From positions 44,881 through 108,880 of IMG/VR virus record IMGVR_UViG_3300002835_000063: 64,000 bases of DNA; one strand, written 5' to 3'. Below, piece after piece: positions 1-64,000 of the stretch. The notes beneath the pieces were generated by a model. That model saw only the letters and a list, made by a program, of their open reading frames with translations. It was not told the DNA's origin and searched no databases. The position numbers and the translations under genes were made by a program. The stretch's first letter is position 1; every line of letters starts with the position of its first letter. This DNA comes from a virus.

Positions 1-1
1 T

Positions 2-1183
2 GATGACCTAGTAGAAGGTTCAAACAACCTCTACTACACCGATGCAAGAGCACGTGATGCTGTAAGCGCTGGAGATAACTCCCTTACTTACAACGCAGTA
101 TCTGGTGCATTCACTGCCAACACCTCAACCCTTGCAACGGTTTCTTATGTAGACCAAGAAATCTCTGATGTAAACAACACCATTGATGCACTGACTACTT
201 CTGACATCGCCGAGGGAACTAATGAGTACTTTACTCAAGACCGTGCTCGTCAGTCAATTAGCGCCGGAGACAACTCTCTTACTTACAACGCAGTATCTGG
301 TGTTCTAACTGCCAACACTTCAACCCTTGCAACTGTAAGCTACGTTAACTCGGTTGTTGAAGGTCTTCACATTCACGCATCTGCTGTGGCTGCAACCACC
401 GGAAACATTAGCATCTCTAATGACCTAGAAGTCGGAGATGTTATTGACGGCGTTACCCTTGCTTCAGGCGACCGTGTTCTTGTCAAGAACCAGAACACCG
501 CGTCTGAAAATGGTATTTACGTAGTTCAGCCATCTGGTGCAGCTATTCGCGCAGCTGACTTTGACCAGCCAGCAGAGGTTGACGGTGGTGACTTTATCTT
601 CGTAACCGGAGGTACCATCAATGACAACACTGGTTGGGTACAGACATCTACCGGTGTAGTAACAATTGGAACTGACCCAATTTACTTCACTCAGTTCTCT
701 GGTTCAGGCACTTTCACCGCAGGTAATGGTCTAACTCTAGACGGAACCCAGTTCAACGTAGGTGGCACTGCAGATCGCATTACCGTAACTGCTGACGCTG
801 TTGACATTTCTGCCAGCTACGTCGGTCAAAGCTCAATTACCACGGTTGGAACTATTAGTACTGGTACATGGCAAGGCAACACGGTTGCTATTGCTTATGG
901 TGGTACTGGTGCAACCACCGCTGCAGGTGCTCGCTCAAACCTTGGTGCAACTACCAAATATGCAGCTAGCAACACTCTTTTAGAGCCAACTAGCAACGTA
1001 GTTACTTGGGCCATTACTCACAACCTAAACACCTCGGACGTGTCTGTTCAGATTCGTGACCTAGGCACCAACGCCGAGGTATTTGTAGACGTGGCAATCA
1101 CCAACGCAAATACCGTAACCCTATCGTGGAACTCTTCTGCCAACGTAGCTGCTGACAGCTACCGAGCAGTAGTGGTCGGATAA
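2..1183 (+). CDS. Tail fibre protein, 5' end outside window
   Basis: The frame is open from the first bases, so this is the C-terminal part (about 393 residues) of a larger fibre. An internal GTG at 386 is not the true start. Two near-identical upstream modules are seen, each with a Y(F/Y)T(D/Q)(A/D)RAR motif followed by SAGDNSLTYNAVSG. Next comes a domain starting GLHIHA, with a GDRVLVKNQ motif and an NGIYVV segment. The same domain recurs in the gene at 1466. Modules of this kind are typical of tailed-phage fibres. The C-terminal part carries a YGGTGATTAAGARSNLGA segment, common in phage tail-fibre shafts, then a small beta-rich tip. Receptor contact is inferred from the family, not from this sequence. 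Confidence 0.8.
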   Translation, partial: DDLVEGSNNLYYTDARARDAVSAGDNSLTYNAVSGAFTANTSTLATVSYVDQEISDVNNTIDALTTSDIAEGTNEYFTQDRARQSISAGDNSLTYNAVSGVLTANTSTLATVSYVNSVVEGLHIHASAVAATTGNISISNDLEVGDVIDGVTLASGDRVLVKNQNTASENGIYVVQPSGAAIRAADFDQPAEVDGGDFIFVTGGTINDNTGWVQTSTGVVTIGTDPIYFTQFSGSGTFTAGNGLTLDGTQFNVGGTADRITVTADAVDISASYVGQSSITTVGTISTGTWQGNTVAIAYGGTGATTAAGARSNLGATTKYAASNTLLEPTSNVVTWAITHNLNTSDVSVQIRDLGTNAEVFVDVAITNANTVTLSWNSSANVAADSYRAVVVG

Positions 1184-1187
1184 TTAC

Positions 1188-1195
1188 AGTAAAAT
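1188..1195 (+). promoter_or_regulatory. Candidate late promoter element AGTAAAAT
   Basis: AGTAAAATAGA lies 24 nt before the GTG start at 1219. The same core recurs before other structural genes (13028, 8886 on plus; 58602, 54071, 42808, 19179 on minus). No convincing -35 box is visible. Assignment rests only on recurrence. Confidence 0.35.
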
Positions 1196-1218
1196 AGAAC
1201 GAAAGAAAGAGGTCACCG

Positions 1219-1446
1219 GTGTCTATTAAGTTTTTAGCGCCAATTAACGTAGTCCAAGGAACTTCATTCCCTGTGACGGCATACACCGGTGACCTTTTCT
1301 TTCGATCAGACTTAGGATCCATGTATACCTACGACGGGAACGCGTGGGTCTCAATGACAGCAGCAGACGTCACTAACGTGGATGGCGGAAACGCATCAAG
1401 CTCATACAACATTAATTACGACGGTGGCGGACCGTCTACTTTTTAG
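1219..1446 (+). CDS. Small tail-fibre-associated protein
   Basis: A 75-residue protein starting at GTG, with an AAAGAGG-like ribosome site about 7 nt upstream. It has a beta-rich pattern with a GDLFFRSDLGSMYTYDGNAW segment. That resembles the '[12 protein letters not shown]' modules of the collagen-like fibre genes at 13451 and 16674. It lies between two fibre genes in the same orientation, so a fibre-accessory or tip role is likely. No catalytic motif is seen, and its precise role is unknown. Confidence 0.6.
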   Translation: MSIKFLAPINVVQGTSFPVTAYTGDLFFRSDLGSMYTYDGNAWVSMTAADVTNVDGGNASSSYNINYDGGGPSTF

Positions 1447-1465
1447 GATATAAGGAAATAAGACA

Positions 1466-3688
1466 ATGGCAGTCAGAATTCAGTTTAGGCGCGGAACAGC
1501 CGCAGAGTGGGTAGCCGCCAATCCGACGCTGGCAGTAGGAGAGCTTGGTCACGAGACCGATACCGGCCAGTTTAAGATCGGTAACGGATCAGCCGACTGG
1601 GCAAACCTTGTCTACTCTTCTGTGAGTGAATCATATGTCGATAATGCTATTGCAAATATAATTGACCTTGCTCCAGCAACTCTTGACACTCTAAATGAGC
1701 TAGCAGCAGCACTCGGGGACGACCCAGACTTTTTTAATACCGTTGCCAACAATCTAACCGCCCACATCTCAGACACAAGCGTTCACGGGATAGAAAATAC
1801 TTTAGAACTTGCAACTAGTACTGATGTAGCAAACATTTTGGGACAACACTCAGGATCAACAGTTAACGTTCATGGAATTGCAAATACTGCTGAACTAGTA
1901 CTAAATTCACAACTAGCAGACTACACCACTACCGCCAATTTAGTCAATACTTATGCTACTATTGCATCTCTAGCAGACTATGCAACCACAGCAAACGCAG
2001 TTTTAACCACTCCAAGTATCAATGACGCTACTATCAATAATGTTTCTGTAGTTGGAACTGTTACTCTGCCAGATACCACTTCTATTGGAGGTGTTAGTGC
2101 TACTGAAATATCATATTTAAACAATGTAAGTTCTAGTATTCAAAATCAGCTAAACGATAAAGCACCAACTGACAATGCAATTTTCACTGGAAATATTTCT
2201 CTGCCAGCGACAACATCTATTGGAGATGTAAGCGCCACCGAAATTGGATATCTAGACAACGTAAGTTCAAATATTCAGGTTCAGTTGGATGCTAAGGCCC
2301 CAACAGCTAATGCTAGCTTCACCGGATCTATTGCCTTGCCAGCTACTACATCTATTGGAGACATTAGCTCTGCTGAAATTGGATATCTAGATAACGTAAG
2401 TTCCAATATTCAAGCTCAGTTGGATGCCAAGCTTTCCACTTCTTCAGCTGCTAGCATTTACGCCCCACTATCTGACCCAACATTTATTAGCACTGTTACC
2501 CTGCCAGCTAATACTACGATTGGTTTAGTTACCGGTACAGAAATCGGATATTTAGATAACGTAACTTCTAATATTCAGACTCAGCTGGATGCAAAGGCCC
2601 CGACAGCCAACCCCACCTTTACAGGCACCGTTTCTGGTATTACAGCAACAATGGTTGGACTTGGAAGCGTTGACAATACCGCTGATTTAGACAAGCCAAT
2701 TTCTAACGCAACTCAGAGTGCTCTTGATGCCAAGCTAAGCCTAAGCGGCGGAACAATGACTGGCAAGATTACTCTTGACGGAGATCCATCACAGGCACTG
2801 CACGCTGCTACTAAGCAGTATGTAGACAATCTTGCAGCCGGTCTCCACATCCACGAGGCCGCTCACGCAGCGACTACCGACACACTGGCAAACTTAATAG
2901 CTTCAACTGTTACATATGACAATGGAACTGATGGAGTTGGAGCTACCCTAAGCTTGGGAGCAAACCTAACTACACTTGATGGCCACACACTAAACAATGG
3001 TGACAGAATTTTGGTTAAGAACCAAGCAAACGCTGCTCACAACGGTATTTATGTTCGCACTTCGGCCACCCTACTAACCAGAGCTGATGACTTCAACAGC
3101 GCCGCCGAGATTGCTGGTGGAGATCTAGTATTCGTAGAAAATGGAACTCTCTACAACAGCACTGCCTGGGTAGTCGAGAACGAAGTAAGTACTGTAGGAA
3201 CTGATGACATTCTTTGGGCTCAGTTCTCTGGAGCTGGAACGGTTACTGCTGGAACCAATATTCAGGTAGACGGTCTTCAAGTTTCGGTAATTTCTAACCC
3301 AACTTTTGCAAACGTTGTAACGGCAAGCAGCGGTGTTGCTTTCTCAGATGGAACTCAGACCAAACAGGGTGTCCCCTCAATAACGGTAATTAGCCCTAAG
3401 AGTGGTTCCTACACCTTAGCAAGCTTAGACGAGCGCGACACAATCATTGAGATCAGCAATACAAGTGCTACCACACTCACTATTCCACTTGATTCGACCC
3501 TAAACTTCCCGGTTGGAACCACATTGGACATCATCCAAACCAACACCGGGCAAGTGACCATAGCTGGCGAGGGTGGAGTAACCGTAAACGCCACCCCAGG
3601 CCTAAAACTAAGGGCCCGCTGGTCATCTGCTACACTATTAAAGCGAGCAGCAAACACTTGGCTGGTATACGGCGACCTGAGCGCTTAA
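1466..3688 (+). CDS. Tail fibre with major-tropism-determinant-like N-terminus
   Basis: 740 residues. The N-terminus (about 1-50; RIQFRRGTAAEW, GELGHETDTGQFKIG) matches the phage fibre N-terminal module found in major tropism determinant-type proteins. The middle (about residues 200-400) holds four approximate copies of a 40-45-residue repeat built on TTSIGDVSATEIGYLDNV, N-IQ-QLDAKAPTA and F-G. From about residue 460 comes the GLHIHEAAHA...GDRILVKNQ...NGIYV domain shared with the gene ending at 1183. The C-terminus is a beta-rich tip of the kind common in T4- and cyanophage-like fibres. An AGGA-type site precedes the ATG. It probably forms a trimeric fibre contacting the host surface. Confidence 0.82.
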   Translation: MAVRIQFRRGTAAEWVAANPTLAVGELGHETDTGQFKIGNGSADWANLVYSSVSESYVDNAIANIIDLAPATLDTLNELAAALGDDPDFFNTVANNLTAHISDTSVHGIENTLELATSTDVANILGQHSGSTVNVHGIANTAELVLNSQLADYTTTANLVNTYATIASLADYATTANAVLTTPSINDATINNVSVVGTVTLPDTTSIGGVSATEISYLNNVSSSIQNQLNDKAPTDNAIFTGNISLPATTSIGDVSATEIGYLDNVSSNIQVQLDAKAPTANASFTGSIALPATTSIGDISSAEIGYLDNVSSNIQAQLDAKLSTSSAASIYAPLSDPTFISTVTLPANTTIGLVTGTEIGYLDNVTSNIQTQLDAKAPTANPTFTGTVSGITATMVGLGSVDNTADLDKPISNATQSALDAKLSLSGGTMTGKITLDGDPSQALHAATKQYVDNLAAGLHIHEAAHAATTDTLANLIASTVTYDNGTDGVGATLSLGANLTTLDGHTLNNGDRILVKNQANAAHNGIYVRTSATLLTRADDFNSAAEIAGGDLVFVENGTLYNSTAWVVENEVSTVGTDDILWAQFSGAGTVTAGTNIQVDGLQVSVISNPTFANVVTASSGVAFSDGTQTKQGVPSITVISPKSGSYTLASLDERDTIIEISNTSATTLTIPLDSTLNFPVGTTLDIIQTNTGQVTIAGEGGVTVNATPGLKLRARWSSATLLKRAANTWLVYGDLSA

Positions 3689-3703
3689 TTAGGAGAGAAT
3701 TAA

Positions 3704-5080
3704 ATGAGCAAGAGAGCTGGAAGAAAGTCTCAGGCTTCTAATGACTTTTTAGAGCCAAAAGCCCCGATTAACGTATCTGCTACGGACGTTGGAACTGCCC
3801 GTGCCTACAATGATGGCGCTGCTAGCGTTTCTTTCGAGTTACCAGGAGACTCGCCAGCCGCTACTTCTTATGAAGTTAAAGCATATAAAAATGGAACCAC
3901 TCTCGACACTACCGCAACTGGAACAACGGGGGCAAGCTCTCCTATCACAGTTGGCGGGCTAGATTCTGCCACTGGATATACTTTTACAGTATCTGCAACT
4001 AACGCTGCTGGCACATCGGCAGATTCAGCCGCATCTGCTTCTGTAACCATTACAACCGTCCCACAGGCTCCGCAAAGCCCATCAGCCACTTCTACAACTG
4101 CTAATCAAGACATCATCTCTTGGTCAAACGGTGCTAATGGTGGGAAAGCCATAACTAGCACATATTTTGTGTCAAGTGACCAGACCACAAATCCAGGCAA
4201 CGTAACCATGACCACCAACCCATGGACTGAGCCAGAAAACGGTGGTTCAACGCAGAACTATACTCTGTATCACGTAAACGATAATGGAACCTCAGCAGGC
4301 GCTTCTACCGCTAACGTAACTACGATTGCACCATTCTTCCCACCATTCTTCCCACCGTTCTTCCCATTCTTCCCGCCTTTCTTCCCGTTCTTCCCACCGT
4401 TCTTCCCACCGTTCTTCCCACCATTCTTCCCACCATTCTTCCCGTTCTTCCCACCTTTCTTCCCACCGTTCTTCCCGCCATTCTTCCCACCATTCTTCCC
4501 ACCGTTCTTCCCACCGATGTTCCCATTCTTCCCACCGTTCTTCCCACCGTTCTTCCCACCGATGTTCCCATTCTTCCCACCGTTCTTCCCACCTAGATTC
4601 CTATGTATTGAAGAAAACACAATGATCTTGACACCTAGAGGAGAGATCGCGGCTAAGGATCTTCGAGCAGGAGATACGGTATTGTCAATAGCAATTAATG
4701 AGATTGGCAATAACTCTGTTACCCCAATTGAATTCACTGTTGGTGCAACTTTGACGAGCACATCGCAGCTAGTCGAGACAAAGATTGTTGGAATTCTAGA
4801 GACCGTAAAGACCGGAATAACTTACTTCAACGGTAGGTCAGAGGCCAGATATTCTAGCCAGCAGCCACTGTTTGTTAAGTCTGATGGAGAATTCCAGGTA
4901 AAGATTGTTTCTAACATTAAGCTTGGAGATGCTCTCCTGCTGATTAATCCAGATGGAACATACACCGAAGAAGAGGTAACCGAAATTACTCTAGTTTCGG
5001 AGCCGGCCAATGTATTCCAATTCTCCTGCGAGCCATATCACTGGTTTATAGCTGGTGGCTACTTGGCCCACAATAAGTAA
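3704..5080 (+). CDS. FN3 / FFPP-repeat protein with C-terminal Hint (intein-like) domain
   Basis: 458 residues. About residues 20-115 form a fibronectin type III domain (YEVKAYKNG, GYTFTVSATNAAGTS); a second FN3-like segment covers about 120-205. Residues 211-297 are an almost pure FFPP/FPPF repeat. C301 opens a Hint domain: block A CIEENTMILTPRGEIAAKDL, then block F YHWFIAGGYLAHN, ending H456-N457 followed by only K458 and stop. In inteins and Hedgehog proteins these residues drive N-S acyl shift and Asn cyclisation. The block B position reads SSQQPLF, with Gln where a His is usual, so N-terminal cleavage may be weak or altered. A strong terminator follows. The protein is likely a self-processing fibre; this is inference. 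Confidence 0.78.
   Translation: MSKRAGRKSQASNDFLEPKAPINVSATDVGTARAYNDGAASVSFELPGDSPAATSYEVKAYKNGTTLDTTATGTTGASSPITVGGLDSATGYTFTVSATNAAGTSADSAASASVTITTVPQAPQSPSATSTTANQDIISWSNGANGGKAITSTYFVSSDQTTNPGNVTMTTNPWTEPENGGSTQNYTLYHVNDNGTSAGASTANVTTIAPFFPPFFPPFFPFFPPFFPFFPPFFPPFFPPFFPPFFPFFPPFFPPFFPPFFPPFFPPFFPPMFPFFPPFFPPFFPPMFPFFPPFFPPRFLCIEENTMILTPRGEIAAKDLRAGDTVLSIAINEIGNNSVTPIEFTVGATLTSTSQLVETKIVGILETVKTGITYFNGRSEARYSSQQPLFVKSDGEFQVKIVSNIKLGDALLLINPDGTYTEEEVTEITLVSEPANVFQFSCEPYHWFIAGGYLAHNK
4334..4594 (+). repeat. FFPP-coding low-complexity repeat
   Basis: Tandem 12-nt units of the type TTCTTCCCACCG, with FPF variants and two PMFPF breaks, code for residues 211-297 of the Hint protein. A shorter version lies in another gene at 18279-18338. 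Third-position differences between units show that the amino-acid pattern is kept even as the DNA drifts. Confidence 0.9.
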
Positions 5081-5098
5081 AAGCAGTACTACTAAACT

Positions 5099-5136
5099 AC
5101 CCCCCTTATGATTAGTAAGGGGGGGTGTTTATTTTT
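5099..5136 (+). terminator. Rho-independent terminator
   Basis: ACCCCCCTTA and TAAGGGGGGGT form a 10-bp stem around a 7-nt loop. It is followed by TGTTTATTTTTT, directly after the Hint gene. This is the clearest intrinsic terminator in the window and separates the fibre block from the oxygenase array. Confidence 0.85.
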
Positions 5137-5149
5137 TAACTTTAATCAC

Positions 5150-5155
5150 TATAAT
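5150..5155 (+). promoter_or_regulatory. Candidate -10 box TATAAT before the oxygenase array
   Basis: A perfect TATAAT lies 31 nt upstream of the ATG at 5187 and just after the terminator, where a new transcription unit must start. There is no good -35 hexamer at the usual distance. Confidence 0.4.
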
Positions 5156-5186
5156 TGAATAGAGTGGTTTAACAGAAAGAATTTAT

Positions 5187-5921
5187 ATGAATACTTGGTT
5201 CACAAAAGACAGATCAGAGACTGACTCTAATCGAATGCCCCCAAGACCACTGGGCCAAAAAATACAAGTATTAAACCCTGCCTTAGGGATAAATGTATAT
5301 CGTGGCGCAATAACAAAAGAAGAGGGCAGGGCTTGCGTAGACATTTTAGAGTCAACCTTAAATGGCCAAACTCAATACAAATGGAGTGATGCTCAAGTTA
5401 CAAATTCTTCAAAGGCTAACCTAGAAGCAAGAAATGCCAAAGATTTTAAATTTAATTCGACTGGCCTAGGGCCAAAAAATGAAGAAAATGAAAAATTATA
5501 TGAAATGCACGAAAAAATTTTTAGGGCAGTAAAAGCATGTGTAGATGATTATGGTTATTACTGGGGCGTTGGGATAATGTCATATGAGGCTTTTAACTTT
5601 GTTAAGTATGAAGGAGCCGGGACCCACTTTAAAATTCACGCAGATCATGGCCCAACATATGTAACTACGGTGTCTATTGTCGTGTATCTCAACGATGATT
5701 ATGAGGGGGGAGAACTTTGGTTTCCCCGATTTGATTTAACCCTAAAACCACAAGCTGGAGATATAGCAGTTTTTCCGTCAACATACATCTACGAACACGC
5801 TTCGCAGGACATGATTAGTGGGACTAAGTATTCTGTTGTCATTATGAGCGACTATAATGACAGAGATAATGTAAACCAAAGAGTGCCTCAAACCATTCAA
5901 AATTATCAACTTAAGTACTAG
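5187..5921 (+). CDS. 2OG-Fe(II) oxygenase, prolyl-4-hydroxylase-like (array member 1)
   Basis: 244 residues with the double-stranded beta-helix signature. The HxD metal motif is H151-A-D153, followed by VYLNDDYEGGELWFP. The distal metal ligand is H204 and the 2-oxoglutarate-binding Lys is K214 (GTKYS). All facial-triad residues are present, so it should be catalytically competent. The family hydroxylates peptidyl proline or related residues using O2, Fe(II) and 2-oxoglutarate. The substrate cannot be read from sequence; the proline-rich fibres next door are candidates. First gene of the array after the terminator at 5099. Confidence 0.87.
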   Translation: MNTWFTKDRSETDSNRMPPRPLGQKIQVLNPALGINVYRGAITKEEGRACVDILESTLNGQTQYKWSDAQVTNSSKANLEARNAKDFKFNSTGLGPKNEENEKLYEMHEKIFRAVKACVDDYGYYWGVGIMSYEAFNFVKYEGAGTHFKIHADHGPTYVTTVSIVVYLNDDYEGGELWFPRFDLTLKPQAGDIAVFPSTYIYEHASQDMISGTKYSVVIMSDYNDRDNVNQRVPQTIQNYQLKY

Positions 5922-5932
5922 AAAGAGCCAAA

Positions 5933-6703
5933 GTGTCAGAACAGATCAACAAAACCGAAGAAGAAGTACGCCTAGAGGCAGAACAAAAAAGTAAAGAAGA
6001 GCAAAAAAATATACACGAGCGGCTAGTAAATTGGTACAAAATTGACGAGGTGACTTGGAGTTCAGCAGAAGAAATTGTTCCTGGCAGCGGCATTTGGGTA
6101 TACCATGATGTTTTGCCCGCCGAGATGAATATAATTTCTCGGTTAGAAGAAGTTTTAGATAATCCAGAAAATAACTATCAGTACCAAGAAGCAATGGTCG
6201 GATATGCAATGAAAATCCCGGAGTACCGAGACTGCGTAGATTTTAAATACAAAGAGAATGACTTTGACAATGATCAGTCAGAGTGGGGTGACAAGCTTCG
6301 ACAGTTGGCAAAAGATACAAAGTATAGACAGCTACAGGTAGTAAAAGATTACACAAGAAGATATAACATCGGCGAACTTCGTTACTGGGAAGCAACCAAC
6401 TATGTTCGCTATGGAGTTGGCCAACACTTCCAGGAACATCACGATCACGGGTACTCCTACAACTGTGTAGTTTCTTTGGTTGCGTACCCAAATGACGACT
6501 ACGAAGGCGGTGAGCTTTATTTCAGATTACAAAACATAACTGCTAAAGCCCGCGCTGGCGATGTTTTTATTTTTCCCTCTAATTTTATGTACCCACACAG
6601 GGCAATGCCAGTTAAGTCTGGAGTTAAATACTCTATGGTTACTATGCTTGATTACTCAGAAAAACTACACAATCCAGAATTTTTTAAGGAGCTAGAGAAC
6701 TAG
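5933..6703 (+). CDS. 2OG-Fe(II) oxygenase, prolyl-4-hydroxylase-like (array member 2)
   Basis: 256 residues from a GTG start. A charged N-terminal helix (about 1-35, rich in E and K) precedes the catalytic fold. The HxD motif is H169-H-D171, followed by NDDYEGGELYF, distal H222 and K232 (GVKYS). It is complete and likely active. Its stop overlaps the next gene's start (TAGTG), which suggests translational coupling. It clearly belongs to the same paralogous group as its neighbours but has diverged strongly outside the core motifs. Confidence 0.86.
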   Translation: MSEQINKTEEEVRLEAEQKSKEEQKNIHERLVNWYKIDEVTWSSAEEIVPGSGIWVYHDVLPAEMNIISRLEEVLDNPENNYQYQEAMVGYAMKIPEYRDCVDFKYKENDFDNDQSEWGDKLRQLAKDTKYRQLQVVKDYTRRYNIGELRYWEATNYVRYGVGQHFQEHHDHGYSYNCVVSLVAYPNDDYEGGELYFRLQNITAKARAGDVFIFPSNFMYPHRAMPVKSGVKYSMVTMLDYSEKLHNPEFFKELEN

Positions 6704-7449
6704 TGTCAATAGTTTCGATACAAAAGCTTTTTAAAGAGGGAGACGTTGCAAATATTGAGCAACTTCCAGCCCGTAGAGACTGGATGGATCAAACTCAGGA
6801 CAAACATGCCTACATGTGTTTTCCCTTAAATCTAACAAACAGGCTTGGTTGGTCAATATCTTTTCCGGAGGATATTTCTTTTATTTGGGACGGAGTAACA
6901 GATACTTCTCCAGATCATGTAAAAATTTTAAAAGGAGAAAAATTTGTTCACCCAACTAGGGGAAATGCAACAATTAGTTTTTTAACTGGTTTAAAGTTCA
7001 CAACAGACCAAAATACTTCTATATTGGCAATGCCAGTACCCAACTTGTTTATCAGGGGGGCGCAGTGCTACACAACTCTGATGAGCACCTCTTTTTATAT
7101 ACACATGCTTCCACTGGCCTGGAGAATTACTGAACCAAACATAGAAATAGAAATACCAGCCGGAACCCCCGTAGCTTCAATTTTGCCAATCTCTTTAACA
7201 AATCTAGAGAACGACTACGAACTTCAAATTACCGAGGACCTGCCAGACGGATCCTACTGGGAAGAAGTTAGAAAGTATGGCGATGCAACCATAATTAAAA
7301 ATGGCGCGGGCGACTGGTCAAAAATGTATAGAGATGCCCTAGACTATAACGGAAATTCTGTTGGCTCTCATGAAACTAAATCAATAAAATTAAAAACTGT
7401 AGTATGCCCGGCTACAGGAAAAAACTATGAAATAGAGGAAACTATTTAA
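6703..7449 (+). CDS. DUF6065-like protein
   Basis: 248 residues from a GTG start overlapping the previous stop. The segment RRDWMDQTQDKHAYMCFPLN followed by TNRLGWSI fits my recollection of family DUF6065, whose function is unknown. A C-terminal EIPAGTPVASILPISL motif resembles LPAGTPYAQILPFLR in the next gene. The two may therefore be distant members of one superfamily. It is encoded within the oxygenase array and probably co-translated with it. No catalytic motif is assigned. Confidence 0.7.
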   Translation: MSIVSIQKLFKEGDVANIEQLPARRDWMDQTQDKHAYMCFPLNLTNRLGWSISFPEDISFIWDGVTDTSPDHVKILKGEKFVHPTRGNATISFLTGLKFTTDQNTSILAMPVPNLFIRGAQCYTTLMSTSFYIHMLPLAWRITEPNIEIEIPAGTPVASILPISLTNLENDYELQITEDLPDGSYWEEVRKYGDATIIKNGAGDWSKMYRDALDYNGNSVGSHETKSIKLKTVVCPATGKNYEIEETI

Positions 7450-8189
7450 TGGAAACTAAAAAAATTAAGTTTGTAGTAAATAGACCTTGGTTAAGTAAAG
7501 AAAGTAGTTCTCTGCCAAAACCAACAATAAAAACTATTCCAGATTGGTACAGAGAGGGGGATCGATATGCAAAACATCCAGTAACTGGAGAGTACTGGAA
7601 AGATCCGCAGAATGGCGGAAAAATTCCAACTTGGAAAGCTTGCCCATCGGTATATGACATCATGGGCTCTGGCTATGTTTACAGGACTCCCTGCGACATT
7701 GAATTTAAAGAAAATATTTACGGACAAATAGAAGCCAAAGTTTTAGACGAAAAAAATAAAGACTTTTTGCAACTTAGAACGCCCATGCCAGGATTTAAAG
7801 CTCCAATGGGATACCACGATGTTCATTTTGCGTGGTGGGCTGATTGGGCGGTCGAATTGCCCGAGGGGTATAGTGCACTTTACTCCCAGCCGTTTAATAG
7901 ATTTGAACTGCCGTTTATTACAACTAGTGGAATTATTGATAACGACAAAGTCCATTTGCCGGGGACAATGCCATTTTTTGTTGTAAAAGGATTCCAAGGA
8001 GTTCTACCAGCAGGAACTCCGTATGCTCAGATCTTGCCATTTTTAAGAGAGCACTGGGAATCTGAAATTGTAGATTCCATAGGTTACGAAAAAATGGTAC
8101 AAAAAAATATGGACAACAGCCAAAAATACAGGGTCCCAGACGGCGGGGTTTACCAAAAAGATGTCTGGGAACGAAGAAAATACGAATAA
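7449..8189 (+). CDS. Conserved phage protein, possibly DUF6065-related
   Basis: 246 residues; the start overlaps the preceding stop by one base (TAATG). It contains many aromatic residues (W, Y, F). PAGTPYAQILPFLREHW sits near the C-terminus, matching the PAGTPxxxILP motif of the gene at 6703. PDWYREGDRY near the N-terminus is another conserved-looking segment. No enzyme signature is visible. Its location between oxygenases suggests it acts in the same modification pathway. Function unknown. Confidence 0.6.
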   Translation: METKKIKFVVNRPWLSKESSSLPKPTIKTIPDWYREGDRYAKHPVTGEYWKDPQNGGKIPTWKACPSVYDIMGSGYVYRTPCDIEFKENIYGQIEAKVLDEKNKDFLQLRTPMPGFKAPMGYHDVHFAWWADWAVELPEGYSALYSQPFNRFELPFITTSGIIDNDKVHLPGTMPFFVVKGFQGVLPAGTPYAQILPFLREHWESEIVDSIGYEKMVQKNMDNSQKYRVPDGGVYQKDVWERRKYE

Positions 8190-8203
8190 GATAAACTAGA
8201 CCC

Positions 8204-8887
8204 ATGAGAAACGACTACACAAATAACAACATTACTCCATATATGTCAATAACCCCTTCAGGATTTTTTGGCGATTCTGCAGAAAATATTGTTGCTATTG
8301 ACGACTTTATGACCGAAGAAGAATTAACCTATCTAAACAATTTTGCTAGGAAAAATACCATGTGGGACGCAACCGAGACTCACTATAACGAAGATGGTAC
8401 AGTGATTTATGACTCTTCTTACTGGGATCATCGAGTTGCAACGGCTCCCATATTAAAAGAAGCTGATATAAAAGTAGTTGAACTAATATCTGATATGCAA
8501 GATAGATTAAAGAAAAAAGTTGATACTTTTTTCGCAGTGGATGCTCATCCCACAAGCCCGGCGCTAGTTAGGTGGCTACCCGGACAAAGACAGCAACCGC
8601 ACGCAGATAAAGAACTACATGAGGGCGAGGGCAGGGGGAAGCCAAATGACTTCCCATACTATGACATAGCTGGCCTTTTTTATATAAACGATGACTATGA
8701 GGGAGGAGAGCTATATTTCCCTAACCAAGGTATTCAATTTAAACCAAAAGCCGGATCAGCTTACTTTTTTCCAGGAGACATGAATTATATCCACGGAGTC
8801 ACAGAAATCAAGTCTGGAATTAGATATGTTTGCCCATTTTTCTGGACAATAAAAGAGCACACTGGCAACCACAAACCAAATTTATAG
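8204..8887 (+). CDS. 2OG-Fe(II) oxygenase, prolyl-4-hydroxylase-like (array member 3)
   Basis: 227 residues. The metal motif is H133-A-D135. A short insert follows, then FYINDDYEGGELYFP, distal H197 and R207 (SGIRYV) as the 2-oxoglutarate anchor. The N-terminal half contains an FMTEEELTYLNNFARK helix typical of the leading part of this fold. The triad is complete. Same orientation as the rest of the array, 14 nt after the DUF6065-related gene. Confidence 0.87.
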   Translation: MRNDYTNNNITPYMSITPSGFFGDSAENIVAIDDFMTEEELTYLNNFARKNTMWDATETHYNEDGTVIYDSSYWDHRVATAPILKEADIKVVELISDMQDRLKKKVDTFFAVDAHPTSPALVRWLPGQRQQPHADKELHEGEGRGKPNDFPYYDIAGLFYINDDYEGGELYFPNQGIQFKPKAGSAYFFPGDMNYIHGVTEIKSGIRYVCPFFWTIKEHTGNHKPNL

Positions 8888-8893
8888 TAGAAT
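8886..8893 (+). promoter_or_regulatory. Candidate late promoter element AGTAGAAT
   Basis: AGTAGAATTATCATC lies 25 nt before the ATG at 8919. Apart from one base it matches the GGTAAAATTATxxC element upstream of the capsid genes at 54071 and 58602. It overlaps the stop of the previous gene. Confidence 0.3.
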
Positions 8894-8918
8894 TATCATC
8901 AACAAGCAAGGATCTAAA

Positions 8919-9698
8919 ATGCATTTAGCCCAGAAACTACACGAAGAAGTTTATCTATACGAGGATGTAATTAGTGATCCCAAAAAACTTATTGATTTAA
9001 TTGAAGAATTAGATGAAGACGAAACTGTCCAAAGCGTAATTCCAGAATGGGGCTTTTGGTTTTCAAACAGCCGTGACGGTCACAGTTTCGGCAGTAAAAA
9101 AGATTTTAATCCAGAAGCCTTAGATCAACTAGACTCATCTAGAAAAGAAGATGTTGAGTTTATAGTAAAAGAAATTCAGAGTGGTGTAAAAAATGTTGCA
9201 GAATCCTACTACAAAGATAGAGGACTAGAGGGTCAACCACAAATATCTCCGTTTGTTGGAATTATGAAGTACCGCCCAGGCTGCGAAATGGGCGCACACT
9301 TTGACGCTCAGGCCGGAGATAGAAGTTTAAAGTATTCGATTGTGATGTATTTAAATGACGACTATGAGGGCGGAGAGATCTCCTTTATTATTAGACCATA
9401 TGATTTAAGAAACCCAAAAAATTTCCACCTTCAACCATCAACCGATGCTGACGACCCCAAAAATAAAGATCTCACAGACTTTACGCTAAAACCAAAAGCT
9501 GGATCAGCATTAATTTTTCCCTCTACTCATCCGTATAAGCACCAAGTTCACATAATTAAGGGTGGAGATAAGTATATTTTCCCTGGTTTTGTTTTTCAAG
9601 ATGATTTTGATCCAAATGATCCAGCTTCTAGAGAAAAATACAATGCCGGATCTCTATACGAAAAGCCAACCGAAGACGTTTATTTCGACGAAGACTAA
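8919..9698 (+). CDS. 2OG-Fe(II) oxygenase, prolyl-4-hydroxylase-like (array member 4)
   Basis: 259 residues. The metal motif is H127-F-D129, followed by VMYLNDDYEGGEISF. A roughly 30-residue insert (about 160-187) lies between the two halves of the core. The distal ligand is H208 and the anchor is K218 (GGDKYIF). AAGGAT lies upstream of the ATG. The triad is complete. The insert distinguishes it from its paralogues and could shape substrate choice. Confidence 0.86.
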   Translation: MHLAQKLHEEVYLYEDVISDPKKLIDLIEELDEDETVQSVIPEWGFWFSNSRDGHSFGSKKDFNPEALDQLDSSRKEDVEFIVKEIQSGVKNVAESYYKDRGLEGQPQISPFVGIMKYRPGCEMGAHFDAQAGDRSLKYSIVMYLNDDYEGGEISFIIRPYDLRNPKNFHLQPSTDADDPKNKDLTDFTLKPKAGSALIFPSTHPYKHQVHIIKGGDKYIFPGFVFQDDFDPNDPASREKYNAGSLYEKPTEDVYFDED

Positions 9699-9702
9699 TA
9701 AA

Positions 9703-10317
9703 ATGTATGAGGCCATTTCGCCAAAAGTTCTATACTTTAAAAATTTTTATAAAGACACAGAAAAGTTTTTAGAGGCTATAGAAAGCTCCCCACCCTGGGA
9801 ACCATGGAATTCTCGGGGTGGCCAAAATATTTTTACTTACGGAGTATTAAAAACATTTCATACCCAAGAATACAAACAAATAGCAGATATTAATCAAAAA
9901 AATTCTAGTAAATTTATTATTAATGCCATGAAAAAAATAAATTTAGTCTGCGGATCAGAGTATTTAAAACATTTTCAATGCTCGGACAATGAATTAAGTA
10001 GATTAAAAAAGTCCATTTTAACGGATAAAATAATTATTGGCGTAAAAAAATATTTTGAGGGGGGGACCACCCTAGGCCCACACCCAGACGCGGACCTACA
10101 ATCATCAAAAGATGAAATAAGCATAACTTTTTATCCAAACGATAATTATGAGGGCGGAGAATTAAATTTTCCCGATTTGGGGCTAACAATTAAACCAGAG
10201 GCCGGAAGTGTGGTCATATACCCATCAAAATATTTACATGAATCTTTCCCCGTTCCCACGGGAGAAAAGTTGGTGTCTAATCACGTATACATTGGACTGG
10301 AAAAAATATGGAAATAA
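9703..10317 (+). CDS. 2OG-Fe(II) oxygenase, prolyl-4-hydroxylase-like (array member 5)
   Basis: 204 residues from the ATG at 9703. The frame is open back to 9562, but that part lies inside the previous gene and lacks family similarity, so the later start is chosen. The metal motif is H127-P-D129, then FYPNDNYEGGELNFP, distal H179 and K189 (TGEKLVS). It is very AT-rich compared with the fibre genes. It overlaps the next gene by 10 nt. Confidence 0.82.
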   Translation: MYEAISPKVLYFKNFYKDTEKFLEAIESSPPWEPWNSRGGQNIFTYGVLKTFHTQEYKQIADINQKNSSKFIINAMKKINLVCGSEYLKHFQCSDNELSRLKKSILTDKIIIGVKKYFEGGTTLGPHPDADLQSSKDEISITFYPNDNYEGGELNFPDLGLTIKPEAGSVVIYPSKYLHESFPVPTGEKLVSNHVYIGLEKIWK

Positions 10318-10964
10318 AATATGAAATACCTTACGAGAATATTGTTTATTTTCCAGAAATTGTTCCGGACGTAGATAACATAATTTCTTCAATAGAGTCC
10401 ACAAATAGTCTAGCTATAACTAAATGGGAAATTTGGAATGCTTATGGAGAATCAGACGGGGATCCATATGGCGAAGTAAAATACATGAGCAAACATCTTT
10501 TAGATGCAGAGACTAACCAAAAAACTGTAGAAACCTCAAAATATATAATTTCTACGCTAATAAGTTCAATGTCATTAGCAGCCGAAACTTACGCAAAAAT
10601 ATATAACATTGATTCTAACCTTTTGCAGTATGCAATTGATGCATTAAATATGCCTGGCACAAAATATGGAATAAACAAATATTTTGAGAATCAATACATG
10701 GGACCACACGTTGACTGGAATGAGTACAACTCCGACATTACTTATACCATTGTTGTTTACTTGAACGATGATTACGAAGGCGGGGAGCTATTTTTTGTGG
10801 ATCCGGACATAAACATAAAAATAAAACCTAAAAAGGGAAGCATAGTAATGTTTCCATCTGTCCTGCCATATCTGCATCAATCCTGTGAGATTACTAAGGG
10901 AAGAAAAATGCTGATAACTCATCACTGGAAAAATGATTCACTATCAAGAAACAGGACTTACTAA
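10308..10964 (+). CDS. 2OG-Fe(II) oxygenase, prolyl-4-hydroxylase-like (array member 6)
   Basis: 218 residues. The metal motif is H134-V-D136, followed by VVYLNDDYEGGELFF. The distal ligand is H190 (YLHQSCEITKGRK) and the 2-oxoglutarate anchor is R199 or K200. It overlaps both neighbours by a few bases, which indicates a tightly coupled operon. Core intact. Confidence 0.85.
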   Translation: MEIKYEIPYENIVYFPEIVPDVDNIISSIESTNSLAITKWEIWNAYGESDGDPYGEVKYMSKHLLDAETNQKTVETSKYIISTLISSMSLAAETYAKIYNIDSNLLQYAIDALNMPGTKYGINKYFENQYMGPHVDWNEYNSDITYTIVVYLNDDYEGGELFFVDPDINIKIKPKKGSIVMFPSVLPYLHQSCEITKGRKMLITHHWKNDSLSRNRTY

Positions 10965-11818
10965 TGTCAATTAATGTAAATCTTATTGAAGTTTTTTCTA
11001 AAGAAGATCTCTATTCTAGACTAAACGAAATTTTAGATGTTCAAACTAAAAATTCCATTGTTGGGATTAGAGGAGTTAGGCTTACTGAAGAAGAGCAGCT
11101 ACAGCTAGCCAGAGATCTCGGAGACATAGCTGGCTGGTTCCCAAACAACACCGACAAATTTAATCACAAATATATTGAAAATCACTCTGCCAACCCATCG
11201 GTGGGAGCCTCTTCAAATAACGAATTAATTTTAAGCTGGCACCTAGAGCGCGTCGATTATGACGAATATCTTTTGTTGGTGGCTGGCGTTTGGAACATGA
11301 GACTTTTTAATTGTGATCCAGAATCGGGTAAAACATATTTTATAGATTCCAGAAAAGTGTTCCAAAAAATTTACAATGAAGATGAAAAGAATTTTTTGCG
11401 AGGCTGCAAAGCCTACTGGACAGAACAAACGCCAAGCGGCAATACACGCACTAATTATGTAAAGATTGTTCAGCCCCATTGGAAGACCGAAGAAGAACAA
11501 ATTAGAGTTGAGCTACACCATATGGCTGCAATTAAATTGTACAAAATAAACGATAATGACCCAACTTCAGAAGAAGCGGCCGCCTTTGAGTCATTAATGA
11601 AAAGATTTTCTCAAGAAATAGCAAACAACGAAGATTTAAGAATAATTCACAAATGGAAAGAGGGAGACATCCTCATTCCAGATCTTTTCTCTCTAGCGCA
11701 CGCCGTCACGGGCGGATTTGACCCCAAAGACAGAGAGTTTACCGGATACTGGTGCTATACGGCGTCTCCCTCTAGTGTTGGAGAAGACAATGTCCCGCCA
11801 TCTTGGAGGGGTGAATAA
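10964..11818 (+). CDS. TauD/TfdA-like 2OG-Fe(II) dioxygenase
   Basis: 284 residues, unlike the other array members in lacking the NDDYEGGE signature. WHLE at 92-95 gives an H93-x-E95 metal motif, the acidic variant known in some members of this superfamily. H246 (SLAHAVTGGF) is the distal ligand and R257 (DREFTGYW) the 2-oxoglutarate anchor. IVGIRGVRLTEEEQLQLAR near the N-terminus fits the TauD fold. The family oxidises small molecules or free amino acids more often than peptides. Substrate unknown. Confidence 0.75.
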   Translation: MSINVNLIEVFSKEDLYSRLNEILDVQTKNSIVGIRGVRLTEEEQLQLARDLGDIAGWFPNNTDKFNHKYIENHSANPSVGASSNNELILSWHLERVDYDEYLLLVAGVWNMRLFNCDPESGKTYFIDSRKVFQKIYNEDEKNFLRGCKAYWTEQTPSGNTRTNYVKIVQPHWKTEEEQIRVELHHMAAIKLYKINDNDPTSEEAAAFESLMKRFSQEIANNEDLRIIHKWKEGDILIPDLFSLAHAVTGGFDPKDREFTGYWCYTASPSSVGEDNVPPSWRGE

Positions 11819-11820
11819 GC

Positions 11821-12291
11821 TTGAACGATTTAAATCCAACAAATGAAGTATATGTAAATCAATACAAAGAAGCTGTAAAACAAAATAAAGCAAATTCTTA
11901 TATGCTCACTATTGCCAGAGACGGCGAATCACCAGTCAGGTCAATTTATTTTTATGATAATGCAGTAGACGCCACTATTGGATATGAAGCATACCAAGAC
12001 TGGGGATTTGCTAAAGACTATCTAACGGTGGAGCTATATGAGCCAACTGGAAGGGTTCACAGCAAAGTTTTGCGCAGGCCTCGCGGTGGAGAGTGCACTT
12101 TTGAGCGGGCACAGTACTACCAAATTTCTGACATAATAAACGCCGTTAAGCCAAAAGTAGACGAGGAAGCATTCAACTACCTAGCCTACGAGTTTGCTAA
12201 GCTATTCTCGAAGGACAACCAAAGGTTTAATCCAGAGCGATTTTTAGAGACGCTGGGATATACAGGAGAAATAAATGACAGATCTGTCTAA
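11821..12291 (+). CDS. Hypothetical protein in oxygenase operon
   Basis: 156 residues from a TTG start directly after the TauD-like gene. It is rich in Y, E and K with no recognised domain or membrane segment. A CTFERAQYYQISDIINAV stretch looks helical. It overlaps the next oxygenase by 17 nt, so it is likely coupled with it. I do not recognise it. Confidence 0.6.
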   Translation: MNDLNPTNEVYVNQYKEAVKQNKANSYMLTIARDGESPVRSIYFYDNAVDATIGYEAYQDWGFAKDYLTVELYEPTGRVHSKVLRRPRGGECTFERAQYYQISDIINAVKPKVDEEAFNYLAYEFAKLFSKDNQRFNPERFLETLGYTGEINDRSV

Positions 12292-13009
12292 GATCGAGAC
12301 TACCCCGACAGAGTTTGGCGATAAGGGATTTATCAAAGAAGATATTGTTTTTTACAATAATTTTCTAACCCAAGAAGAGTGTGAGACCCTGGTTAGAGTA
12401 TTCGAGGACGAAGAGCAACCCTGGAGCATGTCAGCTTTTTTTGAGTCGTACGGCATGAGTATTATGCCAGAAGACCCGATTTTAGAGCGATACGGGTTAC
12501 CTAGAGATTACTTTGGGAAACTAGCAGATAGGCTACATAAGGTAGTAGAAGATGCCCACGAGCGTCCAGTAAAATCAGTTTCGTCTCATGCCCAGAAGTG
12601 GCAAATAGGGGCGTTTGCTCCATTTCATTCAGACAACACCGACATGGATGGAAACCCGTCTGCCTGGGAGAAAAGCAAACTTGTCTGCCTCTTGTACATA
12701 AATGACGACTATGAGGGCGGAGAGCTAGACTTTAGGGATCACGATATCTCGATCAAACCGGTGGCGGGCCAGTTAATTACTTTCCCCGGCGGATTTAATA
12801 ACATCCACCAAGTGTTGCCAGTGAGGGGCTCTACGAGACATACCATTGGAGCTTTCTGGGATTATGCCGAATCGGTCTACTCCGAAGAGCGCATGAAGCA
12901 ATGGGAAGATGAAATCCAAAAGGTCCGAGAAGAGCAAAAAGTCATGCAGGACGAGTGGAAAGAAATGGTTGCCAAGGGGGTCCACCCCACGGATCCGGGC
13001 GCTCAATAG
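12275..13009 (+). CDS. 2OG-Fe(II) oxygenase, prolyl-4-hydroxylase-like (array member 7)
   Basis: 244 residues; AGGAG lies 8 nt before the ATG, inside the previous gene. The metal motif is H118-S-D120, then LYINDDYEGGELDF, distal H178 and R188 (GSTRHT). A charged C-terminal helix (about 198-235, EERMKQWEDEIQKVREEQ) extends past the catalytic fold and is probably a coiled coil. Last oxygenase of the array, placed just before the collagen-like fibre block. Confidence 0.87.
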   Translation: MTDLSKIETTPTEFGDKGFIKEDIVFYNNFLTQEECETLVRVFEDEEQPWSMSAFFESYGMSIMPEDPILERYGLPRDYFGKLADRLHKVVEDAHERPVKSVSSHAQKWQIGAFAPFHSDNTDMDGNPSAWEKSKLVCLLYINDDYEGGELDFRDHDISIKPVAGQLITFPGGFNNIHQVLPVRGSTRHTIGAFWDYAESVYSEERMKQWEDEIQKVREEQKVMQDEWKEMVAKGVHPTDPGAQ

Positions 13010-13027
13010 TCAATTTAGCCAAACTGC

Positions 13028-13035
13028 GGTAAAAT
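13028..13035 (+). promoter_or_regulatory. Candidate late promoter element GGTAAAAT
   Basis: GGTAAAATTGTAAG lies 39 nt before the ATG at 13074, in the 64-nt gap between the oxygenase and collagen-fibre blocks. TAGTCA sits 17 nt upstream as a weak -35 candidate (4 of 6 matches to TTGACA). Confidence 0.45.
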
Positions 13036-13073
13036 TGTAAGGACTAGTCTAATCCCCTGTTAGGACTTTCCGC

Positions 13074-13451
13074 ATGAGTCATTTGCGTGGCAATATCCAT
13101 GATCTAATCACAGATCAGGGATCTACTGTACACCAGGTATTTACTATCAAAAACTCGGCTCGTCGGATAATCCCCCTAACCGGGTATTCGGCTCGTATGC
13201 AAGTCAGACGTTGGGACGTGGAAACCAGGGATCCCGTCCTAACAACTATCGCTGAATATACAACTGCAAACGGATATCTAACCGTCAACGGTGCCGCGGG
13301 AACCGTGACTCTTCTTATTCCGCCCGCCGATATGGCAGCATACGAGCCAGGTTCTTATGTTTACGACATCGAGGTCGAGACAGCAAATGCTGGAGATACC
13401 ACTCGGATCATCCAGGGAAAATTTATTGTGAGAGCTGAGGTAACCAAGTAG
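13074..13451 (+). CDS. Baseplate/fibre adaptor-like protein (BppU N-terminal-like)
   Basis: 125 residues. The pattern [46 protein letters not shown] and [12 protein letters not shown] is typical of the small beta-sandwich of phage upper baseplate or fibre-attachment proteins. It is the first gene of the collagen-fibre block, and its TAG stop overlaps the GTG start of the next gene. It probably anchors or joins the long fibre to the tail; this is inferred from family and position. Confidence 0.65.
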
Positions 13452-15862
13452 TGGTACTCTCTGACAATTTTGCATATGTAGACGTTAAAGGTCCTGGACC
13501 TCAAGGACCTGCAGGACCAACAGGACCTGCAGGACCAGCAGGTGGACCAACTGGACCCACAGGTGTCACGGGACCGACAGGTGCAACGGGACCATCTGTT
13601 ACAGGTCCAACAGGTCCTACTGGACCTACTGGAAACTTAGGTCCTACGGGCCCAACAGGTCCTCAGGGTATTGCAGGTTTGTCAGTCACCGGTGCAACTG
13701 GTGCAACTGGAGCAACTGGTGCAGCCGGTGCTACAGGACCAACTGGAGCACAGGGTATTGCAGGTTTATCAATTACTGGACCAACTGGTGCTGCAGGCGT
13801 TGCAGGTCCAACAGGACCAACCGGTGCAACTGGTGCAGCAGGTTCTGATGGACTAAGCATTACTGGACCAACTGGACCAACTGGTGCTGCAGGCGTTGCA
13901 GGTCCAACAGGACCTACTGGGTCGCAAGGTATTGCTGGTTTATCAATTACTGGACCTACCGGTGCGCAAGGAAACGTGGGCCCAACTGGTGCAACAGGAC
14001 CTACTGGGTCGCAAGGTATTGCTGGTTTATCAATTACTGGACCTACCGGTGCTCTTGGTCCCACTGGTCCCACTGGCCCTACGGGCCCAACTGGCGCAGA
14101 CAGCATGGTTACAGGTCCGACTGGTCCTACAGGACCCACAGGTCCTACCGGAGCAACTGGAGCAACTGGTGCAGACAGCATGGTTACAGGTCCGACTGGT
14201 CCTACAGGACCCACAGGTCCTACCGGAGCAACTGGAGCAACTGGTGCAGACAGCATGGTTACAGGTCCGACTGGTCCAACCGGTGCAACTGGACCTCAAG
14301 GAATATCACTAGAGCTAATTGGATCAGTAGAGAATATAATTGATCTACCGCCCAGTGCAAATATTAACGAAGCATATATTGTCCAAGCCGATGGAAATCT
14401 TTATGTGTGGGACGGCGCTCAATGGGTAGATGTTGGCCAAATTGTTGGACCCATTGGACCGACTGGCCCAACTGGCCCAACGGGAGCAACTGGACCTCAG
14501 GGCAATCAGGGCATCCAAGGTGTTCAAGGCGACACCGGACCCATTGGACCGACAGGCGCAACTGGCCCAGAAGGAAATTATTATGTTGGAGATAATCCTC
14601 CACTAACTCCTACAGAGGGCGATGGTTGGTTCAACACTTCTACAACAAAATTCTTTATTTACTACGACAATTTTTGGATTGAAGTTGCCACCACCGAGCG
14701 AGGCCCAACTGGAGCGACTGGAGATACAGGGCCAGCTGGACCAACAGGTTCCACCGGAGCGACTGGAGATACGGGACCTCAAGGTATTCAGGGTGTAACT
14801 GGACCTACCGGAGCGACTGGAGATACGGGACCTCAAGGTATTCAGGGTGTAACTGGACCTACCGGAGCGACTGGAGATACGGGAGCTACGGGCCCTACCG
14901 GAGCGACTGGAGATACGGGAGCTACGGGCCCTACCGGAGCTGATGCACTGTGGAATTTCACTGGACCATATCAAATAGGGTCTTCTTATGCAGTGGGCGA
15001 TGTTGCTACCTATGGTGGACAGACTTGGTATCGCATAGACGCAAATGGTGGAAACACCGGAGACACCCCATCAGAGGGAACATTCTGGACATTGATAGCG
15101 CAAGCAGGAGCTATCGGCGACACAGGCCCTACTGGAGCGACTGGAGACACTGGACCTCAAGGTATTCAGGGTGTAACTGGACCTACCGGAGCGACTGGAG
15201 ACACTGGACCCCAAGGGCCAACTGGACCAACGGGTGACACAGGCCCGACGGGCCCGACGGGATTGGGTATTCCACTGGGTGGCGACACCGGTCAAATTTT
15301 GGCAAAAGACTCTCCAGCCGATGGCGACTATGTTTGGGTTGACAACTATGCTGATTGGACTGCTGTTGTTAAGCACGAAGTTAGAGCAGAGCAAGTATTA
15401 ACAAAAGGTCAAGCTGTCTATGTTAGCTCTTCTGATGGCACCAACATGCGAGTCTCTAAATCGTCTAATGCTACAGAATCAGCATCAAGCAAAACCCTGG
15501 GAATTATTGCTCAGAATTTGGCAGTAAACGGTCAAGGCTTCGTAATAACAGAGGGCCTTCTAGCTGGTCTAAACACATCGACCGCTACAACTGGAGATCC
15601 AATTTGGCTTGGAACTGATGGAAACTTAATTTTTGGCTTAGCAAACAAGCCATCAGCTCCAGCTCATTTAGTTTATTTAGGTGTCGTAACTAGAGTAAAT
15701 CTTAACAATGGTGAGATATTTGTTAAGGTTCAAAATGGATTTGAACTGCAAGAACTTCACAATGTAAAAATTAACGGCATCCAAGGCGGCGATATTTTGT
15801 CTTACAATGCAATTAGCCAGCTTTGGGAAAATATTCATGTTGTTGACGGAGGTACGCCATAA
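13451..15862 (+). CDS. Collagen-like tail fibre, large
   Basis: 803 residues from a GTG start. Long Gly-X-Y tracts (mostly [12 protein letters not shown]) run from about residue 14 to 285 and in further blocks to about 600. Globular modules interrupt them. One is an [20 protein letters not shown] module, one a [20 protein letters not shown] module. Another is [15 protein letters not shown]...W, which resembles small carbohydrate-binding modules. The C-terminal about 200 residues ([20 protein letters not shown] onward) form a beta-rich tip. It would form a collagen triple helix. Threonine dominates the Y position, as in glycosylated collagen-like proteins such as BclA. Confidence 0.85.
14096..14277 (+). 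repeat. 75-nt near-perfect tandem repeat in collagen-like gene
   Basis: The unit beginning GCAGACAGCATGG starts at 14096, 14171 and 14246. It encodes ADSMVTG followed by GPT/GAT triplets (25 residues). The first two units are essentially identical in DNA, indicating recent duplication. The third diverges after about 14277. Confidence 0.85.
14757..14937 (+). repeat. 54-nt and 36-nt tandem repeats in collagen-like gene
   Basis: Units encoding [18 protein letters not shown] (54 nt) are followed by shorter [12 protein letters not shown] units (36 nt). They are nearly identical at the DNA level, and the 54-nt version appears again around 15135-15200. This pattern points to slippage-driven fibre length change. 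Confidence 0.75.
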
Positions 15863-16662
15863 TGGCTATTGATTTTCCAAATAGTCCGTCTATAGGACAA
15901 CAAGTTTCTGCAAATGGCACCATCTGGGAGTGGGATGGAATTGCTTGGGTTGTAATTGGGACACCTGTTTCCATTGGCCCAACTGGACCAATCGGGCCAA
16001 CTGGACCGCAAGGCAGCCAAGGAATTACTGGTCCAACAGGAAGCACTGGTCCAACAGGCGCTGACAGCACAGTACCGGGACCAACCGGACCAACTGGACC
16101 CCAAGGAGATACGGGTCCAACAGGCATTCAAGGAAACGTGGGTCCTACCGGACCACAGGGAATTCAAGGCCCAACCGGAGCAGTTGGTTCCCAGGGTGTG
16201 CAGGGTGCAACAGGTCCAACTGGACATCAAGGTGATACAGGACCAACTGGCGCAACAGGAGACACTGGACCTCAAGGAAACATCGGAGACACAGGGCCTG
16301 CAGGACCGACTGGAGCAACTGGAGACACAGGGCCTGCAGGACCGACTGGAGCAACTGGTGCAACTGGTGCAACTGGACCTACAGGAGCAGATGGAACATT
16401 CTTAGTTTCAAGCTCAGTGCCGCCAACCCCCACCGAGGGTCAAATTTGGTTTAATTCAGTTGAAGGTAAATTATTAATTTTCTATGACGGTTTTTGGGTA
16501 GAAACAATTGTCGGTGAGGTTGGAGCGACAGGACCAACCGGTCCAGCGGGGAGCTCTACTTTGTATACTCCAACAACACCATTAGATTGGGTCACCACCC
16601 CAAATACTATCTCTGAAGCATTAGATCAACTTGCTAGTAGAATAAAAGCACTAGAACCGTAG
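15862..16662 (+). CDS. Collagen-like fibre protein, medium
   Basis: 266 residues; the ATG overlaps the previous stop (TAATG). The N-terminal module (1-33, [23 protein letters not shown]) is a small beta-domain seen at the start of phage fibre proteins. About residues 37-176 are Gly-X-Y triplets rich in GPT and GAT. Then comes [20 protein letters not shown], the same module type as in the gene at 13451, and a C-terminal helix ([15 protein letters not shown]) suited to trimerisation. Likely a fibre subunit or a partner of its neighbour. Confidence 0.8.
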
Positions 16663-16673
16663 GATAAACATAA

Positions 16674-17855
16674 ATGGCTATTTTAAATTTTCCCGACAAT
16701 CCGTTGGTAGGGGATACTTTTGAAGCATCCTCTCAGGGGGGTATTTTTGCTAATAGTACTTCAACTTGGACTTGGACTGGAACCTACTGGGAGGCAGAAT
16801 CTACCGAACTAATCGTCGGTCCCACGGGCCCTACAGGGGCTACCGGAGCAACTGGGCCCCAGGGTACAAGTATTAACTTTAAAGGTTCTGTAAATACTTT
16901 TAACGATTTACCACTAAGTAATAACATTGTAAACGATGCCTACATAAATCACGAAGACGGGGATCTCTATGTTTGGGATGGAAGCGTTTGGGACAGTGTC
17001 GGTCAAATCGTTGGCCCCCAGGGAGCCACTGGACCCACTGGAGCGACTGGTCCTCAGGGCATACAAGGAGCTACAGGTGATCAGGGACAGCAGGGACCCA
17101 CTGGACCAACCGGGCCCCAAGGAACTCCAGGACTAGTTGGACCGACTGGTGCAACTGGTGCGCCTGGATTAGATGGTCTTTCCGGTCAATCAGGTTTAGA
17201 TGGTGCTACTGGACCCACTGGTCCCACCGGAGCCACTGGTCCTCAAGGAGATGTTGGACCCACCGGCCCCCAGGGATTGCAGGGACAGACCGGATATACC
17301 GGTCCCACCGGAGCCACTGGCGACACCGGTCCCATCGGCCCAACTGGTGCTGCAGGTACAAACGGATTAAATGGAGATACGGGCCCCACCGGTGCAACAG
17401 GGGCAACCGGCCCAACCGGCCCACAAGGTACAAACATTAATTTTATTGCAACAGTAGCCACAGTAGCAAACTTGCCAGGTTCAGCAAATCAGAATGATGC
17501 ATATATCGTTGAAGCTGATGGTGATTTGTATGTTTGGGACTCCCTAAATACCGAGTGGGATAACGTTGGACAAATTGTTGGTCCTCAGGGTCCTACTGGT
17601 GCCACAGGGCCGACTGGAGCTACGGGCAACACGGGAAGCTATACAGTATCAGCCCCTCTTTCATTAGTCGGTAGCAACATCAGCATTCAGAGTAATCCAA
17701 CGTTTACCGGAAATGTTTCAGCTACTTCATTCACCGGAAACTTAATTGGAACAGCTGACAATTCATTAAAAATTGAAGGCAGAAAAATTTATGTTCAGAG
17801 TTCTGCACCAACTTCCGGCATGTCAAATGGCGACATTTGGATTGACATTCCGTAA
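16674..17855 (+). CDS. Collagen-like fibre protein with two duplicated globular modules
   Basis: 393 residues. An N-terminal FPDNPLVGD...[10 protein letters not shown] module is followed by Gly-X-Y tracts. These are interrupted twice by an about 45-residue module ([10 protein letters not shown]...[18 protein letters not shown] and [10 protein letters not shown]...DLYVWD...DNVGQIVG). The module also occurs in the gene at 13451. The C-terminus, about 320-393, has [16 protein letters not shown], a fibre-tip pattern. Third of three collagen-like genes in a row, 11 nt after the second. Confidence 0.8.
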
Positions 17856-17873
17856 AAATACCGAGGACTAATA

Positions 17874-18752
17874 ATGGCATCATATGCGGGAGACGGGGCC
17901 TTTAGCCTAAGAAATACTGTACGGTTGTATGTACAGATAGAAACAACTTTGGTGGCTGGGGGAACTGAACTTTATATTACAGCCTACGCTCAAAGAGACC
18001 CCGGTGAAACTAGAACTCCAAATAGTTCTATTGCAACTAAATCCTACAGCGTGCCAGGAGGAAGAAGCGGCGGAGCGACAGGATCTCTTTTAGAGTCTGG
18101 ATCAGCCAACTGGACTTATAACTGGGCAACGGGAGATCCACAAATTGTTTGGAGCGGATTTTTTAGGTATATACAATTTGGACCAGGATCTGTTACCGTA
18201 AATATAGGTGCCCAGGGGGGAGGAGTAATTGGCACTGCTTCAGTTAACGTAAATGTACCCTTATTTTCTGCACCGCCATTCTTCCCACCGTTCTTCCCAC
18301 CTTTCTTCCCGCCATTCTTCCCACCGTTCTTCCCACCGTCGCCGTACTGGGTAACAAATACTTTAACTTCTAGTACAGCTATAGAGGGTCAGGCATACTC
18401 CAGCACCTTCTCGGCCGTTCACGTAAATAGTTATGCGCTATTTAGTGGAAGTTTGCCATCAGGAATTTCAATCAACTCGAGCACCGGAGTTTTATCTGGA
18501 ACACCGGCCCAAGGATCAGCTGGAACTTATAATTTTGTAATTAGTGCGTCTGGGGACGGCGGAACTATTTACACTGGAACACTTACTTTAACTGTGGCCG
18601 ATGATGGCGGAAAAGTAAGAGTTTATAATTCAAGCACAGGACAGTGGGAGGAAGCAACGGTTTATGTATATAACTCGGCTACTTCTCAGTGGGTTCAGTC
18701 AGATTTGTATGTTTACAATAGCAGCACTGGAACTTGGGTAAAAAGCGTTTAG
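17874..18752 (+). CDS. FFPP-repeat protein with putative Ig domain
   Basis: 292 residues. About residues 1-130 form an unrecognised beta-rich domain. Residues 136-155 are FFPP repeats matching those of the gene at 3704. About 158-243 are a putative Ig-like domain (SLPSGISINSSTGVLSGTP). Residues 248-292 hold three short repeats of the form (V)YVYNSSTG-W. There is no Hint domain. It ends the plus-strand fibre block and overlaps the convergent small gene by 4 nt. Likely a surface or fibre component. Confidence 0.7.
   Translation: MASYAGDGAFSLRNTVRLYVQIETTLVAGGTELYITAYAQRDPGETRTPNSSIATKSYSVPGGRSGGATGSLLESGSANWTYNWATGDPQIVWSGFFRYIQFGPGSVTVNIGAQGGGVIGTASVNVNVPLFSAPPFFPPFFPPFFPPFFPPFFPPSPYWVTNTLTSSTAIEGQAYSSTFSAVHVNSYALFSGSLPSGISINSSTGVLSGTPAQGSAGTYNFVISASGDGGTIYTGTLTLTVADDGGKVRVYNSSTGQWEEATVYVYNSATSQWVQSDLYVYNSSTGTWVKSV
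18279..18338 (+). repeat. Second FFPP-coding repeat
   Basis: Five TTCTTCCCACC-type 12-nt units encode residues 136-155 of the gene at 17874. They match the repeat at 4334-4594 in sequence and reading frame, so the two loci could recombine. Confidence 0.85.
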
Positions 18753-19132
18753 CTAGCTGCTCGTTTTTTTCGAAGAGGCTTTTTAATTGGTTCGATAACT
18801 GGATCTTGAATTGGTTTATAGACAACGCTTGCCGGGGCGCCCTGAGCACTGTGTAGGCCCATTGTAAGATCTTTAATTAGTTCAATTTCAGTAGAAACTT
18901 TTACAACGTGCTTTTCAATGTTGTTTACTCGATCGGCTAGCGAGCTCCCACCGTTTTCCCATAGCTGATGCTCGACACGATCTAATCTATCTGATATAGT
19001 TCTGCCCTGAGCATCAGCCCCCAAAACATCGCCAATTTTTTTGGCGGTTCTATATATCCCTATAACTGCTGCAACTAAGACAGCAAACGCACTTATTGCA
19101 GCCGACACGGCCATTATTAGTTCAGCAGTCAT
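18749..19132 (-). CDS. Small membrane protein, holin-like
   Basis: 127 residues. One hydrophobic helix at about 4-27 (LIMAVSAAISAFAVLVAAVIGIY) is followed by a charged helical part with coiled-coil character (ISDRLDRVEHQLWENG, LADRVNNIEKHVVKV). A basic C-terminus ends RKKR. This layout fits small actinophage membrane proteins near lysis genes. It is alone on the minus strand between two plus-strand blocks. No endolysin was found nearby, so holin is only a suggestion. Confidence 0.5.
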   Translation of the reverse strand: MTAELIMAVSAAISAFAVLVAAVIGIYRTAKKIGDVLGADAQGRTISDRLDRVEHQLWENGGSSLADRVNNIEKHVVKVSTEIELIKDLTMGLHSAQGAPASVVYKPIQDPVIEPIKKPLRKKRAAS

Positions 19133-19178
19133 GTATACTATTTCCTACACAGATCGAGCAATTAGATTTGCTCCGTCT

Positions 19179-19197
19179 ATTTTACCCTATTAGGGTA
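19179..19197 (-). promoter_or_regulatory. Promoter-like GGTAAAAT with overlapping 15-bp palindrome
   Basis: On the minus strand AGGGTAAAATAGA lies 47 nt before the start at 19132. It overlaps TACCCTA-T-TAGGGTA (19183-19197), a perfect dyad that could be an operator. It sits in the 195-nt divergent intergenic region between the holin-like gene and the primase gene. Confidence 0.4.
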
Positions 19198-19265
19198 TCT
19201 TTTATTTGATGGGTCTAGCCGTTAAGTCGGTCACCAGTTAAATTTCAACATTTTTTAATTTTAAC

Positions 19266-19293
19266 TTGCATCTGCACTCGAAAGGTGTAGTAT
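19266..19293 (+). promoter_or_regulatory. Candidate promoter for the primase operon
   Basis: TTGCAT (19266-19271), a 16-nt spacer and TAGTAT (19288-19293) lie 35 nt before the TTG start. The match to sigma-70 consensus is moderate. A related TAGCAT lies before the gene at 23098. Confidence 0.4.
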
Positions 19294-19327
19294 GTAAAAA
19301 AGTTTTCTCGGAGAGTTTAATGATTTT

Positions 19328-22033
19328 TTGTGGTGGCAAGGGAGCCCTGATTTAGTGGCAGGCTGGGAGAGCGCAGAAGGAAGACTGGCTTCCGGGGCGC
19401 AATGGTATGCAAATAAAGGCTGGCAGGTTCTTCCAGTACACGGGATCGACAGAAACGGCATGTGTACTTGCGGTAAAACCCACAAAGACCCAAAAGAAAA
19501 TGCAAAACATCCAGCATCTGAAAATGGCCAAAAAGATGCGACTACAAATATTGAAACAGTTAATTCTTGGTGGACTCAAAACAAAGATTACAACATCGGA
19601 ATTTATGCAAAAGACTCCGGATTTTTTGTTATTGATATAGACCCCCGGCACAATGGCCACGAATCTTTAATTAAACTAGAAGAACGTGCCTTAGGGAATT
19701 TACCTAAAACTGTAGAAGCTATTACAGGAGAATACTCAACAAAGACTGGTCCAATGAGGGGTCGCCACTTAATTTATAGGTGCAATCCAAACGAAAAGTT
19801 TATTGGCAATTTTAAAGCTCAAGGTTTAGATGGAATAGACATTAAGCACAATGGCTACATTCTTGTTGCACCGTCTAGACACTCTACTGGTCACTGTTAT
19901 GAGTGGAAGCCAGGCCACGCCCCGTGGGAAATTGAGATAGCCGAAGCACCAGAAGAACTTTTAGATGTAATTAGATCAAGAACGCTAAAAAAGTCTGGAA
20001 AATTTGGTGGATCAAATTATGAAACAAGCGACTGGGAATTCCTTAGAGATTTAAATTTTGGAACTACTGGAAACAAATTAGATATAGATAAAATTCTCGA
20101 AGAAGGAATTGACGAAGGCGGCAGAGCCGTCGGTCTATATCAGCTTGCATGCGCTTTAGCTAACAAATTCGGTACCGACGTAGCTGGCAGAACTTCAGTT
20201 GAAGCAATGATGCTTAAGTTTAACGCCGAAATGGTTAGGCCACCTCTTGACGTAGAGGGCAGCAATGGTCTACTTATGCACACTAGGCGTGCCATCGACT
20301 TCGTAGCAAATAATCCAGTATGGGAAAAGTGGTGGGACGGGCTAAAAGATTATGTACCTGAAAATGGTATGGAGTGGGCAAAAAAAGCCCAAGCAAATTT
20401 TGTAAAAGCTCCGTCACCCCTAACATCTTTTAACTATGTCGCTACAGCAGAAAAAGTAGAAGCAAATTCTTTGGTGGTACCTAGTTATGCAAATTCAGTT
20501 GGCGATCAAGTTGCTTCTTTGGCCGCAAAAGGTAGGTCAGTAAAAGATATAGCTTCTGGTGGAAATTTAGATTTACCAAATGATGCTGACTCAATAAGCG
20601 AAGAGGGTGGGGGCCGTATAGGCTTTAGAAGTCTTACAGATGTTGGAAATGGTAGAAGATTAGTCGATTCTTTCGGATCAACTATTCGCTATACAGACAA
20701 AGTTGGTTGGTATGTCTGGAATGGAAATTATTGGAAACCAGACGATGAATCTACTCAAATTAAAGAAATTGCTAAATCAGTGGCAACTGTAATTGCTCGG
20801 GAAGTAGTAGACCTAAATAGTCCAGATGATCCTAGGGGTGGAGAGCTGGTTAAGTGGGCAAATGCCGCTAAGTCAAACTCAAGAATTATCTCAATGATCG
20901 AGCAAGCAAAAACAGATCCCAGAATAACAATGCAAATTGATGAATGGGACAAAGACCCCTACTTACTTGGTGTCAGAAATGGAGTAGTGGATCTGAGAAC
21001 AGGAACTAAACAAGACGGAGACATTGCATCTCACATAACTAGAATTTCCCCTATTTCCTACACTCAAGGACTAACAAATGTTAGGTGGACAAACTTCTTA
21101 AATGAAGCATTCAATGGGGATCAAGAATTTATAAATTGGGTTCAAAAAGCAGTTGGCTACACTGCTACTGGATTTACTAATCATGACGTTTTGTTTCTTA
21201 TCTATGGACCACCAGGCTCCGGTAAAAACACATTTATTGAAACAATTTTTGAGGCTTTAGGTAAGTCCCAGCACGCATGGGCACTTGATTCAAATGTTTT
21301 AGCCTTAGGCGACAGAGTAAGCAGTACTGACGAATATCACATGGCCGAACTTAGAGGTCGTCGTATGATTTGGGTAGACGAGCTACCAGAAAACGAACGC
21401 ATTAAAGAAAATCAAGTAAAGAAGTTAACTGGTTCTGGAACTCTTCAGGGACGATCTCCTGGAGAAAAACCTATTCAGTTTAAATCTACTGGAAAGCTTT
21501 GGATATCTACTAACCACAGGCCAATTATCACAGATGATGCAATGTGGCGAAGATTGCTGCCTATCCCACTAACAAACAAACCAGCTAAGCCAGACCCAGG
21601 ACTCAAAAAATATCTTGCCGACCCAGACGGAGCGCTTCCTGCAGTGCTTTCGTGGATCGTAGAGGGTGCGATTAAATTTCTATCTTCCGGCCAAGATAAT
21701 CCGCTGGAGATGTGCACGGCTGTAAGGAATGCTCACGAAATATACAGACAGAATGAAGACAGAATGGGGGCATTTTTGATAGAGGAGACCACTACCGGCG
21801 AAAGCGTAAATGTTAATTCACTGTATAAGAGATATAAGGCATGGTCAGATTCTAGAGGAGAGCGTCCTATTACCCAGATAGGATTCCACAGAAAACTTTC
21901 TGACAGAGGACTTGTGCTAATTGGATCGGGAAATAAAGCCATTGTGCAGGGTATTGCACTAATACCGCACTCAATCAACTATGACGAACCGTCGGGCCTC
22001 GGGACTGCCGCCAGATTCTCAACTTCTTTTTAA
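19328..22033 (+). CDS. Primase-polymerase / SF3 helicase (PrimPol-D5-like)
   Basis: 901 residues. A TTG start is used: the frame has a stop at 19295, and GGAGAG lies 12 nt upstream. About residues 25-220 form a bifunctional primase/polymerase (AEP) domain, with a CxCG motif at 46-49 and the catalytic D103-I-D105. About 440-900 form a D5-type helicase region, with Walker A GPPGSGKNT near residue 626 and MIWVDELPE as Walker B-like. The family primes and unwinds replicating phage DNA. First gene of the plus-strand early-type block. Confidence 0.87.
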   Translation: MWWQGSPDLVAGWESAEGRLASGAQWYANKGWQVLPVHGIDRNGMCTCGKTHKDPKENAKHPASENGQKDATTNIETVNSWWTQNKDYNIGIYAKDSGFFVIDIDPRHNGHESLIKLEERALGNLPKTVEAITGEYSTKTGPMRGRHLIYRCNPNEKFIGNFKAQGLDGIDIKHNGYILVAPSRHSTGHCYEWKPGHAPWEIEIAEAPEELLDVIRSRTLKKSGKFGGSNYETSDWEFLRDLNFGTTGNKLDIDKILEEGIDEGGRAVGLYQLACALANKFGTDVAGRTSVEAMMLKFNAEMVRPPLDVEGSNGLLMHTRRAIDFVANNPVWEKWWDGLKDYVPENGMEWAKKAQANFVKAPSPLTSFNYVATAEKVEANSLVVPSYANSVGDQVASLAAKGRSVKDIASGGNLDLPNDADSISEEGGGRIGFRSLTDVGNGRRLVDSFGSTIRYTDKVGWYVWNGNYWKPDDESTQIKEIAKSVATVIAREVVDLNSPDDPRGGELVKWANAAKSNSRIISMIEQAKTDPRITMQIDEWDKDPYLLGVRNGVVDLRTGTKQDGDIASHITRISPISYTQGLTNVRWTNFLNEAFNGDQEFINWVQKAVGYTATGFTNHDVLFLIYGPPGSGKNTFIETIFEALGKSQHAWALDSNVLALGDRVSSTDEYHMAELRGRRMIWVDELPENERIKENQVKKLTGSGTLQGRSPGEKPIQFKSTGKLWISTNHRPIITDDAMWRRLLPIPLTNKPAKPDPGLKKYLADPDGALPAVLSWIVEGAIKFLSSGQDNPLEMCTAVRNAHEIYRQNEDRMGAFLIEETTTGESVNVNSLYKRYKAWSDSRGERPITQIGFHRKLSDRGLVLIGSGNKAIVQGIALIPHSINYDEPSGLGTAARFSTSF

Positions 22034-22052
22034 AGATATAGGATAAGTAACT

Positions 22053-22883
22053 ATGAAGATATATATTGCAACTCCCATGTATGGCGGAATCGCTAAAAAC
22101 ACTTACACCATTGGACTACAAAATCTCATTGTTGCCCTATCTCAAGCTGGTCACACAATTACGACTACCGTAGTAGGCAACGAAAGCCTAATTACTAGGG
22201 CTAGAAACACTCTTGCTCACAAGTTCATGAAAACTGACTGCGACGCTCTTTTGTTTATTGATGCGGACCATGGCTGGAATGCAGGCGATGTTGTAAAAAT
22301 GATTGAGTCCGGTAAAGATTTTATTGGCGCAATTTACCCAATGAAGGGGATCAACTGGGAAAACGTACGTATAGCTGCGCTTGCGGGGAGACCAGCCAAC
22401 GAGCTAGAACTTTATTCGGGCTATTTTGCGATTAATTTGTTGCCAGAAAATCAGAATTTTAACGAAAATGAGCCATTCAAAGTTAAAGATGTCGGAACTG
22501 GAATGCTTTTCCTAACTCGAAAAGTTTTTGAGGATCTTGAGCCACACTGTAAAAAGTATAAAAACAACAATGTGGGGGAAACTGGAATCCAATTCGGAGA
22601 CATGATTACCGAGTACTTCACAACATTCATTGATGACGGTAATATCCTATTGTCAGAAGACTATGCTCTTTGCAGAATGTGGCAAAATATCGGCGGCGAA
22701 GTTTGGGCAGCTCCATGGGTTCGCATCACCCATTCGGGGGACTATAACTTCTCTGGCAGATTTGTCAGAATGTTAGAAGCTTCAAATATTAAAAAAGCAC
22801 TAGACGCAGCAAATGCTGCAAAAAATAAAAACTCAACAGAAAATAGTACAGAAGTAGAAAAAAAGGAACCTTCTACGAAGTGA
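22053..22883 (+). CDS. Glycosyltransferase, GT-A-like
   Basis: 276 residues. It starts KIYIATPMYGG and has an acidic nucleotide-sugar motif at D70-A-D72 (LLFIDADHGW). A VGTGMLFLTRKVF segment and a late LLSEDYALCRMW segment fit the GT-A fold as found in phage glycosyltransferases. The C-terminal about 35 residues are a low-complexity Lys/Glu/Asn tail. Donor and acceptor are unknown; virion, host surface or DNA are all possible. Confidence 0.72.
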   Translation: MKIYIATPMYGGIAKNTYTIGLQNLIVALSQAGHTITTTVVGNESLITRARNTLAHKFMKTDCDALLFIDADHGWNAGDVVKMIESGKDFIGAIYPMKGINWENVRIAALAGRPANELELYSGYFAINLLPENQNFNENEPFKVKDVGTGMLFLTRKVFEDLEPHCKKYKNNNVGETGIQFGDMITEYFTTFIDDGNILLSEDYALCRMWQNIGGEVWAAPWVRITHSGDYNFSGRFVRMLEASNIKKALDAANAAKNKNSTENSTEVEKKEPSTK

Positions 22884-22929
22884 GAAAATAGATTTGAGGG
22901 AGATTCCCTTAGATCGAGGTAACTGAATA

Positions 22930-23046
22930 TTGGCTAATGTAAAAGACTATATCTGTGCAGTCTGCTCAAAGCAACACGTTGTCCCCAGTTTGGCAAGAGA
23001 ATGTGAGACAAAACACGAAGTAGTAATTTTACGAAAAGCGGGCTAA
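22930..23046 (+). CDS. 38-residue zinc-finger-like protein
   Basis: TTG start with GAGGT about 10 nt upstream. The peptide has C9-x2-C12 and a downstream C25-x3-H29, spacing that fits a small zinc finger. It lies between the glycosyltransferase and the gene at 23098 in the same orientation. It is short and unsupported by comparison, so it could be spurious. Confidence 0.5.
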   Translation: MANVKDYICAVCSKQHVVPSLARECETKHEVVILRKAG

Positions 23047-23097
23047 TTTCTCATTTCTGTAGTAGCATAGGTTCAACCATTGGTTGAAGGAGAGGCT

Positions 23098-23379
23098 ATG
23101 GCTCTAGCAGATCGACTCAAGACTGCGCAGTACAGGTACAAAGAAGATAACTTTGCCTGCAAGCTGATTGCAATTACCAAAGACAGCAAGCTAAGCGACA
23201 AAGATGTTGCTGCGCTCCTGTCCATTATTAATTCACGGCCTGGTGATGAGGACCATGTGCCGAACATACGACTAGCATATGCACTTCGTGAAGAAGGCTA
23301 TGACATCAGTCCAAGCACCGTAGATAGACACCGAAACGGCATCTGTGCTTGCTCTAGAGTTCAGGGAGGAACTAAGTGA
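23098..23379 (+). CDS. Small putative DNA-binding protein
   Basis: 93 residues. The ATG at 23098 is preferred because AAGGAGAGG lies just before it; an earlier in-frame TTG at 23080 precedes that ribosome site. The C-terminal half (LAYALREEGYDISPSTVDRH) looks like a helix-turn-helix, followed by a CxC. It overlaps the next gene by 4 nt. DNA binding is inferred from pattern only. Confidence 0.6.
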   Translation: MALADRLKTAQYRYKEDNFACKLIAITKDSKLSDKDVAALLSIINSRPGDEDHVPNIRLAYALREEGYDISPSTVDRHRNGICACSRVQGGTK

Positions 23380-24575
23380 GCTTATCGGAAAAATTAGAAA
23401 AGCTTCGCTCACCCGGGCGCAGCGGTTCGGACACCAAAACAATTAAACAACCAGAAGACTGGCGTCCAAGAATGGATATCGATACCGTTCGTGGTGGCTT
23501 TGTGGTCGGATCTCCAAGACCAGAGCACGAAGTAGTAGACGCCACTACTGTGCTGGCAGAATTTGGATTAAACCCCGCAGAGTGGAATGTAACTTCACTT
23601 AGACGAGGTAAGTGGCAAAAACACGATGGTGATTGGCTAGAGTCAGTTCGAGTAAATGTTATTCCAGCAAACCATATGGCTACAGATGAGCTTGACATAG
23701 AACAGCTCGTAGATCACATTAAAAAGTGGCGTCCTGGCAAAGACACTAAAAAGTCAACTGGCGAGGGCGCTTTTCTTGTTGCCCCAAGTGATCAGCAGAT
23801 TGGTAAAAAAGCTAACGGTGAAGGCACTGGACAGTCAGTCGAGAGAATCCTTGCCCTTACAGAAAAAGCTGTAAATCGATTTCAACAAAACCTAAAAGCT
23901 GGCATTAATCCAGGCACAATATGTCTGGCCCTACTCGGCGATCACGTAGAAGGCACCACAAGTCAAAACGGAAGACTTCAGGGTCAGGCGGCCTCCGATC
24001 TTGGTATGACAGAACAAACTAGAGTTGCTAGACGCTTGTTATTGGCTCAGGTAAAAGCTTTTGCCCCACTAGTAAACAAATTAATAATTCCAGTGATTAA
24101 TGGAAACCACGACGAAGCAACTCGTCAAGTTGTAACAGATCCAGCTGATGGTTGGAACGTGGAGATCGCCTCTGCAGTTCAGGACATCTGCGCAGAAAAC
24201 CCAGAACTAGCCCACGTTGAGTTTAGATACCCAAGCAGTGGACACCAAACCCTAACAATAAATGTTGAAGGAACTATGCTTGGAATGTTCCACGGACATC
24301 AAGCAAATCAAAATAATACCCTCAGGTATTTATCCCAGCAAGCCGCCGGTCAAACAGCTTTAGGTCAGGCAGACATTTGGATTTCTGGCCACTTCCACAA
24401 TTTTAAAACTATGGATATAGGGGAGCGCCTGTGGGTGCAAGCTCCCACAACAGATCCTGGAAGTGAGTGGTTCCGAGATCGAGCTGGAATGAATTCTAAA
24501 CCAGGATTGCTAACTATGATTCTAGGAGGAAGCTACGAACCAAGAGAGCATATCGGGGTCCTGAGTGTCAAATAA
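23376..24575 (+). CDS. Metallophosphoesterase
   Basis: 399 residues from a GTG start preceded by GGAGGAAC. Calcineurin-like motifs: GDHVEG at 188-193, GNHDE at 243-247, GMFHGHQ and GHFHNF near 310-335. The first DxH block appears to be APSDQQIG at about 136-143. The N-terminal about 120 residues resemble an accessory domain seen in phage phosphoesterases. It may act on nucleotides or DNA ends. The preceding HTH-like gene is coupled to it. Confidence 0.78.
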   Translation: MSLSEKLEKLRSPGRSGSDTKTIKQPEDWRPRMDIDTVRGGFVVGSPRPEHEVVDATTVLAEFGLNPAEWNVTSLRRGKWQKHDGDWLESVRVNVIPANHMATDELDIEQLVDHIKKWRPGKDTKKSTGEGAFLVAPSDQQIGKKANGEGTGQSVERILALTEKAVNRFQQNLKAGINPGTICLALLGDHVEGTTSQNGRLQGQAASDLGMTEQTRVARRLLLAQVKAFAPLVNKLIIPVINGNHDEATRQVVTDPADGWNVEIASAVQDICAENPELAHVEFRYPSSGHQTLTINVEGTMLGMFHGHQANQNNTLRYLSQQAAGQTALGQADIWISGHFHNFKTMDIGERLWVQAPTTDPGSEWFRDRAGMNSKPGLLTMILGGSYEPREHIGVLSVK

Positions 24576-25224
24576 TTTAGATACCAGAGAAAAAATTACA
24601 ATTGGTGGCGCCCCGAGATCAGGCAGCACTTATTTAAAATACTTTTTAACTTGTCAATACAAAGGATCTGAACTATTTATACAAAAAACTCACCTAGAAC
24701 TTGATCATTTAGATCGTATAAAAAATCCAGATAAAGAAGAAACTTGGTTGATACCTGTAAGAAATGCAATGGATACGGCAAAATCAATTCTAGCTTGGCA
24801 AAACCACAAAGAACCAAAAAATTTTTTAGATAAAATTTATTCAACAACTACTCCAATTTATGGAACCTTAGACTCAATTACCAGATTGTGGGAAACTATT
24901 CTTTTAGATAAAAGTAAATTTATATTTTTAGATTTTAATTTACTAATTTCCGATAAAAATTATGTCGAAACAAAACTTGAATCTAATATTTCAAGATTGC
25001 TGGTAGAAAAATGTCCATTTAAGGTTTCAGACAAAGAAATAAAAGATAACTTAGAAAAAGATGATAGAAATAATTTTTTGACTGAAGAAGATTACTTAAA
25101 TATGGGGCATATACCGAGAAATAAGTCAGAAATACTTAAAAATTTAGATATTATTTTTGACTCAGATGTTTATACCAAAAGACTTCAGTATTTAGATTCT
25201 TTGTCTTTAGAGCTTCTGTCTTAA
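24565..25224 (+). CDS. Sulfotransferase-like protein
   Basis: 219 residues from a GTG start overlapping the previous gene by 11 nt. GGAPRSGSTYLKYFL (14-28) matches the 5'-phosphosulfate-binding loop of PAPS-dependent sulfotransferases. WLIPVRNAMDTAKSIL resembles the 3'-phosphate-binding region (xxRNxxD). The rest is divergent and very AT-rich. The next gene contains an APS kinase, which would make PAPS, so the pairing supports the call. The acceptor is unknown. Confidence 0.68.
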   Translation: MSNNLDTREKITIGGAPRSGSTYLKYFLTCQYKGSELFIQKTHLELDHLDRIKNPDKEETWLIPVRNAMDTAKSILAWQNHKEPKNFLDKIYSTTTPIYGTLDSITRLWETILLDKSKFIFLDFNLLISDKNYVETKLESNISRLLVEKCPFKVSDKEIKDNLEKDDRNNFLTEEDYLNMGHIPRNKSEILKNLDIIFDSDVYTKRLQYLDSLSLELLS

Positions 25225-25241
25225 AAATTGTTAGGATAAAA

Positions 25242-26009
25242 ATGATTATATTAATTTATGGACTCCCCGGATCGGGAAAAACAGAGCTAGCTAAGTCTCT
25301 ACTAAATAGAGTAGACGCCCTCCATCTCAATGCAGATGAAGTCAGGGCTGATCTGAACTCAGATCTAGGATTTTCTATTGAAGACAGAGTAGAGCAGGCT
25401 AGGCGAATGGGAGCGCTGGCTAGGCTGCTCTCTAGGCAAGGCAAACTGGTAATTGTGGACTTTGTATGTCCAACTAAAGAAACCAGAGCGGCTTTTGGTA
25501 AAGCAGACTTTAGTGTGTGGATGGACAGAATACAAGAAAGTAGATTTGAAGACACTAATCGTTTGTGGGAGACGCCACTAGAAAACGAGTATTCCCTGAG
25601 GATACCGAATGGCTGGGGAGTTGAAAGAGAAACAGACACAATAATTAACTCGGCTAATTTGTTTGATTGGAGTGCTCCTACTACGCTAATGCTTGGAAGG
25701 TATCAGCCTTGGCACGAAGGACATGAAGCACTTAAGATTGAGGGTCACCAGAGAACAGACCAGGTTCTAGTCGGAGTTCGCAATACCTACAAAACTTCTG
25801 AAAAAGATCCTCTAACTTATTCAGAGGTTGAATATTTAATATCAGAAAATAGTAAGTCTTCCAAAGAAAATACCTTAGTTCTCAGGCTTCCTAACATAAC
25901 TAACATTATTTATGGCAGAGACGTCGGGTATAAAATTGAGCACGTAGAATTAAGCCCCGAAATTCAAGCTATATCTGCAACACAAAAAAGAAAAGAGCTC
26001 GGGATATGA
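25242..26009 (+). CDS. APS kinase fused to HxGH nucleotidyltransferase
   Basis: 255 residues. The N-terminal about 110 residues are APS-kinase-like: Walker A GLPGSGKT at 7-14, LNADEVRADLN, and DLGFSIEDRVEQARR, the CysC hallmark. About 145-255 form a nucleotidyltransferase with GRYQPWHEGH (HxGH) and a C-terminal ISATQKRKEL, similar to the ISxTxxR motif. The second domain could be sulfate adenylyltransferase-like, which would make this a compact PAPS synthetase. It could also be a cytidylyl- or NMN-type transferase. Directly follows the sulfotransferase. Confidence 0.75.
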   Translation: MIILIYGLPGSGKTELAKSLLNRVDALHLNADEVRADLNSDLGFSIEDRVEQARRMGALARLLSRQGKLVIVDFVCPTKETRAAFGKADFSVWMDRIQESRFEDTNRLWETPLENEYSLRIPNGWGVERETDTIINSANLFDWSAPTTLMLGRYQPWHEGHEALKIEGHQRTDQVLVGVRNTYKTSEKDPLTYSEVEYLISENSKSSKENTLVLRLPNITNIIYGRDVGYKIEHVELSPEIQAISATQKRKELGI

Positions 26010-26218
26010 ATGTAACTAGAACAAGGTCTGCAGCAAAAGCAATTTCTTGGAGAATAATAGGAACTGCAGATACTTTTCTTATTTCATGGTTTATAACAAA
26101 AGAGCCAGTTGCAGCCGCATCTATAGCTTCTTTAGAAGTTCTAACAAAAACTATTTTGTATTACTTTCATGAGCGCGGGTGGAACTTTGTTCAGTGGGGA
26201 AGAAGGCCGTCTAAATGA
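26006..26218 (+). CDS. DUF2061 small membrane protein
   Basis: 70 residues, overlapping the previous stop (ATGA). KAISWRIIGTADTFLISW and LTKTILYYFHERGWNFVQWG are the characteristic DUF2061 segments. They give two short hydrophobic helices and a C-terminal HERxWN. Family function is unknown. I recall it near sulfate-activation genes in bacteria, consistent with its place here. It overlaps the next gene by 4 nt. Confidence 0.75.
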   Translation: MNVTRTRSAAKAISWRIIGTADTFLISWFITKEPVAAASIASLEVLTKTILYYFHERGWNFVQWGRRPSK

Positions 26219-27285
26219 CAAAAATAGCTGTCTACACAATTGCACTAAATGAAGAACAATTTGTTGAGCGCTGGTATAAAAGCGCAAAAGATGCTGATTA
26301 TCTTCTTATTGCGGATACGGGAAGTACGGACGGAACGGTAGAAGCAGCCAAAAAGCTTGGAATAAACGTAGTAGAAATCTCGATTAAACCTTGGCGCTTT
26401 GATGATGCACGTAACGCTTCTCTAGCTTCCCTACCAATAGACATTGACATGTGTGTTCAGCTTGATATGGATGAGATCCTGTTGCCAGGCTGGCGGGATG
26501 AAATAGAAAACGCTCTTAAGCAAGGAGCAACCAGGATTAGATATAACTACACCTGGAATTGGAAAGATGAAGAAGAAACCATACCAAACATAACTTTTGG
26601 TGGAGATAAAATCCATGCCAGAAAGGGCTATAGGTGGAAGCACCCAGTCCATGAGGTAATCGTACCTTACGGTAATACTATAGAAAAGCAAGTTTGGACT
26701 CAGTTAGAGCTGCACCACCACCCAGACAAAACAAAGTCTAGGTCCCAGTACCTACCGCTACTGAAACTATCAATCGAAGAAGATCCACATGATGATAGGA
26801 ACGCCTATTATTACGCTAGAGAGCTTTATTTCCATCGGGAGTATAAAGAGGCCACCGAGCAATTTAAACGTCACCTAGGGCTTCCTACGGCCGTTTGGGC
26901 CCCAGAGAGAGCCGCTTCTATGAGATACCTAGCCAAGCTAGAGCCGGAAGAAAAAGAAGCATGGCTAGTAAAAGCTCATATGGAGGCCCCTTGGCGTAGG
27001 GAAGCCTTAGTGGAGCTTGCTCAGCACTTCTATGAGACGCAGTCTTGGGCGTCCTGTCTCCACTTTGCAGAAAAAGCCCTAGCCATAAAAGAAAAACCTA
27101 TGGACTATCTTTGCGAGGATTTTGCTTGGGGATATTTGCCTTGGGATCTAGCAGCAATTGCTGCTTACCATGAGGGAAATTACAATAAAGCTTATAAATA
27201 CGGAAATACAGCTCATCAGTTAAATCCGACAGAGAAAAGACTAGAAAATAATCTTAGGTACTACTCTGTGGGGGTTTCTTCTTAG
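26215..27285 (+). CDS. GT2-family glycosyltransferase with TPR-like C-terminus
   Basis: 356 residues. GT-A features: ALNEE at 10-14, ADTGSTDGT at 33-41 and the metal-binding D84-M-D86 (QLDMDEIL). The C-terminal half (about 200-350) is a series of helical repeats (YYYARELYFHREYKEATEQF, LAAIAAYHEGNYNKAYKYG) typical of TPR. This combination is common in bacterial SPBc2-like glycosyltransferases. Last plus-strand gene; its 3' end overlaps the convergent WhiB gene by 32 nt. Confidence 0.82.
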   Translation: MTKIAVYTIALNEEQFVERWYKSAKDADYLLIADTGSTDGTVEAAKKLGINVVEISIKPWRFDDARNASLASLPIDIDMCVQLDMDEILLPGWRDEIENALKQGATRIRYNYTWNWKDEEETIPNITFGGDKIHARKGYRWKHPVHEVIVPYGNTIEKQVWTQLELHHHPDKTKSRSQYLPLLKLSIEEDPHDDRNAYYYARELYFHREYKEATEQFKRHLGLPTAVWAPERAASMRYLAKLEPEEKEAWLVKAHMEAPWRREALVELAQHFYETQSWASCLHFAEKALAIKEKPMDYLCEDFAWGYLPWDLAAIAAYHEGNYNKAYKYGNTAHQLNPTEKRLENNLRYYSVGVSS

Positions 27286-27727
27286 TTCCCAGCGAATTGT
27301 AGGCATCCACAGCGTTCGCACTAGTCCTACTTTGCCAAGTAAACTGACATTCGTCACAGCGGACAATTTTCATTGTCGCCCAGCGGCCACCTTCAGGTCG
27401 ATCTACTGTAGCAGTTTTTAGTTTATCTGTTTTAGCTTTGCAGTTCGGGCACAACGGAAACCTTTTATATCTAATCTCTTGCCCTTCCCAATTAATTGAC
27501 AGGGTATTTCTAATTTTTTCTGGGGTTAAGCCGCCCCAAATTCCCCAAATTTGCTTGTTGTTTAGTCCCCACTGTAGGCAGTCTTTCCTAACAGGACACT
27601 TATTGCACAGTTTTTTAGCTTCCCACTGCTGAGAAGGCTTATTTGCAAAAAATTTGTCTATTTTGTCAAAGTTTTCAGGTTTAGCACATTCGGCATCTTC
27701 GTGCCAGCCCGGAGAATCAAAAAACAT
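27254..27727 (-). CDS. WhiB-family regulator with C-terminal zinc ribbon
   Basis: 157 residues. Four conserved cysteines C14, C41, C44 and C50 for a [4Fe-4S] cluster are followed by GIWGG at 62-66, the WhiB turn that contacts the sigma factor. An added C-terminal part has C93-x2-C96 and C124-x2-C127, a zinc-ribbon spacing not found in ordinary WhiB proteins. WhiB proteins are confined to actinobacteria and their phages, which points to the host. Likely regulates host or phage transcription. Confidence 0.85.
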   Translation of the reverse strand: MFFDSPGWHEDAECAKPENFDKIDKFFANKPSQQWEAKKLCNKCPVRKDCLQWGLNNKQIWGIWGGLTPEKIRNTLSINWEGQEIRYKRFPLCPNCKAKTDKLKTATVDRPEGGRWATMKIVRCDECQFTWQSRTSANAVDAYNSLGTKKKPPQSST

Positions 27728-28055
27728 ATGGCACCTCTACAAAAGTAGCGTCCCAGTCGTAGTTATCGTCATCCATTGAGCAATAGGTCGGAAAGCGATC
27801 ATCGTCGTCTGGATACCAATAGCCAGCTTTTTCTATAATTGCGTCTTCTATAAGTTTGTAAGACTCCCCTAAAGAATAAGTAATGCCTTCTTGCTGTAGA
27901 GATCTAGCTAGTGATTTTTTGGCGAGCGGGTCAAAATCTAAATCTATGTGCTCATTTATATAAAAAACAACAGAGTCAGAGTTAATTTTGCGGGGGTAGT
28001 CATCACCCTCCCAGATAAGCCAAACTGGCGTGCTGATTGCCTTTTTACGTCTCAC
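27717..28055 (-). CDS. Hypothetical acidic protein
   Basis: 112 residues, overlapping the WhiB start by 11 nt and likely co-transcribed. It has an acidic C-terminal half with DDDDRF and DDDNYDWD stretches, which could mimic nucleic acid or bind metal. No domain recognised. Confidence 0.55.
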   Translation of the reverse strand: MRRKKAISTPVWLIWEGDDYPRKINSDSVVFYINEHIDLDFDPLAKKSLARSLQQEGITYSLGESYKLIEDAIIEKAGYWYPDDDDRFPTYCSMDDDNYDWDATFVEVPYVF

Positions 28056-28104
28056 AACATAAAAAGTAATCTAACGGCAGATAACCTTACCGTAAATTAC
28101 AAAA

Positions 28105-28596
28105 TTACTTTACAGGCCAGATATAGTCGTAAGTTTCTGGTCTGTGGCCTGGATCTTCTGCCCAGCCGAACTGGCTATACCACTCATAGTCTTTATTGAG
28201 TAGGGCTGTTCGGTGGCTAGATGCAATCTGATCAAACAATTGCTTGTCTTTCATCCATGCAGGGTAGCGGTGGCTTTCTCTAGTGATGCGTCCTAGCTTT
28301 ACCGCTTGGATATAGGTAACAAGTGTTTTGGTGCCAATGGTTGATTTATATCCGCGCTTTTCCCACTCCATTACCATGCGAATAATGTAGGAAACTAGCG
28401 CACCTTCATGGCCTCGCCACATCTTGACGGCGGGGTGGTTGCGCCAGCCTTTAGCTGGTCGGTGATTGCCCCGTGGATCCAGTTCCACAAGGTTCATTAG
28501 TATTTGCCAGCCCTCTAGGGCTTGCTTATTTAAACGGGCGCGGTCAAGGACCTTAGCGGTGTCCGCCGAGCCAAATAGCGGTACAAATGTTTGCAT
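28105..28596 (-). CDS. Pyrimidine-dimer DNA glycosylase-like protein
   Basis: 163 residues. MQTFVPLFGSADTAKVLDRA, RLNKQALEGWQIL and WRNHPAVKMWRGHEGALVSY match the family of T4 endonuclease V-like proteins common in actinobacteria. In T4 endonuclease V the N-terminal threonine forms the Schiff base. Here the N-terminus is M-Q-T, so activity is uncertain. It would repair UV damage, which fits a surface-water phage. Confidence 0.7.
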   Translation of the reverse strand: MQTFVPLFGSADTAKVLDRARLNKQALEGWQILMNLVELDPRGNHRPAKGWRNHPAVKMWRGHEGALVSYIIRMVMEWEKRGYKSTIGTKTLVTYIQAVKLGRITRESHRYPAWMKDKQLFDQIASSHRTALLNKDYEWYSQFGWAEDPGHRPETYDYIWPVK

Positions 28597-28617
28597 AACT
28601 ACAAGCTAGCAAAGAGT

Positions 28618-28881
28618 TTAGGATTTGTCAAATCCAAATGGTTTCGCCACGCTCTGCTTAAGGGATCCATAGACAATTACCTGAAAAATGCCCGCTTCTA
28701 CGGATTGCTCGATATCTGGGACGCTTTCAGCCTCTGGATAGGAAACTTTAAGCTCTAGGGAAACTTTGTCTTCTACTTCATCTTCTGGAACGCCAAGAAA
28801 TCTACCAACTTCTGCTACTGCAGTCTTTTTTGCCTTATCTAGGCTGTGGGCAAGAATTTTTAGCTCAAAGCTAGTTCGCAT
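28618..28881 (-). CDS. Hypothetical protein
   Basis: 87 residues, alternating helix and strand. The pattern (SFELKILAHSLDKAKKTAVA, VSLELKVSYPEAE, FQVIVYGSLK) suggests a small ferredoxin-like fold. It overlaps the upstream gene by one base (28881). Function unknown. Confidence 0.6.
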   Translation of the reverse strand: MRTSFELKILAHSLDKAKKTAVAEVGRFLGVPEDEVEDKVSLELKVSYPEAESVPDIEQSVEAGIFQVIVYGSLKQSVAKPFGFDKS

Positions 28882-29315
28882 TACTGCTTCCTTATACGCT
28901 TCTCTAGTTTGTACGGGGAGTAGTGGACGCCCCTAAGTTCTGGCTTTTTTCCGTCGGTGTCGTTGAAGATGACGTCTCCATAACGAACTGCAACCACTGT
29001 GCCGCGGCGCCCGTTGTGGATGGGTCCGAGCTTGTCTGAGAAAGCATCTGCCTTAACTCGGACGATGTCTCCAACGACAATCTGTCCTGGCTGTAGTTGT
29101 ATCCAGGTGTAGTCATCTTCACTTTCTTCTTCTTTGATTGCGTGGCCAACAGCCAATTTAGGGAATACTGTTAAAATTTCTTTGATCATTGGTTCGCTTA
29201 GATCTGGCAATTCAGACCAAGTGTCTAGCAATTTCATTATTGCTTTACCGGAGCCAACTTTTACCTTGGCTGCTTGTAGCTGCTCAGCTACCCATTTCTT
29301 GTCTATCTCGGGCAT
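28881..29315 (-). CDS. Hypothetical protein with KOW/SH3-like domain
   Basis: 144 residues. About 1-65 are helical. About 70-135 (LQPGQIVVGDIVRVKADAFS, NGRRGTVVAVRYGDVIFND) resemble a small beta-barrel of KOW or SH3 type, which often binds nucleic acid or protein. Shares its start region with the next gene's stop. Confidence 0.55.
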   Translation of the reverse strand: MPEIDKKWVAEQLQAAKVKVGSGKAIMKLLDTWSELPDLSEPMIKEILTVFPKLAVGHAIKEEESEDDYTWIQLQPGQIVVGDIVRVKADAFSDKLGPIHNGRRGTVVAVRYGDVIFNDTDGKKPELRGVHYSPYKLEKRIRKQ

Positions 29316-30320
29316 TTATAACCTCTCCAATCTAGATCCTACCAGAATTTTTTCGACTTCAGACCCAAGCTCATTTATTGAAGGAAGTGATTCTAGGTAC
29401 ACGCCCCGCTGGGTAGAGGCCAATTGCTGCCTCTGCGACGGTGACATGTCTTCTACTTGATAGGGCAAAAGCGACCAACTATCAGCAAAATTTGTTGTTT
29501 CATTCCAATCTGTAACAATGGGAGTAGATGTATTAAAGGCTTGAATTATTCTATAGTTCCACCAAGTAATCAAATTTCTTTCTTGGGGTGGAATAATTAG
29601 TCCCATGCCATTCCTAATGACATCTAGAGCATAGGTATCATCTGTCTTTTTGCCGGCCTTGGTCGGTTGTTTGGGGAAAACAGTGGATTTGTTTATATGA
29701 TCTACCCAGCTATTTTTGATATTTTCTACTGCCCAGTAGTCTTTTCGACCAATTCTTGGTACTTCTGGATCAATAAAAAGTCCATCAAAATTAACACCAA
29801 ACGTATTAGAACTATCTCCAAATCCTAGGGCAGTTGAAACTTTTTCATCACTATTCCAAGGCAGCCCCGGGTAAATAATTGTCGGCCAATCGGAAACCAA
29901 CATATGAGCAATAGCTTTTTCAACTATGCTTGGATTTTTTGAGACGGTGTTGTATCCCTCGCGCTTCGAATAAAAACTGCCAAAAAGTATAGACGGATTT
30001 TTTAAAGAAGCATTTATGCTATTTTTGTACTGCCAAACTTGGGGACTGTCTACAACTAATTTAATTTTTGGGGAGTTAAACATTAGGCCTAGAACATGTA
30101 GGGCACCATAAAGCTTGTTTGCACTTAGTGAAGTTGGCGGTAAAAATCCAAATATAATGTGGTCGTATTTTTCTAAATCATCTTTAGTCCAAGAAAAACT
30201 GGGGGATGACCAGGTTATGTCTGCATACTCAGAAAGTACAGAATCTAAAATATTAAAAAAACTAAAGTTACTTGGTTTTTTGCAGTGATGGGAGCCCATC
30301 CCAGTAAATAAAATTTTCAT
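29316..30320 (-). CDS. Putative GT-B-like glycosyltransferase
   Basis: 334 residues starting KILFTGMGSHHCKKPSNFSF. The early beta-alpha pattern (DHIIFGFLPPTSLS, IKLVVDSPQVWQY) suggests a Rossmann half. A C-terminal part has MGLIIPPQERNLITWWNYR followed by QAFNTSTPIVTDW, like the sugar-nucleotide site of GT-B enzymes. It lies in the replication block, so a DNA-modifying role is conceivable. Assignment is tentative. Confidence 0.45.
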   Translation of the reverse strand: MKILFTGMGSHHCKKPSNFSFFNILDSVLSEYADITWSSPSFSWTKDDLEKYDHIIFGFLPPTSLSANKLYGALHVLGLMFNSPKIKLVVDSPQVWQYKNSINASLKNPSILFGSFYSKREGYNTVSKNPSIVEKAIAHMLVSDWPTIIYPGLPWNSDEKVSTALGFGDSSNTFGVNFDGLFIDPEVPRIGRKDYWAVENIKNSWVDHINKSTVFPKQPTKAGKKTDDTYALDVIRNGMGLIIPPQERNLITWWNYRIIQAFNTSTPIVTDWNETTNFADSWSLLPYQVEDMSPSQRQQLASTQRGVYLESLPSINELGSEVEKILVGSRLERL

Positions 30321-30341
30321 TGAGGTTCCAAATTTAGTTGA

Positions 30342-30366
30342 GCGGGGTGCTAATTAAGCACCCCGC
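30342..30366 (-). terminator. Hairpin after the SSB-like gene
   Basis: GCGGGGTGC and GCACCCCGC form a perfect 9-bp stem around a 7-nt loop in the 54-nt gap between two minus-strand genes. It has no U-tract, so it may attenuate or stabilise RNA rather than terminate fully. Confidence 0.5.
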
Positions 30367-30374
30367 ATCAATTG

Positions 30375-30914
30375 TTAGAAAGGAGCATCTCCAGTTTGAG
30401 CAACTGGTGAGGCTGGTGCTGGTGCCGGTGCCGGTGCCGGTGCTGGAGCTGGAGCTGGAGCTGCCATTGCTGGCGCAGAGGCAATGCCCCTAGCTGCGCC
30501 AGAAGAAGCAGAGTAGCTCTTGATATTGTTGCCAGTTTTGCCCTGGTAGGTACTTAAAACAACCTTACCGCGGAAAGTTCTTCCGAGAAGGGCTTGTTCT
30601 ACCTGAGCTGGTGATGGATCTGCTAGCCAATATTCCTTGGTTAGGCCCAGTGCCGCGCCCTTTGCAAAGAAAATGTCCATAGCAGTTTCGTTTTCAGGCG
30701 AAACTACCCACTGATCCCAAACACGACGTTTGTCGTGGGGGCCGCCCTGAACCTCATTGGTTAGCTTAAACATAAGCTTTCCAGTAGAAGCAACAGTAGC
30801 CGAGGCCTCGATTACCTTGAACTCGTAAGTTCCTTCTGGTAGAGGTTCGTAGTTAGCTTTTGCAGCCGCGTCTCCAGCTTTCTGGACTAGCGCTGCGAAA
30901 TTGACCGTAGTCAT
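30375..30914 (-). CDS. Single-stranded DNA-binding-like protein
   Basis: 179 residues. The N-terminal about 130 residues (PEGTYEFKVIEASATVASTG, FKLTNEVQGGPHDKRRVWD) resemble the DUF669-type phage proteins thought to bind ssDNA. An APAPAPAP linker follows at about 150-168. The last residues DAPF mimic the acidic D-x-PF tip by which bacterial SSB recruits repair proteins. It lies next to the Sak4-like ATPase, a common pairing in phages. Confidence 0.7.
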   Translation of the reverse strand: MTTVNFAALVQKAGDAAAKANYEPLPEGTYEFKVIEASATVASTGKLMFKLTNEVQGGPHDKRRVWDQWVVSPENETAMDIFFAKGAALGLTKEYWLADPSPAQVEQALLGRTFRGKVVLSTYQGKTGNNIKSYSASSGAARGIASAPAMAAPAPAPAPAPAPAPAPASPVAQTGDAPF

Positions 30915-30919
30915 AGGTT

Positions 30920-31690
30920 TTATCCTGCTTTCTTAGTTGTTGTATCTGTCTTCTTTTCGCCGAAGACCATGTCCAGCATGCGCTCGACCCCAAGGTCTTG
31001 CTGCTGTACTACTTTACCTAGACGTCCCTGGACGCGCTCACCAGCTTCATACTCTGGCGTACGCTCAACATACATGCGTCGCACCTTGTACGGAGGCTGT
31101 AGTGGATCTGGATTTGGTTCCGTCTCCACAGTAATTGCTCCAAGAATGTCGTAGAAATATGGGGCCTGAATCGCTAGCTGGCCTTGTAGGTAAGGACGAT
31201 AAACGCCATCCTGTCCCTTACGCGCCATAGCGGTCAGTACTACAGCCTCAAGAGGCTGAGTAGGGTGCATTGTCAAGTCACGAAGATCACGAAGAAGTGC
31301 GCCCATGTGGCGAAGAAGCTCGCCCCACTGTTGCATCTTCATTTGCTCCGTACCGGCAATGTTCTCCATGCACTTGACCTGGAGCTCCGAGATGGAGTCA
31401 ATGATCAAGGACTTGAATTGGTGTTTGCCTGACTGAAGCCACTGGAAAGCCTTGATAACAATGTCGTAGCTATTTACCTTAACTACAACTGTGTCCCAAG
31501 TGCCATCAGCAAGTGGCGGTTCTTCGGTCAGGGGGTCCCAGTACTTGATGTTGATTGGGAGGAATCGATGTCCACCTTCAACGTCAAGCATTAGGCGTGG
31601 GTATGGTGCCGTTACTGCAAAGCTGGACTTACCAACCTTGGATTCGCCATAAACCATAATTGTTAAGCTGCGATCCACTGCATTAGACAT
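30920..31690 (-). CDS. RecA-like ATPase, Sak4-type
   Basis: 256 residues. Walker A GESKVGKS at 15-22 and a Walker B-like SLIIDSISEL. The small size matches phage Sak4 recombinases, which anneal or exchange ssDNA and work with a phage SSB. Encoded between the SSB-like gene and the Cas4-like nuclease; the start overlaps the upstream stop by one base. Confidence 0.77.
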   Translation of the reverse strand: MSNAVDRSLTIMVYGESKVGKSSFAVTAPYPRLMLDVEGGHRFLPINIKYWDPLTEEPPLADGTWDTVVVKVNSYDIVIKAFQWLQSGKHQFKSLIIDSISELQVKCMENIAGTEQMKMQQWGELLRHMGALLRDLRDLTMHPTQPLEAVVLTAMARKGQDGVYRPYLQGQLAIQAPYFYDILGAITVETEPNPDPLQPPYKVRRMYVERTPEYEAGERVQGRLGKVVQQQDLGVERMLDMVFGEKKTDTTTKKAG

Positions 31691-32628
31691 TACTCACTTC
31701 CCTTCTCTTTTTCTATTCCGTAGTATCCGTAAGGGTCGGCGACCACAAACGCATCGCTAATTGCAGCCTCTGCGGCGCTTCCGTCGTCAACCAACGGGCA
31801 AATAGCGAAGAATTGGCACTTCCACTTACAATCCCGGCTTGGTTTCGGGTATACGTGGCGGAAGTGGCTCTCACCGGCATCTAGGGCATCACGCACTCGC
31901 ATGATGTCATCCAGCGTGCCTTCCAGGCGCTCATAAAATGAACGGAGAGCAAACTTATTGTGACGAACTTCAATCTGGTCATAAAACGGTGGTTTAGCAT
32001 AAGCACCGCGTTTAACTTTACGAAGCATCGTAAAGATAGCTCCATCGGCTCGTTCACCTTCTTGGTTTTGTGCCTCCTCTAGAAGCATGTATGTTAAAAC
32101 CTGCTCATTCATGTGAGCAATAGATCCAAAGTCAGCAAATGATCCACCAACCGTTTTGAAGTCGCGAAACATACGAGCACCATCAATTTTTCGACGCACG
32201 CGCATGTCGATTTTTCCCTGAAGAGTAACACGACCGTCAAGCATCGGGCGCTCAATAACTTCTTCTGTAGAAATCATTTCCAGCTCGGCGTCGATACCAT
32301 TTAGTTCTACCCACTCTAGATAGCCCTCTAGCATCACCCTGCCAAGCTCAGCCTCTGTCTCTAGGTTAGAAGTGTCGCGATACTCATCATTAAGAACTTT
32401 CATGTCTCTCTTGACTAGCTCGGCGTGAGCGTCAAGTAGAGGTGTACCCTTCGAATAATACATATCTAAAGCTTCGTGAATTCTTGATCCTAAAGCTAAT
32501 GCTCCGGTAAACTCTTCTACCTTTGGACGTAGTCTTCGGTAATATGTAAACCACCAGCGTCTACGGCAGTCTTTAAATGTTTGAATCTCCGAATTAGAGA
32601 TTCTTACTGGCTCTGCTGCTGATGTCAT
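31690..32628 (-). CDS. Cas4/RecB-like PD-(D/E)XK nuclease
   Basis: 312 residues. H51, D141 (GKIDMRV) and D156-F-K158 form the nuclease core. C21 with C267, C271 and C277 (CKWKCQFFAIC) matches the iron-sulfur cluster arrangement of Cas4 and AddB-type nucleases. Likely resects DNA ends for recombination with the Sak4-like protein. It shares a base with both neighbours, indicating a tight operon. Confidence 0.82.
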   Translation of the reverse strand: MTSAAEPVRISNSEIQTFKDCRRRWWFTYYRRLRPKVEEFTGALALGSRIHEALDMYYSKGTPLLDAHAELVKRDMKVLNDEYRDTSNLETEAELGRVMLEGYLEWVELNGIDAELEMISTEEVIERPMLDGRVTLQGKIDMRVRRKIDGARMFRDFKTVGGSFADFGSIAHMNEQVLTYMLLEEAQNQEGERADGAIFTMLRKVKRGAYAKPPFYDQIEVRHNKFALRSFYERLEGTLDDIMRVRDALDAGESHFRHVYPKPSRDCKWKCQFFAICPLVDDGSAAEAAISDAFVVADPYGYYGIEKEKGSE

Positions 32629-34451
32629 TATTTGTCCTTAAGTAGCTTTAGAAGCTGATCTTTGTCTTTTACTATTTGCTGGAAATTATAATCTTTGGTC
32701 CCCAGCGTGTCAATAACTTTTTGCTCTACGGTACCCTCTGTTACATAATCTGTAATGATTATTGAGTCGTGTATTTCAGACCCAATTCTGTGAACTCTGT
32801 CTAGTGCCTGCTTATAGTCCACCAAAGACCAAGGGCGTTGCAGCATAACTAGTCTTCTGGCAGCAGTTAGGGTCACACCTACACCGCCAGCCTGGGCGGT
32901 GAATAAAATCCATTTTGTTCGGCCAGACTGAAAATCATCGATTGCTTGCTGACGCTCAAATTCATTCTGAGACCCAGTAATTAGACCGTGCTTAATCCCA
33001 ACTTTAGTCATTTGAGCGCTTAGGAGTTCTATTAGCTGTCTAGATACAGCACATACCGCAACCGAGTCATCTCCAAAGTCACCATTACTGATGTCATCCA
33101 TAAGAGCATCAACTTTACAAGAGGGGTCTGACAATATCATTTTTTCACCGGTCTCGGTTAGTTCTATCTGGCCATACGCGCTGGCAAACTGAATTAATCT
33201 GCCCATCTGAACCATTGGATTGGTTGCTACGACTAGATCGCCGGAATAGTCATCTTCTTGAATTTCACCGTCTAGCTCAAAACTAGAACTACTTTCAAGC
33301 ATTGCCATCATGTTGTCTAGCATTTGATTATATGCTTTTTCTTGCTTTGCGCCCATTTCTACATCTCGGCGGTCATGAATTACTTCAGGAAGCCAAGGGA
33401 GCACTCTAACCTTGAGCATGCGACGCATACGTGGATTTATACCTGCAAAGAATTCCGTTTCCATAGCTGGTTTTAACCCAAGCACCATTAGTGCCCCAAA
33501 AGCATTTGGAAAAGTGTTTACATAGCGGTCAATCCATTTAGTCTTACTTGGCCACTCTTTGGAGTCGAGCCAATGAAGGATTGGCCATAGGTCTACAACA
33601 TCATTTGCTATTGGGGTCCCAGTCAAAGCAAATCTAATTTCGGCTTTACCAGAAGCTGACCATAGAGCTCTAGTCTGCTTTGATTTTGGGTCTTTTGATC
33701 TGTGAATTTCGTCCGCAACAACTGCCTTGAATGGAATGTTGTTTAATTCACGCTTATGAACTTCGCAGCGGGCGGGAGTGATTTTGGAGTCATGCCCCCC
33801 ACATTCTGTACAGTGGGCTAGAGCAATCGGACCATAAGATTCCAACCTTGAGTGAGTTCTTAGTGACTCCCAGTTAATGACATAGACCTGGGCCTCGTGC
33901 TCAAAAGCTTTTCGCCTTTGGGTGGCGGAACCTTTAATTACCTGAACATCGACTCCAGGCCACCAGCGATCAAATTCTCGTTCCCAGTTTGTTTTTAAAG
34001 TATTTGGGCACACTATTAGTGCAGGAAAAACATCCTCTCCACTCTCTTTAAGTCTCTTCAGTGCTCTAATAGCCTGAGCAGTTTTTCCAAGACCAGGCTC
34101 GTCTGCTAGAAGAGCGCGTTTAGCTTTAACTAGAAAATCCACCCCCGCACGCTGATGTGGGAACAAATCTTCATCACCTATTTCAGACATTTCAAGATCA
34201 CGAAGTAGATTTGAAGGGTCAATTCTATTTATTTTTTCGTTGGTGGCCCATTCAGCTAACTTTGGGCCAATCTCAAGTTGTTGCCCGAAAGTGGAGCGCA
34301 GAGACAGGCAACCAGTCCAAGAAACGGGAATACGCCAGACATTCTTGTCTGAGTCCCATCTGGAGCCTGGTAGCGATCGACAAACTTCTTTTAGTCGCCA
34401 TTCAGCATTAATAATTATGTGGTCGTTCTCTAACTCCACGTAAACGCCCAA
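32628..34451 (-). CDS. SNF2-family DNA helicase
   Basis: 607 residues; TTG start with GGAGG 6 nt upstream. N-terminal about 1-75 resemble a HARP-like segment (WRIPVSWTGCLSLRSTFG). Walker A is ADEPGLGKTAQA near residue 117 and the box II variant is DEIH. C-terminal helicase motifs include TAQAGGVGVTLTAARRLV and DRVHRIGS. A CTECGGH...C zinc-like insert sits mid-domain. Probably remodels forks or branched DNA. Confidence 0.85.
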   Translation of the reverse strand: MGVYVELENDHIIINAEWRLKEVCRSLPGSRWDSDKNVWRIPVSWTGCLSLRSTFGQQLEIGPKLAEWATNEKINRIDPSNLLRDLEMSEIGDEDLFPHQRAGVDFLVKAKRALLADEPGLGKTAQAIRALKRLKESGEDVFPALIVCPNTLKTNWEREFDRWWPGVDVQVIKGSATQRRKAFEHEAQVYVINWESLRTHSRLESYGPIALAHCTECGGHDSKITPARCEVHKRELNNIPFKAVVADEIHRSKDPKSKQTRALWSASGKAEIRFALTGTPIANDVVDLWPILHWLDSKEWPSKTKWIDRYVNTFPNAFGALMVLGLKPAMETEFFAGINPRMRRMLKVRVLPWLPEVIHDRRDVEMGAKQEKAYNQMLDNMMAMLESSSSFELDGEIQEDDYSGDLVVATNPMVQMGRLIQFASAYGQIELTETGEKMILSDPSCKVDALMDDISNGDFGDDSVAVCAVSRQLIELLSAQMTKVGIKHGLITGSQNEFERQQAIDDFQSGRTKWILFTAQAGGVGVTLTAARRLVMLQRPWSLVDYKQALDRVHRIGSEIHDSIIITDYVTEGTVEQKVIDTLGTKDYNFQQIVKDKDQLLKLLKDK

Positions 34452-34524
34452 GTCGGGCCTCCATTCGTTACTAGAATATATTATCAGAAAAAAGTGCTAG
34501 TTGTACTTATTTTTTTGATAATAA

Positions 34525-34992
34525 CTACTTTTCAAGCAATCTTATTGGTTTCCAACCAATTTTGATACATCTTAGTAGGGCGTGTCGGATCGCGTCTAAC
34601 GCGTGCCCGTCGCCCCCTACGTGCCAGTATTCTAGTTTCTTAAGCTTCTTGTTGTCAAACATAGTCATAGCATCGGCGGGAGCTTGGAAGAAAATGTCAT
34701 CCATTGGACGCCCGTTATCCTTTAGGCACTGCTTAATAATGCCAATAACTTCTAGAGAATAGGGAGCCTGGGAGTTCTTGGCTGTCTGTAGATTAATTAT
34801 GAACCGCTCACAGACAACGTCCAGCTGAAAACGCTTCTCAGGAGCCCATAAAACGCCCCGTACGGCCTCGGCAACCTCGTCTTGTTCTAACTCCTTAGAC
34901 CACTCTAAAACTGGCTCAGAAGCCGATTCTAGGCTAAATAGGGCCATTCCAGTGACCTTCCCTGGATCGATAGCCAAAATGTACCTAGGCAT
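34525..34992 (-). CDS. RuvC-like Holliday junction resolvase
   Basis: 155 residues. The RNase H-fold metal residues are D9 (LAIDPGKVTG), an acidic residue in CERFIIN and D133 in GHALDAIRHAL. The length fits phage RuvC-like resolvases. It overlaps the upstream polymerase gene by 8 nt. It would resolve recombination intermediates before packaging. Confidence 0.77.
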   Translation of the reverse strand: MPRYILAIDPGKVTGMALFSLESASEPVLEWSKELEQDEVAEAVRGVLWAPEKRFQLDVVCERFIINLQTAKNSQAPYSLEVIGIIKQCLKDNGRPMDDIFFQAPADAMTMFDNKKLKKLEYWHVGGDGHALDAIRHALLRCIKIGWKPIRLLEK

Positions 34993-36805
34993 ACTTAGCG
35001 CCCCAGTTTGCTAGGGGGCCGTCTACGTCCGCTGTTAGGGGGACAGACCAGCCATCGGTAGTTGTCATACACTTTCTCACTAATTGCTTAATTTCCTCTG
35101 CTTCTGCCTTAGGGGCATTTAACACAATTTCATCGTGAACCGGAACAATTAGCAAATCTGTCAAATCCTGCTGATCAAGCTTTACTAGATTTGCTTTGAA
35201 TACCTCTGCGGCACCGCCCTGAATCAGGTAGTTTACGAGAGTATAAACGCGATCCTCGTCGCAAGGTAGTCTACGACCGGTCCAAGTATTTACATATCCC
35301 TGGCCCTCAGCTTCAAGTCGCATTAGCCCACGCTGCTCAACTGCTTTCTGGAACCGCTGCATTCCAGGGTAGCTCTCATCAAAAGCATTAGACACAGCTC
35401 GCATCTGATCCTCCGGAACTCCTGCTGTAAGTGCTTGCTTTGCCACACCTGCTCCATATAGACGTCCATAAACAACTCCCTTAATAAGGGCACGTCTTTT
35501 ATCAGATTTCTGCATAGCTGGGTCCTGATAAACCTCACGGCCAATTTCAGTAAATGGATCAGAGCCAGTTGCATCTGCTCTATTGAATAGTTGAATTAAA
35601 TTTGGGTCCTGCGAAAGTGACGCAAACATACGAAACTCAACCTGATCAAGGTCAGAGGTCACGATTACGTGGTCATCGTCTTTTGGTAGGAATGCACGGC
35701 GGACAGTGTCATCACCCTTTGGGAGAGTTTGCAGTGCAGGGTTCTGGATAGACATACGTCCAGTACGAGCGCCCATCGTGTTGATGGACGGGTGAACGTA
35801 GCCATTTATGTTGTCGTTAATAAAATTTGAAAAATAAGTATTTGCCAGTTTTAGAGCTTGACGATAGTTAATTGTTGAAGTTGCTAACTGTTTTGCTTCG
35901 TCATTTCCATCTCTAGCAATCAACTTGAGCTGATCGGCATTAGCAGATTTTTGGCCTTTCTCTGTTCGCTCAGTAATGTCTACACCCATGATCTCAAACT
36001 GGGCCACTAACTGTTGGTTACTACCAATACCAATTCCATAGCTAGTCTTTGCCCACTTAGCAACCTCGTCGGTGTATTTAATTAGCTCTTCATATTTTTT
36101 CTTTGAGTAGTCAAGATCTAGTCGAGCTCCGTTAAGTTCCATTTTGGTGGCAATTCTGCGGGTATTCATTTCAAGCTCGTAGGCGTAACTGTAGGGTTTA
36201 CCGGGAGCGCAGTGGTCCCAGAAGCGCTCAAAAAGTTTCATAGTTAACACTGGGTCTAAAGCGCCGTAGGACCAGTAAGGCTCAAACTTTATTGGGACCG
36301 TACCCCAAGTCCATCCATTATCCAAAAGACTGCTATCTAGAACTGTTTGTAGCGCGGCAGCTCTAGCATCAACAAAAGATTCAGTAAGAGTTTTTAGCGC
36401 ACCAGAACCAAGCGGATCAATAATTTTTGCCATCAACATTGTGTCATGGGCGCGGTGCCAAGGCATCTTCCAACTTGATTGTTGATCAAACCATTTAGCT
36501 TCGAATGCTATGTTGTGGCAGACGATCGGCCCATCAAATCTATCCATGGCATTGTAGAAAACGCCCTTCCAGTCATCCCAAGGGATAGCCCACCCCTGCC
36601 TAGCATCTCCGACTTGGACTAGGCGCAATCGACCGTGCCAGGGTGACAGGGCATGGCTTTTATGGTTGCCAGGAAGTTCACCAGTTTCGGTGTCAATTGC
36701 GATGGCATTTAGTGGACGCCGCTCTCCTAGCCAAGAGATAAACTCGCTGGCTTTCTCCACCGTATCAACTAGGTGGAGCTGAACCCCGTCTAGTTCTTGT
36801 GTCAT
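34985..36805 (-). CDS. Family A DNA polymerase with 3'-5' exonuclease
   Basis: 606 residues. The exonuclease domain has D38-T-E40 (AIDTETG). The polymerase has motif A VTSDLDQVEFRMFA, motif B around KRRALIKGVVYGRLYGAG and motif C VPVHDEIVL. The 5'-3' exonuclease of bacterial Pol I is absent, as usual for phages. It is the phage replicative polymerase, working with the primase-helicase at 19328. Confidence 0.93.
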   Translation of the reverse strand: MTQELDGVQLHLVDTVEKASEFISWLGERRPLNAIAIDTETGELPGNHKSHALSPWHGRLRLVQVGDARQGWAIPWDDWKGVFYNAMDRFDGPIVCHNIAFEAKWFDQQSSWKMPWHRAHDTMLMAKIIDPLGSGALKTLTESFVDARAAALQTVLDSSLLDNGWTWGTVPIKFEPYWSYGALDPVLTMKLFERFWDHCAPGKPYSYAYELEMNTRRIATKMELNGARLDLDYSKKKYEELIKYTDEVAKWAKTSYGIGIGSNQQLVAQFEIMGVDITERTEKGQKSANADQLKLIARDGNDEAKQLATSTINYRQALKLANTYFSNFINDNINGYVHPSINTMGARTGRMSIQNPALQTLPKGDDTVRRAFLPKDDDHVIVTSDLDQVEFRMFASLSQDPNLIQLFNRADATGSDPFTEIGREVYQDPAMQKSDKRRALIKGVVYGRLYGAGVAKQALTAGVPEDQMRAVSNAFDESYPGMQRFQKAVEQRGLMRLEAEGQGYVNTWTGRRLPCDEDRVYTLVNYLIQGGAAEVFKANLVKLDQQDLTDLLIVPVHDEIVLNAPKAEAEEIKQLVRKCMTTTDGWSVPLTADVDGPLANWGAKYA

Positions 36806-36826
36806 TTATGTCTTTCTTTGGTGCTA

Positions 36827-37300
36827 TTAAGGAATTACTTGAACATTATAGGCTTCTGCTATTTTGGAGTCAACTTTAGCGGCTTGTTGCAATAACCGCT
36901 CAGCGACACTGGTCAAATAATAAGATCCAGTTTTTTCGTCATATTTGTAGAGGGCATCGACTACAGTTTCGGGCATGTCGCTGACCTGAGCCCAATGACG
37001 GTATTTTTCGGGAAAAACTAAATCCAAGCTTCTGTCGGGCTGACACTCTTCGCAGGGCACAGCGTTTTTGGAAAGATTACTGGACGCACTTTCATTTAGT
37101 TTGTACTTTGAGACCAGATCGCAGGCAGCCCCGTGAAATATAAGAGAGACCCCAACTCGAGAAAGAATATAAGATCCACTTTCGGTTTTGTAGAGTTCGA
37201 ACTCTATCCAACGATAAGCGCCCCTACGCTCCGACGTGGACTTGGCTAGTAGGGTGCCGTTAAATTGGAGAGTTCGATCTCCATCTCTTACTTCTAGCAT
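36827..37300 (-). CDS. Hypothetical protein
   Basis: 157 residues. The ATG overlaps the stop of the small upstream gene (TAATG). The N-terminal half is beta-rich (RWIEFELYKTESGSYILSRV). A CxxC (VPCEECQPD) at about 82-85 is the only motif. It lies between the small coiled-coil gene and the polymerase. Function unknown. Confidence 0.6.
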   Translation of the reverse strand: MLEVRDGDRTLQFNGTLLAKSTSERRGAYRWIEFELYKTESGSYILSRVGVSLIFHGAACDLVSKYKLNESASSNLSKNAVPCEECQPDRSLDLVFPEKYRHWAQVSDMPETVVDALYKYDEKTGSYYLTSVAERLLQQAAKVDSKIAEAYNVQVIP

Positions 37301-37473
37301 TAGATGTTTTTTTCTAGCTCAGCGATTCTGCTTCTTAGCTCCAAAACCAAAGCCTCGAGTTCTGTATTAACTAAAGTAGCTGTCACTAGTTTCTGTCTTG
37401 TAACGTTTAGAACTATAGAAAGATCTACGCTAACTTTTTCGTTATTTTCTGTATTTTCTGTATTTTCTGTCAT
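37300..37473 (-). CDS. 57-residue protein with TEN repeats and coiled-coil end
   Basis: The ATG at 37473 has AAGGA upstream. The N-terminus is a TENTENTEN repeat (9-nt DNA units). The C-terminal half (TELEALVLELRSRIAELEKN) is a leucine-heptad coiled coil. Start and stop overlap or nearly touch the neighbouring genes, supporting a real gene. It resembles the C-terminal coil of the fibre immediately upstream. Confidence 0.6.
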   Translation of the reverse strand: MTENTENTENNEKVSVDLSIVLNVTRQKLVTATLVNTELEALVLELRSRIAELEKNI

Positions 37474-37474
37474 T

Positions 37475-40465
37475 TTATTGTCCTTCTAGTGATGTTATTC
37501 TAGCCTGTAATTCAGTAGTTTGCTGGGAAAGCTCCTGAATGGCTTTTGTTAGGTATGGAATAAGGCTCTGGTAGTCTAGGGTTTTTAGTGGCCCTTCACT
37601 TAAATCTATATCAGTTTCAACTGATTCTACTGATATTTCCCCTACTATTCCTAAATCAGAACTAAATACTTCTTGCACCTCCTGAGCAATGAATCCAGGA
37701 AGACGCTTATCAATGTCATCCACTAAAGAGTCAAAGGTCACTGGATTCAGTTGATTTACAATAGAAAGTCCCTCGGATATAGTTTCTATTTGAGACTTAA
37801 TTCTTCGGTCAGAAGAAGTTACGTTTAGTGCAAGTCCGGAGCCATTCCAACGAACTATCGGGTTAGTGGTAGAGATTGTCATGGTTCCAACTACTACGGT
37901 TGACCCAGAGGTAATCGACCCGGTGGACGTGATAGTCCCATTAGACCCCATGGTTGCCCAGTTGCCGGTACCAACGCCGCTACGAACAAAGGTGTCTGCT
38001 TGAATAGATTGGGTGGCTGTAACAATTCCAACTACATCCAAATTACTGTTAAATGTTTCTCCCGGAGATAGGGAAATTCCAGAAGAATTGACGCTAAATA
38101 TTGTTACTCCGCCAGTCTGAAAAGCTATTCCACTATTACCATTTAAAACTAAATTAGTAGACCCAGCAGAAACTTCACCTTTTTCAGCATTATCTGATCC
38201 ATAAAATACTAAAGAATCGGTGCCTCCATCTAAAACTACGCGCTTTCCGCTGGAACCAGTTTGAATGTTGCCACCAGTGCTGGTTATGCTTCCAGAGGCG
38301 GTAAGAGATCCAGTGAGTCTGGCAGTATCAATGTAGACATCGTCTAAATATGCATCACCATTGCCATAAAATCTAAACTTAGTTCCACCTAGGCCATCAA
38401 ATGCAAAAATACCGGGATCGCCTAAGCCGGTACCAGCCCCCCTAATTTCAATTCTTTGACTACCGGCAGGAGCCGTTCTAATAACACTAGAAAGAACTAA
38501 ATCAGCGGCAAGTTTTCCTGCCGTAACCGCACCGGCATCAATTTTATCGGCTTCGACAGCTCCAGCATCAATCTTTACGGCAGTTACAGCGCCTGCATCA
38601 ATTTTATCTGCAGTGACAGCATTAGTGTCAATTTTGCCCGCTGTAATAGCACCCGTAGCTATGGTATTTGAGGTGACAGCATCAGCACCAATTTTTCCAG
38701 CAATAATAGCTCCGGCTGCAATTTGGTCCGCTCCGATGGCGTTTGCCGCTATAGCATTTTGAACCACAACTCCGGGACCAAAAAGAGTAGACGCATTTAT
38801 TGCACCATTAGCCAAAGCACCAGCAGGAACAACTCCACCGTTAAATGGCCACTCGCTCAGTGCGGCGTAGACAAGATCTGTATCTACAAGAGGGGAAACT
38901 TGGGCGGTAACTTGCTCGGAGTATTGACCCTCTACGCCAGAGGTATCTACCAAAGATATTCTGATGTAGTAAGAGGTATTGTAGTTGAGATCAGTTAGAA
39001 CATCAAAACCACCATCAGCACCAAAGACTCTAGTACTCAAGGCTAGGTTAGCTGGCCCTGGAGTAAATCCAGGAGTCGTTGAAACATAGATTTTCATTAC
39101 AACAATGTCAGCCTGAGCCGCAATGGTTGTACTAGGGCCAGTCTTTAGATTTCCATCCCAAGTAACTGTTATGGTGCCCAGTCTGCTGGTGGCTACCGGA
39201 TTAGTTGGCTGGTAGTTAGTGTGATCGCCTGTTTTTTGCGTGGTTGTAATGCTGTCAGTGACTGCATTAGACTTTTCATTGCCGGAGTCATAGGCACGTA
39301 ATTTAAAATAGTAAGTATTACCAGGTAAAAACTTGTAGGCCGGACCAAAAGTAAAAGTAGTTAGAGTTGGATCCTCAAACTCTACGTCTGGGCCCCAGGG
39401 AGCTGAAGTACTTTCCCTCCAATTAAATATGTAACCAAGTAGGTCAGTTATGGGATTACCAGATTCACTGGTTGTTGGTGGAGTCCAAGTAGCAACGATT
39501 TCCGAGTAAGCTTGGTAATCAGCTCCAGCCACTTTTGGTGTTTCAGTAAGATTAAATGCTGTTGGAGGATTTGGCGGGTCACCATCACCAGGCAACGAAG
39601 CCGTGGATGAATCTACCCAACGGATGCCGTCCCAAAAATAAATTTTATCTGTGGTTGTATCGGCCCATGTAGATCCTACAGCAGCATACTTTCTTGCTAC
39701 TGGAAAAACATAGACTGGATCGTCAGGGGTGACGTTACCAGTAGGAGTTACGACACCAGCAGCCAACGTGTAAACAATTGTTGTATCCGTAACAGAATCA
39801 ATTCTAAAAAGCCCGTCAAGACCATAAGCCCTAGAATCTTCGTTAAATATGTCAACAAAAATAATGTCGTCAGCTTTAAAGTGATGAGTGGCGTTCATTG
39901 TCAAGGTGACTGTAGTGCCAGTTATCGAAAAATAATCTACCAGTCTTCTTGTTTGAAACCGTCTTCGACTAGCCCACGTCGTAGGAGCCTGGGTATCAGG
40001 CTTATAAGAATACGTGTTGGTAATAGTGACACCAGCTAGCTGATCCTGGGTAGGGTCGTGTCTGTAGCTTCTTCCTGTCCAAGGCGGAGTGTCTACTTGT
40101 TTTACTGTAAAGTTGTCTCCCGTTGAATCTACTTCAAGATTGGACGCCCAGTGTACTCCCGAAACATGAAGTCTTTCCCCAACCGCTAAATTTAAATCAG
40201 ACTGCGAGTATATTTCCACTCTGTCTTCCGCTAATCCAGTTAGAGCTTTTGGATACAACCATGCATCTTCCACTCTTCTCCACTGGAAAGGGGCATTAGC
40301 ACTTACTACGGATTCGGGGACCTCGACGGCCTCTCCAGCCTCCACAGCTGCAGCAACTTGATCGGAAGTTAGAAAGCTAACTGGTCTAAGTTCTACGGCT
40401 TTCACGCGTTGATCTAAACGACTCATTAGAGTCGTAAGTTTTCTCCTACGTCTTCTAATTCCCAT
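37475..40465 (-). CDS. Tail tip/fibre protein with S74 chaperone domain
   Basis: 996 residues. Order: an N-terminal part with the beta-module near 170-230 (HHFKADDIIFVDIFNED), then FN3-like domains at about 300-520. A run of short repeats GAITAGKI/GAVTADKID follows at about 545-650, then a beta-rich stem. The C-terminal about 110 residues are a peptidase S74 intramolecular chaperone (SSDRRIKSQIETI, LPGFIAQEVQEVF) ending in a coiled coil. S74 domains help trimer folding and cut themselves off at the Ser in the SDRRIK motif. Start overlaps the Tal-like gene. Confidence 0.83.
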   Translation of the reverse strand: MGIRRRRRKLTTLMSRLDQRVKAVELRPVSFLTSDQVAAAVEAGEAVEVPESVVSANAPFQWRRVEDAWLYPKALTGLAEDRVEIYSQSDLNLAVGERLHVSGVHWASNLEVDSTGDNFTVKQVDTPPWTGRSYRHDPTQDQLAGVTITNTYSYKPDTQAPTTWASRRRFQTRRLVDYFSITGTTVTLTMNATHHFKADDIIFVDIFNEDSRAYGLDGLFRIDSVTDTTIVYTLAAGVVTPTGNVTPDDPVYVFPVARKYAAVGSTWADTTTDKIYFWDGIRWVDSSTASLPGDGDPPNPPTAFNLTETPKVAGADYQAYSEIVATWTPPTTSESGNPITDLLGYIFNWRESTSAPWGPDVEFEDPTLTTFTFGPAYKFLPGNTYYFKLRAYDSGNEKSNAVTDSITTTQKTGDHTNYQPTNPVATSRLGTITVTWDGNLKTGPSTTIAAQADIVVMKIYVSTTPGFTPGPANLALSTRVFGADGGFDVLTDLNYNTSYYIRISLVDTSGVEGQYSEQVTAQVSPLVDTDLVYAALSEWPFNGGVVPAGALANGAINASTLFGPGVVVQNAIAANAIGADQIAAGAIIAGKIGADAVTSNTIATGAITAGKIDTNAVTADKIDAGAVTAVKIDAGAVEADKIDAGAVTAGKLAADLVLSSVIRTAPAGSQRIEIRGAGTGLGDPGIFAFDGLGGTKFRFYGNGDAYLDDVYIDTARLTGSLTASGSITSTGGNIQTGSSGKRVVLDGGTDSLVFYGSDNAEKGEVSAGSTNLVLNGNSGIAFQTGGVTIFSVNSSGISLSPGETFNSNLDVVGIVTATQSIQADTFVRSGVGTGNWATMGSNGTITSTGSITSGSTVVVGTMTISTTNPIVRWNGSGLALNVTSSDRRIKSQIETISEGLSIVNQLNPVTFDSLVDDIDKRLPGFIAQEVQEVFSSDLGIVGEISVESVETDIDLSEGPLKTLDYQSLIPYLTKAIQELSQQTTELQARITSLEGQ

Positions 40466-42782
40466 TGAAAGCCTTTCCGTCTATAATTGTCACTCCAGAT
40501 ATTGGTACAGATGGTTCTGTAATTAGCTCTAAAGAAACTTCTTCCGGGTAGCTAGGCGAGTCTGGAATTGAGACAGAGTAAGAAACTATTTTTCTAACTA
40601 GCACTCCCGCGTCCGTTCCATAGTCTTGCTCCAAGTAGCTATCTGCCCTCAGAGCAACAAAATCATCATTTAATTTTACCGAGCACCAGTCTCCCGGATT
40701 ATAAGTTCCAAGCTTAGGATTAGCAGAACCATTTACTGAAATAGTAAATGTACTAATTGGTGGAACTGACTCCTCTAAAAGTCTAGAAGCTTGCTTCCAC
40801 AAAACAGTTTCATCTGCAGAATCTAAATCTTCCGACTGATCCAAAATGGGCCAACCCTGCCTCAGTAGTTTATGATTAGAGGCCGCAGAATATGGCTGGC
40901 TTGCGTCGGAAGAAAGTCTTTCATCTCTTCCTTGAACAAAAAATCTGGTGGCAGACTCCTCAGCATTTTCCTCAAATTGAGCCTCGAGTATGTTCCCCGG
41001 AAACTCAAAAATTAAGCTATTAGCTCCATAAGCACTTGCTGGAATTGGGCCAGAGTAGCCACTTCCTTGTTCTTCCAAGTAATCAGTCAAGCTAGCAGGA
41101 ATTAAAGGTAAAAATTTAAAATATTTTTTAAAGCTGTTAGTGACCTGATCGTACTCACAATCTACTCGATATTCAAAACCAGTAGGTTTGGTGGAGTACT
41201 CCTCAAAAATTTCAGCAACAGTTTTTAGCTCAAACCCTCTAATAATTGGGTTGGCTTCGCGATTGGAACTAAATTGGTCGTTGTAGCTTAGATCTAATCC
41301 GATATCTCCCAGAGTAGAAAACTCTCCATAAGTTCCATACGTAACAGAAGCCCTACGTCTTGCAGTTGCAGTGAAGGCTGTCCCTACAGTTCCGCCAGAC
41401 ACATACGGAGCGGTAGTTGTTCCACCAACGGTTATAGAGTCATTGTCTGCAGTAATAATTGTGTAAGTTCCGTTGTAGGCAGAAGGATTGACAGAAGAAA
41501 CTTTAATTACCTGCCCGGCTGCAAAATCATTTTCCGCAAAACTAATAGTTATAGAGGTACCATTTCCAGATATCCCAGTGATGGCTTGCGGGCTAAGTTC
41601 GGTATAGCTTTTAGCTATGTTTGTTCCAACTTGTACAATCTTAAATTCAGTATTGGAAGAAGGATTATCTGGATCCTCGTAAATTCTGTAGTAGCCATCA
41701 AATGTCTGGCTAACATTTTCTATATAAACAATGTCATTTTCTTCAAATGGATGATTTGTGGTCGTTTCGTAGGTAGCAATATTTCCATTTCGCTTAAAGC
41801 TCGAAACTGTAACCGAGTAATTAGATTCATTAGTGCTGGCTAGATTATTGCCATTATTTGAGTAAGTAAAAGTGTAGTCATCGACTACAGCAAGAACAAC
41901 TGCTTCTTCATTATCAAAACTAGAGTCTGCTTGTATATCAGATATAACTACTTTTTGACCAGGAACTAGTTCGTGCTTTTTTGTACTGATGATAGTGGCC
42001 ACATTTGATGACCTAGAGACTGAAGCTATCTCATTAAAGAGAGTTATTCCTGGTCTGATTGCGTCATTGGCAAAATCAAAATCAAACAAATCCGTCTCAA
42101 GCTCGCGAAGTAGATCTTGAGCATATTGATAAGTATCTTGACGAGTTTGAATTGTGATTGGGTTTTCTGGGCCCATTGGAATTTGCGGAATTGTTTTATC
42201 AGTGCCGGTAGCAGCATCTGTGTACTTAGCTTCTACAGTAATTACAGACTTACCTTGTCCATTTGTAGAAGCGGTCAGAACTGGGAAGTATCCACTATAG
42301 AGTGCGTAGTCTCCGGTCCAGGAAATATAAACAGGTTCCCCGACAGTAAAGTTGTACTGACCACCTGTAAGGGTTGCCGTTAGGGTAGTTCCGGAGATTT
42401 CTCCAGTTGCTTCATAGGAACTATTCCAAGTCTTCCAAACAATTCTGTGAGAAAGATAACTTGTAAATTCAGCTGCCGACACAGAAACAATTTTGTCGAC
42501 CAAGCTATAAGTTCTAGACCAAATAATGCCGCCCCAAACGCAAATTCCGTCTCTAACAACGTATAGAGCTGTTTTTGCGGGCAATGTGTTTTCATAAATG
42601 TTTAAGTTATAAGTATCTGGGGTAACTGCAATGTCACCAGTAAAAGTTCCAGCTTCGGTGAGCGACCTAGAGTAGGAAACGCTTCTAAACGGAATTTCAG
42701 CTAAAAGCTGGTTGGTCATAAGGTCGCAGACAAAATAGCGATAGTTCACAGACTGATTGTCTGGTGAAGTAGTTATTGGCAT
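40455..42782 (-). CDS. Tail protein, Tal/gp37-like minor tail protein
   Basis: 775 residues. The N-terminus (SVSYSRSLTEAGTFTGDIAV, DGICVWGGIIWSRTY) matches actinophage minor tail proteins that form the tail-tip hub. Three tandem copies of an about 70-residue beta-module occupy about 255-490 (for example FAAGQVIKVSSVNPSAYNGT). The C-terminal part resumes the hub fold. Located after Dit and before the long fibre, as expected for Tal. Confidence 0.77.
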   Translation of the reverse strand: MPITTSPDNQSVNYRYFVCDLMTNQLLAEIPFRSVSYSRSLTEAGTFTGDIAVTPDTYNLNIYENTLPAKTALYVVRDGICVWGGIIWSRTYSLVDKIVSVSAAEFTSYLSHRIVWKTWNSSYEATGEISGTTLTATLTGGQYNFTVGEPVYISWTGDYALYSGYFPVLTASTNGQGKSVITVEAKYTDAATGTDKTIPQIPMGPENPITIQTRQDTYQYAQDLLRELETDLFDFDFANDAIRPGITLFNEIASVSRSSNVATIISTKKHELVPGQKVVISDIQADSSFDNEEAVVLAVVDDYTFTYSNNGNNLASTNESNYSVTVSSFKRNGNIATYETTTNHPFEENDIVYIENVSQTFDGYYRIYEDPDNPSSNTEFKIVQVGTNIAKSYTELSPQAITGISGNGTSITISFAENDFAAGQVIKVSSVNPSAYNGTYTIITADNDSITVGGTTTAPYVSGGTVGTAFTATARRRASVTYGTYGEFSTLGDIGLDLSYNDQFSSNREANPIIRGFELKTVAEIFEEYSTKPTGFEYRVDCEYDQVTNSFKKYFKFLPLIPASLTDYLEEQGSGYSGPIPASAYGANSLIFEFPGNILEAQFEENAEESATRFFVQGRDERLSSDASQPYSAASNHKLLRQGWPILDQSEDLDSADETVLWKQASRLLEESVPPISTFTISVNGSANPKLGTYNPGDWCSVKLNDDFVALRADSYLEQDYGTDAGVLVRKIVSYSVSIPDSPSYPEEVSLELITEPSVPISGVTIIDGKAFNGN

Positions 42783-42807
42783 TTTTGTCCTTAGTTGTCT
42801 TTACTCT

Positions 42808-42815
42808 ATTTTAGC
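42808..42815 (-). promoter_or_regulatory. Candidate late promoter element GCTAAAAT
   Basis: On the minus strand GCTAAAATAGAG lies 26 nt before the start at 42782, in the short gap after the Dit gene. It differs from GGTAAAAT at one base. Confidence 0.3.
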
Positions 42816-42817
42816 AG

Positions 42818-43993
42818 CTAGCCGATCCAACCAGACCTGTAGTAAATCGTGCAAGTGCTCCCTGCAGGAAAGGCAGAGATAGTTATTGTGTTCGTTCCGG
42901 GCTCTAGATATATCCAATCAATTAAAACTGAAGCTTTTTCTCTAGCGTTGGCAGTGTTTAAAAGCACTGCTGACTGGCCTCCGCTCACATAAGACGCCGT
43001 GACAGTGCTGGCCACAGTAAAGGTATTTCCAGAAGTTGCTATTACTTCTGCATCTATTACATCTAACGAAGAGGGAGTGATTCCAGTAACAGAAACAAGG
43101 GTTCCCTCAGCGGCTCCGCTGGCAGTAGCCGTTGTGTAGACAACATTTGCACCATTGCCGACAACATTAGCTATGTTTGCATAGTTGTACTCTACGGCCA
43201 AGACCTCGCGGTTGTATGTGTCTATCTCAAGTCTTGTACTTGCTCCGGTGCCAGCAACAATAGTTATTGACTGGTCATTCTCGGTGTTGGTGATAGTAGG
43301 AGTCGTGTTGGCTGCAACAGTGAATGCTTTGGAAAGCTCTATGATTACTGGAACTGCTACGTTTCCGGTGTTTATAACATTTGCTTGGCCAGTTCCTCCA
43401 CCAGACGCCGTTATTGTGGTGTAGTTGTAGCCATCGTAATTTCCATCTACGTATTCGTATTTGATAGGGTCTACTGCTTTTAATCCAATTGAGAAATCAT
43501 GGCGACCACGGGCATTAACGCTTGAGATTTGGGGGACGCCACTAAGCCTTACATAGGCAGCTCTACCGTTTTCGTTGGTGCCGTCCTCATAAACTATTAG
43601 CCAGCCGCCCGTTTTGATGAGGCTGATTGCCTCGATAAGAGCATTTCTAGCGGCAGGGGCATCCTCGGGAGACTGAGGCAAAAAGGATCCATTCAAAGTT
43701 ATTAAACGATTCGCCCAGCGGCCTACGGCATCATAAGATCCGTCCCCCCAGCCTCGAGGCAAATCTGGCAATTCTGATTCTGGAAGATTCCACCAACCAT
43801 CTATGTCTGTTACAACCCAAACAACATTGTTCGCATCAATTGTGTTTAAAGTGAGACCGTTGATTTCTACATCAGCGTTTAATTTAAGCCCAGAGAGGTA
43901 GGGTTCTGGGAGTGGAGTAAGAGACGTTCTTACAATTTTGTTTTCTTCGCCTTGGTTTACCGTACCACTTACTTGATCATAATATTCAGGCAT
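42818..43993 (-). CDS. Distal tail (Dit)-like minor tail protein
   Basis: 391 residues. The N-terminal half (LNTIDANNVVWVVTDIDGWW, GRWANRLITLNGSFLPQSPE, FSIGLKAVDPIKYEY) is the classic distal tail pattern. A beta-module at about 280-345 (GTLVSVTGITPSS, SGNTFTVASTVTASYVSGG) matches those in the Tal-like gene. It ends with a beta tail. Sits directly after the tape measure gene. Confidence 0.8.
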   Translation of the reverse strand: MPEYYDQVSGTVNQGEENKIVRTSLTPLPEPYLSGLKLNADVEINGLTLNTIDANNVVWVVTDIDGWWNLPESELPDLPRGWGDGSYDAVGRWANRLITLNGSFLPQSPEDAPAARNALIEAISLIKTGGWLIVYEDGTNENGRAAYVRLSGVPQISSVNARGRHDFSIGLKAVDPIKYEYVDGNYDGYNYTTITASGGGTGQANVINTGNVAVPVIIELSKAFTVAANTTPTITNTENDQSITIVAGTGASTRLEIDTYNREVLAVEYNYANIANVVGNGANVVYTTATASGAAEGTLVSVTGITPSSLDVIDAEVIATSGNTFTVASTVTASYVSGGQSAVLLNTANAREKASVLIDWIYLEPGTNTITISAFPAGSTCTIYYRSGWIG

Positions 43994-46611
43994 TAGACCG
44001 TACCCCTCTTAATTTCAAATGCTATGCGTCTAGAAACTAGTGCAGCTAGTTCGCGCTCATCCATACCCGGAGACGGGTTGACAGTAATGTTAATGCCGCC
44101 GCCAGCGCCTCGTAGAGCACCAATCATTGCATAATCTCTCTTAGATAGGCCGTTTGCATCTAGTGGCTCTACACGCTCTGGTCTACCAGCTTCAGCAATC
44201 TGAGCCAAAGTTCCGCCACGAGAAGGCATGACAACACCACCGGCAGCCAGCTGCGGGACACGGCCCAGCTTAACTTTAGCAATTGGCGAGAAAGTTAAAC
44301 CAATACCAAAAGTTTTGGAAAGCAAGTTTCCAAAGTCCCTAAGACCACCAAATAAATTATTAATTCCATCAATAAAGAAATTAATAAATCCTTCTGCTTT
44401 AGCAATTAAAAAGTTCATTACGTTAGCCCAAACTCTGACAAGAGTTTTTCCTGGATCATTGAAAAGATCGGATATAAAGCTACCGATACCGCCTAATATG
44501 TCTAGGAATCCATTCCAAGCTCCGGTTATAAAATCAACAAATCCTTGCCATATTTGTTTTCCAACTTCTGTCTGTGTAAAGAACATTTGCAGTCCAGTGA
44601 TTAGAAGTCCAATTACAAGACCCCAAGGACCCCCGAGGAATCTAAGCAAGACGCCGCCAAATGTGCGTATAGTGGCAAAGACTCCAGCAATAGCTGCTTG
44701 GAATCCTGGAGCTATCATTCCTAAAAACTTCCACGCAAGCTTGAAACCACTAACAATACCCCCAACAGTGAGTAGAAAGTTAATTGCTGTTCCAACAATT
44801 GCCATAAAGAAGAACTTTATTTGATCTAAAATAAAACCAATTGCTGTAAAAAATGCAAATACGCGAGCAATATCATCCAAGAATGGTTTGACAAGATCGC
44901 TACCAAAGAAGTCTGCTAGAGGTGCAACAAAAGAATTAAGAGTTTCGAAGAATACTGTTGGAGCACCTTCGTCAGCAAATGCAGCGAACAGCTCTCCCAG
45001 ACTAACAATTAGGTCTCCTAAAGCAGGAGCAGCATCTGCAAAGGACTGGAAAATGCTGTCCCAGTTGGACTGATTTTCTTCGCTAGCCAGTTTTTCGAAG
45101 AATTCACCGATCGCTGGATTAGCTCCTAGTTTTAGGAAAGACTCTACGACTTGACCTAAAAAGTCTACAACGGGACCAAAGTTATCTGCCAAACCTTTAA
45201 AAGTTTGACCTAGCTCGCGGCCATTCGCAGAAACGTTTCCGTTTTCGTCAATTAGGCTAGCAAACCCGCCTGTAATTTTTTCAAAATAGTCAAGAATTGA
45301 ATCAATGGCACCACTGTCATTTAGAACAGTAAAGAAGTCACCAAGACCATTTATGATGTTTCCAATAATTCCAAAAATTCTAGTTCCGGTAGCATACGCA
45401 TCACCAAACACCGATTCCAACCCAAATTCATCTAGATAGGTGTTCCACTCAACTAATGTATCCCTAACAAAAGTTAGGAACTGAGTACCAATACCATCGG
45501 CATCATTGAAAACTTTAAGTAGAACCTCTCCCAGTTCCCCTAAGATTTCTCCAATTAAAGGAATATTTTCTTCTAGGTTTTTAAAGAATGTTTCTACTTC
45601 TGCTTTGGCGCTATCAGTTAAGAAGTTGTCAGTGAAATTAATTGCGCCTTTACCTAGAGCATCTCCTATTTTGTCAAAAGCTGCTTCTAGACTCGGGAAG
45701 TAGAAAGATACAAGTTTTTCAATTTGGGTCTGAAGAACTGGTAGAAATCCAGAAGCAACTTTTTCTTTTAATATGTCTAGCTTTGGCCTGAGCCCAACCA
45801 AATACCTGGCAAACTTTTCTTGAGATTTAGTTAAGCCGGCATATGGATCTCCGCCCGCCCCCTGAGCTAAAGCTTCGGGGCCCTTAGCTACTTCCTCGTT
45901 TAAGTCTTTAGTTCTATCTTTTGCTCGTCTGTAAGCAAGCTCAGCTTCTTCATATGTCAGCTGAGCGTCGCGTCTTGCAGCCGAATTAGGTGGGAGGTCC
46001 GCGGTACGTCTTAGGTTTTCAAGGGCATTTTCTAGATTAAGAGCTGCTCTAGATTCAGAAAGCGCTGCCTCTTCTGCCTGAAATTGTAGCTGCTGAAACT
46101 CTTCTCGTAGTTCTTTTATAGATTTACCTAGGCCGCCAGTTTGTTTAGTTGCAGCACTAACCGCTTGGCTTATACCACCTAAAGCAAAACTAGCAAAAGC
46201 AAATGATAAACGTAACTGTAAAAAGGCAGACGCCAATCCAGCCACAGCCGGTAAGGCTCTGCCCACCGCGGCTACTAATGTAACTAATCCACCAATTAGC
46301 GCACTGACACCGCCAAGCAGTGCAGTTAGGCCAGTACCGAGGGTGTAGCTTGTTCTAACTAAAGATTTAAATTGTTCAGCTGCCTGTTGAGCCTCTGGAT
46401 ACATAGTCTTAAGTCCAGTGGCCACTCTCTGAAAAACATTGCCGGAACCAGTAGTAAATCCTCTGGAGAAAGCCTTACCTAAACTTTCTCCAGTACGCCT
46501 TCCAGATCCATCAATGCTTCCAGCCATGGCTTGTAGCTGACGCCTTAGCTGAGCATCAAAGCCTGTCGTAATAGCTTTTACGATAATATTAGCTTCGCCA
46601 ACTACTGCCAT
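43993..46611 (-). CDS. Tape measure protein
   Basis: 872 residues, helical. The N-terminal about 100 residues start with AVVGEANIIVKAITTGFDAQ. Hydrophobic segments occur at about 95-150 and 595-690 (FFTAIGFILDQIKFFFMAIV, GLVIGLLITGLQMFF). The C-terminus ends in PSRGGTLAQIAEAGRPERV, a common tape-measure tail. It sets tail length; at roughly 0.15 nm per residue the tail would be near 130 nm. Confirms a long non-contractile tail type. Confidence 0.9.
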   Translation of the reverse strand: MAVVGEANIIVKAITTGFDAQLRRQLQAMAGSIDGSGRRTGESLGKAFSRGFTTGSGNVFQRVATGLKTMYPEAQQAAEQFKSLVRTSYTLGTGLTALLGGVSALIGGLVTLVAAVGRALPAVAGLASAFLQLRLSFAFASFALGGISQAVSAATKQTGGLGKSIKELREEFQQLQFQAEEAALSESRAALNLENALENLRRTADLPPNSAARRDAQLTYEEAELAYRRAKDRTKDLNEEVAKGPEALAQGAGGDPYAGLTKSQEKFARYLVGLRPKLDILKEKVASGFLPVLQTQIEKLVSFYFPSLEAAFDKIGDALGKGAINFTDNFLTDSAKAEVETFFKNLEENIPLIGEILGELGEVLLKVFNDADGIGTQFLTFVRDTLVEWNTYLDEFGLESVFGDAYATGTRIFGIIGNIINGLGDFFTVLNDSGAIDSILDYFEKITGGFASLIDENGNVSANGRELGQTFKGLADNFGPVVDFLGQVVESFLKLGANPAIGEFFEKLASEENQSNWDSIFQSFADAAPALGDLIVSLGELFAAFADEGAPTVFFETLNSFVAPLADFFGSDLVKPFLDDIARVFAFFTAIGFILDQIKFFFMAIVGTAINFLLTVGGIVSGFKLAWKFLGMIAPGFQAAIAGVFATIRTFGGVLLRFLGGPWGLVIGLLITGLQMFFTQTEVGKQIWQGFVDFITGAWNGFLDILGGIGSFISDLFNDPGKTLVRVWANVMNFLIAKAEGFINFFIDGINNLFGGLRDFGNLLSKTFGIGLTFSPIAKVKLGRVPQLAAGGVVMPSRGGTLAQIAEAGRPERVEPLDANGLSKRDYAMIGALRGAGGGINITVNPSPGMDERELAALVSRRIAFEIKRGTV

Positions 46612-46624
46612 TTATGTCACCTCC

Positions 46625-47352
46625 CTAACCTAACGGAGCACCTATATCAGAGCCAAAAGGCATAAACGAATCTGGATCAAACTCCGTTGGAGGAATGTAT
46701 GGTTTTGTTTCTTTGTTGGTAAATAACGGATCATCAAAATCAAAGTCATTTGAAGCATTTTTAGGAATGTAAGATCTGCCAGACTGCTTAGATGAAGAAG
46801 AAACCGCGTATCTATAGGTCTTGTTGTAAGTCTTATAGAGCTGAGTACGCAAAGAACTTACAGCTTCTGCTTCTTCGGCAGAACTATATCTAGAATCTGT
46901 CTCAAACAGATAATGGATAACATCAATCATTTCAGATGCCTCCATTTCTAGTAATCTCAATCCGTTAGCAAGGGCCTTACCGTTTACGTATGGCCAGAGG
47001 TCATCCGCCCAGGTTAGGAGACTTCTGGCTGCTGATTTGGGCGTCCGGAGTACTCCTCAACCAGCCACGCAATAATTTCTCCCAGTGTTTCCATGGTTAC
47101 AATTCGCTCTTTGTCTTCCAACAGAGCATTGAATCTCTCAAGGCTTTCATCAACTAAAATCTTGGAGAAAAATGTGCTAATAACGCTTAGAGCCTCTACG
47201 GAGCTCTCAGATTGAGACTTAGTAACCATATCCATCAAAACTTTTCCTTGAAGTACGGGAATGCAGGTAAATTCCTCGCCGTGGATTTTAAATACAATAG
47301 CCTCTTTATCTCCAACGCTAGCGCCAGAGCCAAAGTCTTTATATCTACTCAT
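46625..47352 (-). CDS. Tail assembly chaperone gpGT-like fusion by -1 frameshift
   Basis: Reading 47352 to the slippery CCCAAAT (47041-47035) and then the -1 frame to 46625 gives a fusion of about 242 residues. The -1 frame is open across the gap: after the slip it reads SAARSLLTWADDLWPYVNG into the second frame (LRLLEMEASEMIDV). That second frame lacks a good start of its own. The G/GT pair before the tape measure gene is universal in siphoviruses. Confidence 0.8.
47014..47352 (-). CDS. Tail assembly chaperone gpG-like
   Basis: 112 residues, the unshifted product. It ends GRPNQQPEVS just after the slippery site, with Pro105-Asn106 on the slip codons. It coats the tape measure during tail assembly. 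Ordered directly upstream of the tape measure gene. Confidence 0.8.
   Translation of the reverse strand: MSRYKDFGSGASVGDKEAIVFKIHGEEFTCIPVLQGKVLMDMVTKSQSESSVEALSVISTFFSKILVDESLERFNALLEDKERIVTMETLGEIIAWLVEEYSGRPNQQPEVS
47035..47041 (-). promoter_or_regulatory. Programmed -1 frameshift site C_CCA_AAT
   Basis: On the minus strand the codons CGC CCA AAT give a canonical X_XXY_YYZ heptamer. Both tRNAs can re-pair after slipping one base back, into the frame that continues to 46625. Confidence 0.75.
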
Positions 47353-47436
47353 GTTTTTGTGTCCTTTATAAATAGTGTCTTTACTGGATTTTCCAGCACT
47401 ACTATTGTACCCGAGTAGGGATCTGTCTTATTTGGA

Positions 47437-47955
47437 CTACCTAATTACAATAGGTCGTATAAGGTGTTTTCTCATCGGCGTGGTTAGATATCGGTTAGGC
47501 CTAGTTCCAGGGTGTTCAACTATAGGAGTACGAACTATTTTGCTACCGGACCTAAAAACTAAAATTGGCTTTTCTTTTGGTGTAATTGTGTGCGGCCTAG
47601 TGCCCTCATGGTGAGCATATGCGTAAGACTTTTTTGCCCCTATCCATAGGTATTGGCCACCGGCATTTCCCAAGTGCCGCATGTGAATAGAGTTTCTCAG
47701 GGCTCCAGTTTTTACTCCAACTTGCTTTTTTGCATCCCTAACTATTGCTTGCCCTCTAAGCTCCAGCGCCTTCCAAAGTTTTCCAGCAGGAGTAGTTAGA
47801 ATCATTTTTGTGACGGGCTTGTAGATAATTACTTTTGATAGCCCGAAGGATAGAGGGAAAGAAGCTCTTCCAACTCCACCCCTTCTAGTGTTTTTAAATG
47901 ATCGAGCATATTTTTTGGCATAGTAGCCAGCTACGCTATCCGGAAGTCCATACAT
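47437..47955 (-). CDS. HK97 gp10-like head-tail/tail completion protein
   Basis: 172 residues. QVGVKTGALRNSIHMRHLG and YAYAHHEGTRPHTITPKEKP match the HK97 gp10-like family (TGxLRxSI, HxGTxPH). Located just upstream of the tail chaperones, the normal place for a joining or completion protein. Confidence 0.8.
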   Translation of the reverse strand: MYGLPDSVAGYYAKKYARSFKNTRRGGVGRASFPLSFGLSKVIIYKPVTKMILTTPAGKLWKALELRGQAIVRDAKKQVGVKTGALRNSIHMRHLGNAGGQYLWIGAKKSYAYAHHEGTRPHTITPKEKPILVFRSGSKIVRTPIVEHPGTRPNRYLTTPMRKHLIRPIVIR

Positions 47956-47956
47956 T

Positions 47957-48466
47957 TTATGGAACCGCCATAGTTATTGTGAGAGTTGTGGTTTGAAATC
48001 CTCCCTCGGGGGAACCAACATTTAGGGTGGCAATCACACCGACACCGAACCCAGTTTCATCCCACTGGTCAAGCGAATTAATTGATGACATCAAAACCCA
48101 TGAGTCAATTGCCATAACTTCTGAAGCTGCCTCGATGGCTTCTGGTGCTGGAGGCCTTCCATTTTGGCTAACAATTGGAGTTATTCTAGATATTGAAACT
48201 CCTATAGTGGCACTCCTAGGAACGTGGCAACGCTGCGGCTCGCCTAGCTCGGCTCCTGGAGCACCTAAATACATTTGCTGGAAATAGACAACTAACTGTT
48301 CGCAATCAACTGCCGGTTCTGCCATAGTCCAGTAACGGCGTGCTGGCAACTCCACGTTGTATGATTGAAAAACAGACTGCACCCTCTCCAGGACACCCTG
48401 CATCATGTCTCTGAGATTTACCGCATCTTCAGAGACACCAGTTAGGTCTAATTCTTGGCTTGGCAT
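47957..48466 (-). CDS. Putative tail terminator/neck protein
   Basis: 169 residues with a beta-rich end (ATLNVGSPEGGFQTTTLTIT) and a helix near the start (LRDMMQGVLERVQSVFQ). Position between connector and completion genes suggests a tail terminator. No strong signature; role from synteny. Confidence 0.55.
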   Translation of the reverse strand: MPSQELDLTGVSEDAVNLRDMMQGVLERVQSVFQSYNVELPARRYWTMAEPAVDCEQLVVYFQQMYLGAPGAELGEPQRCHVPRSATIGVSISRITPIVSQNGRPPAPEAIEAASEVMAIDSWVLMSSINSLDQWDETGFGVGVIATLNVGSPEGGFQTTTLTITMAVP

Positions 48467-48469
48467 GGA

Positions 48470-48637
48470 TTACTCCTCGATCGAGGTTTCCTCTGCCTTA
48501 ACTTCTACTACTGGCTCTACTACTGGCTCTGGCTTTGGGGCTGGAGCAGTAACGCGTGGAGCGGGAGCAGCCTTTTTTGGTTTAGGCTTCGCAACACCCA
48601 GCATGTCCTGGGCACGGAAGTTAGTTTGAATAAACAT
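48470..48637 (-). CDS. Small Pro/Ala/Glu-rich protein in connector cluster
   Basis: 55 residues. The ATG at 48637 with GAAGGAAAC before it is preferred to an upstream start at 48685 that lies inside the previous gene. After MFIQTNFRAQDMLG comes a disordered stretch of KPKPKKAAPAP and PVVEPVVEVKAEE. Function unknown. Confidence 0.6.
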   Translation of the reverse strand: MFIQTNFRAQDMLGVAKPKPKKAAPAPRVTAPAPKPEPVVEPVVEVKAEETSIEE

Positions 48638-48650
48638 GTTTCCTTCTTTC

Positions 48651-49763
48651 TTAGTACATCTTGATCTGGAGATTTCCAGATGCAAGTTCGACCAGGCTCT
48701 CTACTCCACCCACGGTTTGGGAGGCATAAAGTGTCCAGGTTCCTGGGTCCACCATTCCAAGCGCAGAGTACGCTTTTTCGTAGGGAATAGTGAAATCTAA
48801 TTTTGATTGGGCATAGTTTAAAACAATACTTGAAGAGTCTAGAGTGACTGCTGAAGTCTCTCCATAATTTCTAAGTATTACTTTAGGAGTCCAATCATTG
48901 TTTTGCGGGAAGAAATTGCTTAGATCAACTCCACTACCAGTGGAGGTCCAGCTGATTGAACCATCAAGAGTGGATAGGACTAAGTCAAAATCTCCATCCT
49001 CTACAAGTTTTAGCGGTTTAGGGCTATATCTGCGAGCCCTCGGGGTGTCTACAGAAAATACTTTCGACTTACGGCGAGCATTGTCTGGGTTGACAGTCTT
49101 AAGGAATAAATCAATTTCATAGAGACCAGTGCGAAGCTCGTCAATAAACTCTTGGTTGTCGAGAATAGTGTAGGAGACACCCTGTCGTGAAACAGAAGTT
49201 ACACGCTGCGGTAGTTCGCAAGTATCGTCGCCTGCCCACAAGCGGGCAAACTCGATTGCCAACTTGCGAGCTGCCATTTTTCCTGCAGTTGGAACTGGTA
49301 CTCCATATGCGTATGTAATTTCAATGTTGCAAGGAGTCCAAGGGGTCCCAGCTTTGATGTGCAAAGTTGAGTGATCTACTAGATAGTAGCTAGATGGATC
49401 TAGCACCTGCCCATTTTTATTTCTGAGGGTGTATATCCTAGTTACTGGACGCCCGCGGAGTTTGATTCTCGCGTCTGGGGAGAGGCCATCAGAGACCAGC
49501 TCAGAATATTCGTCATAATCGCCGGACGGAATATTGTATACATCACCACCGAATAGTACAGGACTGTTAGTACGATCGGAAGGCCCCATTCGATTATTTC
49601 TGAGGGTGCAGGTGTAACGCTCGGTGACAATTGTCTCTCCTGTGTATTTACGTCCGGACATGGCCCAGAGCAGGTTGGATGCAACCTGTGCCGCCTCGGC
49701 GGTATATTCGGTGTACGAGTAATCTCCCATTTCCTCGGGGAGAATCCATAGGTTGCTGGTCAT
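48651..49763 (-). CDS. Head-tail connector with C-terminal beta-domain
   Basis: 370 residues. Residues 1-235 look like a connector (adaptor): ending in a helical region with RLWAGDDTCELPQRVTSVSR and VSYTILDNQEFI. From about 260 a separate beta-sandwich follows (VEDGDFDLVLSTLDGSISW, SSIVLNYAQSKLDFTIP). It loosely resembles the BppU-like gene at 13074. AGAGGT lies before the ATG. Confidence 0.65.
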   Translation of the reverse strand: MTSNLWILPEEMGDYSYTEYTAEAAQVASNLLWAMSGRKYTGETIVTERYTCTLRNNRMGPSDRTNSPVLFGGDVYNIPSGDYDEYSELVSDGLSPDARIKLRGRPVTRIYTLRNKNGQVLDPSSYYLVDHSTLHIKAGTPWTPCNIEITYAYGVPVPTAGKMAARKLAIEFARLWAGDDTCELPQRVTSVSRQGVSYTILDNQEFIDELRTGLYEIDLFLKTVNPDNARRKSKVFSVDTPRARRYSPKPLKLVEDGDFDLVLSTLDGSISWTSTGSGVDLSNFFPQNNDWTPKVILRNYGETSAVTLDSSSIVLNYAQSKLDFTIPYEKAYSALGMVDPGTWTLYASQTVGGVESLVELASGNLQIKMY

Positions 49764-49785
49764 ATTTTACCTCTTACATAATTTT

Positions 49786-49828
49786 AACGGGTGGTAGCCC
49801 TAGTAAGTTTCTAGAGCCACCACCCGTT
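49786..49828 (-). terminator. Strong hairpin after the major-tail-like gene
   Basis: AACGGGTGGT...CTAG and CTAG...ACCACCCGTT form an 18-position imperfect stem around 7 nt in the 76-nt gap. No U-tract follows on the minus strand. It may partly terminate or protect the abundant upstream mRNA. Confidence 0.5.
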
Positions 49829-49839
49829 CGTTCTAGTGA

Positions 49840-50946
49840 TTAGCTAGGGTTTTCGTCTGAAGCAATAATGTTGTCAATTGCATTGTCAGAGTTGTAGTTC
49901 ATGTTTCCAGGAACGTTGTAGTCAGATCCACCTGCAGGCAAGCTGGTTACAGCTGTGTAGGTTGGGGCCTCGGTTACGCTGTTGACAACAGTCACCTTAG
50001 CACCGCGAGGAACGTTGAAGGAGCTAATGTCACCAGTAACTCCAGAAGCGGTGTAGCTGACGGTGTTTCCAGAGATTGAAGCAACTGAGTAAGTTCCGTT
50101 CAATACTGGGTTAACATTTTCTACCTTGATCTCATCGCCAGCAGCAATGTTTGGGTTGGCGCTAAAGGTTACAGTGGCTAGGGTGTTAGCCAAAGTAGCA
50201 GATGCGCTTACAACGTTAACAGTGCTTGGGTCAGTTGCTGTAGCGGAAGTGAAGTAAACCTGTCCAGTTCCGTCAGTCCAAGTGTAGAACCCGTTTAGAC
50301 CAGTTGGAGCCCAGTCGGATCTTGCATAAGCATATGGACGCTCTGCAGCAACCGGGAACTCCCAACGACCATCTGGACCAGCTTGGAAGCTTGGGTTACC
50401 TAGACCGTAGCCTTCAAAGGTGTTAGCCATTAGGCCGTTTTCGATAACACGATCGCCAGATTGACGCATCTTTACGAATGGGAAAATCCAGTGGAAGTAA
50501 GGCAAAACTGAAGCCTTCTTACCATTCTTGATTGCGTGGGACCATACTTCTAGAGCAACGCCATTTCCAGCAGGGTCATCGCCAACACCAGGAGCTGCCC
50601 AACCGATTGACTTGTTGTCTGGGTTGGCAAGGGTTCCTAGGTTCTTGCGAAGAAGCAGACCACCAGAGATTAGAGCAGAAAGCTCTGGATCTGGCTCACA
50701 AATTGCGAGCTCCATAGTGATACGCTTTAGAGTGTCTGGGGCCTTGTATGTAACACATACAACACCGTTGGCACCCTTTTCAGTGATCTCGTCGCCTTCC
50801 TCATACTCGGGAGTAAACGAAACCCTCATAAACGCGGAAGTGGTGTATGAATCACCAGCTCCGGTCATTAGGTTACCAGCAGCATCTAGGCGGGTGACAC
50901 GGATTGACACACCCTGAATGCTGGCTGCATATTCTTGAGTAGCCAT
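49840..50946 (-). CDS. Major tail protein-like
   Basis: 368 residues. About 1-220 resemble an actinophage major tail protein (YTTSAFMRVSFTPEYEEGDE, CVTYKAPDTLKRITMELAIC). About 250-330 hold the beta-module seen in Dit and Tal (NIAAGDEIKVENVNPVLNGT). It lies between capsid and connector genes, earlier than usual for this protein, so a decoration role is an alternative. Confidence 0.6.
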   Translation of the reverse strand: MATQEYAASIQGVSIRVTRLDAAGNLMTGAGDSYTTSAFMRVSFTPEYEEGDEITEKGANGVVCVTYKAPDTLKRITMELAICEPDPELSALISGGLLLRKNLGTLANPDNKSIGWAAPGVGDDPAGNGVALEVWSHAIKNGKKASVLPYFHWIFPFVKMRQSGDRVIENGLMANTFEGYGLGNPSFQAGPDGRWEFPVAAERPYAYARSDWAPTGLNGFYTWTDGTGQVYFTSATATDPSTVNVVSASATLANTLATVTFSANPNIAAGDEIKVENVNPVLNGTYSVASISGNTVSYTASGVTGDISSFNVPRGAKVTVVNSVTEAPTYTAVTSLPAGGSDYNVPGNMNYNSDNAIDNIIASDENPS

Positions 50947-50971
50947 CTAGCTATTCTCCTTAGTTTCTTGA

Positions 50972-51847
50972 TTAAGCAGTCAGATCAACTCTGACAGCGA
51001 GGTGGATGGATGTGTCAAAGTAAACCGCAGCTGGGCGGATTGCTTTGAGTCTCATGTCATTTGCGTTTCCCGACACGTCATAAGCCTGGCTTAGATTGTC
51101 GTTTACGACATCGACATTGCCGACGTAAGTTCTGACAAGGCCGGTTGCGTAAATCCATTTGTTGGAGATTGATGCAGTTGCACCAGTTGCTCCATCAGGT
51201 CCTGTACCTGAGTATCCGTTACCGACAACTACTGGAGTACCACCAAAAGTTTGTAGGTGGTCTTTGCCTTTGTTGTGGAAAAGCATGTTTGAGTTGCTCG
51301 AAAGAAGAGCAGCAACGTCGCGAGTCATGTGAATGATACCCTGCTCGCCGAACTGAGAAGCTTCTGCAATGCCCTGCTCCAAAATAGCAAGTGCACGCTT
51401 AGGGGCATAAGCAGTTCCGCTACCAAGAATAGTTGCAGCAGCATCAGAAAGTGCTAGGTTGTCGTGAGACTCTCCCTTACGGATCGCTCCGTCCCAGAGT
51501 TCCTGCTCGATTGCCTTCTGAGAACCAGCTTCAATTTGTCTCGTAAGTCGAGCGATTCGATCAATACCTAAAAATCCTAAAGTAGAGACATCTTCAGTTG
51601 CTTCAATAAAGAAAGGCTTAATCCGATTGTGTCTCTTTGGGGTAGCCCTAGTGCCAACAGCGTCTACAGTGCTGTCGGTGTCGTCCCAGTTTACGAGATT
51701 ACTTACCTCTGTTTCCCACTCCTGGGAAAATCCTCTAATCCAGCGGTCCTCATCAGCTGAGTTCTCTGGCTTGACTACAGCAAGTAGACCAAAGGCGGAG
51801 GGCTCAATTTTTGGAGCCTCTACAACGCCGTTATTTGGAAAAGCCAT
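50972..51847 (-). CDS. Second capsid-like protein
   Basis: 291 residues from the ATG at 51847, with TTAGGAT upstream. An in-frame start at 51904 would run through the hairpin and is rejected. The pattern FIEATEDVSTLGFLGIDRIA, RQIEAGSQKAIEQELWDG, MTRDVAALLSSNSNMLF and FGGTPVVVGNGY suggests an HK97-type capsid fold. It follows the main capsid gene. It may form pentamers or a minor shell component. Confidence 0.55.
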   Translation of the reverse strand: MAFPNNGVVEAPKIEPSAFGLLAVVKPENSADEDRWIRGFSQEWETEVSNLVNWDDTDSTVDAVGTRATPKRHNRIKPFFIEATEDVSTLGFLGIDRIARLTRQIEAGSQKAIEQELWDGAIRKGESHDNLALSDAAATILGSGTAYAPKRALAILEQGIAEASQFGEQGIIHMTRDVAALLSSNSNMLFHNKGKDHLQTFGGTPVVVGNGYSGTGPDGATGATASISNKWIYATGLVRTYVGNVDVVNDNLSQAYDVSGNANDMRLKAIRPAAVYFDTSIHLAVRVDLTA

Positions 51848-51875
51848 TTTAATCCTAACTTGAAGTTTTGTTGGG

Positions 51876-51903
51876 TGCCCCCGGGGCCGAAACCCCGGGA
51901 GCA
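51876..51903 (-). terminator. GC-rich hairpin after the major capsid gene
   Basis: TGCTCCCGGGG and CCCCGGGGGCA form an 11-bp stem with a 6-nt loop between the two capsid genes. There is no U-tract, so partial termination or mRNA 3'-end protection is more likely than a full stop. Confidence 0.5.
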
Positions 51904-51922
51904 AACCCTATTTAGTTATGGT

Positions 51923-53968
51923 TTAGAGCTCGATAGCAGCTGCAGTTGCGCCACCAGTGGTGTCGCGTAGAGCAGCAGCTACACCGTTGACGTTAACAGT
52001 CTGGGTGATTGCTAGAGACTCGATACCTACCTTGGCGATACCCTCGAAGGTCTCAACGAACATCTTGTAGTCGTTGGTTCCAACTAGTGAGGAGTCGCGG
52101 ATGATACCTAGGTCTAGAGTTCCACCGTCTAGGAACAGGAATGTTCCCTCGGCGAATAGGTACCAGACGAAGCTGTCTGGGAACTCTAGTAGGCCAGTAG
52201 CGCCCTGTGAGCCGAATACAGTTGCATCTGGAGTTGCAACCATGTCAACGTTTAGAGAAGCAAGGTAGCCCTCGATCTCGCTGCGGCTTACATTTAGGGT
52301 GCCATCGCCAGGCATTGCTACAGCCAAGTCAGCTGCCATTGCATCAGCAACCCATGAAGGGATAAATGCCTTCAAGCGGGTGTTGACGTCTAGACGGTGA
52401 CGTGAGCGGTAAGCAGCAGCTGCCTTGCGAACGGTAACTAGGAAGTCACGACCAAAACCTAGAAGGGTTCCGGAAGTGACAGCAGTTGAACCAGCAGAGA
52501 TCTTGCTTAGCAAGTCCTGCTCTGCCTCACGTGCGTGCTGCACTAGAGCTAGCTCGTTGTGGCGAGCAATCAACTCTGGGTAAGCACGGGTCATGAGGTT
52601 ACCGAACTGTAGCTGTAGGGTTACAGCGTCAGTTACAGCAGTCTGCTCTGAAGCAGCTGATACGGTCAGCGAAGTCTTGCTTGCTGGGGATGGGGTCTCT
52701 GCCGAGTCATTCGCTGCGGTCCAAACGCCAACTGCGTTAGCGTAGGTACCAGCTGCAAAGCTTGGAGGAGTTACGAAACGAACACCACCGCGGTCAGCCT
52801 GGAACTTTGGTAGAGCATCGCGCACTGGACGAGCAGTGGTTGAGCCCTGAGCAAAGATGTCGTACTTGACCTCGACTGGGGCTGCGTGTCCACCGGAAGC
52901 AACAAGTGCATCGCGGCCTACAACACCCTCAATCTTAGCGGCATTCTCTAGTGGGTCGGTACCGAGGAAACGGTCCTCTGGGTACTGGGTTGAGAAAGAT
53001 GCAACAATGTGCTGCTCTCCGTCTCCACCATTTACGCGGCGAAGAGAGTGTAGTCTCTTCTCGAATAGCTGAGAAACCTCAGCCATGTCTTTTACTGAGC
53101 TTCCCGCGCTGTAACCAGGGATGTCAGCACCAGCAGTAATTGCTACTGGCACCTCGGTAACCTGAACTACAGGCTGACGGTCGGCTGGTGCCTCGAAAGG
53201 CTGTTCAGCTGCAGCGGTCACTGCCTGCTCCTTCTGCTCTTCTACGAGAGCGGTTGATGTTTCGATAGTTTCTGTTGAAGAAAGCTCTGCGCTTTCCTCG
53301 GTTGTGGTTGATAGTTCAGAACCGTCTTCTTGATCGGTTGATGCTTCTGCGGCTGCCTCGGCTTCAACAACAGTCTCTTCGACTGATGCTTCTGCCTCGA
53401 CTGGAGTCTCTGCAACGGTCTCGGTGCTTGTAGCCTCTACAGTTTCACCTGCTGAGAACTCTGCCTCTACGACCGATGCCTCTGGAGCTGCTTCAGTTAC
53501 AGCTTCAGTAGTTGACTCCTCAGAAGCGGAAGCTGTGATGTTTTCATCTACAGACATTTCTTCCTCTTTCTTTTCTTCTTCGGTTTCTACTTCGGTTGGC
53601 TCTTCAGACTCTGGAGCTTCTACCTCAGGTGCTTCTTCAGCAACTGGAGCTTCTGCTTCAGTTTCTACAGGCTCGTCTTCGGTCATAGCCATTTCCTCTC
53701 CATTGTCGTCTGCTACACCCTTGACACGAGCAGTAGCTTCAGCTGCTTTTGCAGCAAGTTCTGCTGCTAGAGCCTCGCGGCGAGAAAGCTCGCCACGAAC
53801 AATGTCAATGGAATCAGCAAGCGACGTCATAGCATCAACTGACTCGGAAGTTGGGTCTTCAGCTTCAACCGCTTCAAACTGAGTGATGATCTCTGACTGT
53901 AGCTCAGCGAGCTGTTCGTCGCTTAGCTCAGAGATTGCATCTAGCTGAGTTTTAATTTGGTCGTACAC
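51923..53968 (-). CDS. Major capsid protein with long N-terminal scaffold domain
   Basis: 681 residues from a GTG start with a perfect AGGAGGT nearby. About 1-95 are coiled coil (YDQIKTQLDAISELSDEQLA). About 95-290 are a Glu/Ala/Thr-rich acidic stretch. The rest is HK97-type capsid (TTARPVRDALPKFQADRGG, DLLSKISAGSTAVTSGTLLG, LEFPDSFVWYLFAEGTFLFL). The N-terminal third would act as a built-in scaffold and be removed by the protease encoded just upstream. Confidence 0.83.
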   Translation of the reverse strand: MYDQIKTQLDAISELSDEQLAELQSEIITQFEAVEAEDPTSESVDAMTSLADSIDIVRGELSRREALAAELAAKAAEATARVKGVADDNGEEMAMTEDEPVETEAEAPVAEEAPEVEAPESEEPTEVETEEEKKEEEMSVDENITASASEESTTEAVTEAAPEASVVEAEFSAGETVEATSTETVAETPVEAEASVEETVVEAEAAAEASTDQEDGSELSTTTEESAELSSTETIETSTALVEEQKEQAVTAAAEQPFEAPADRQPVVQVTEVPVAITAGADIPGYSAGSSVKDMAEVSQLFEKRLHSLRRVNGGDGEQHIVASFSTQYPEDRFLGTDPLENAAKIEGVVGRDALVASGGHAAPVEVKYDIFAQGSTTARPVRDALPKFQADRGGVRFVTPPSFAAGTYANAVGVWTAANDSAETPSPASKTSLTVSAASEQTAVTDAVTLQLQFGNLMTRAYPELIARHNELALVQHAREAEQDLLSKISAGSTAVTSGTLLGFGRDFLVTVRKAAAAYRSRHRLDVNTRLKAFIPSWVADAMAADLAVAMPGDGTLNVSRSEIEGYLASLNVDMVATPDATVFGSQGATGLLEFPDSFVWYLFAEGTFLFLDGGTLDLGIIRDSSLVGTNDYKMFVETFEGIAKVGIESLAITQTVNVNGVAAALRDTTGGATAAAIEL

Positions 53969-53993
53969 TGTACCTCCTAGGCCAGTTAGTAGT

Positions 53994-54014
53994 GGACGAA
54001 TTTACGTCCTTTTT
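53994..54014 (+). terminator. Small hairpin with T-tract before the capsid gene
   Basis: GGACG, a 6-nt loop and CGTCC are followed by TTTTT on the plus strand. That would stop antisense transcription; on the minus strand it lies in the 103-nt capsid leader. The stem is only 5 bp. Confidence 0.3.
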
Positions 54015-54070
54015 CAGTCAAGGCAGAGGGACTAAACACAACGAGGCGCAAGGCGCTCCACCTAGGGATA

Positions 54071-54078
54071 ATTTTACC
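54071..54078 (-). promoter_or_regulatory. Candidate late promoter element GGTAAAAT (capsid)
   Basis: On the minus strand AAGGTAAAATTATCC lies 103 nt upstream of the major capsid start, overlapping the end of the intergenic region. It is almost identical to the element at 58602. Confidence 0.45.
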
Positions 54079-54085
54079 TTATTTT

Positions 54086-57000
54086 TTAGGTAAGGAGTCG
54101 GAGTAGCTTGCTCATCTCAGATTGGATCTCTCCCTGAGAGTAAACATCTGCTCCGGACATGTAAGAGCGCAGGCTTTGGGTAGCAATGTCTGCGTCCTTT
54201 TTACCGATCTTTGCTTCGACTCGGTTGATCATCTGCTCAATGAGATCTTTGAGTCCAACTGGTAGATCGCTAAATCTAAGCTTTGAAGACTCTTTTCCAA
54301 ATGGAAGCGGCAGATTGGCAATAGTCTTGCCGAGCTCAGCCGCGCTCAAACGGACGTTCTCCAAAGATTCTGGGTTCAAGGCTTTAGTATCGATTCTGTC
54401 AATCATATCCAAAAGCTCACTGCTGGCTTTGGCTGATTTTGCATAGTCACCAGCAAAGTCAAGATTTTCTGCTTCTTCGACCTTTTTTAGTGCTTTTGCT
54501 AGTCCAGCTACACCCAAGTCTTGTTTTAGACGAGCCAGAACTTTACGATACTTTCCTTTAGCATCTCTAGGTTGATTTACCCCAGAGATATACTTAGGTC
54601 TGCCATCTTCATCTCTTTCAACTGGCTTTCCCTTGTTAGCTTTTACTTCTTCGGCAGCTTCGATCTCTTCTTCGGTTTGCTTGTCAGCTTCTTCTTTGGC
54701 TTCGCGAAGCTTTTTAAGCTCCTCGTCCGAGATCTCTTCTACTTTTGGGCCGGCAGCCACCACCGCCTTTGCTGCAGCTGTTGCCGACTTTCTCATAGTG
54801 AAAGCTTTTCTTTCTAGCTCTGCCGTAGCCATTTCTTTCCAGTTATCTGGAATTAGTTTTGACTGATTTAGCTGACGAGCACGCTTCATAATGTGCTTGC
54901 GAACTGCACGGCGCTCTGATGCCTTTGATCGACCATAAGCTTGAATTGCATTCTTGAGGTCTTCAACGTTGCGAATTGGGTAGGCACCATCTGGCATTGC
55001 TTTGCCTTCCTTAGCAAGAGCTTCGCGCTCTTCCTGAGAAATGCTTGCCATAGCTGCAAGAGCTGCAGTTAGTGCTGCCTTTTCGCGCATTTTTTCTGCG
55101 CTTGCAGTTAGAGATTGAAGGTTAGCTTCGCGCATTCTCTTCTTTGCATCTTTAACTCTAGACTTTAGGTCTGGAGCAGTTGAAGCAAGCTCTCCTAGCA
55201 TTTTTGCCTTTGTGTTAAGTGAGCATGCAGCACCAGAGCACTTAATCATTGCTAGGTAGCTTGCACCGGCTGCAACTAGAGCTAGAACCTTACCTGAAGC
55301 AATCATTGCCCTGGCGGTAGGGAATCCTGGAACGTTTACTTGGCAGATGGCAACAAGCTCAAGAGATCCATTGATTGGACGCCAGTCACCTGATGGAGCA
55401 GACGCACGTAGTGCACGAATCTGCATTTCTTCTAACTGTGGGCGAAGTGATCCTGCACACCAAATTCCGTACTTGTCTTCGCCAACGTGGATGTCAGCTA
55501 CAGCTGAGGCGGTGTCATCGTAGTGTCTAGCAGCTGAAGCGGCGTCAGCGTTAAGAGGTGCGTGGCCACCAGCAAGAGTTAGTTGACCTACTGGAACATC
55601 GGTTCCTTCCGCAGTGCGAATTACTCCGGTGTGGAAGTAAGCATACTTGCTACGAGAGCGTGGTGGCTTGGTGGCACGTGGCAGACCAATATGGTTCACG
55701 TTCCAAGCAGCGATGTGGCCGTAGACTCGGCCATCCTCGTCCACGGTCAGTGGGGTCGGACCAGCTAGTCCCGGGTCTTTAAACCATTCAGCTGGTGGAG
55801 TCATTGGGATTTCTGACTTCAAAAAGCCCGACGCTACGATCGGCTCAACGTCAGAGAAGTCCTCCAATGATTCCTCATAGATTCCGTCTTCTGGGGTCAC
55901 GTTTTCCTCCTGATCCCCTTCATTTTGCAGCACAATAGAGCATTCTTGGAATGCAGGCTTAGCTACAATTGTAGCAGCCATGATGCGTGCCTTATTTATG
56001 GTAAGTTTGTCCTTACCAATCTCTTCTCCCTCTTCTTCGGCCATATCTTTCTTTGGCTTCTTGTCTTCCTTAGCCTCGAACTGATCTAGGTCCACAGAAA
56101 CGCCACGAAGGAAACCGTTGCGCACTAGTCGCTCTGCTTCTTTTCCGTATGGTCCAGTATCAAATACTCCATAAGCATTTCCCATGCCGTTCTCGAGACG
56201 CTCAACGTAGTCAATACGGCCAACTACAACTGAGCCATCGTGGCCAGCTCCGGTCTTGATTTGCCAAAGCAAAGGGACTGGCAAATCGCGAACGCTGATA
56301 GCGCCCTTCTTAAACTTACGGCCGTCGCCAGATTCTACTTCTTCTGGAACTAGCATTGGAATAGAGAACTTAGCTCCAGATTTAATTGGTGGAGCAGCTG
56401 CAATTAAAGCTACTTTTTGCTTAATTTCTTCATACTTAGCAGAAAGTTCCGCTTTTTCAATCATTGCTTTTGTGAACTGCTCTTCGCTAGTAAAGTTTAG
56501 TCCAGCCGAAGACTTTAGCCCACGCTTGTTGCCAACATTGTATTTGCTGCCGGTATAAACGCCAGTAACTTCCTTGTGACGAAGCTGGCAGTACCCCTTA
56601 GCACGTGGTCCCATGTACTTGGAAAGCTGTCGAACACATCGAGTCCAGTCACCCGGGGTGCCCCAGCGAATTTTGGCTGCACCCTTACCGCGAGTCCAGT
56701 AGCGACGAAGTGCCTCGGCGTTGCCTCGGTTACGGTCCAGACCGCCAGCAGCCAATATTGCATTATTAATATCGCCAGTAGTAGCAAACCAAATTCTCAT
56801 AATGGCAGCAGTAACCGCCTGAGCTTTTGCCTCAAGTCCATCTACCTCAACTAAAACATCATTTAAAACGTTTTTGTCAAGTTGGACAACAGGAGGTGGA
56901 GCAGGAGATTTTAGATCACTTAAAACCTGAGGATCTGGAATCCATTTTTTATCTTGGCGTCTGTATGTAGTTGGCTCTGTGCTTGTTTTTGAGGCAGGAA

Positions 57001-58567
57001 CAATGGCAACTAAATCCATTACAGCCTGGACATCATCCGGAGAAACAATAGCTAAATACTTAGGTGGAACATCAGACTCTTTGGGAGAGTTGATAACATC
57101 AGACTCTTTTTCACCGGCAGCTTTTACAGGTTTGTATGAGTTACGAAGGTCAGCAACATACTTCGGGTAATTATTAATTAAATCGCCAAGATCTTTACTT
57201 GTCATTGGCTTTAAAGTTCCGGGCAGGTGAGCCTTTGGCATATTTCTTGGAGTTCTAGGCTCTCCTAGAATCCCACTGAAATCAATTGGGGCTGTAGTAC
57301 CAGGGGCCATCATTGGACCGTCTACATTTTTTTCGGCTTGGGTATATTCAACCGGAACAGAAATAGTCTTTCCGCTGTCCAAACGAACTTTTACTTTTCC
57401 AGTGGCATAGTCAATTGACTCTAAAACACCAGAACCGCGAGCTCTATCTCCAGCAACTACAGTTCTACTACCAACTTTTACAAACTCGCCGTCTGCATTT
57501 CGTGGTTGTTTACTAGCTTTTTCGGAGAGAAATTCTGGATCTAAATTTCCATCGCCATCTTGGTCAGCGGCAGTGCCAGCAGCAATCATGGGATCGCCAC
57601 CTAAAGCCATAACTCTATCTACTAGTTCCCAGTCTTCTTCTGGAAGACCTAGTTCCGCTAAACGCTGCTCTTCTTCGTCGATCTCTGAAATAGTGATTTT
57701 TGTAGAAGGATCCATAGCTAGTTTTGCAGCAATTAGCATGGCGGAATCGACGTCAATTAGAACGTGAGTGCAGTCTGGAGTTTGATCCTCGTCTAGTTCG
57801 TAATCGTACTTCCAAACATTTGCATCGGCATCGCCCATGTCGTCCCAGATGTTGTCATCCCAAACGTAAGTCTGTCCGTCTGCTTCAATTTTGTAAAGTC
57901 TGTCGATACCCGAGCCGTCCATGTGGACCCGAGCCATAAATTCAGGGCCGTAGCCTTCTTCTAATTCGTAGGCAGCCTTAAAGGAGTCCGCGTATCCAGC
58001 AGCTCTAAGTGATTTTTCTCTTTTATTTTCACGCTCAACAATTGCAGATGCCCAACGCTTAGCTGCATCTCCACCCCAAAGTGCCCAGGCAATTTTTCCA
58101 TTCGATGGGTAGCCATCTTCGCCGGGATCCCAGCCTTTACCCTGCTTATCTACTTCGTGACGAGGGAAATATTTTGCGATATGACGAACTTTTTGAATAC
58201 CGATTTGTCCGCCTCGAGCAAGAGTGCGAGCAGTGTTAAGGCCAACTGAAGTTCCACCGCGCTTGTACTCCTTGCGCCACTCTAAAGCTTTCTTTGCTTC
58301 TCTTTGTACACCCTCGGGGATACTGTACATTCTTCGGCCAGACTCAGCAGCAAACTCCTGGGACTCATAGGTCTCTAGCGCCAGCGAGCAAAGACGCAGC
58401 TGTCCCTCATTCAGGGATTCTTCAGAAGGCTGCCAATCAGAGAAAGACATTAAACCCTGAGGGGAGCCTGAAGCTACAATGAGGTTAATTTCTGTGTTTA
58501 GGACAACAGCATAGCTGTCATTTCCATACAAAGCTAAATTAGCGTTGCGTCCTAGGAGAATATTCAT
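54086..58567 (-). CDS. Giant prohead-protease-containing protein
   Basis: 1493 residues. The N-terminal about 330 residues hold WALWGGDAAKRWASAIV and a DGQTYVWDDNIWDD segment, unassigned. A beta-domain is near 370-410 (RTVVAGDRARGSGVLESIDY). About 600-680 are helical with CVRQLSKYMGPRAKGYCQLR. About 740-835 resemble an S78-type prohead protease (GAGHDGSVVVGRIDYVE, GFLRGVSVDLDQFE; candidate catalytic His and Ser). About 920-1120 are a capsid-associated domain. About 1190-1250 carry MPDGAYPIRNVEDLKNAIQA, common in actinophages. The C-terminus is coiled coil. The fusion is far longer than a normal protease. Confidence 0.7.
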   Translation of the reverse strand: MNILLGRNANLALYGNDSYAVVLNTEINLIVASGSPQGLMSFSDWQPSEESLNEGQLRLCSLALETYESQEFAAESGRRMYSIPEGVQREAKKALEWRKEYKRGGTSVGLNTARTLARGGQIGIQKVRHIAKYFPRHEVDKQGKGWDPGEDGYPSNGKIAWALWGGDAAKRWASAIVERENKREKSLRAAGYADSFKAAYELEEGYGPEFMARVHMDGSGIDRLYKIEADGQTYVWDDNIWDDMGDADANVWKYDYELDEDQTPDCTHVLIDVDSAMLIAAKLAMDPSTKITISEIDEEEQRLAELGLPEEDWELVDRVMALGGDPMIAAGTAADQDGDGNLDPEFLSEKASKQPRNADGEFVKVGSRTVVAGDRARGSGVLESIDYATGKVKVRLDSGKTISVPVEYTQAEKNVDGPMMAPGTTAPIDFSGILGEPRTPRNMPKAHLPGTLKPMTSKDLGDLINNYPKYVADLRNSYKPVKAAGEKESDVINSPKESDVPPKYLAIVSPDDVQAVMDLVAIVPASKTSTEPTTYRRQDKKWIPDPQVLSDLKSPAPPPVVQLDKNVLNDVLVEVDGLEAKAQAVTAAIMRIWFATTGDINNAILAAGGLDRNRGNAEALRRYWTRGKGAAKIRWGTPGDWTRCVRQLSKYMGPRAKGYCQLRHKEVTGVYTGSKYNVGNKRGLKSSAGLNFTSEEQFTKAMIEKAELSAKYEEIKQKVALIAAAPPIKSGAKFSIPMLVPEEVESGDGRKFKKGAISVRDLPVPLLWQIKTGAGHDGSVVVGRIDYVERLENGMGNAYGVFDTGPYGKEAERLVRNGFLRGVSVDLDQFEAKEDKKPKKDMAEEEGEEIGKDKLTINKARIMAATIVAKPAFQECSIVLQNEGDQEENVTPEDGIYEESLEDFSDVEPIVASGFLKSEIPMTPPAEWFKDPGLAGPTPLTVDEDGRVYGHIAAWNVNHIGLPRATKPPRSRSKYAYFHTGVIRTAEGTDVPVGQLTLAGGHAPLNADAASAARHYDDTASAVADIHVGEDKYGIWCAGSLRPQLEEMQIRALRASAPSGDWRPINGSLELVAICQVNVPGFPTARAMIASGKVLALVAAGASYLAMIKCSGAACSLNTKAKMLGELASTAPDLKSRVKDAKKRMREANLQSLTASAEKMREKAALTAALAAMASISQEEREALAKEGKAMPDGAYPIRNVEDLKNAIQAYGRSKASERRAVRKHIMKRARQLNQSKLIPDNWKEMATAELERKAFTMRKSATAAAKAVVAAGPKVEEISDEELKKLREAKEEADKQTEEEIEAAEEVKANKGKPVERDEDGRPKYISGVNQPRDAKGKYRKVLARLKQDLGVAGLAKALKKVEEAENLDFAGDYAKSAKASSELLDMIDRIDTKALNPESLENVRLSAAELGKTIANLPLPFGKESSKLRFSDLPVGLKDLIEQMINRVEAKIGKKDADIATQSLRSYMSGADVYSQGEIQSEMSKLLRLLT

Positions 58568-58601
58568 TGAGCAGATCCTATTTCAGATAGAGGACGTAAT
58601 A

Positions 58602-58609
58602 ATTTTACC
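58602..58609 (-). promoter_or_regulatory. Candidate late promoter element GGTAAAAT (protease gene)
   Basis: On the minus strand TATAGGGTAAAATTATTACG lies 35 nt before the ATG at 58567, in the 61-nt gap after the small gene at 58629. Nearly the same as the element at 54071. Confidence 0.45.
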
Positions 58610-58628
58610 CTATAAATAAACGATGTGT

Positions 58629-58775
58629 TTATTCGACGGGCTTTTCGGTGTCGTCGTCAATCTCATTTGTTGGATTTCCGACAACTTTTGCTAGTAAGAC
58701 CCAGTACTCTGGGTCGTCTTGGGTATACCCGCCAAGAGTTTCTAGGTCTAGTCTTGGCTTATATTCTTCAGCCAT
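58629..58775 (-). CDS. 48-residue acidic protein
   Basis: The ATG overlaps the stop of the double-ArdC gene (TAATG), and GGAG lies about 10 nt upstream. The peptide contains DLETLGGYTQDDPEYWVLL and an acidic end (EIDDDTEKPVE). It is followed by the GGTAAAAT element. Function unknown. Confidence 0.6.
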   Translation of the reverse strand: MAEEYKPRLDLETLGGYTQDDPEYWVLLAKVVGNPTNEIDDDTEKPVE

Positions 58776-61700
58776 TATTCTTCATCTCCTTCTTGGCCTT
58801 GTTTGCCTAGGTAGGTGTTGTAGCCCTCTAGAGGACTCCAGTCTCCTAGATCCATTCCTAACATATAGTCTACAGCTTGCTGAGCTTTGGATGCAGATAG
58901 CTGCAATATTTCTGGATTGCCTCCCTTTAGGACATTAAACCAGCTTTGCATGTAAGCCTGAGTATTGTCTACGTCATACTCAACGCCAAACATTTCTCCC
59001 AAAATAGCGGCCCCCATTTCAGCAATTAGCTCTTCCTGAGCCCGGGCTTGCCCATCTGGGTTGCCGTAATCTTTTGTCAGCTCTGTTCGGTCTAGACGAC
59101 TTGGGTGCCCCGTGCTGTGGGTAAGCTCATGCATCAGAGTGTCAAAAACTTCTTCTGGAGAGTTAAACTGAGCCAAAGAAGGAAGAGTGATACTGTCTGA
59201 CATTGGAGACCAGTTGGGGGAGCTGTCGTGGGTAGAGTAGTTTCCTACATAAGAGTAATCAATTTTGGGAGGCTTAAGTCCCTTTGCTTCCATACTCTTT
59301 ATGTATCTTTCGAGAATAAACTCTTGAGCGTCTACCGGAGCCATTTCAGTTGTTGGCTTATCATCCGGTAGATCTAGATTCTCAATTTGGGCCACATTGA
59401 AAACAGTAGCTGTCTTGAAGTAAAGTTTGGCAAACCCGGCTGGTTTTCCTTCTTTATCTACTAAAGGCTTGCCCTTCTTATCTTTTGTTATTAGGAACTT
59501 TACAGGAACCAAAATAGGAGTTCCCGTTTCGCCTTTTTTAACATTTCCACCAAGCGACTGAGCCTGCTTGTACGTCATCCATCTGGAGTCGGTGTAGCCT
59601 TCAGACATTGCAGCAATCTTTAGCCAGAAAGAGTTAAAGCCGCTATATAGGCGCTTACTGGAAGGATTTCTTGGGATACCGCTACCACCAGTGAATTCAA
59701 ATCCATCTTTGTAGCCCTTGCGCCAAGGAACTTTGTTGTCTCCAAGCTCTTCTAATTTTTTGATTAAAGCATCATAAACTTTTTGTTTAGCCTGGTCACT
59801 AGTATTAACATTCTGATCCAGAGAGACTTCTACAAGATCCAAAGCATCTATAGAGTCCTGGCTAGTGTCTGGGTTGATGCTAGAAGTCAGCGGAGTAAGC
59901 TCGGTGTTTCTAAATTCAGTTGGAGTCTTTGGGCGTTTAGTTTGCGTTGGATCCCATTTCGGCATAGTGTCGATGTCGTTTCCAAGCATGTAGTCAATGG
60001 CAGCCTGAGCCTTCGTCGAAATATCAACCAAGTCAGCGTCACTAAACTTTCCTCTACTAGCTTCAGTAGCTATATAAGCAGCCGAGTTTTTGGTGTCGTA
60101 GTTTAGGCCGAACATCTTCATCAACATGGCAGACGCCATCTCAGCGATAGCCTCTTCTTTGGCTCGCTGGATCGGGTCAGTTCCAGCCTGCCGTGTTTCA
60201 GGGCGGTTCTGTCTAAATGCTGCACCAGTGCTGTGAATTAGCTCATGAGCCAAGCTTTGGATCCAAGCCTCGTCGCTCTTAAACTGCTCCCTAAGCGGAA
60301 GCTTTACTCTGTCTCTAGAGTAGTTAGGACTTTTTAGTGGTTTTCCAGTGTCTGGATTTACTGAAGTCTCGTCTACCTTCAGACCCAAAATTCCTGGAAT
60401 GCCACGGCCTTTTCGTTCTATTTCAGCTCTGTTAAACCGATCTAAAATAACTTGGAATGCCTCAGCTGGAGTGTACTTGACCGTCTCTGGCTCTTCGTAC
60501 TTTGGCATTCCATCGAACTGCTCGGCGTTGTAAACCTGAACTGGAACAAAACGGACGCTCTCCAGCGATGCGCCATCCTCTGATTGATATTCACGCAACG
60601 TTGGAACTGCGATTGAGGTAGGAGTAGCTCCAGCCTTAAGCTTTGCTCCGTAGGCTTTCTCGGCTTCCTGAGCAGTCAACCAACGAGGGTCAGAATAGCC
60701 AGCCTTGTCGGCAGCAGCAGAGAGAGCAACCAAGTTGAATGCTTTGTACTCATGGTTGTTAACTGGGTTGAGCGGAGATGTTCTGCCCTGCTTGGTAAAG
60801 TTTTTTACCCAGTCGCGGGGGGACTTTAGGGCCTCTTTTACTTCTTGTAGAACAGACGCAACTACGTTTTTATTTGTAGAGATGTCGGCAGCTACTTTTC
60901 CTGGTAGTTCGGCAGAGGTTACTTTTTCGACTGGAGTCTTGAATATTCTGGATCTAATTTCGTCAAAAACTTTGTCTACGTCGTTAGAGCCCGTATCAAC
61001 ACTTTGATCCAAATCTGCACCTGAATCAGTTGGAAGCAGAATGTCAGAGTCTGGGAAAATAAAGTATGGATTGATTTCCCGGGGCTGTTTGGACTCTAAA
61101 AATGCAGAGACAGCAGGATCAAAGCTTTGATTTGGAGATTTTTCTACTAGTCCCGGTTTAAATTCGCCTTCGGCTTTATTCGTAAAATCTGAAAGTGTTA
61201 CTATGGCTGGGACATACTCTTCTCCAGCTTGAATAGCTGCTTCCACCCTATGGTTTCCATCAGCAACTACTGCTTGTCTGGTTATTGGGTTATAGGCAAC
61301 CTGAATAGGCTCATATATGCCTTCTCCAGATTCTAGATCACTCTTTTTACTTTCCAAAGACGACAAGTCAGCTGCATCGTTACCTTGTATCCGCTTTAAG
61401 GCCTCTGGTCTAACTAGTCCAACAGTAGATTTGTCTCGACCTAAGCCAGCCAAAACATTCCAAGGCGTGTGCTCTAAATTGGGGTGCTTAGATTTTAGGT
61501 AGTTCTTATAAGATTTTGCAACTTCGGCTTGTTTGTCCCCAATTACCTCATAAAAAAGAGTCTTCGAGTCTACTGTAGACATGTCTAAAGAAGACGAAGA
61601 GTCAAGTGGACCATTTTGAGTGCGGGACCAGACATCTTTGGATCCGTCGTCGTACTCAATTGTAGTGTCTACTAATAAAACCGGGCTTCTTTTGTCCTCG

Positions 61701-61780
61701 TTAATATTAAATTTTCTGGAGTCATCTTCTGTAATGCTTGTGACAGTTTTAGTGCTTCCGTCGGGTAAGCGGACAGTCAT
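58775..61780 (-). CDS. ParB-like plus tandem ArdC-like antirestriction/metalloprotease protein
   Basis: 1001 residues from the first ATG. The frame is open further up to the slip site at 61885, with no standard start, so the true product is probably a frameshift fusion. About 130-190 resemble a ParB/sulfiredoxin-like domain (YEPIQVAYNPITRQAVVADG followed by NHRVEAAIQAG). Two ArdC-like units follow. Unit 1 covers about 310-590, with HELIHSTG near 512. Unit 2 covers about 650-990, with PWRKGY, YKQAQSLGGNVKKGETGTP and HELTHSTG near 883. Each has HExxH and a downstream EE-(L)IAEM. ArdC proteins bind ssDNA and counter restriction. Encoded in the virion operon, so possibly injected. Confidence 0.77.
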   Translation of the reverse strand: MTVRLPDGSTKTVTSITEDDSRKFNINEDKRSPVLLVDTTIEYDDGSKDVWSRTQNGPLDSSSSLDMSTVDSKTLFYEVIGDKQAEVAKSYKNYLKSKHPNLEHTPWNVLAGLGRDKSTVGLVRPEALKRIQGNDAADLSSLESKKSDLESGEGIYEPIQVAYNPITRQAVVADGNHRVEAAIQAGEEYVPAIVTLSDFTNKAEGEFKPGLVEKSPNQSFDPAVSAFLESKQPREINPYFIFPDSDILLPTDSGADLDQSVDTGSNDVDKVFDEIRSRIFKTPVEKVTSAELPGKVAADISTNKNVVASVLQEVKEALKSPRDWVKNFTKQGRTSPLNPVNNHEYKAFNLVALSAAADKAGYSDPRWLTAQEAEKAYGAKLKAGATPTSIAVPTLREYQSEDGASLESVRFVPVQVYNAEQFDGMPKYEEPETVKYTPAEAFQVILDRFNRAEIERKGRGIPGILGLKVDETSVNPDTGKPLKSPNYSRDRVKLPLREQFKSDEAWIQSLAHELIHSTGAAFRQNRPETRQAGTDPIQRAKEEAIAEMASAMLMKMFGLNYDTKNSAAYIATEASRGKFSDADLVDISTKAQAAIDYMLGNDIDTMPKWDPTQTKRPKTPTEFRNTELTPLTSSINPDTSQDSIDALDLVEVSLDQNVNTSDQAKQKVYDALIKKLEELGDNKVPWRKGYKDGFEFTGGSGIPRNPSSKRLYSGFNSFWLKIAAMSEGYTDSRWMTYKQAQSLGGNVKKGETGTPILVPVKFLITKDKKGKPLVDKEGKPAGFAKLYFKTATVFNVAQIENLDLPDDKPTTEMAPVDAQEFILERYIKSMEAKGLKPPKIDYSYVGNYSTHDSSPNWSPMSDSITLPSLAQFNSPEEVFDTLMHELTHSTGHPSRLDRTELTKDYGNPDGQARAQEELIAEMGAAILGEMFGVEYDVDNTQAYMQSWFNVLKGGNPEILQLSASKAQQAVDYMLGMDLGDWSPLEGYNTYLGKQGQEGDEE

Positions 61781-61863
61781 ACCTTCTTTAAGCTTGCGTA
61801 CGCTAACAATCTTTGGACTTTTAGCGGAAACCCTAGATGCTTGATCTAGGTCAGGACCTTGGT

Positions 61864-61891
61864 CCCCCTCATCGGGGGTTAGTCTTTTTTT
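61864..61891 (-). promoter_or_regulatory. Probable programmed -1 frameshift signal (A7, spacer, hairpin)
   Basis: On the minus strand: A_AAA_AAA (61891-61885), 6-nt spacer GACTAA, then CCCCC-GATGA-GGGGG (61878-61864). The upstream gene stops inside the spacer, and the -1 frame continues into the gene at 58775. Slippery run, spacer and stem match the standard frameshift layout. A sequencing error in the homopolymer is the main alternative. Confidence 0.6.
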
Positions 61892-64000
61892 GAGAAAAAG
61901 TCCTCGACTAGACCTTGGATTTCATCGGCCATCACATCTGAAAGCTTTAGAGCTATACCTGACGAGGGGGTAACAGCCTCTCCATCAATAAACACATCGT
62001 AATTGCTGGTGTCTACCATTCGATCGTCGTCTAAATCACCGTCAGAATTCACAACCACTCTGATTCTGCCATCTTTAGATGTAAAAGTGCCTGGCCCGGG
62101 GCGGCCATCTCCACTAGTTGGTCCGTCAAACTCTTCGGACTCTAAAAACTGTTCAGCGAAGTCGTCAGCTACAGACTTAGCATACCCAGCAGGATTTAGG
62201 TCTGGGTCTGCGGCCATCTCCTCTTGAGTCTCGGGGGTGGTTGGCTCGTTAGGGAGCTGTGACTCTAAGAAAGCCTGACGCTTTTCAGCCATCTCGCGCA
62301 TGCGCTGGCCGTACTCCCTGAGAGAGTTTGCTACGTCTAGATCACCTCTACTGTTCTCAAGAGCCGCTGCAATGCCGTCTATTCTGTCAGCAAAGTCTAA
62401 AGCATCTTCAGGAGACTTAGCGTTTTTTGCCTCTTCTACAAGTTCGTCTAGTTCTCCGTCCCGGTATTCGCTAGGCATAACATCGCTGTTATAGTCAGCT
62501 GCAGCTGAGGCAGCTTCAGCCAGAGCGTCATCCCTATCGTCATACGTAAACTCGTCGCTACCCCTGTCATAGGTAACAATTGCAGTGTAGGTGCCATCTT
62601 CTTCTTGGTAGACAAATATCTCTGCACCACCAGATCTGGTGTCACCGTACGTATCTTCTGTGCGCATCAAATCCATAATTTTATCTGGATCAGTTTCGAA
62701 GAACATTTCACGTTCTGTTTCAACTGTTAGAGCAACATCATCTAAATACATTACATCTCTGCTGCTGTCATTGCTGTGTCTGGCTGCATCCGCTACACCA
62801 AACCTATCAATAAACTCTTGTTCCATCCGATTTGCCAAGTCTTGCAATTTGGAAGCTAGCTCTGAAGGAACGTCTCGCTCTTCAGAGAAATCACGAATAT
62901 CTTGAATCCAGCTTCCAGCAAGAGACGCAGTATCTGAATTTAAGAAATTATCATATGCCTCTGAAGCCGCATTTTTGGTGAAGAAGTCAATAGCATCTAG
63001 TTCCTTAGAAATTTGATCTGCTAAATCCTTGGTTTCAACAGATCTAGTTGGCTGATCCTGGTCTAGGTCTGGCTCCTCGCGGCCATCAATAAACTCCTGA
63101 AGATTTGGATCCTCGGTGTCTATAGCAATCTGGCGTAGGGTGTCTTTGATATCAGTTCGATATTCTGCGTACTCTGGCTTATCTAGCAAATAACGAAGAG
63201 TGTCAACATCTTGGTTTCTAGCCAAGCTATCTAGAAGGTCATTCATGCCCTGGGCAGTTACTGGACGCTTCTTAATGTCGTCAATAATTTCCGAGGCCTC
63301 TTCAAAAGAAACGCCAGAACTTAGTCTGTCTTCAATCTCCTTGATTTGCTCTGGAGTAAAGTCACGCTCGATGATGCCGCGCTTGATAGAAGCTACCTGC
63401 TTAGCAGTTGGCTCACGACGAACATTTGGACGGTCCGGAAGATTGCGTAGTGCTCCGATAAACGCGCCTACTTCACCCTTAGTTAGATTCTTGTCACGAA
63501 CTGCGGTGCGAGCCGCAGCTTCTAGGTTAGGATCGTCAATCTTTTTGCCGTTTAGTAGAGACTCTAGGAAGCTGTACTGTTTGTCGGTAGCCGCTTCTTC
63601 TAGAGATGGTTTGGTTGGTTGATCCTGGTCAAGGTCCACCGAGGCAGCTAGATCATCAGCTGCTCTGTCATAGTCTTTGCCTTCTTGGTTCTGCTTTACC
63701 AATTCCTCTGCAAAAGCTAGAGCCTCTTCCTCTGACTTAAATGCTTGAGAGTGGCTAGTTTGGCCGCCTCTATCATTCAGGTCCGGGTTGGTGTAGAAAA
63801 CTTCCCATCCGTTTGGGGTTTTCATAACATCTACGTAATTGTATGCATCTGACCATTCATAGGTGTCGTCGGTTATCTTTCGTAGACTTCCGGTTCCCTG
63901 GTTTAAGTCTGCTGGCTTGTCCTTCTTGCGACGAAGTTTGTTAAGCAGAGCTTCAACGTTGTCGCGGGAGCTATCTGCTTCTAGTGACTTTAGGGTGTCA
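61879..64000 (-). CDS. Large acidic virion-operon protein, 5' end outside window
   Basis: The frame is open to the window edge. An internal Met at 63825 is not the start, because the codons before it (for example TDDTYEWSDAYNYVDV) clearly continue the protein. About 706 residues are visible. It is helical and acidic, with two DLDQDQPT linkers (also DLDQ in the downstream gene) separating domains. A TAKQVASIKRGIIERDFTPE segment resembles small helical modules. It ends FFSKKD at the slippery run. Probably a structural or ejected protein; its fold is not recognised. Confidence 0.7.
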   Translation of the reverse strand, partial: DTLKSLEADSSRDNVEALLNKLRRKKDKPADLNQGTGSLRKITDDTYEWSDAYNYVDVMKTPNGWEVFYTNPDLNDRGGQTSHSQAFKSEEEALAFAEELVKQNQEGKDYDRAADDLAASVDLDQDQPTKPSLEEAATDKQYSFLESLLNGKKIDDPNLEAAARTAVRDKNLTKGEVGAFIGALRNLPDRPNVRREPTAKQVASIKRGIIERDFTPEQIKEIEDRLSSGVSFEEASEIIDDIKKRPVTAQGMNDLLDSLARNQDVDTLRYLLDKPEYAEYRTDIKDTLRQIAIDTEDPNLQEFIDGREEPDLDQDQPTRSVETKDLADQISKELDAIDFFTKNAASEAYDNFLNSDTASLAGSWIQDIRDFSEERDVPSELASKLQDLANRMEQEFIDRFGVADAARHSNDSSRDVMYLDDVALTVETEREMFFETDPDKIMDLMRTEDTYGDTRSGGAEIFVYQEEDGTYTAIVTYDRGSDEFTYDDRDDALAEAASAAADYNSDVMPSEYRDGELDELVEEAKNAKSPEDALDFADRIDGIAAALENSRGDLDVANSLREYGQRMREMAEKRQAFLESQLPNEPTTPETQEEMAADPDLNPAGYAKSVADDFAEQFLESEEFDGPTSGDGRPGPGTFTSKDGRIRVVVNSDGDLDDDRMVDTSNYDVFIDGEAVTPSSGIALKLSDVMADEIQGLVEDFFSKKD

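Follow-up and report, generated by a model that had tools for sequence, protein, structure and literature searches.

We describe a site in a viral genome that very probably acts as a programmed −1 ribosomal frameshift, adding the protein D, with its duplicated ArdC region, to the C terminus of a large protein, U, as judged from comparative sequence analysis. The window, i.e. the whole stretch of DNA analyzed, takes up the final 64 kb of a viral contig of 108,880 bases. The site lies on the minus strand at 61864-61891 and reads TCA_AAA_AAA_GAC_TAA-CCCCC-GATGA-GGGGG. Four sequence-level properties of canonical −1 programmed ribosomal frameshifting (PRF) are found here: a heptamer in the 0-frame, a structure ∼5–9 nt downstream, a coding −1 ORF that lacks a start, and conservation of both signal and frame. 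The features of the locus are these.

61885..61891, minus strand: slippery heptamer A_AAA_AAA in the U frame (read TC A_AAA_AAA); C_CCA_AAA takes its place in many relatives
61879..61884, minus strand: 6-nt spacer GACTAA, containing the 0-frame TAA stop; a 6-nt spacer is also found in class C relatives (CCCAAAA-TAGATA-GGGCTG)
61864..61878, minus strand: hairpin of CCCCC (61878-61874), GATGA and GGGGG (61868-61864); 5 bp, all GC, with compensatory changes in relatives
61901..61905, minus strand: GAGGA, similar to a Shine-Dalgarno sequence, 9 nt before the slippery run; may be an optional stimulator
61879..63999, minus strand: U, 0-frame ORF, C-terminal 706 aa, with the 5′ part outside the window; ends SKKD-TAA, stop at 61879-61881
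58775..61885, minus strand: D, −1 frame ORF of 1036 codons, predicted C-terminal extension of U; homologues have no start near the site
61778..61780, minus strand: first ATG in the −1 frame, 35 codons past the slip; position not conserved and without a well-placed Shine-Dalgarno sequence
58901..60250, minus strand: duplicated ArdC region, with two ArdC-N-like and two MPTase-PolyVal (HELIH, HELTH) copies
54086..58567, minus strand: adjoining capsid maturation protease-type protein, used as the synteny anchor for the census
51923..53968, minus strand: major head protein (phrog_777, 1e-79)

The probable frameshift signal and its genomic setting

A preliminary description of this DNA had pointed to an A7 slippery run, a 6-nt spacer, a GC-only 5-bp hairpin and a stop inside the spacer, and to a −1 frame that is open for ∼35 codons without a start. 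All of these elements are present on the minus strand, with the first ATG at 61780. An exact match to AAAAAAAGNNTARCCCCC is found a single time in the window, where 0.14 occurrences are expected by chance with up to 2 mismatches. A Shine-Dalgarno-like tetramer at 5–16 nt was seen in 9/25 PRF loci, compared to a background of 11% (P about 0.001, the rows being non-independent); given its presence in only 9 of the 25, such an element may be an optional stimulator. Searches with Rfam, PADLOC and for tRNA gave no match.

Minus-strand genes in the window run in the order U (truncated by the contig end), D (ArdC), capsid maturation protease, major head protein and tail genes. A near-identical contig, L002 (2 mismatches in 3256 nt), extends further upstream; there, terminase, portal, a ferritin/Dps-like protein and a DUF5824 protein precede U. 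The order terminase, portal, U, D, protease, major head protein corresponds to the packaging and virion genes of a portal-terminase phage. The ferritin/Dps-like protein (PF00210, 5.6e-16; L002:4502-4972), encoded between portal and U, overlaps the end of the portal ORF. Full-length U in L002 comprises 1475 aa from stop to stop, or 1471 aa from a GTG (L002:5706-10118) that is preceded by a good Shine-Dalgarno sequence, AGGAAAGG. A −1 slip on A_AAA_AAA would yield a U–D fusion of ∼2506 aa, with the junction ...FSKK/RLTPDEGDQGPDLDQASR...; the expected junction peptides are of the type LTPDEGDQGPDLDQASR for the window and SLAPNEGAEPGLDQDAPDLDR for L046-type loci.

The site lies between portal/U and protease, and not between the major tail and tape measure genes, where G/GT is located. 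Elsewhere in the window, directly upstream of the tape measure gene (46625-47427, minus strand), two ORFs overlap in the −1 register, with C_CCA_AAT at 47041-47035 in the overlap. This is probably the classic tail assembly chaperone G/GT frameshift, in which case the phage would use two −1 frameshifts.

Among relatives of the U/D locus, two unrelated types of stem are seen, both with compensatory changes. In the class with the stop 3 nt past the heptamer, a hairpin directly follows the stop. For this CCCCC-GGGGG-type hairpin, 93.8% of cells are paired (16 distinct sequences), and changes on both sides are found at 3/6 pairs, with C-G replaced twice by G-C at pair 18-32 and twice by U-A at pair 22-28. 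The covariation score is 0.212, versus 0.095 when shuffled (0/500), and is higher than those of all 500 shuffles and all slid versions. With 5 bp, the window hairpin is a short one, and several class A loci do not stand out in folding z-score over 67 nt. In the second class, the stop comes directly after CCCAAAA (pattern CCCAAAA-TARATM-GGGCTG...CAGCCC), and the GGGCTG...CAGCCC stem encloses an inner helix that varies between phages and always forms. Long ORFs flank 13 of the 14 matches to this pattern (U, 371–973 codons; D, 702–1002 codons), and folding z-scores range from −2.5 to −4.7 in the eight loci tested. Although stop position and stem sequence differ, the spacer between heptamer and stem is 6 nt in both classes.

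Split and fused relatives

Counting the window, about 34 viral contigs have the split U/D arrangement. In all of them A_AAA_AAA or C_CCA_AAA is read in frame, a stop follows after 0 or 3 nt, and a 6-nt spacer separates the heptamer from a GC-rich stem. A comparison with related genomes, as the preliminary description had proposed, reveals that relatives keep the arrangement, many of them without an A run (C_CCA_AAA). The first relatives were retrieved by homology to the ArdC protein rather than by motif, and two of these had sequence through the site. Relatives found by protein homology include L004/L095, with A_AAA_AAA, and L006/L085, with C_CCA_AAA. In L004 (79% identity over residues 252-1001), the site reads AAAAAAA-GCGTAA-CCCCC-GACAC-GGGGG; in L006 (45% identity), it reads CCCAAAA-GCGTAG-CCCCC-AGCGA-GGGGG. 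These two sequences indicate that the heptamer has been swapped between canonical forms while frame, stop, spacer and stem were kept.

Viral contigs were also scanned for AAAAGNNTARCCCCCN{4,6}GGGGG, which gave 46 matches falling into two clearly separate groups. In 15 of these, a 0-frame ORF of at least 375 codons ends at the stop and is accompanied by a −1 ORF of at least 173 codons; the remaining 31 have at most 115 and 103 codons, and mostly far fewer. Most of the long-ORF group forms one protein family, in which U and D are homologous at 25–80% identity. The cassette is present in L035/L065, yet neither U nor D of these has BLAST similarity to the others tested.

To avoid a motif-based choice of loci, we then took a census with the adjoining protease-type protein as query, keeping the best 80 of at least 317 loci. 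Among these 80, split U/D pairs in the clade are without exception in the −1 register; AAAAAAA or CCCAAAA is correctly framed in each and lies 0 or 3 nt ahead of the U stop. At non-split loci, the position is usually occupied by one giant ORF. In a protease tree built with FastTree only, all 18 split rows fall inside one 27-row clade (support 100), together with 8 single-ORF rows, and well-supported branches force at least five changes of state between split and single ORF. The window locus belongs to a clade of freshwater phages that probably infect actinobacteria, a host suggested only by the best matches of the protease gene, which are to actinobacteriophages. A host prediction for the relative DSL-LC01 is available (PMC10611076). 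A U-alignment search of genome contigs found no cellular relative.

In 25 loci, the first ATG, GTG or TTG past the slip lies 20–142 codons downstream, at positions that are not conserved. We counted differences between slip and first start by codon position in the −1 frame. The values for positions 1, 2 and 3 are 1, 1 and 14 for L046/L056, 2, 0 and 9 for L179/L186, and 2, 0 and 6 for L187/L188. By this measure, the stretch evolves in the relatives as a −1-frame protein under purifying selection. Such a third-position bias ahead of any start removes most of the case for independent initiation. These tests of −1-frame coding apply to relatives, the window's own 35 codons being without a close homologue for a direct test; direct comparison of the window with L084 over the first D residues gave a match too weak to be informative.

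Four relatives (L092/L093, L098, L099 and L135) carry U and D homologues in one ORF, and no slippery heptamer, stop or hairpin is seen at their junctions. The single 4801-aa ORF of L092/L093 is homologous to the L089 pair (3341 + 1773 aa): the alignment with U (65%) stops 7 residues short of the slip, that with D (66%) begins at residue 19, and the junction holds a different linker of ∼165 aa without the CCCCC-GGGGG hairpin. The junction codons of L098, L099 and L135, GGA CCT AAG (or GGT CCT AAA, GGA CCT AAT), match GGC CCA AAA of the slipping relatives, with no heptamer or stop. In this set of genomes, a break in the frame goes together with the slippery signal, and uninterrupted ORFs lack it.

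Alternative explanations

The preliminary description had argued that the region is translated as a continuation of U. The in-frame heptamer, the spacer, the covarying stem, the constant −1 register, purifying selection in the −1 frame and the natural fusions all support this view. The alternative of two genes, in which D would be expressed either with ATG 61780 as its own start or by reinitiation after termination at the U stop, could appeal to the presence of that ATG, to the complete ArdC domains contained in D alone, and to the GGGGG tract near the U stop. We consider it very unlikely, as in relatives up to 142 codons pass before any start codon, the first starts occur at varying places inside conserved sequence, the stretch before these starts is under −1-frame purifying selection, the register is always −1 and the break always at the heptamer, and natural fusions exist. 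Runs such as A7 can allow RNA polymerase to slip, and transcriptional slippage could in principle give mixed mRNAs with no ribosomal frameshifting. However, over half of the relatives have only four A's (CCCAAAA), and the conserved 6-nt spacer, covarying RNA stem and immediate stop are features of ribosomal −1 PRF, making this explanation very unlikely.

Three further readings seem extremely improbable. An assembly or sequencing indel in A7, the true gene being one continuous ORF, might be suspected, since A7 homopolymers are error-prone and single-ORF relatives exist. The run is identical in a second contig (IMGVR_UViG_3300049595_002741; 2 mismatches in 3256 nt), with seven A's, as originally described, and not six or eight. 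The same −1 break at CCCAAAA in many relatives further excludes homopolymer error; moreover, a heptamer followed by a 6-nt spacer and stem marks every break, with conservation of both stop and stem. The single-ORF relatives are also compatible with a recent frameshift mutation (pseudogene) that happened to fall at a homopolymer, an idea hard to reconcile with ∼34 contigs conserved to 27–45% protein identity with both ORFs intact. Finally, on the plus strand, the element CCCCC-TCATC-GGGGG-TTAGTCTTTTTTT scores as terminator-like, and one could imagine that hairpin and T-run form an intrinsic terminator of plus-strand transcripts, the frame overlap being incidental. Yet the T-run is merely TTTT in CCCAAAA relatives, the class C stem is unrelated, there is no known plus-strand gene here that would need a terminator, and the coupling of frames would go unexplained.

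U and D proteins and their possible role

Window D matches MPTase-PolyVal (5e-44) and ArdcN (4.5e-41) in two stretches each, and has a weak ParB-like match. By sequence match it has what defines an ArdC protein, ArdC-N plus a zincin MPTase with HExxH, and the twofold ArdcN + MPTase-PolyVal with the weak ParB-like match is the domain content of a polyvalent protein. HExxH is found in D in 19 of 21 tested pairs, compared to 0.9% per protein expected by shuffling, and is absent from U in all 21. Among D proteins that are not of the ArdC type, a segment with HExxH is common to families by BLAST (to 1e-17; L101 with L096, 1e-7). For these proteins the term metallopeptidase is provisional and follows from the motif, Pfam support being sub-threshold. 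In-frame fused members of the clade have HExxH near the C terminus. Of the giant proteins tested from outside the clade, a single one, from Arthrobacter phage Racecar, has the motif. In two relatives, L102 and L111 (near L103), D ends after 263 aa without the HExxH part, possibly reflecting loss of the peptidase with the frameshift signal retained. By eye, the C-terminal part of D looks ADP-ribosyltransferase-like in L096 and GNAT-like in L101, with no Pfam match at threshold.

The N-terminal ∼345 aa of U are homologous to giant single-ORF proteins of relatives, including that of DSL-LC01 (2e-49), and this shared N terminus fits a common head-associated part followed by variable cargo. An AlphaFold model of this domain (mean pLDDT 75, pTM 0.48) gave no fold match at E ≤ 0.001 in viral and PDB libraries. 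In the same slot, a single-ORF homologue (L106:1485-9275) and Arthrobacter phage Racecar gp78 (L178) are giant proteins with a helicase domain, and cargo at the U/D position thus varies.

The preliminary description had noted a DLDQ linker in the −1 frame, resembling linkers in both flanking proteins. LDQ/FAQ do flank the site in most ArdC-type phages; they are not enriched in the other classes. Repeated linkers (GLDQDAP, GFDQAPG, GFAQEPG) separate domains in U and D of L046, L085, L084, L089 and the window, and the linker dialect tends to agree between U and D of one phage. These repeats may represent linkers or processing sites.

If programmed frameshifting operates here, ribosomes translating U would reach A_AAA_AAA and meet a GC hairpin 6 nt downstream that resists unwinding. 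Most would stop at the UAA three nucleotides later, releasing U (1471 aa). In a minority, both lysyl-tRNAs would re-pair one base upstream and translation would continue through D, giving a U–D protein of ∼2506 aa whose C terminus would be the duplicated ArdC (ssDNA-binding plus zincin metallopeptidase). The ratio of U to U–D would be set by one mRNA signal, as for Gag and Gag-Pol. That most ribosomes would stop, a minority continue and the ratio be fixed is expected because of established frameshifting biology. Within a polyvalent protein built into the head, U would supply the packaging and cargo part, and the frameshift would limit the metallopeptidase/antirestriction module to few copies per virion. 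This module could process the giant protein, and could enter the host with the DNA to protect it. Gene context, between the portal and protease genes, suggests that U–D resides in the virion head and that few copies of the peptidase/ArdC module are wanted. The frameshift is well supported by sequence, and we infer its efficiency and the packaging, dosing, processing and injection of its product.

Iyer et al. 2017 (PMC5512222) proposed that polyvalent proteins encoded in this gene context are packaged and injected with DNA, the MPTase perhaps serving in self-processing; the word 'frameshift' is absent from the text of that paper. Like the proteins they describe (PMC5512222; P1 DdrB/Dar, N4 virion RNAP), U–D would be a giant multidomain protein of portal-terminase phages that mixes ArdC-N, MPTase, ParB-like and other effector domains, but here, in one clade, a −1 frameshift would add the C-terminal MPTase/ArdC part, yielding two isoforms. 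Frameshifting in lambda G/GT, T3/T7 gene 10 and the phage A2 head protein (PMC5009743) similarly uses a slippery sequence to make a minor, C-terminally extended product. In the U/D case, by comparison, the gene lies between portal and protease, the product is far larger, and the extension is enzymatic or effector-like rather than a chaperone or Ig-like domain. The likeness to retroviral Gag/Gag-Pol is in design: an excess of the N-terminal structural or cargo part, with a protease-bearing module placed on a minority by means of heptamer, spacer and stem. There is no homology, the virus is a DNA phage, the putative protease is a zincin and not an aspartic protease, and packaging is suggested by gene order. 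ArdC of plasmid pSa also combines ArdC-N with a zincin metallopeptidase, whereas here this unit is duplicated, fused behind a ParB-like region and U, and would be expressed through a frameshift. Phage −1 PRF as such is already known; no earlier description of a U/D-type frameshift was found in the open-access literature, searched by title and abstract.

We see about an even chance that these loci amount to a Gag/Gag-Pol-like system in tailed phages, one in which a freshwater clade evolved −1 frameshift signals with at least two unrelated types of RNA structure, by which a metallopeptidase/effector module is dosed at the C terminus of a giant polyvalent protein packaged in the head, with lineages switching between the frameshifted and the fused state. 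The conserved frameshifts known in tailed phages are mainly in tail chaperone and coat genes. U/D would add a class in which frameshifting controls how much peptidase/antirestriction cargo is built into a giant portal-adjacent protein, and the naturally fused relatives are controls for asking why the module is dosed. Gene callers split these proteins, and D should not be read as an ArdC gene in its own right. The signal is compact and can be searched for, which gives a way into the polyvalent cargo of actinobacteriophages, so far poorly understood.
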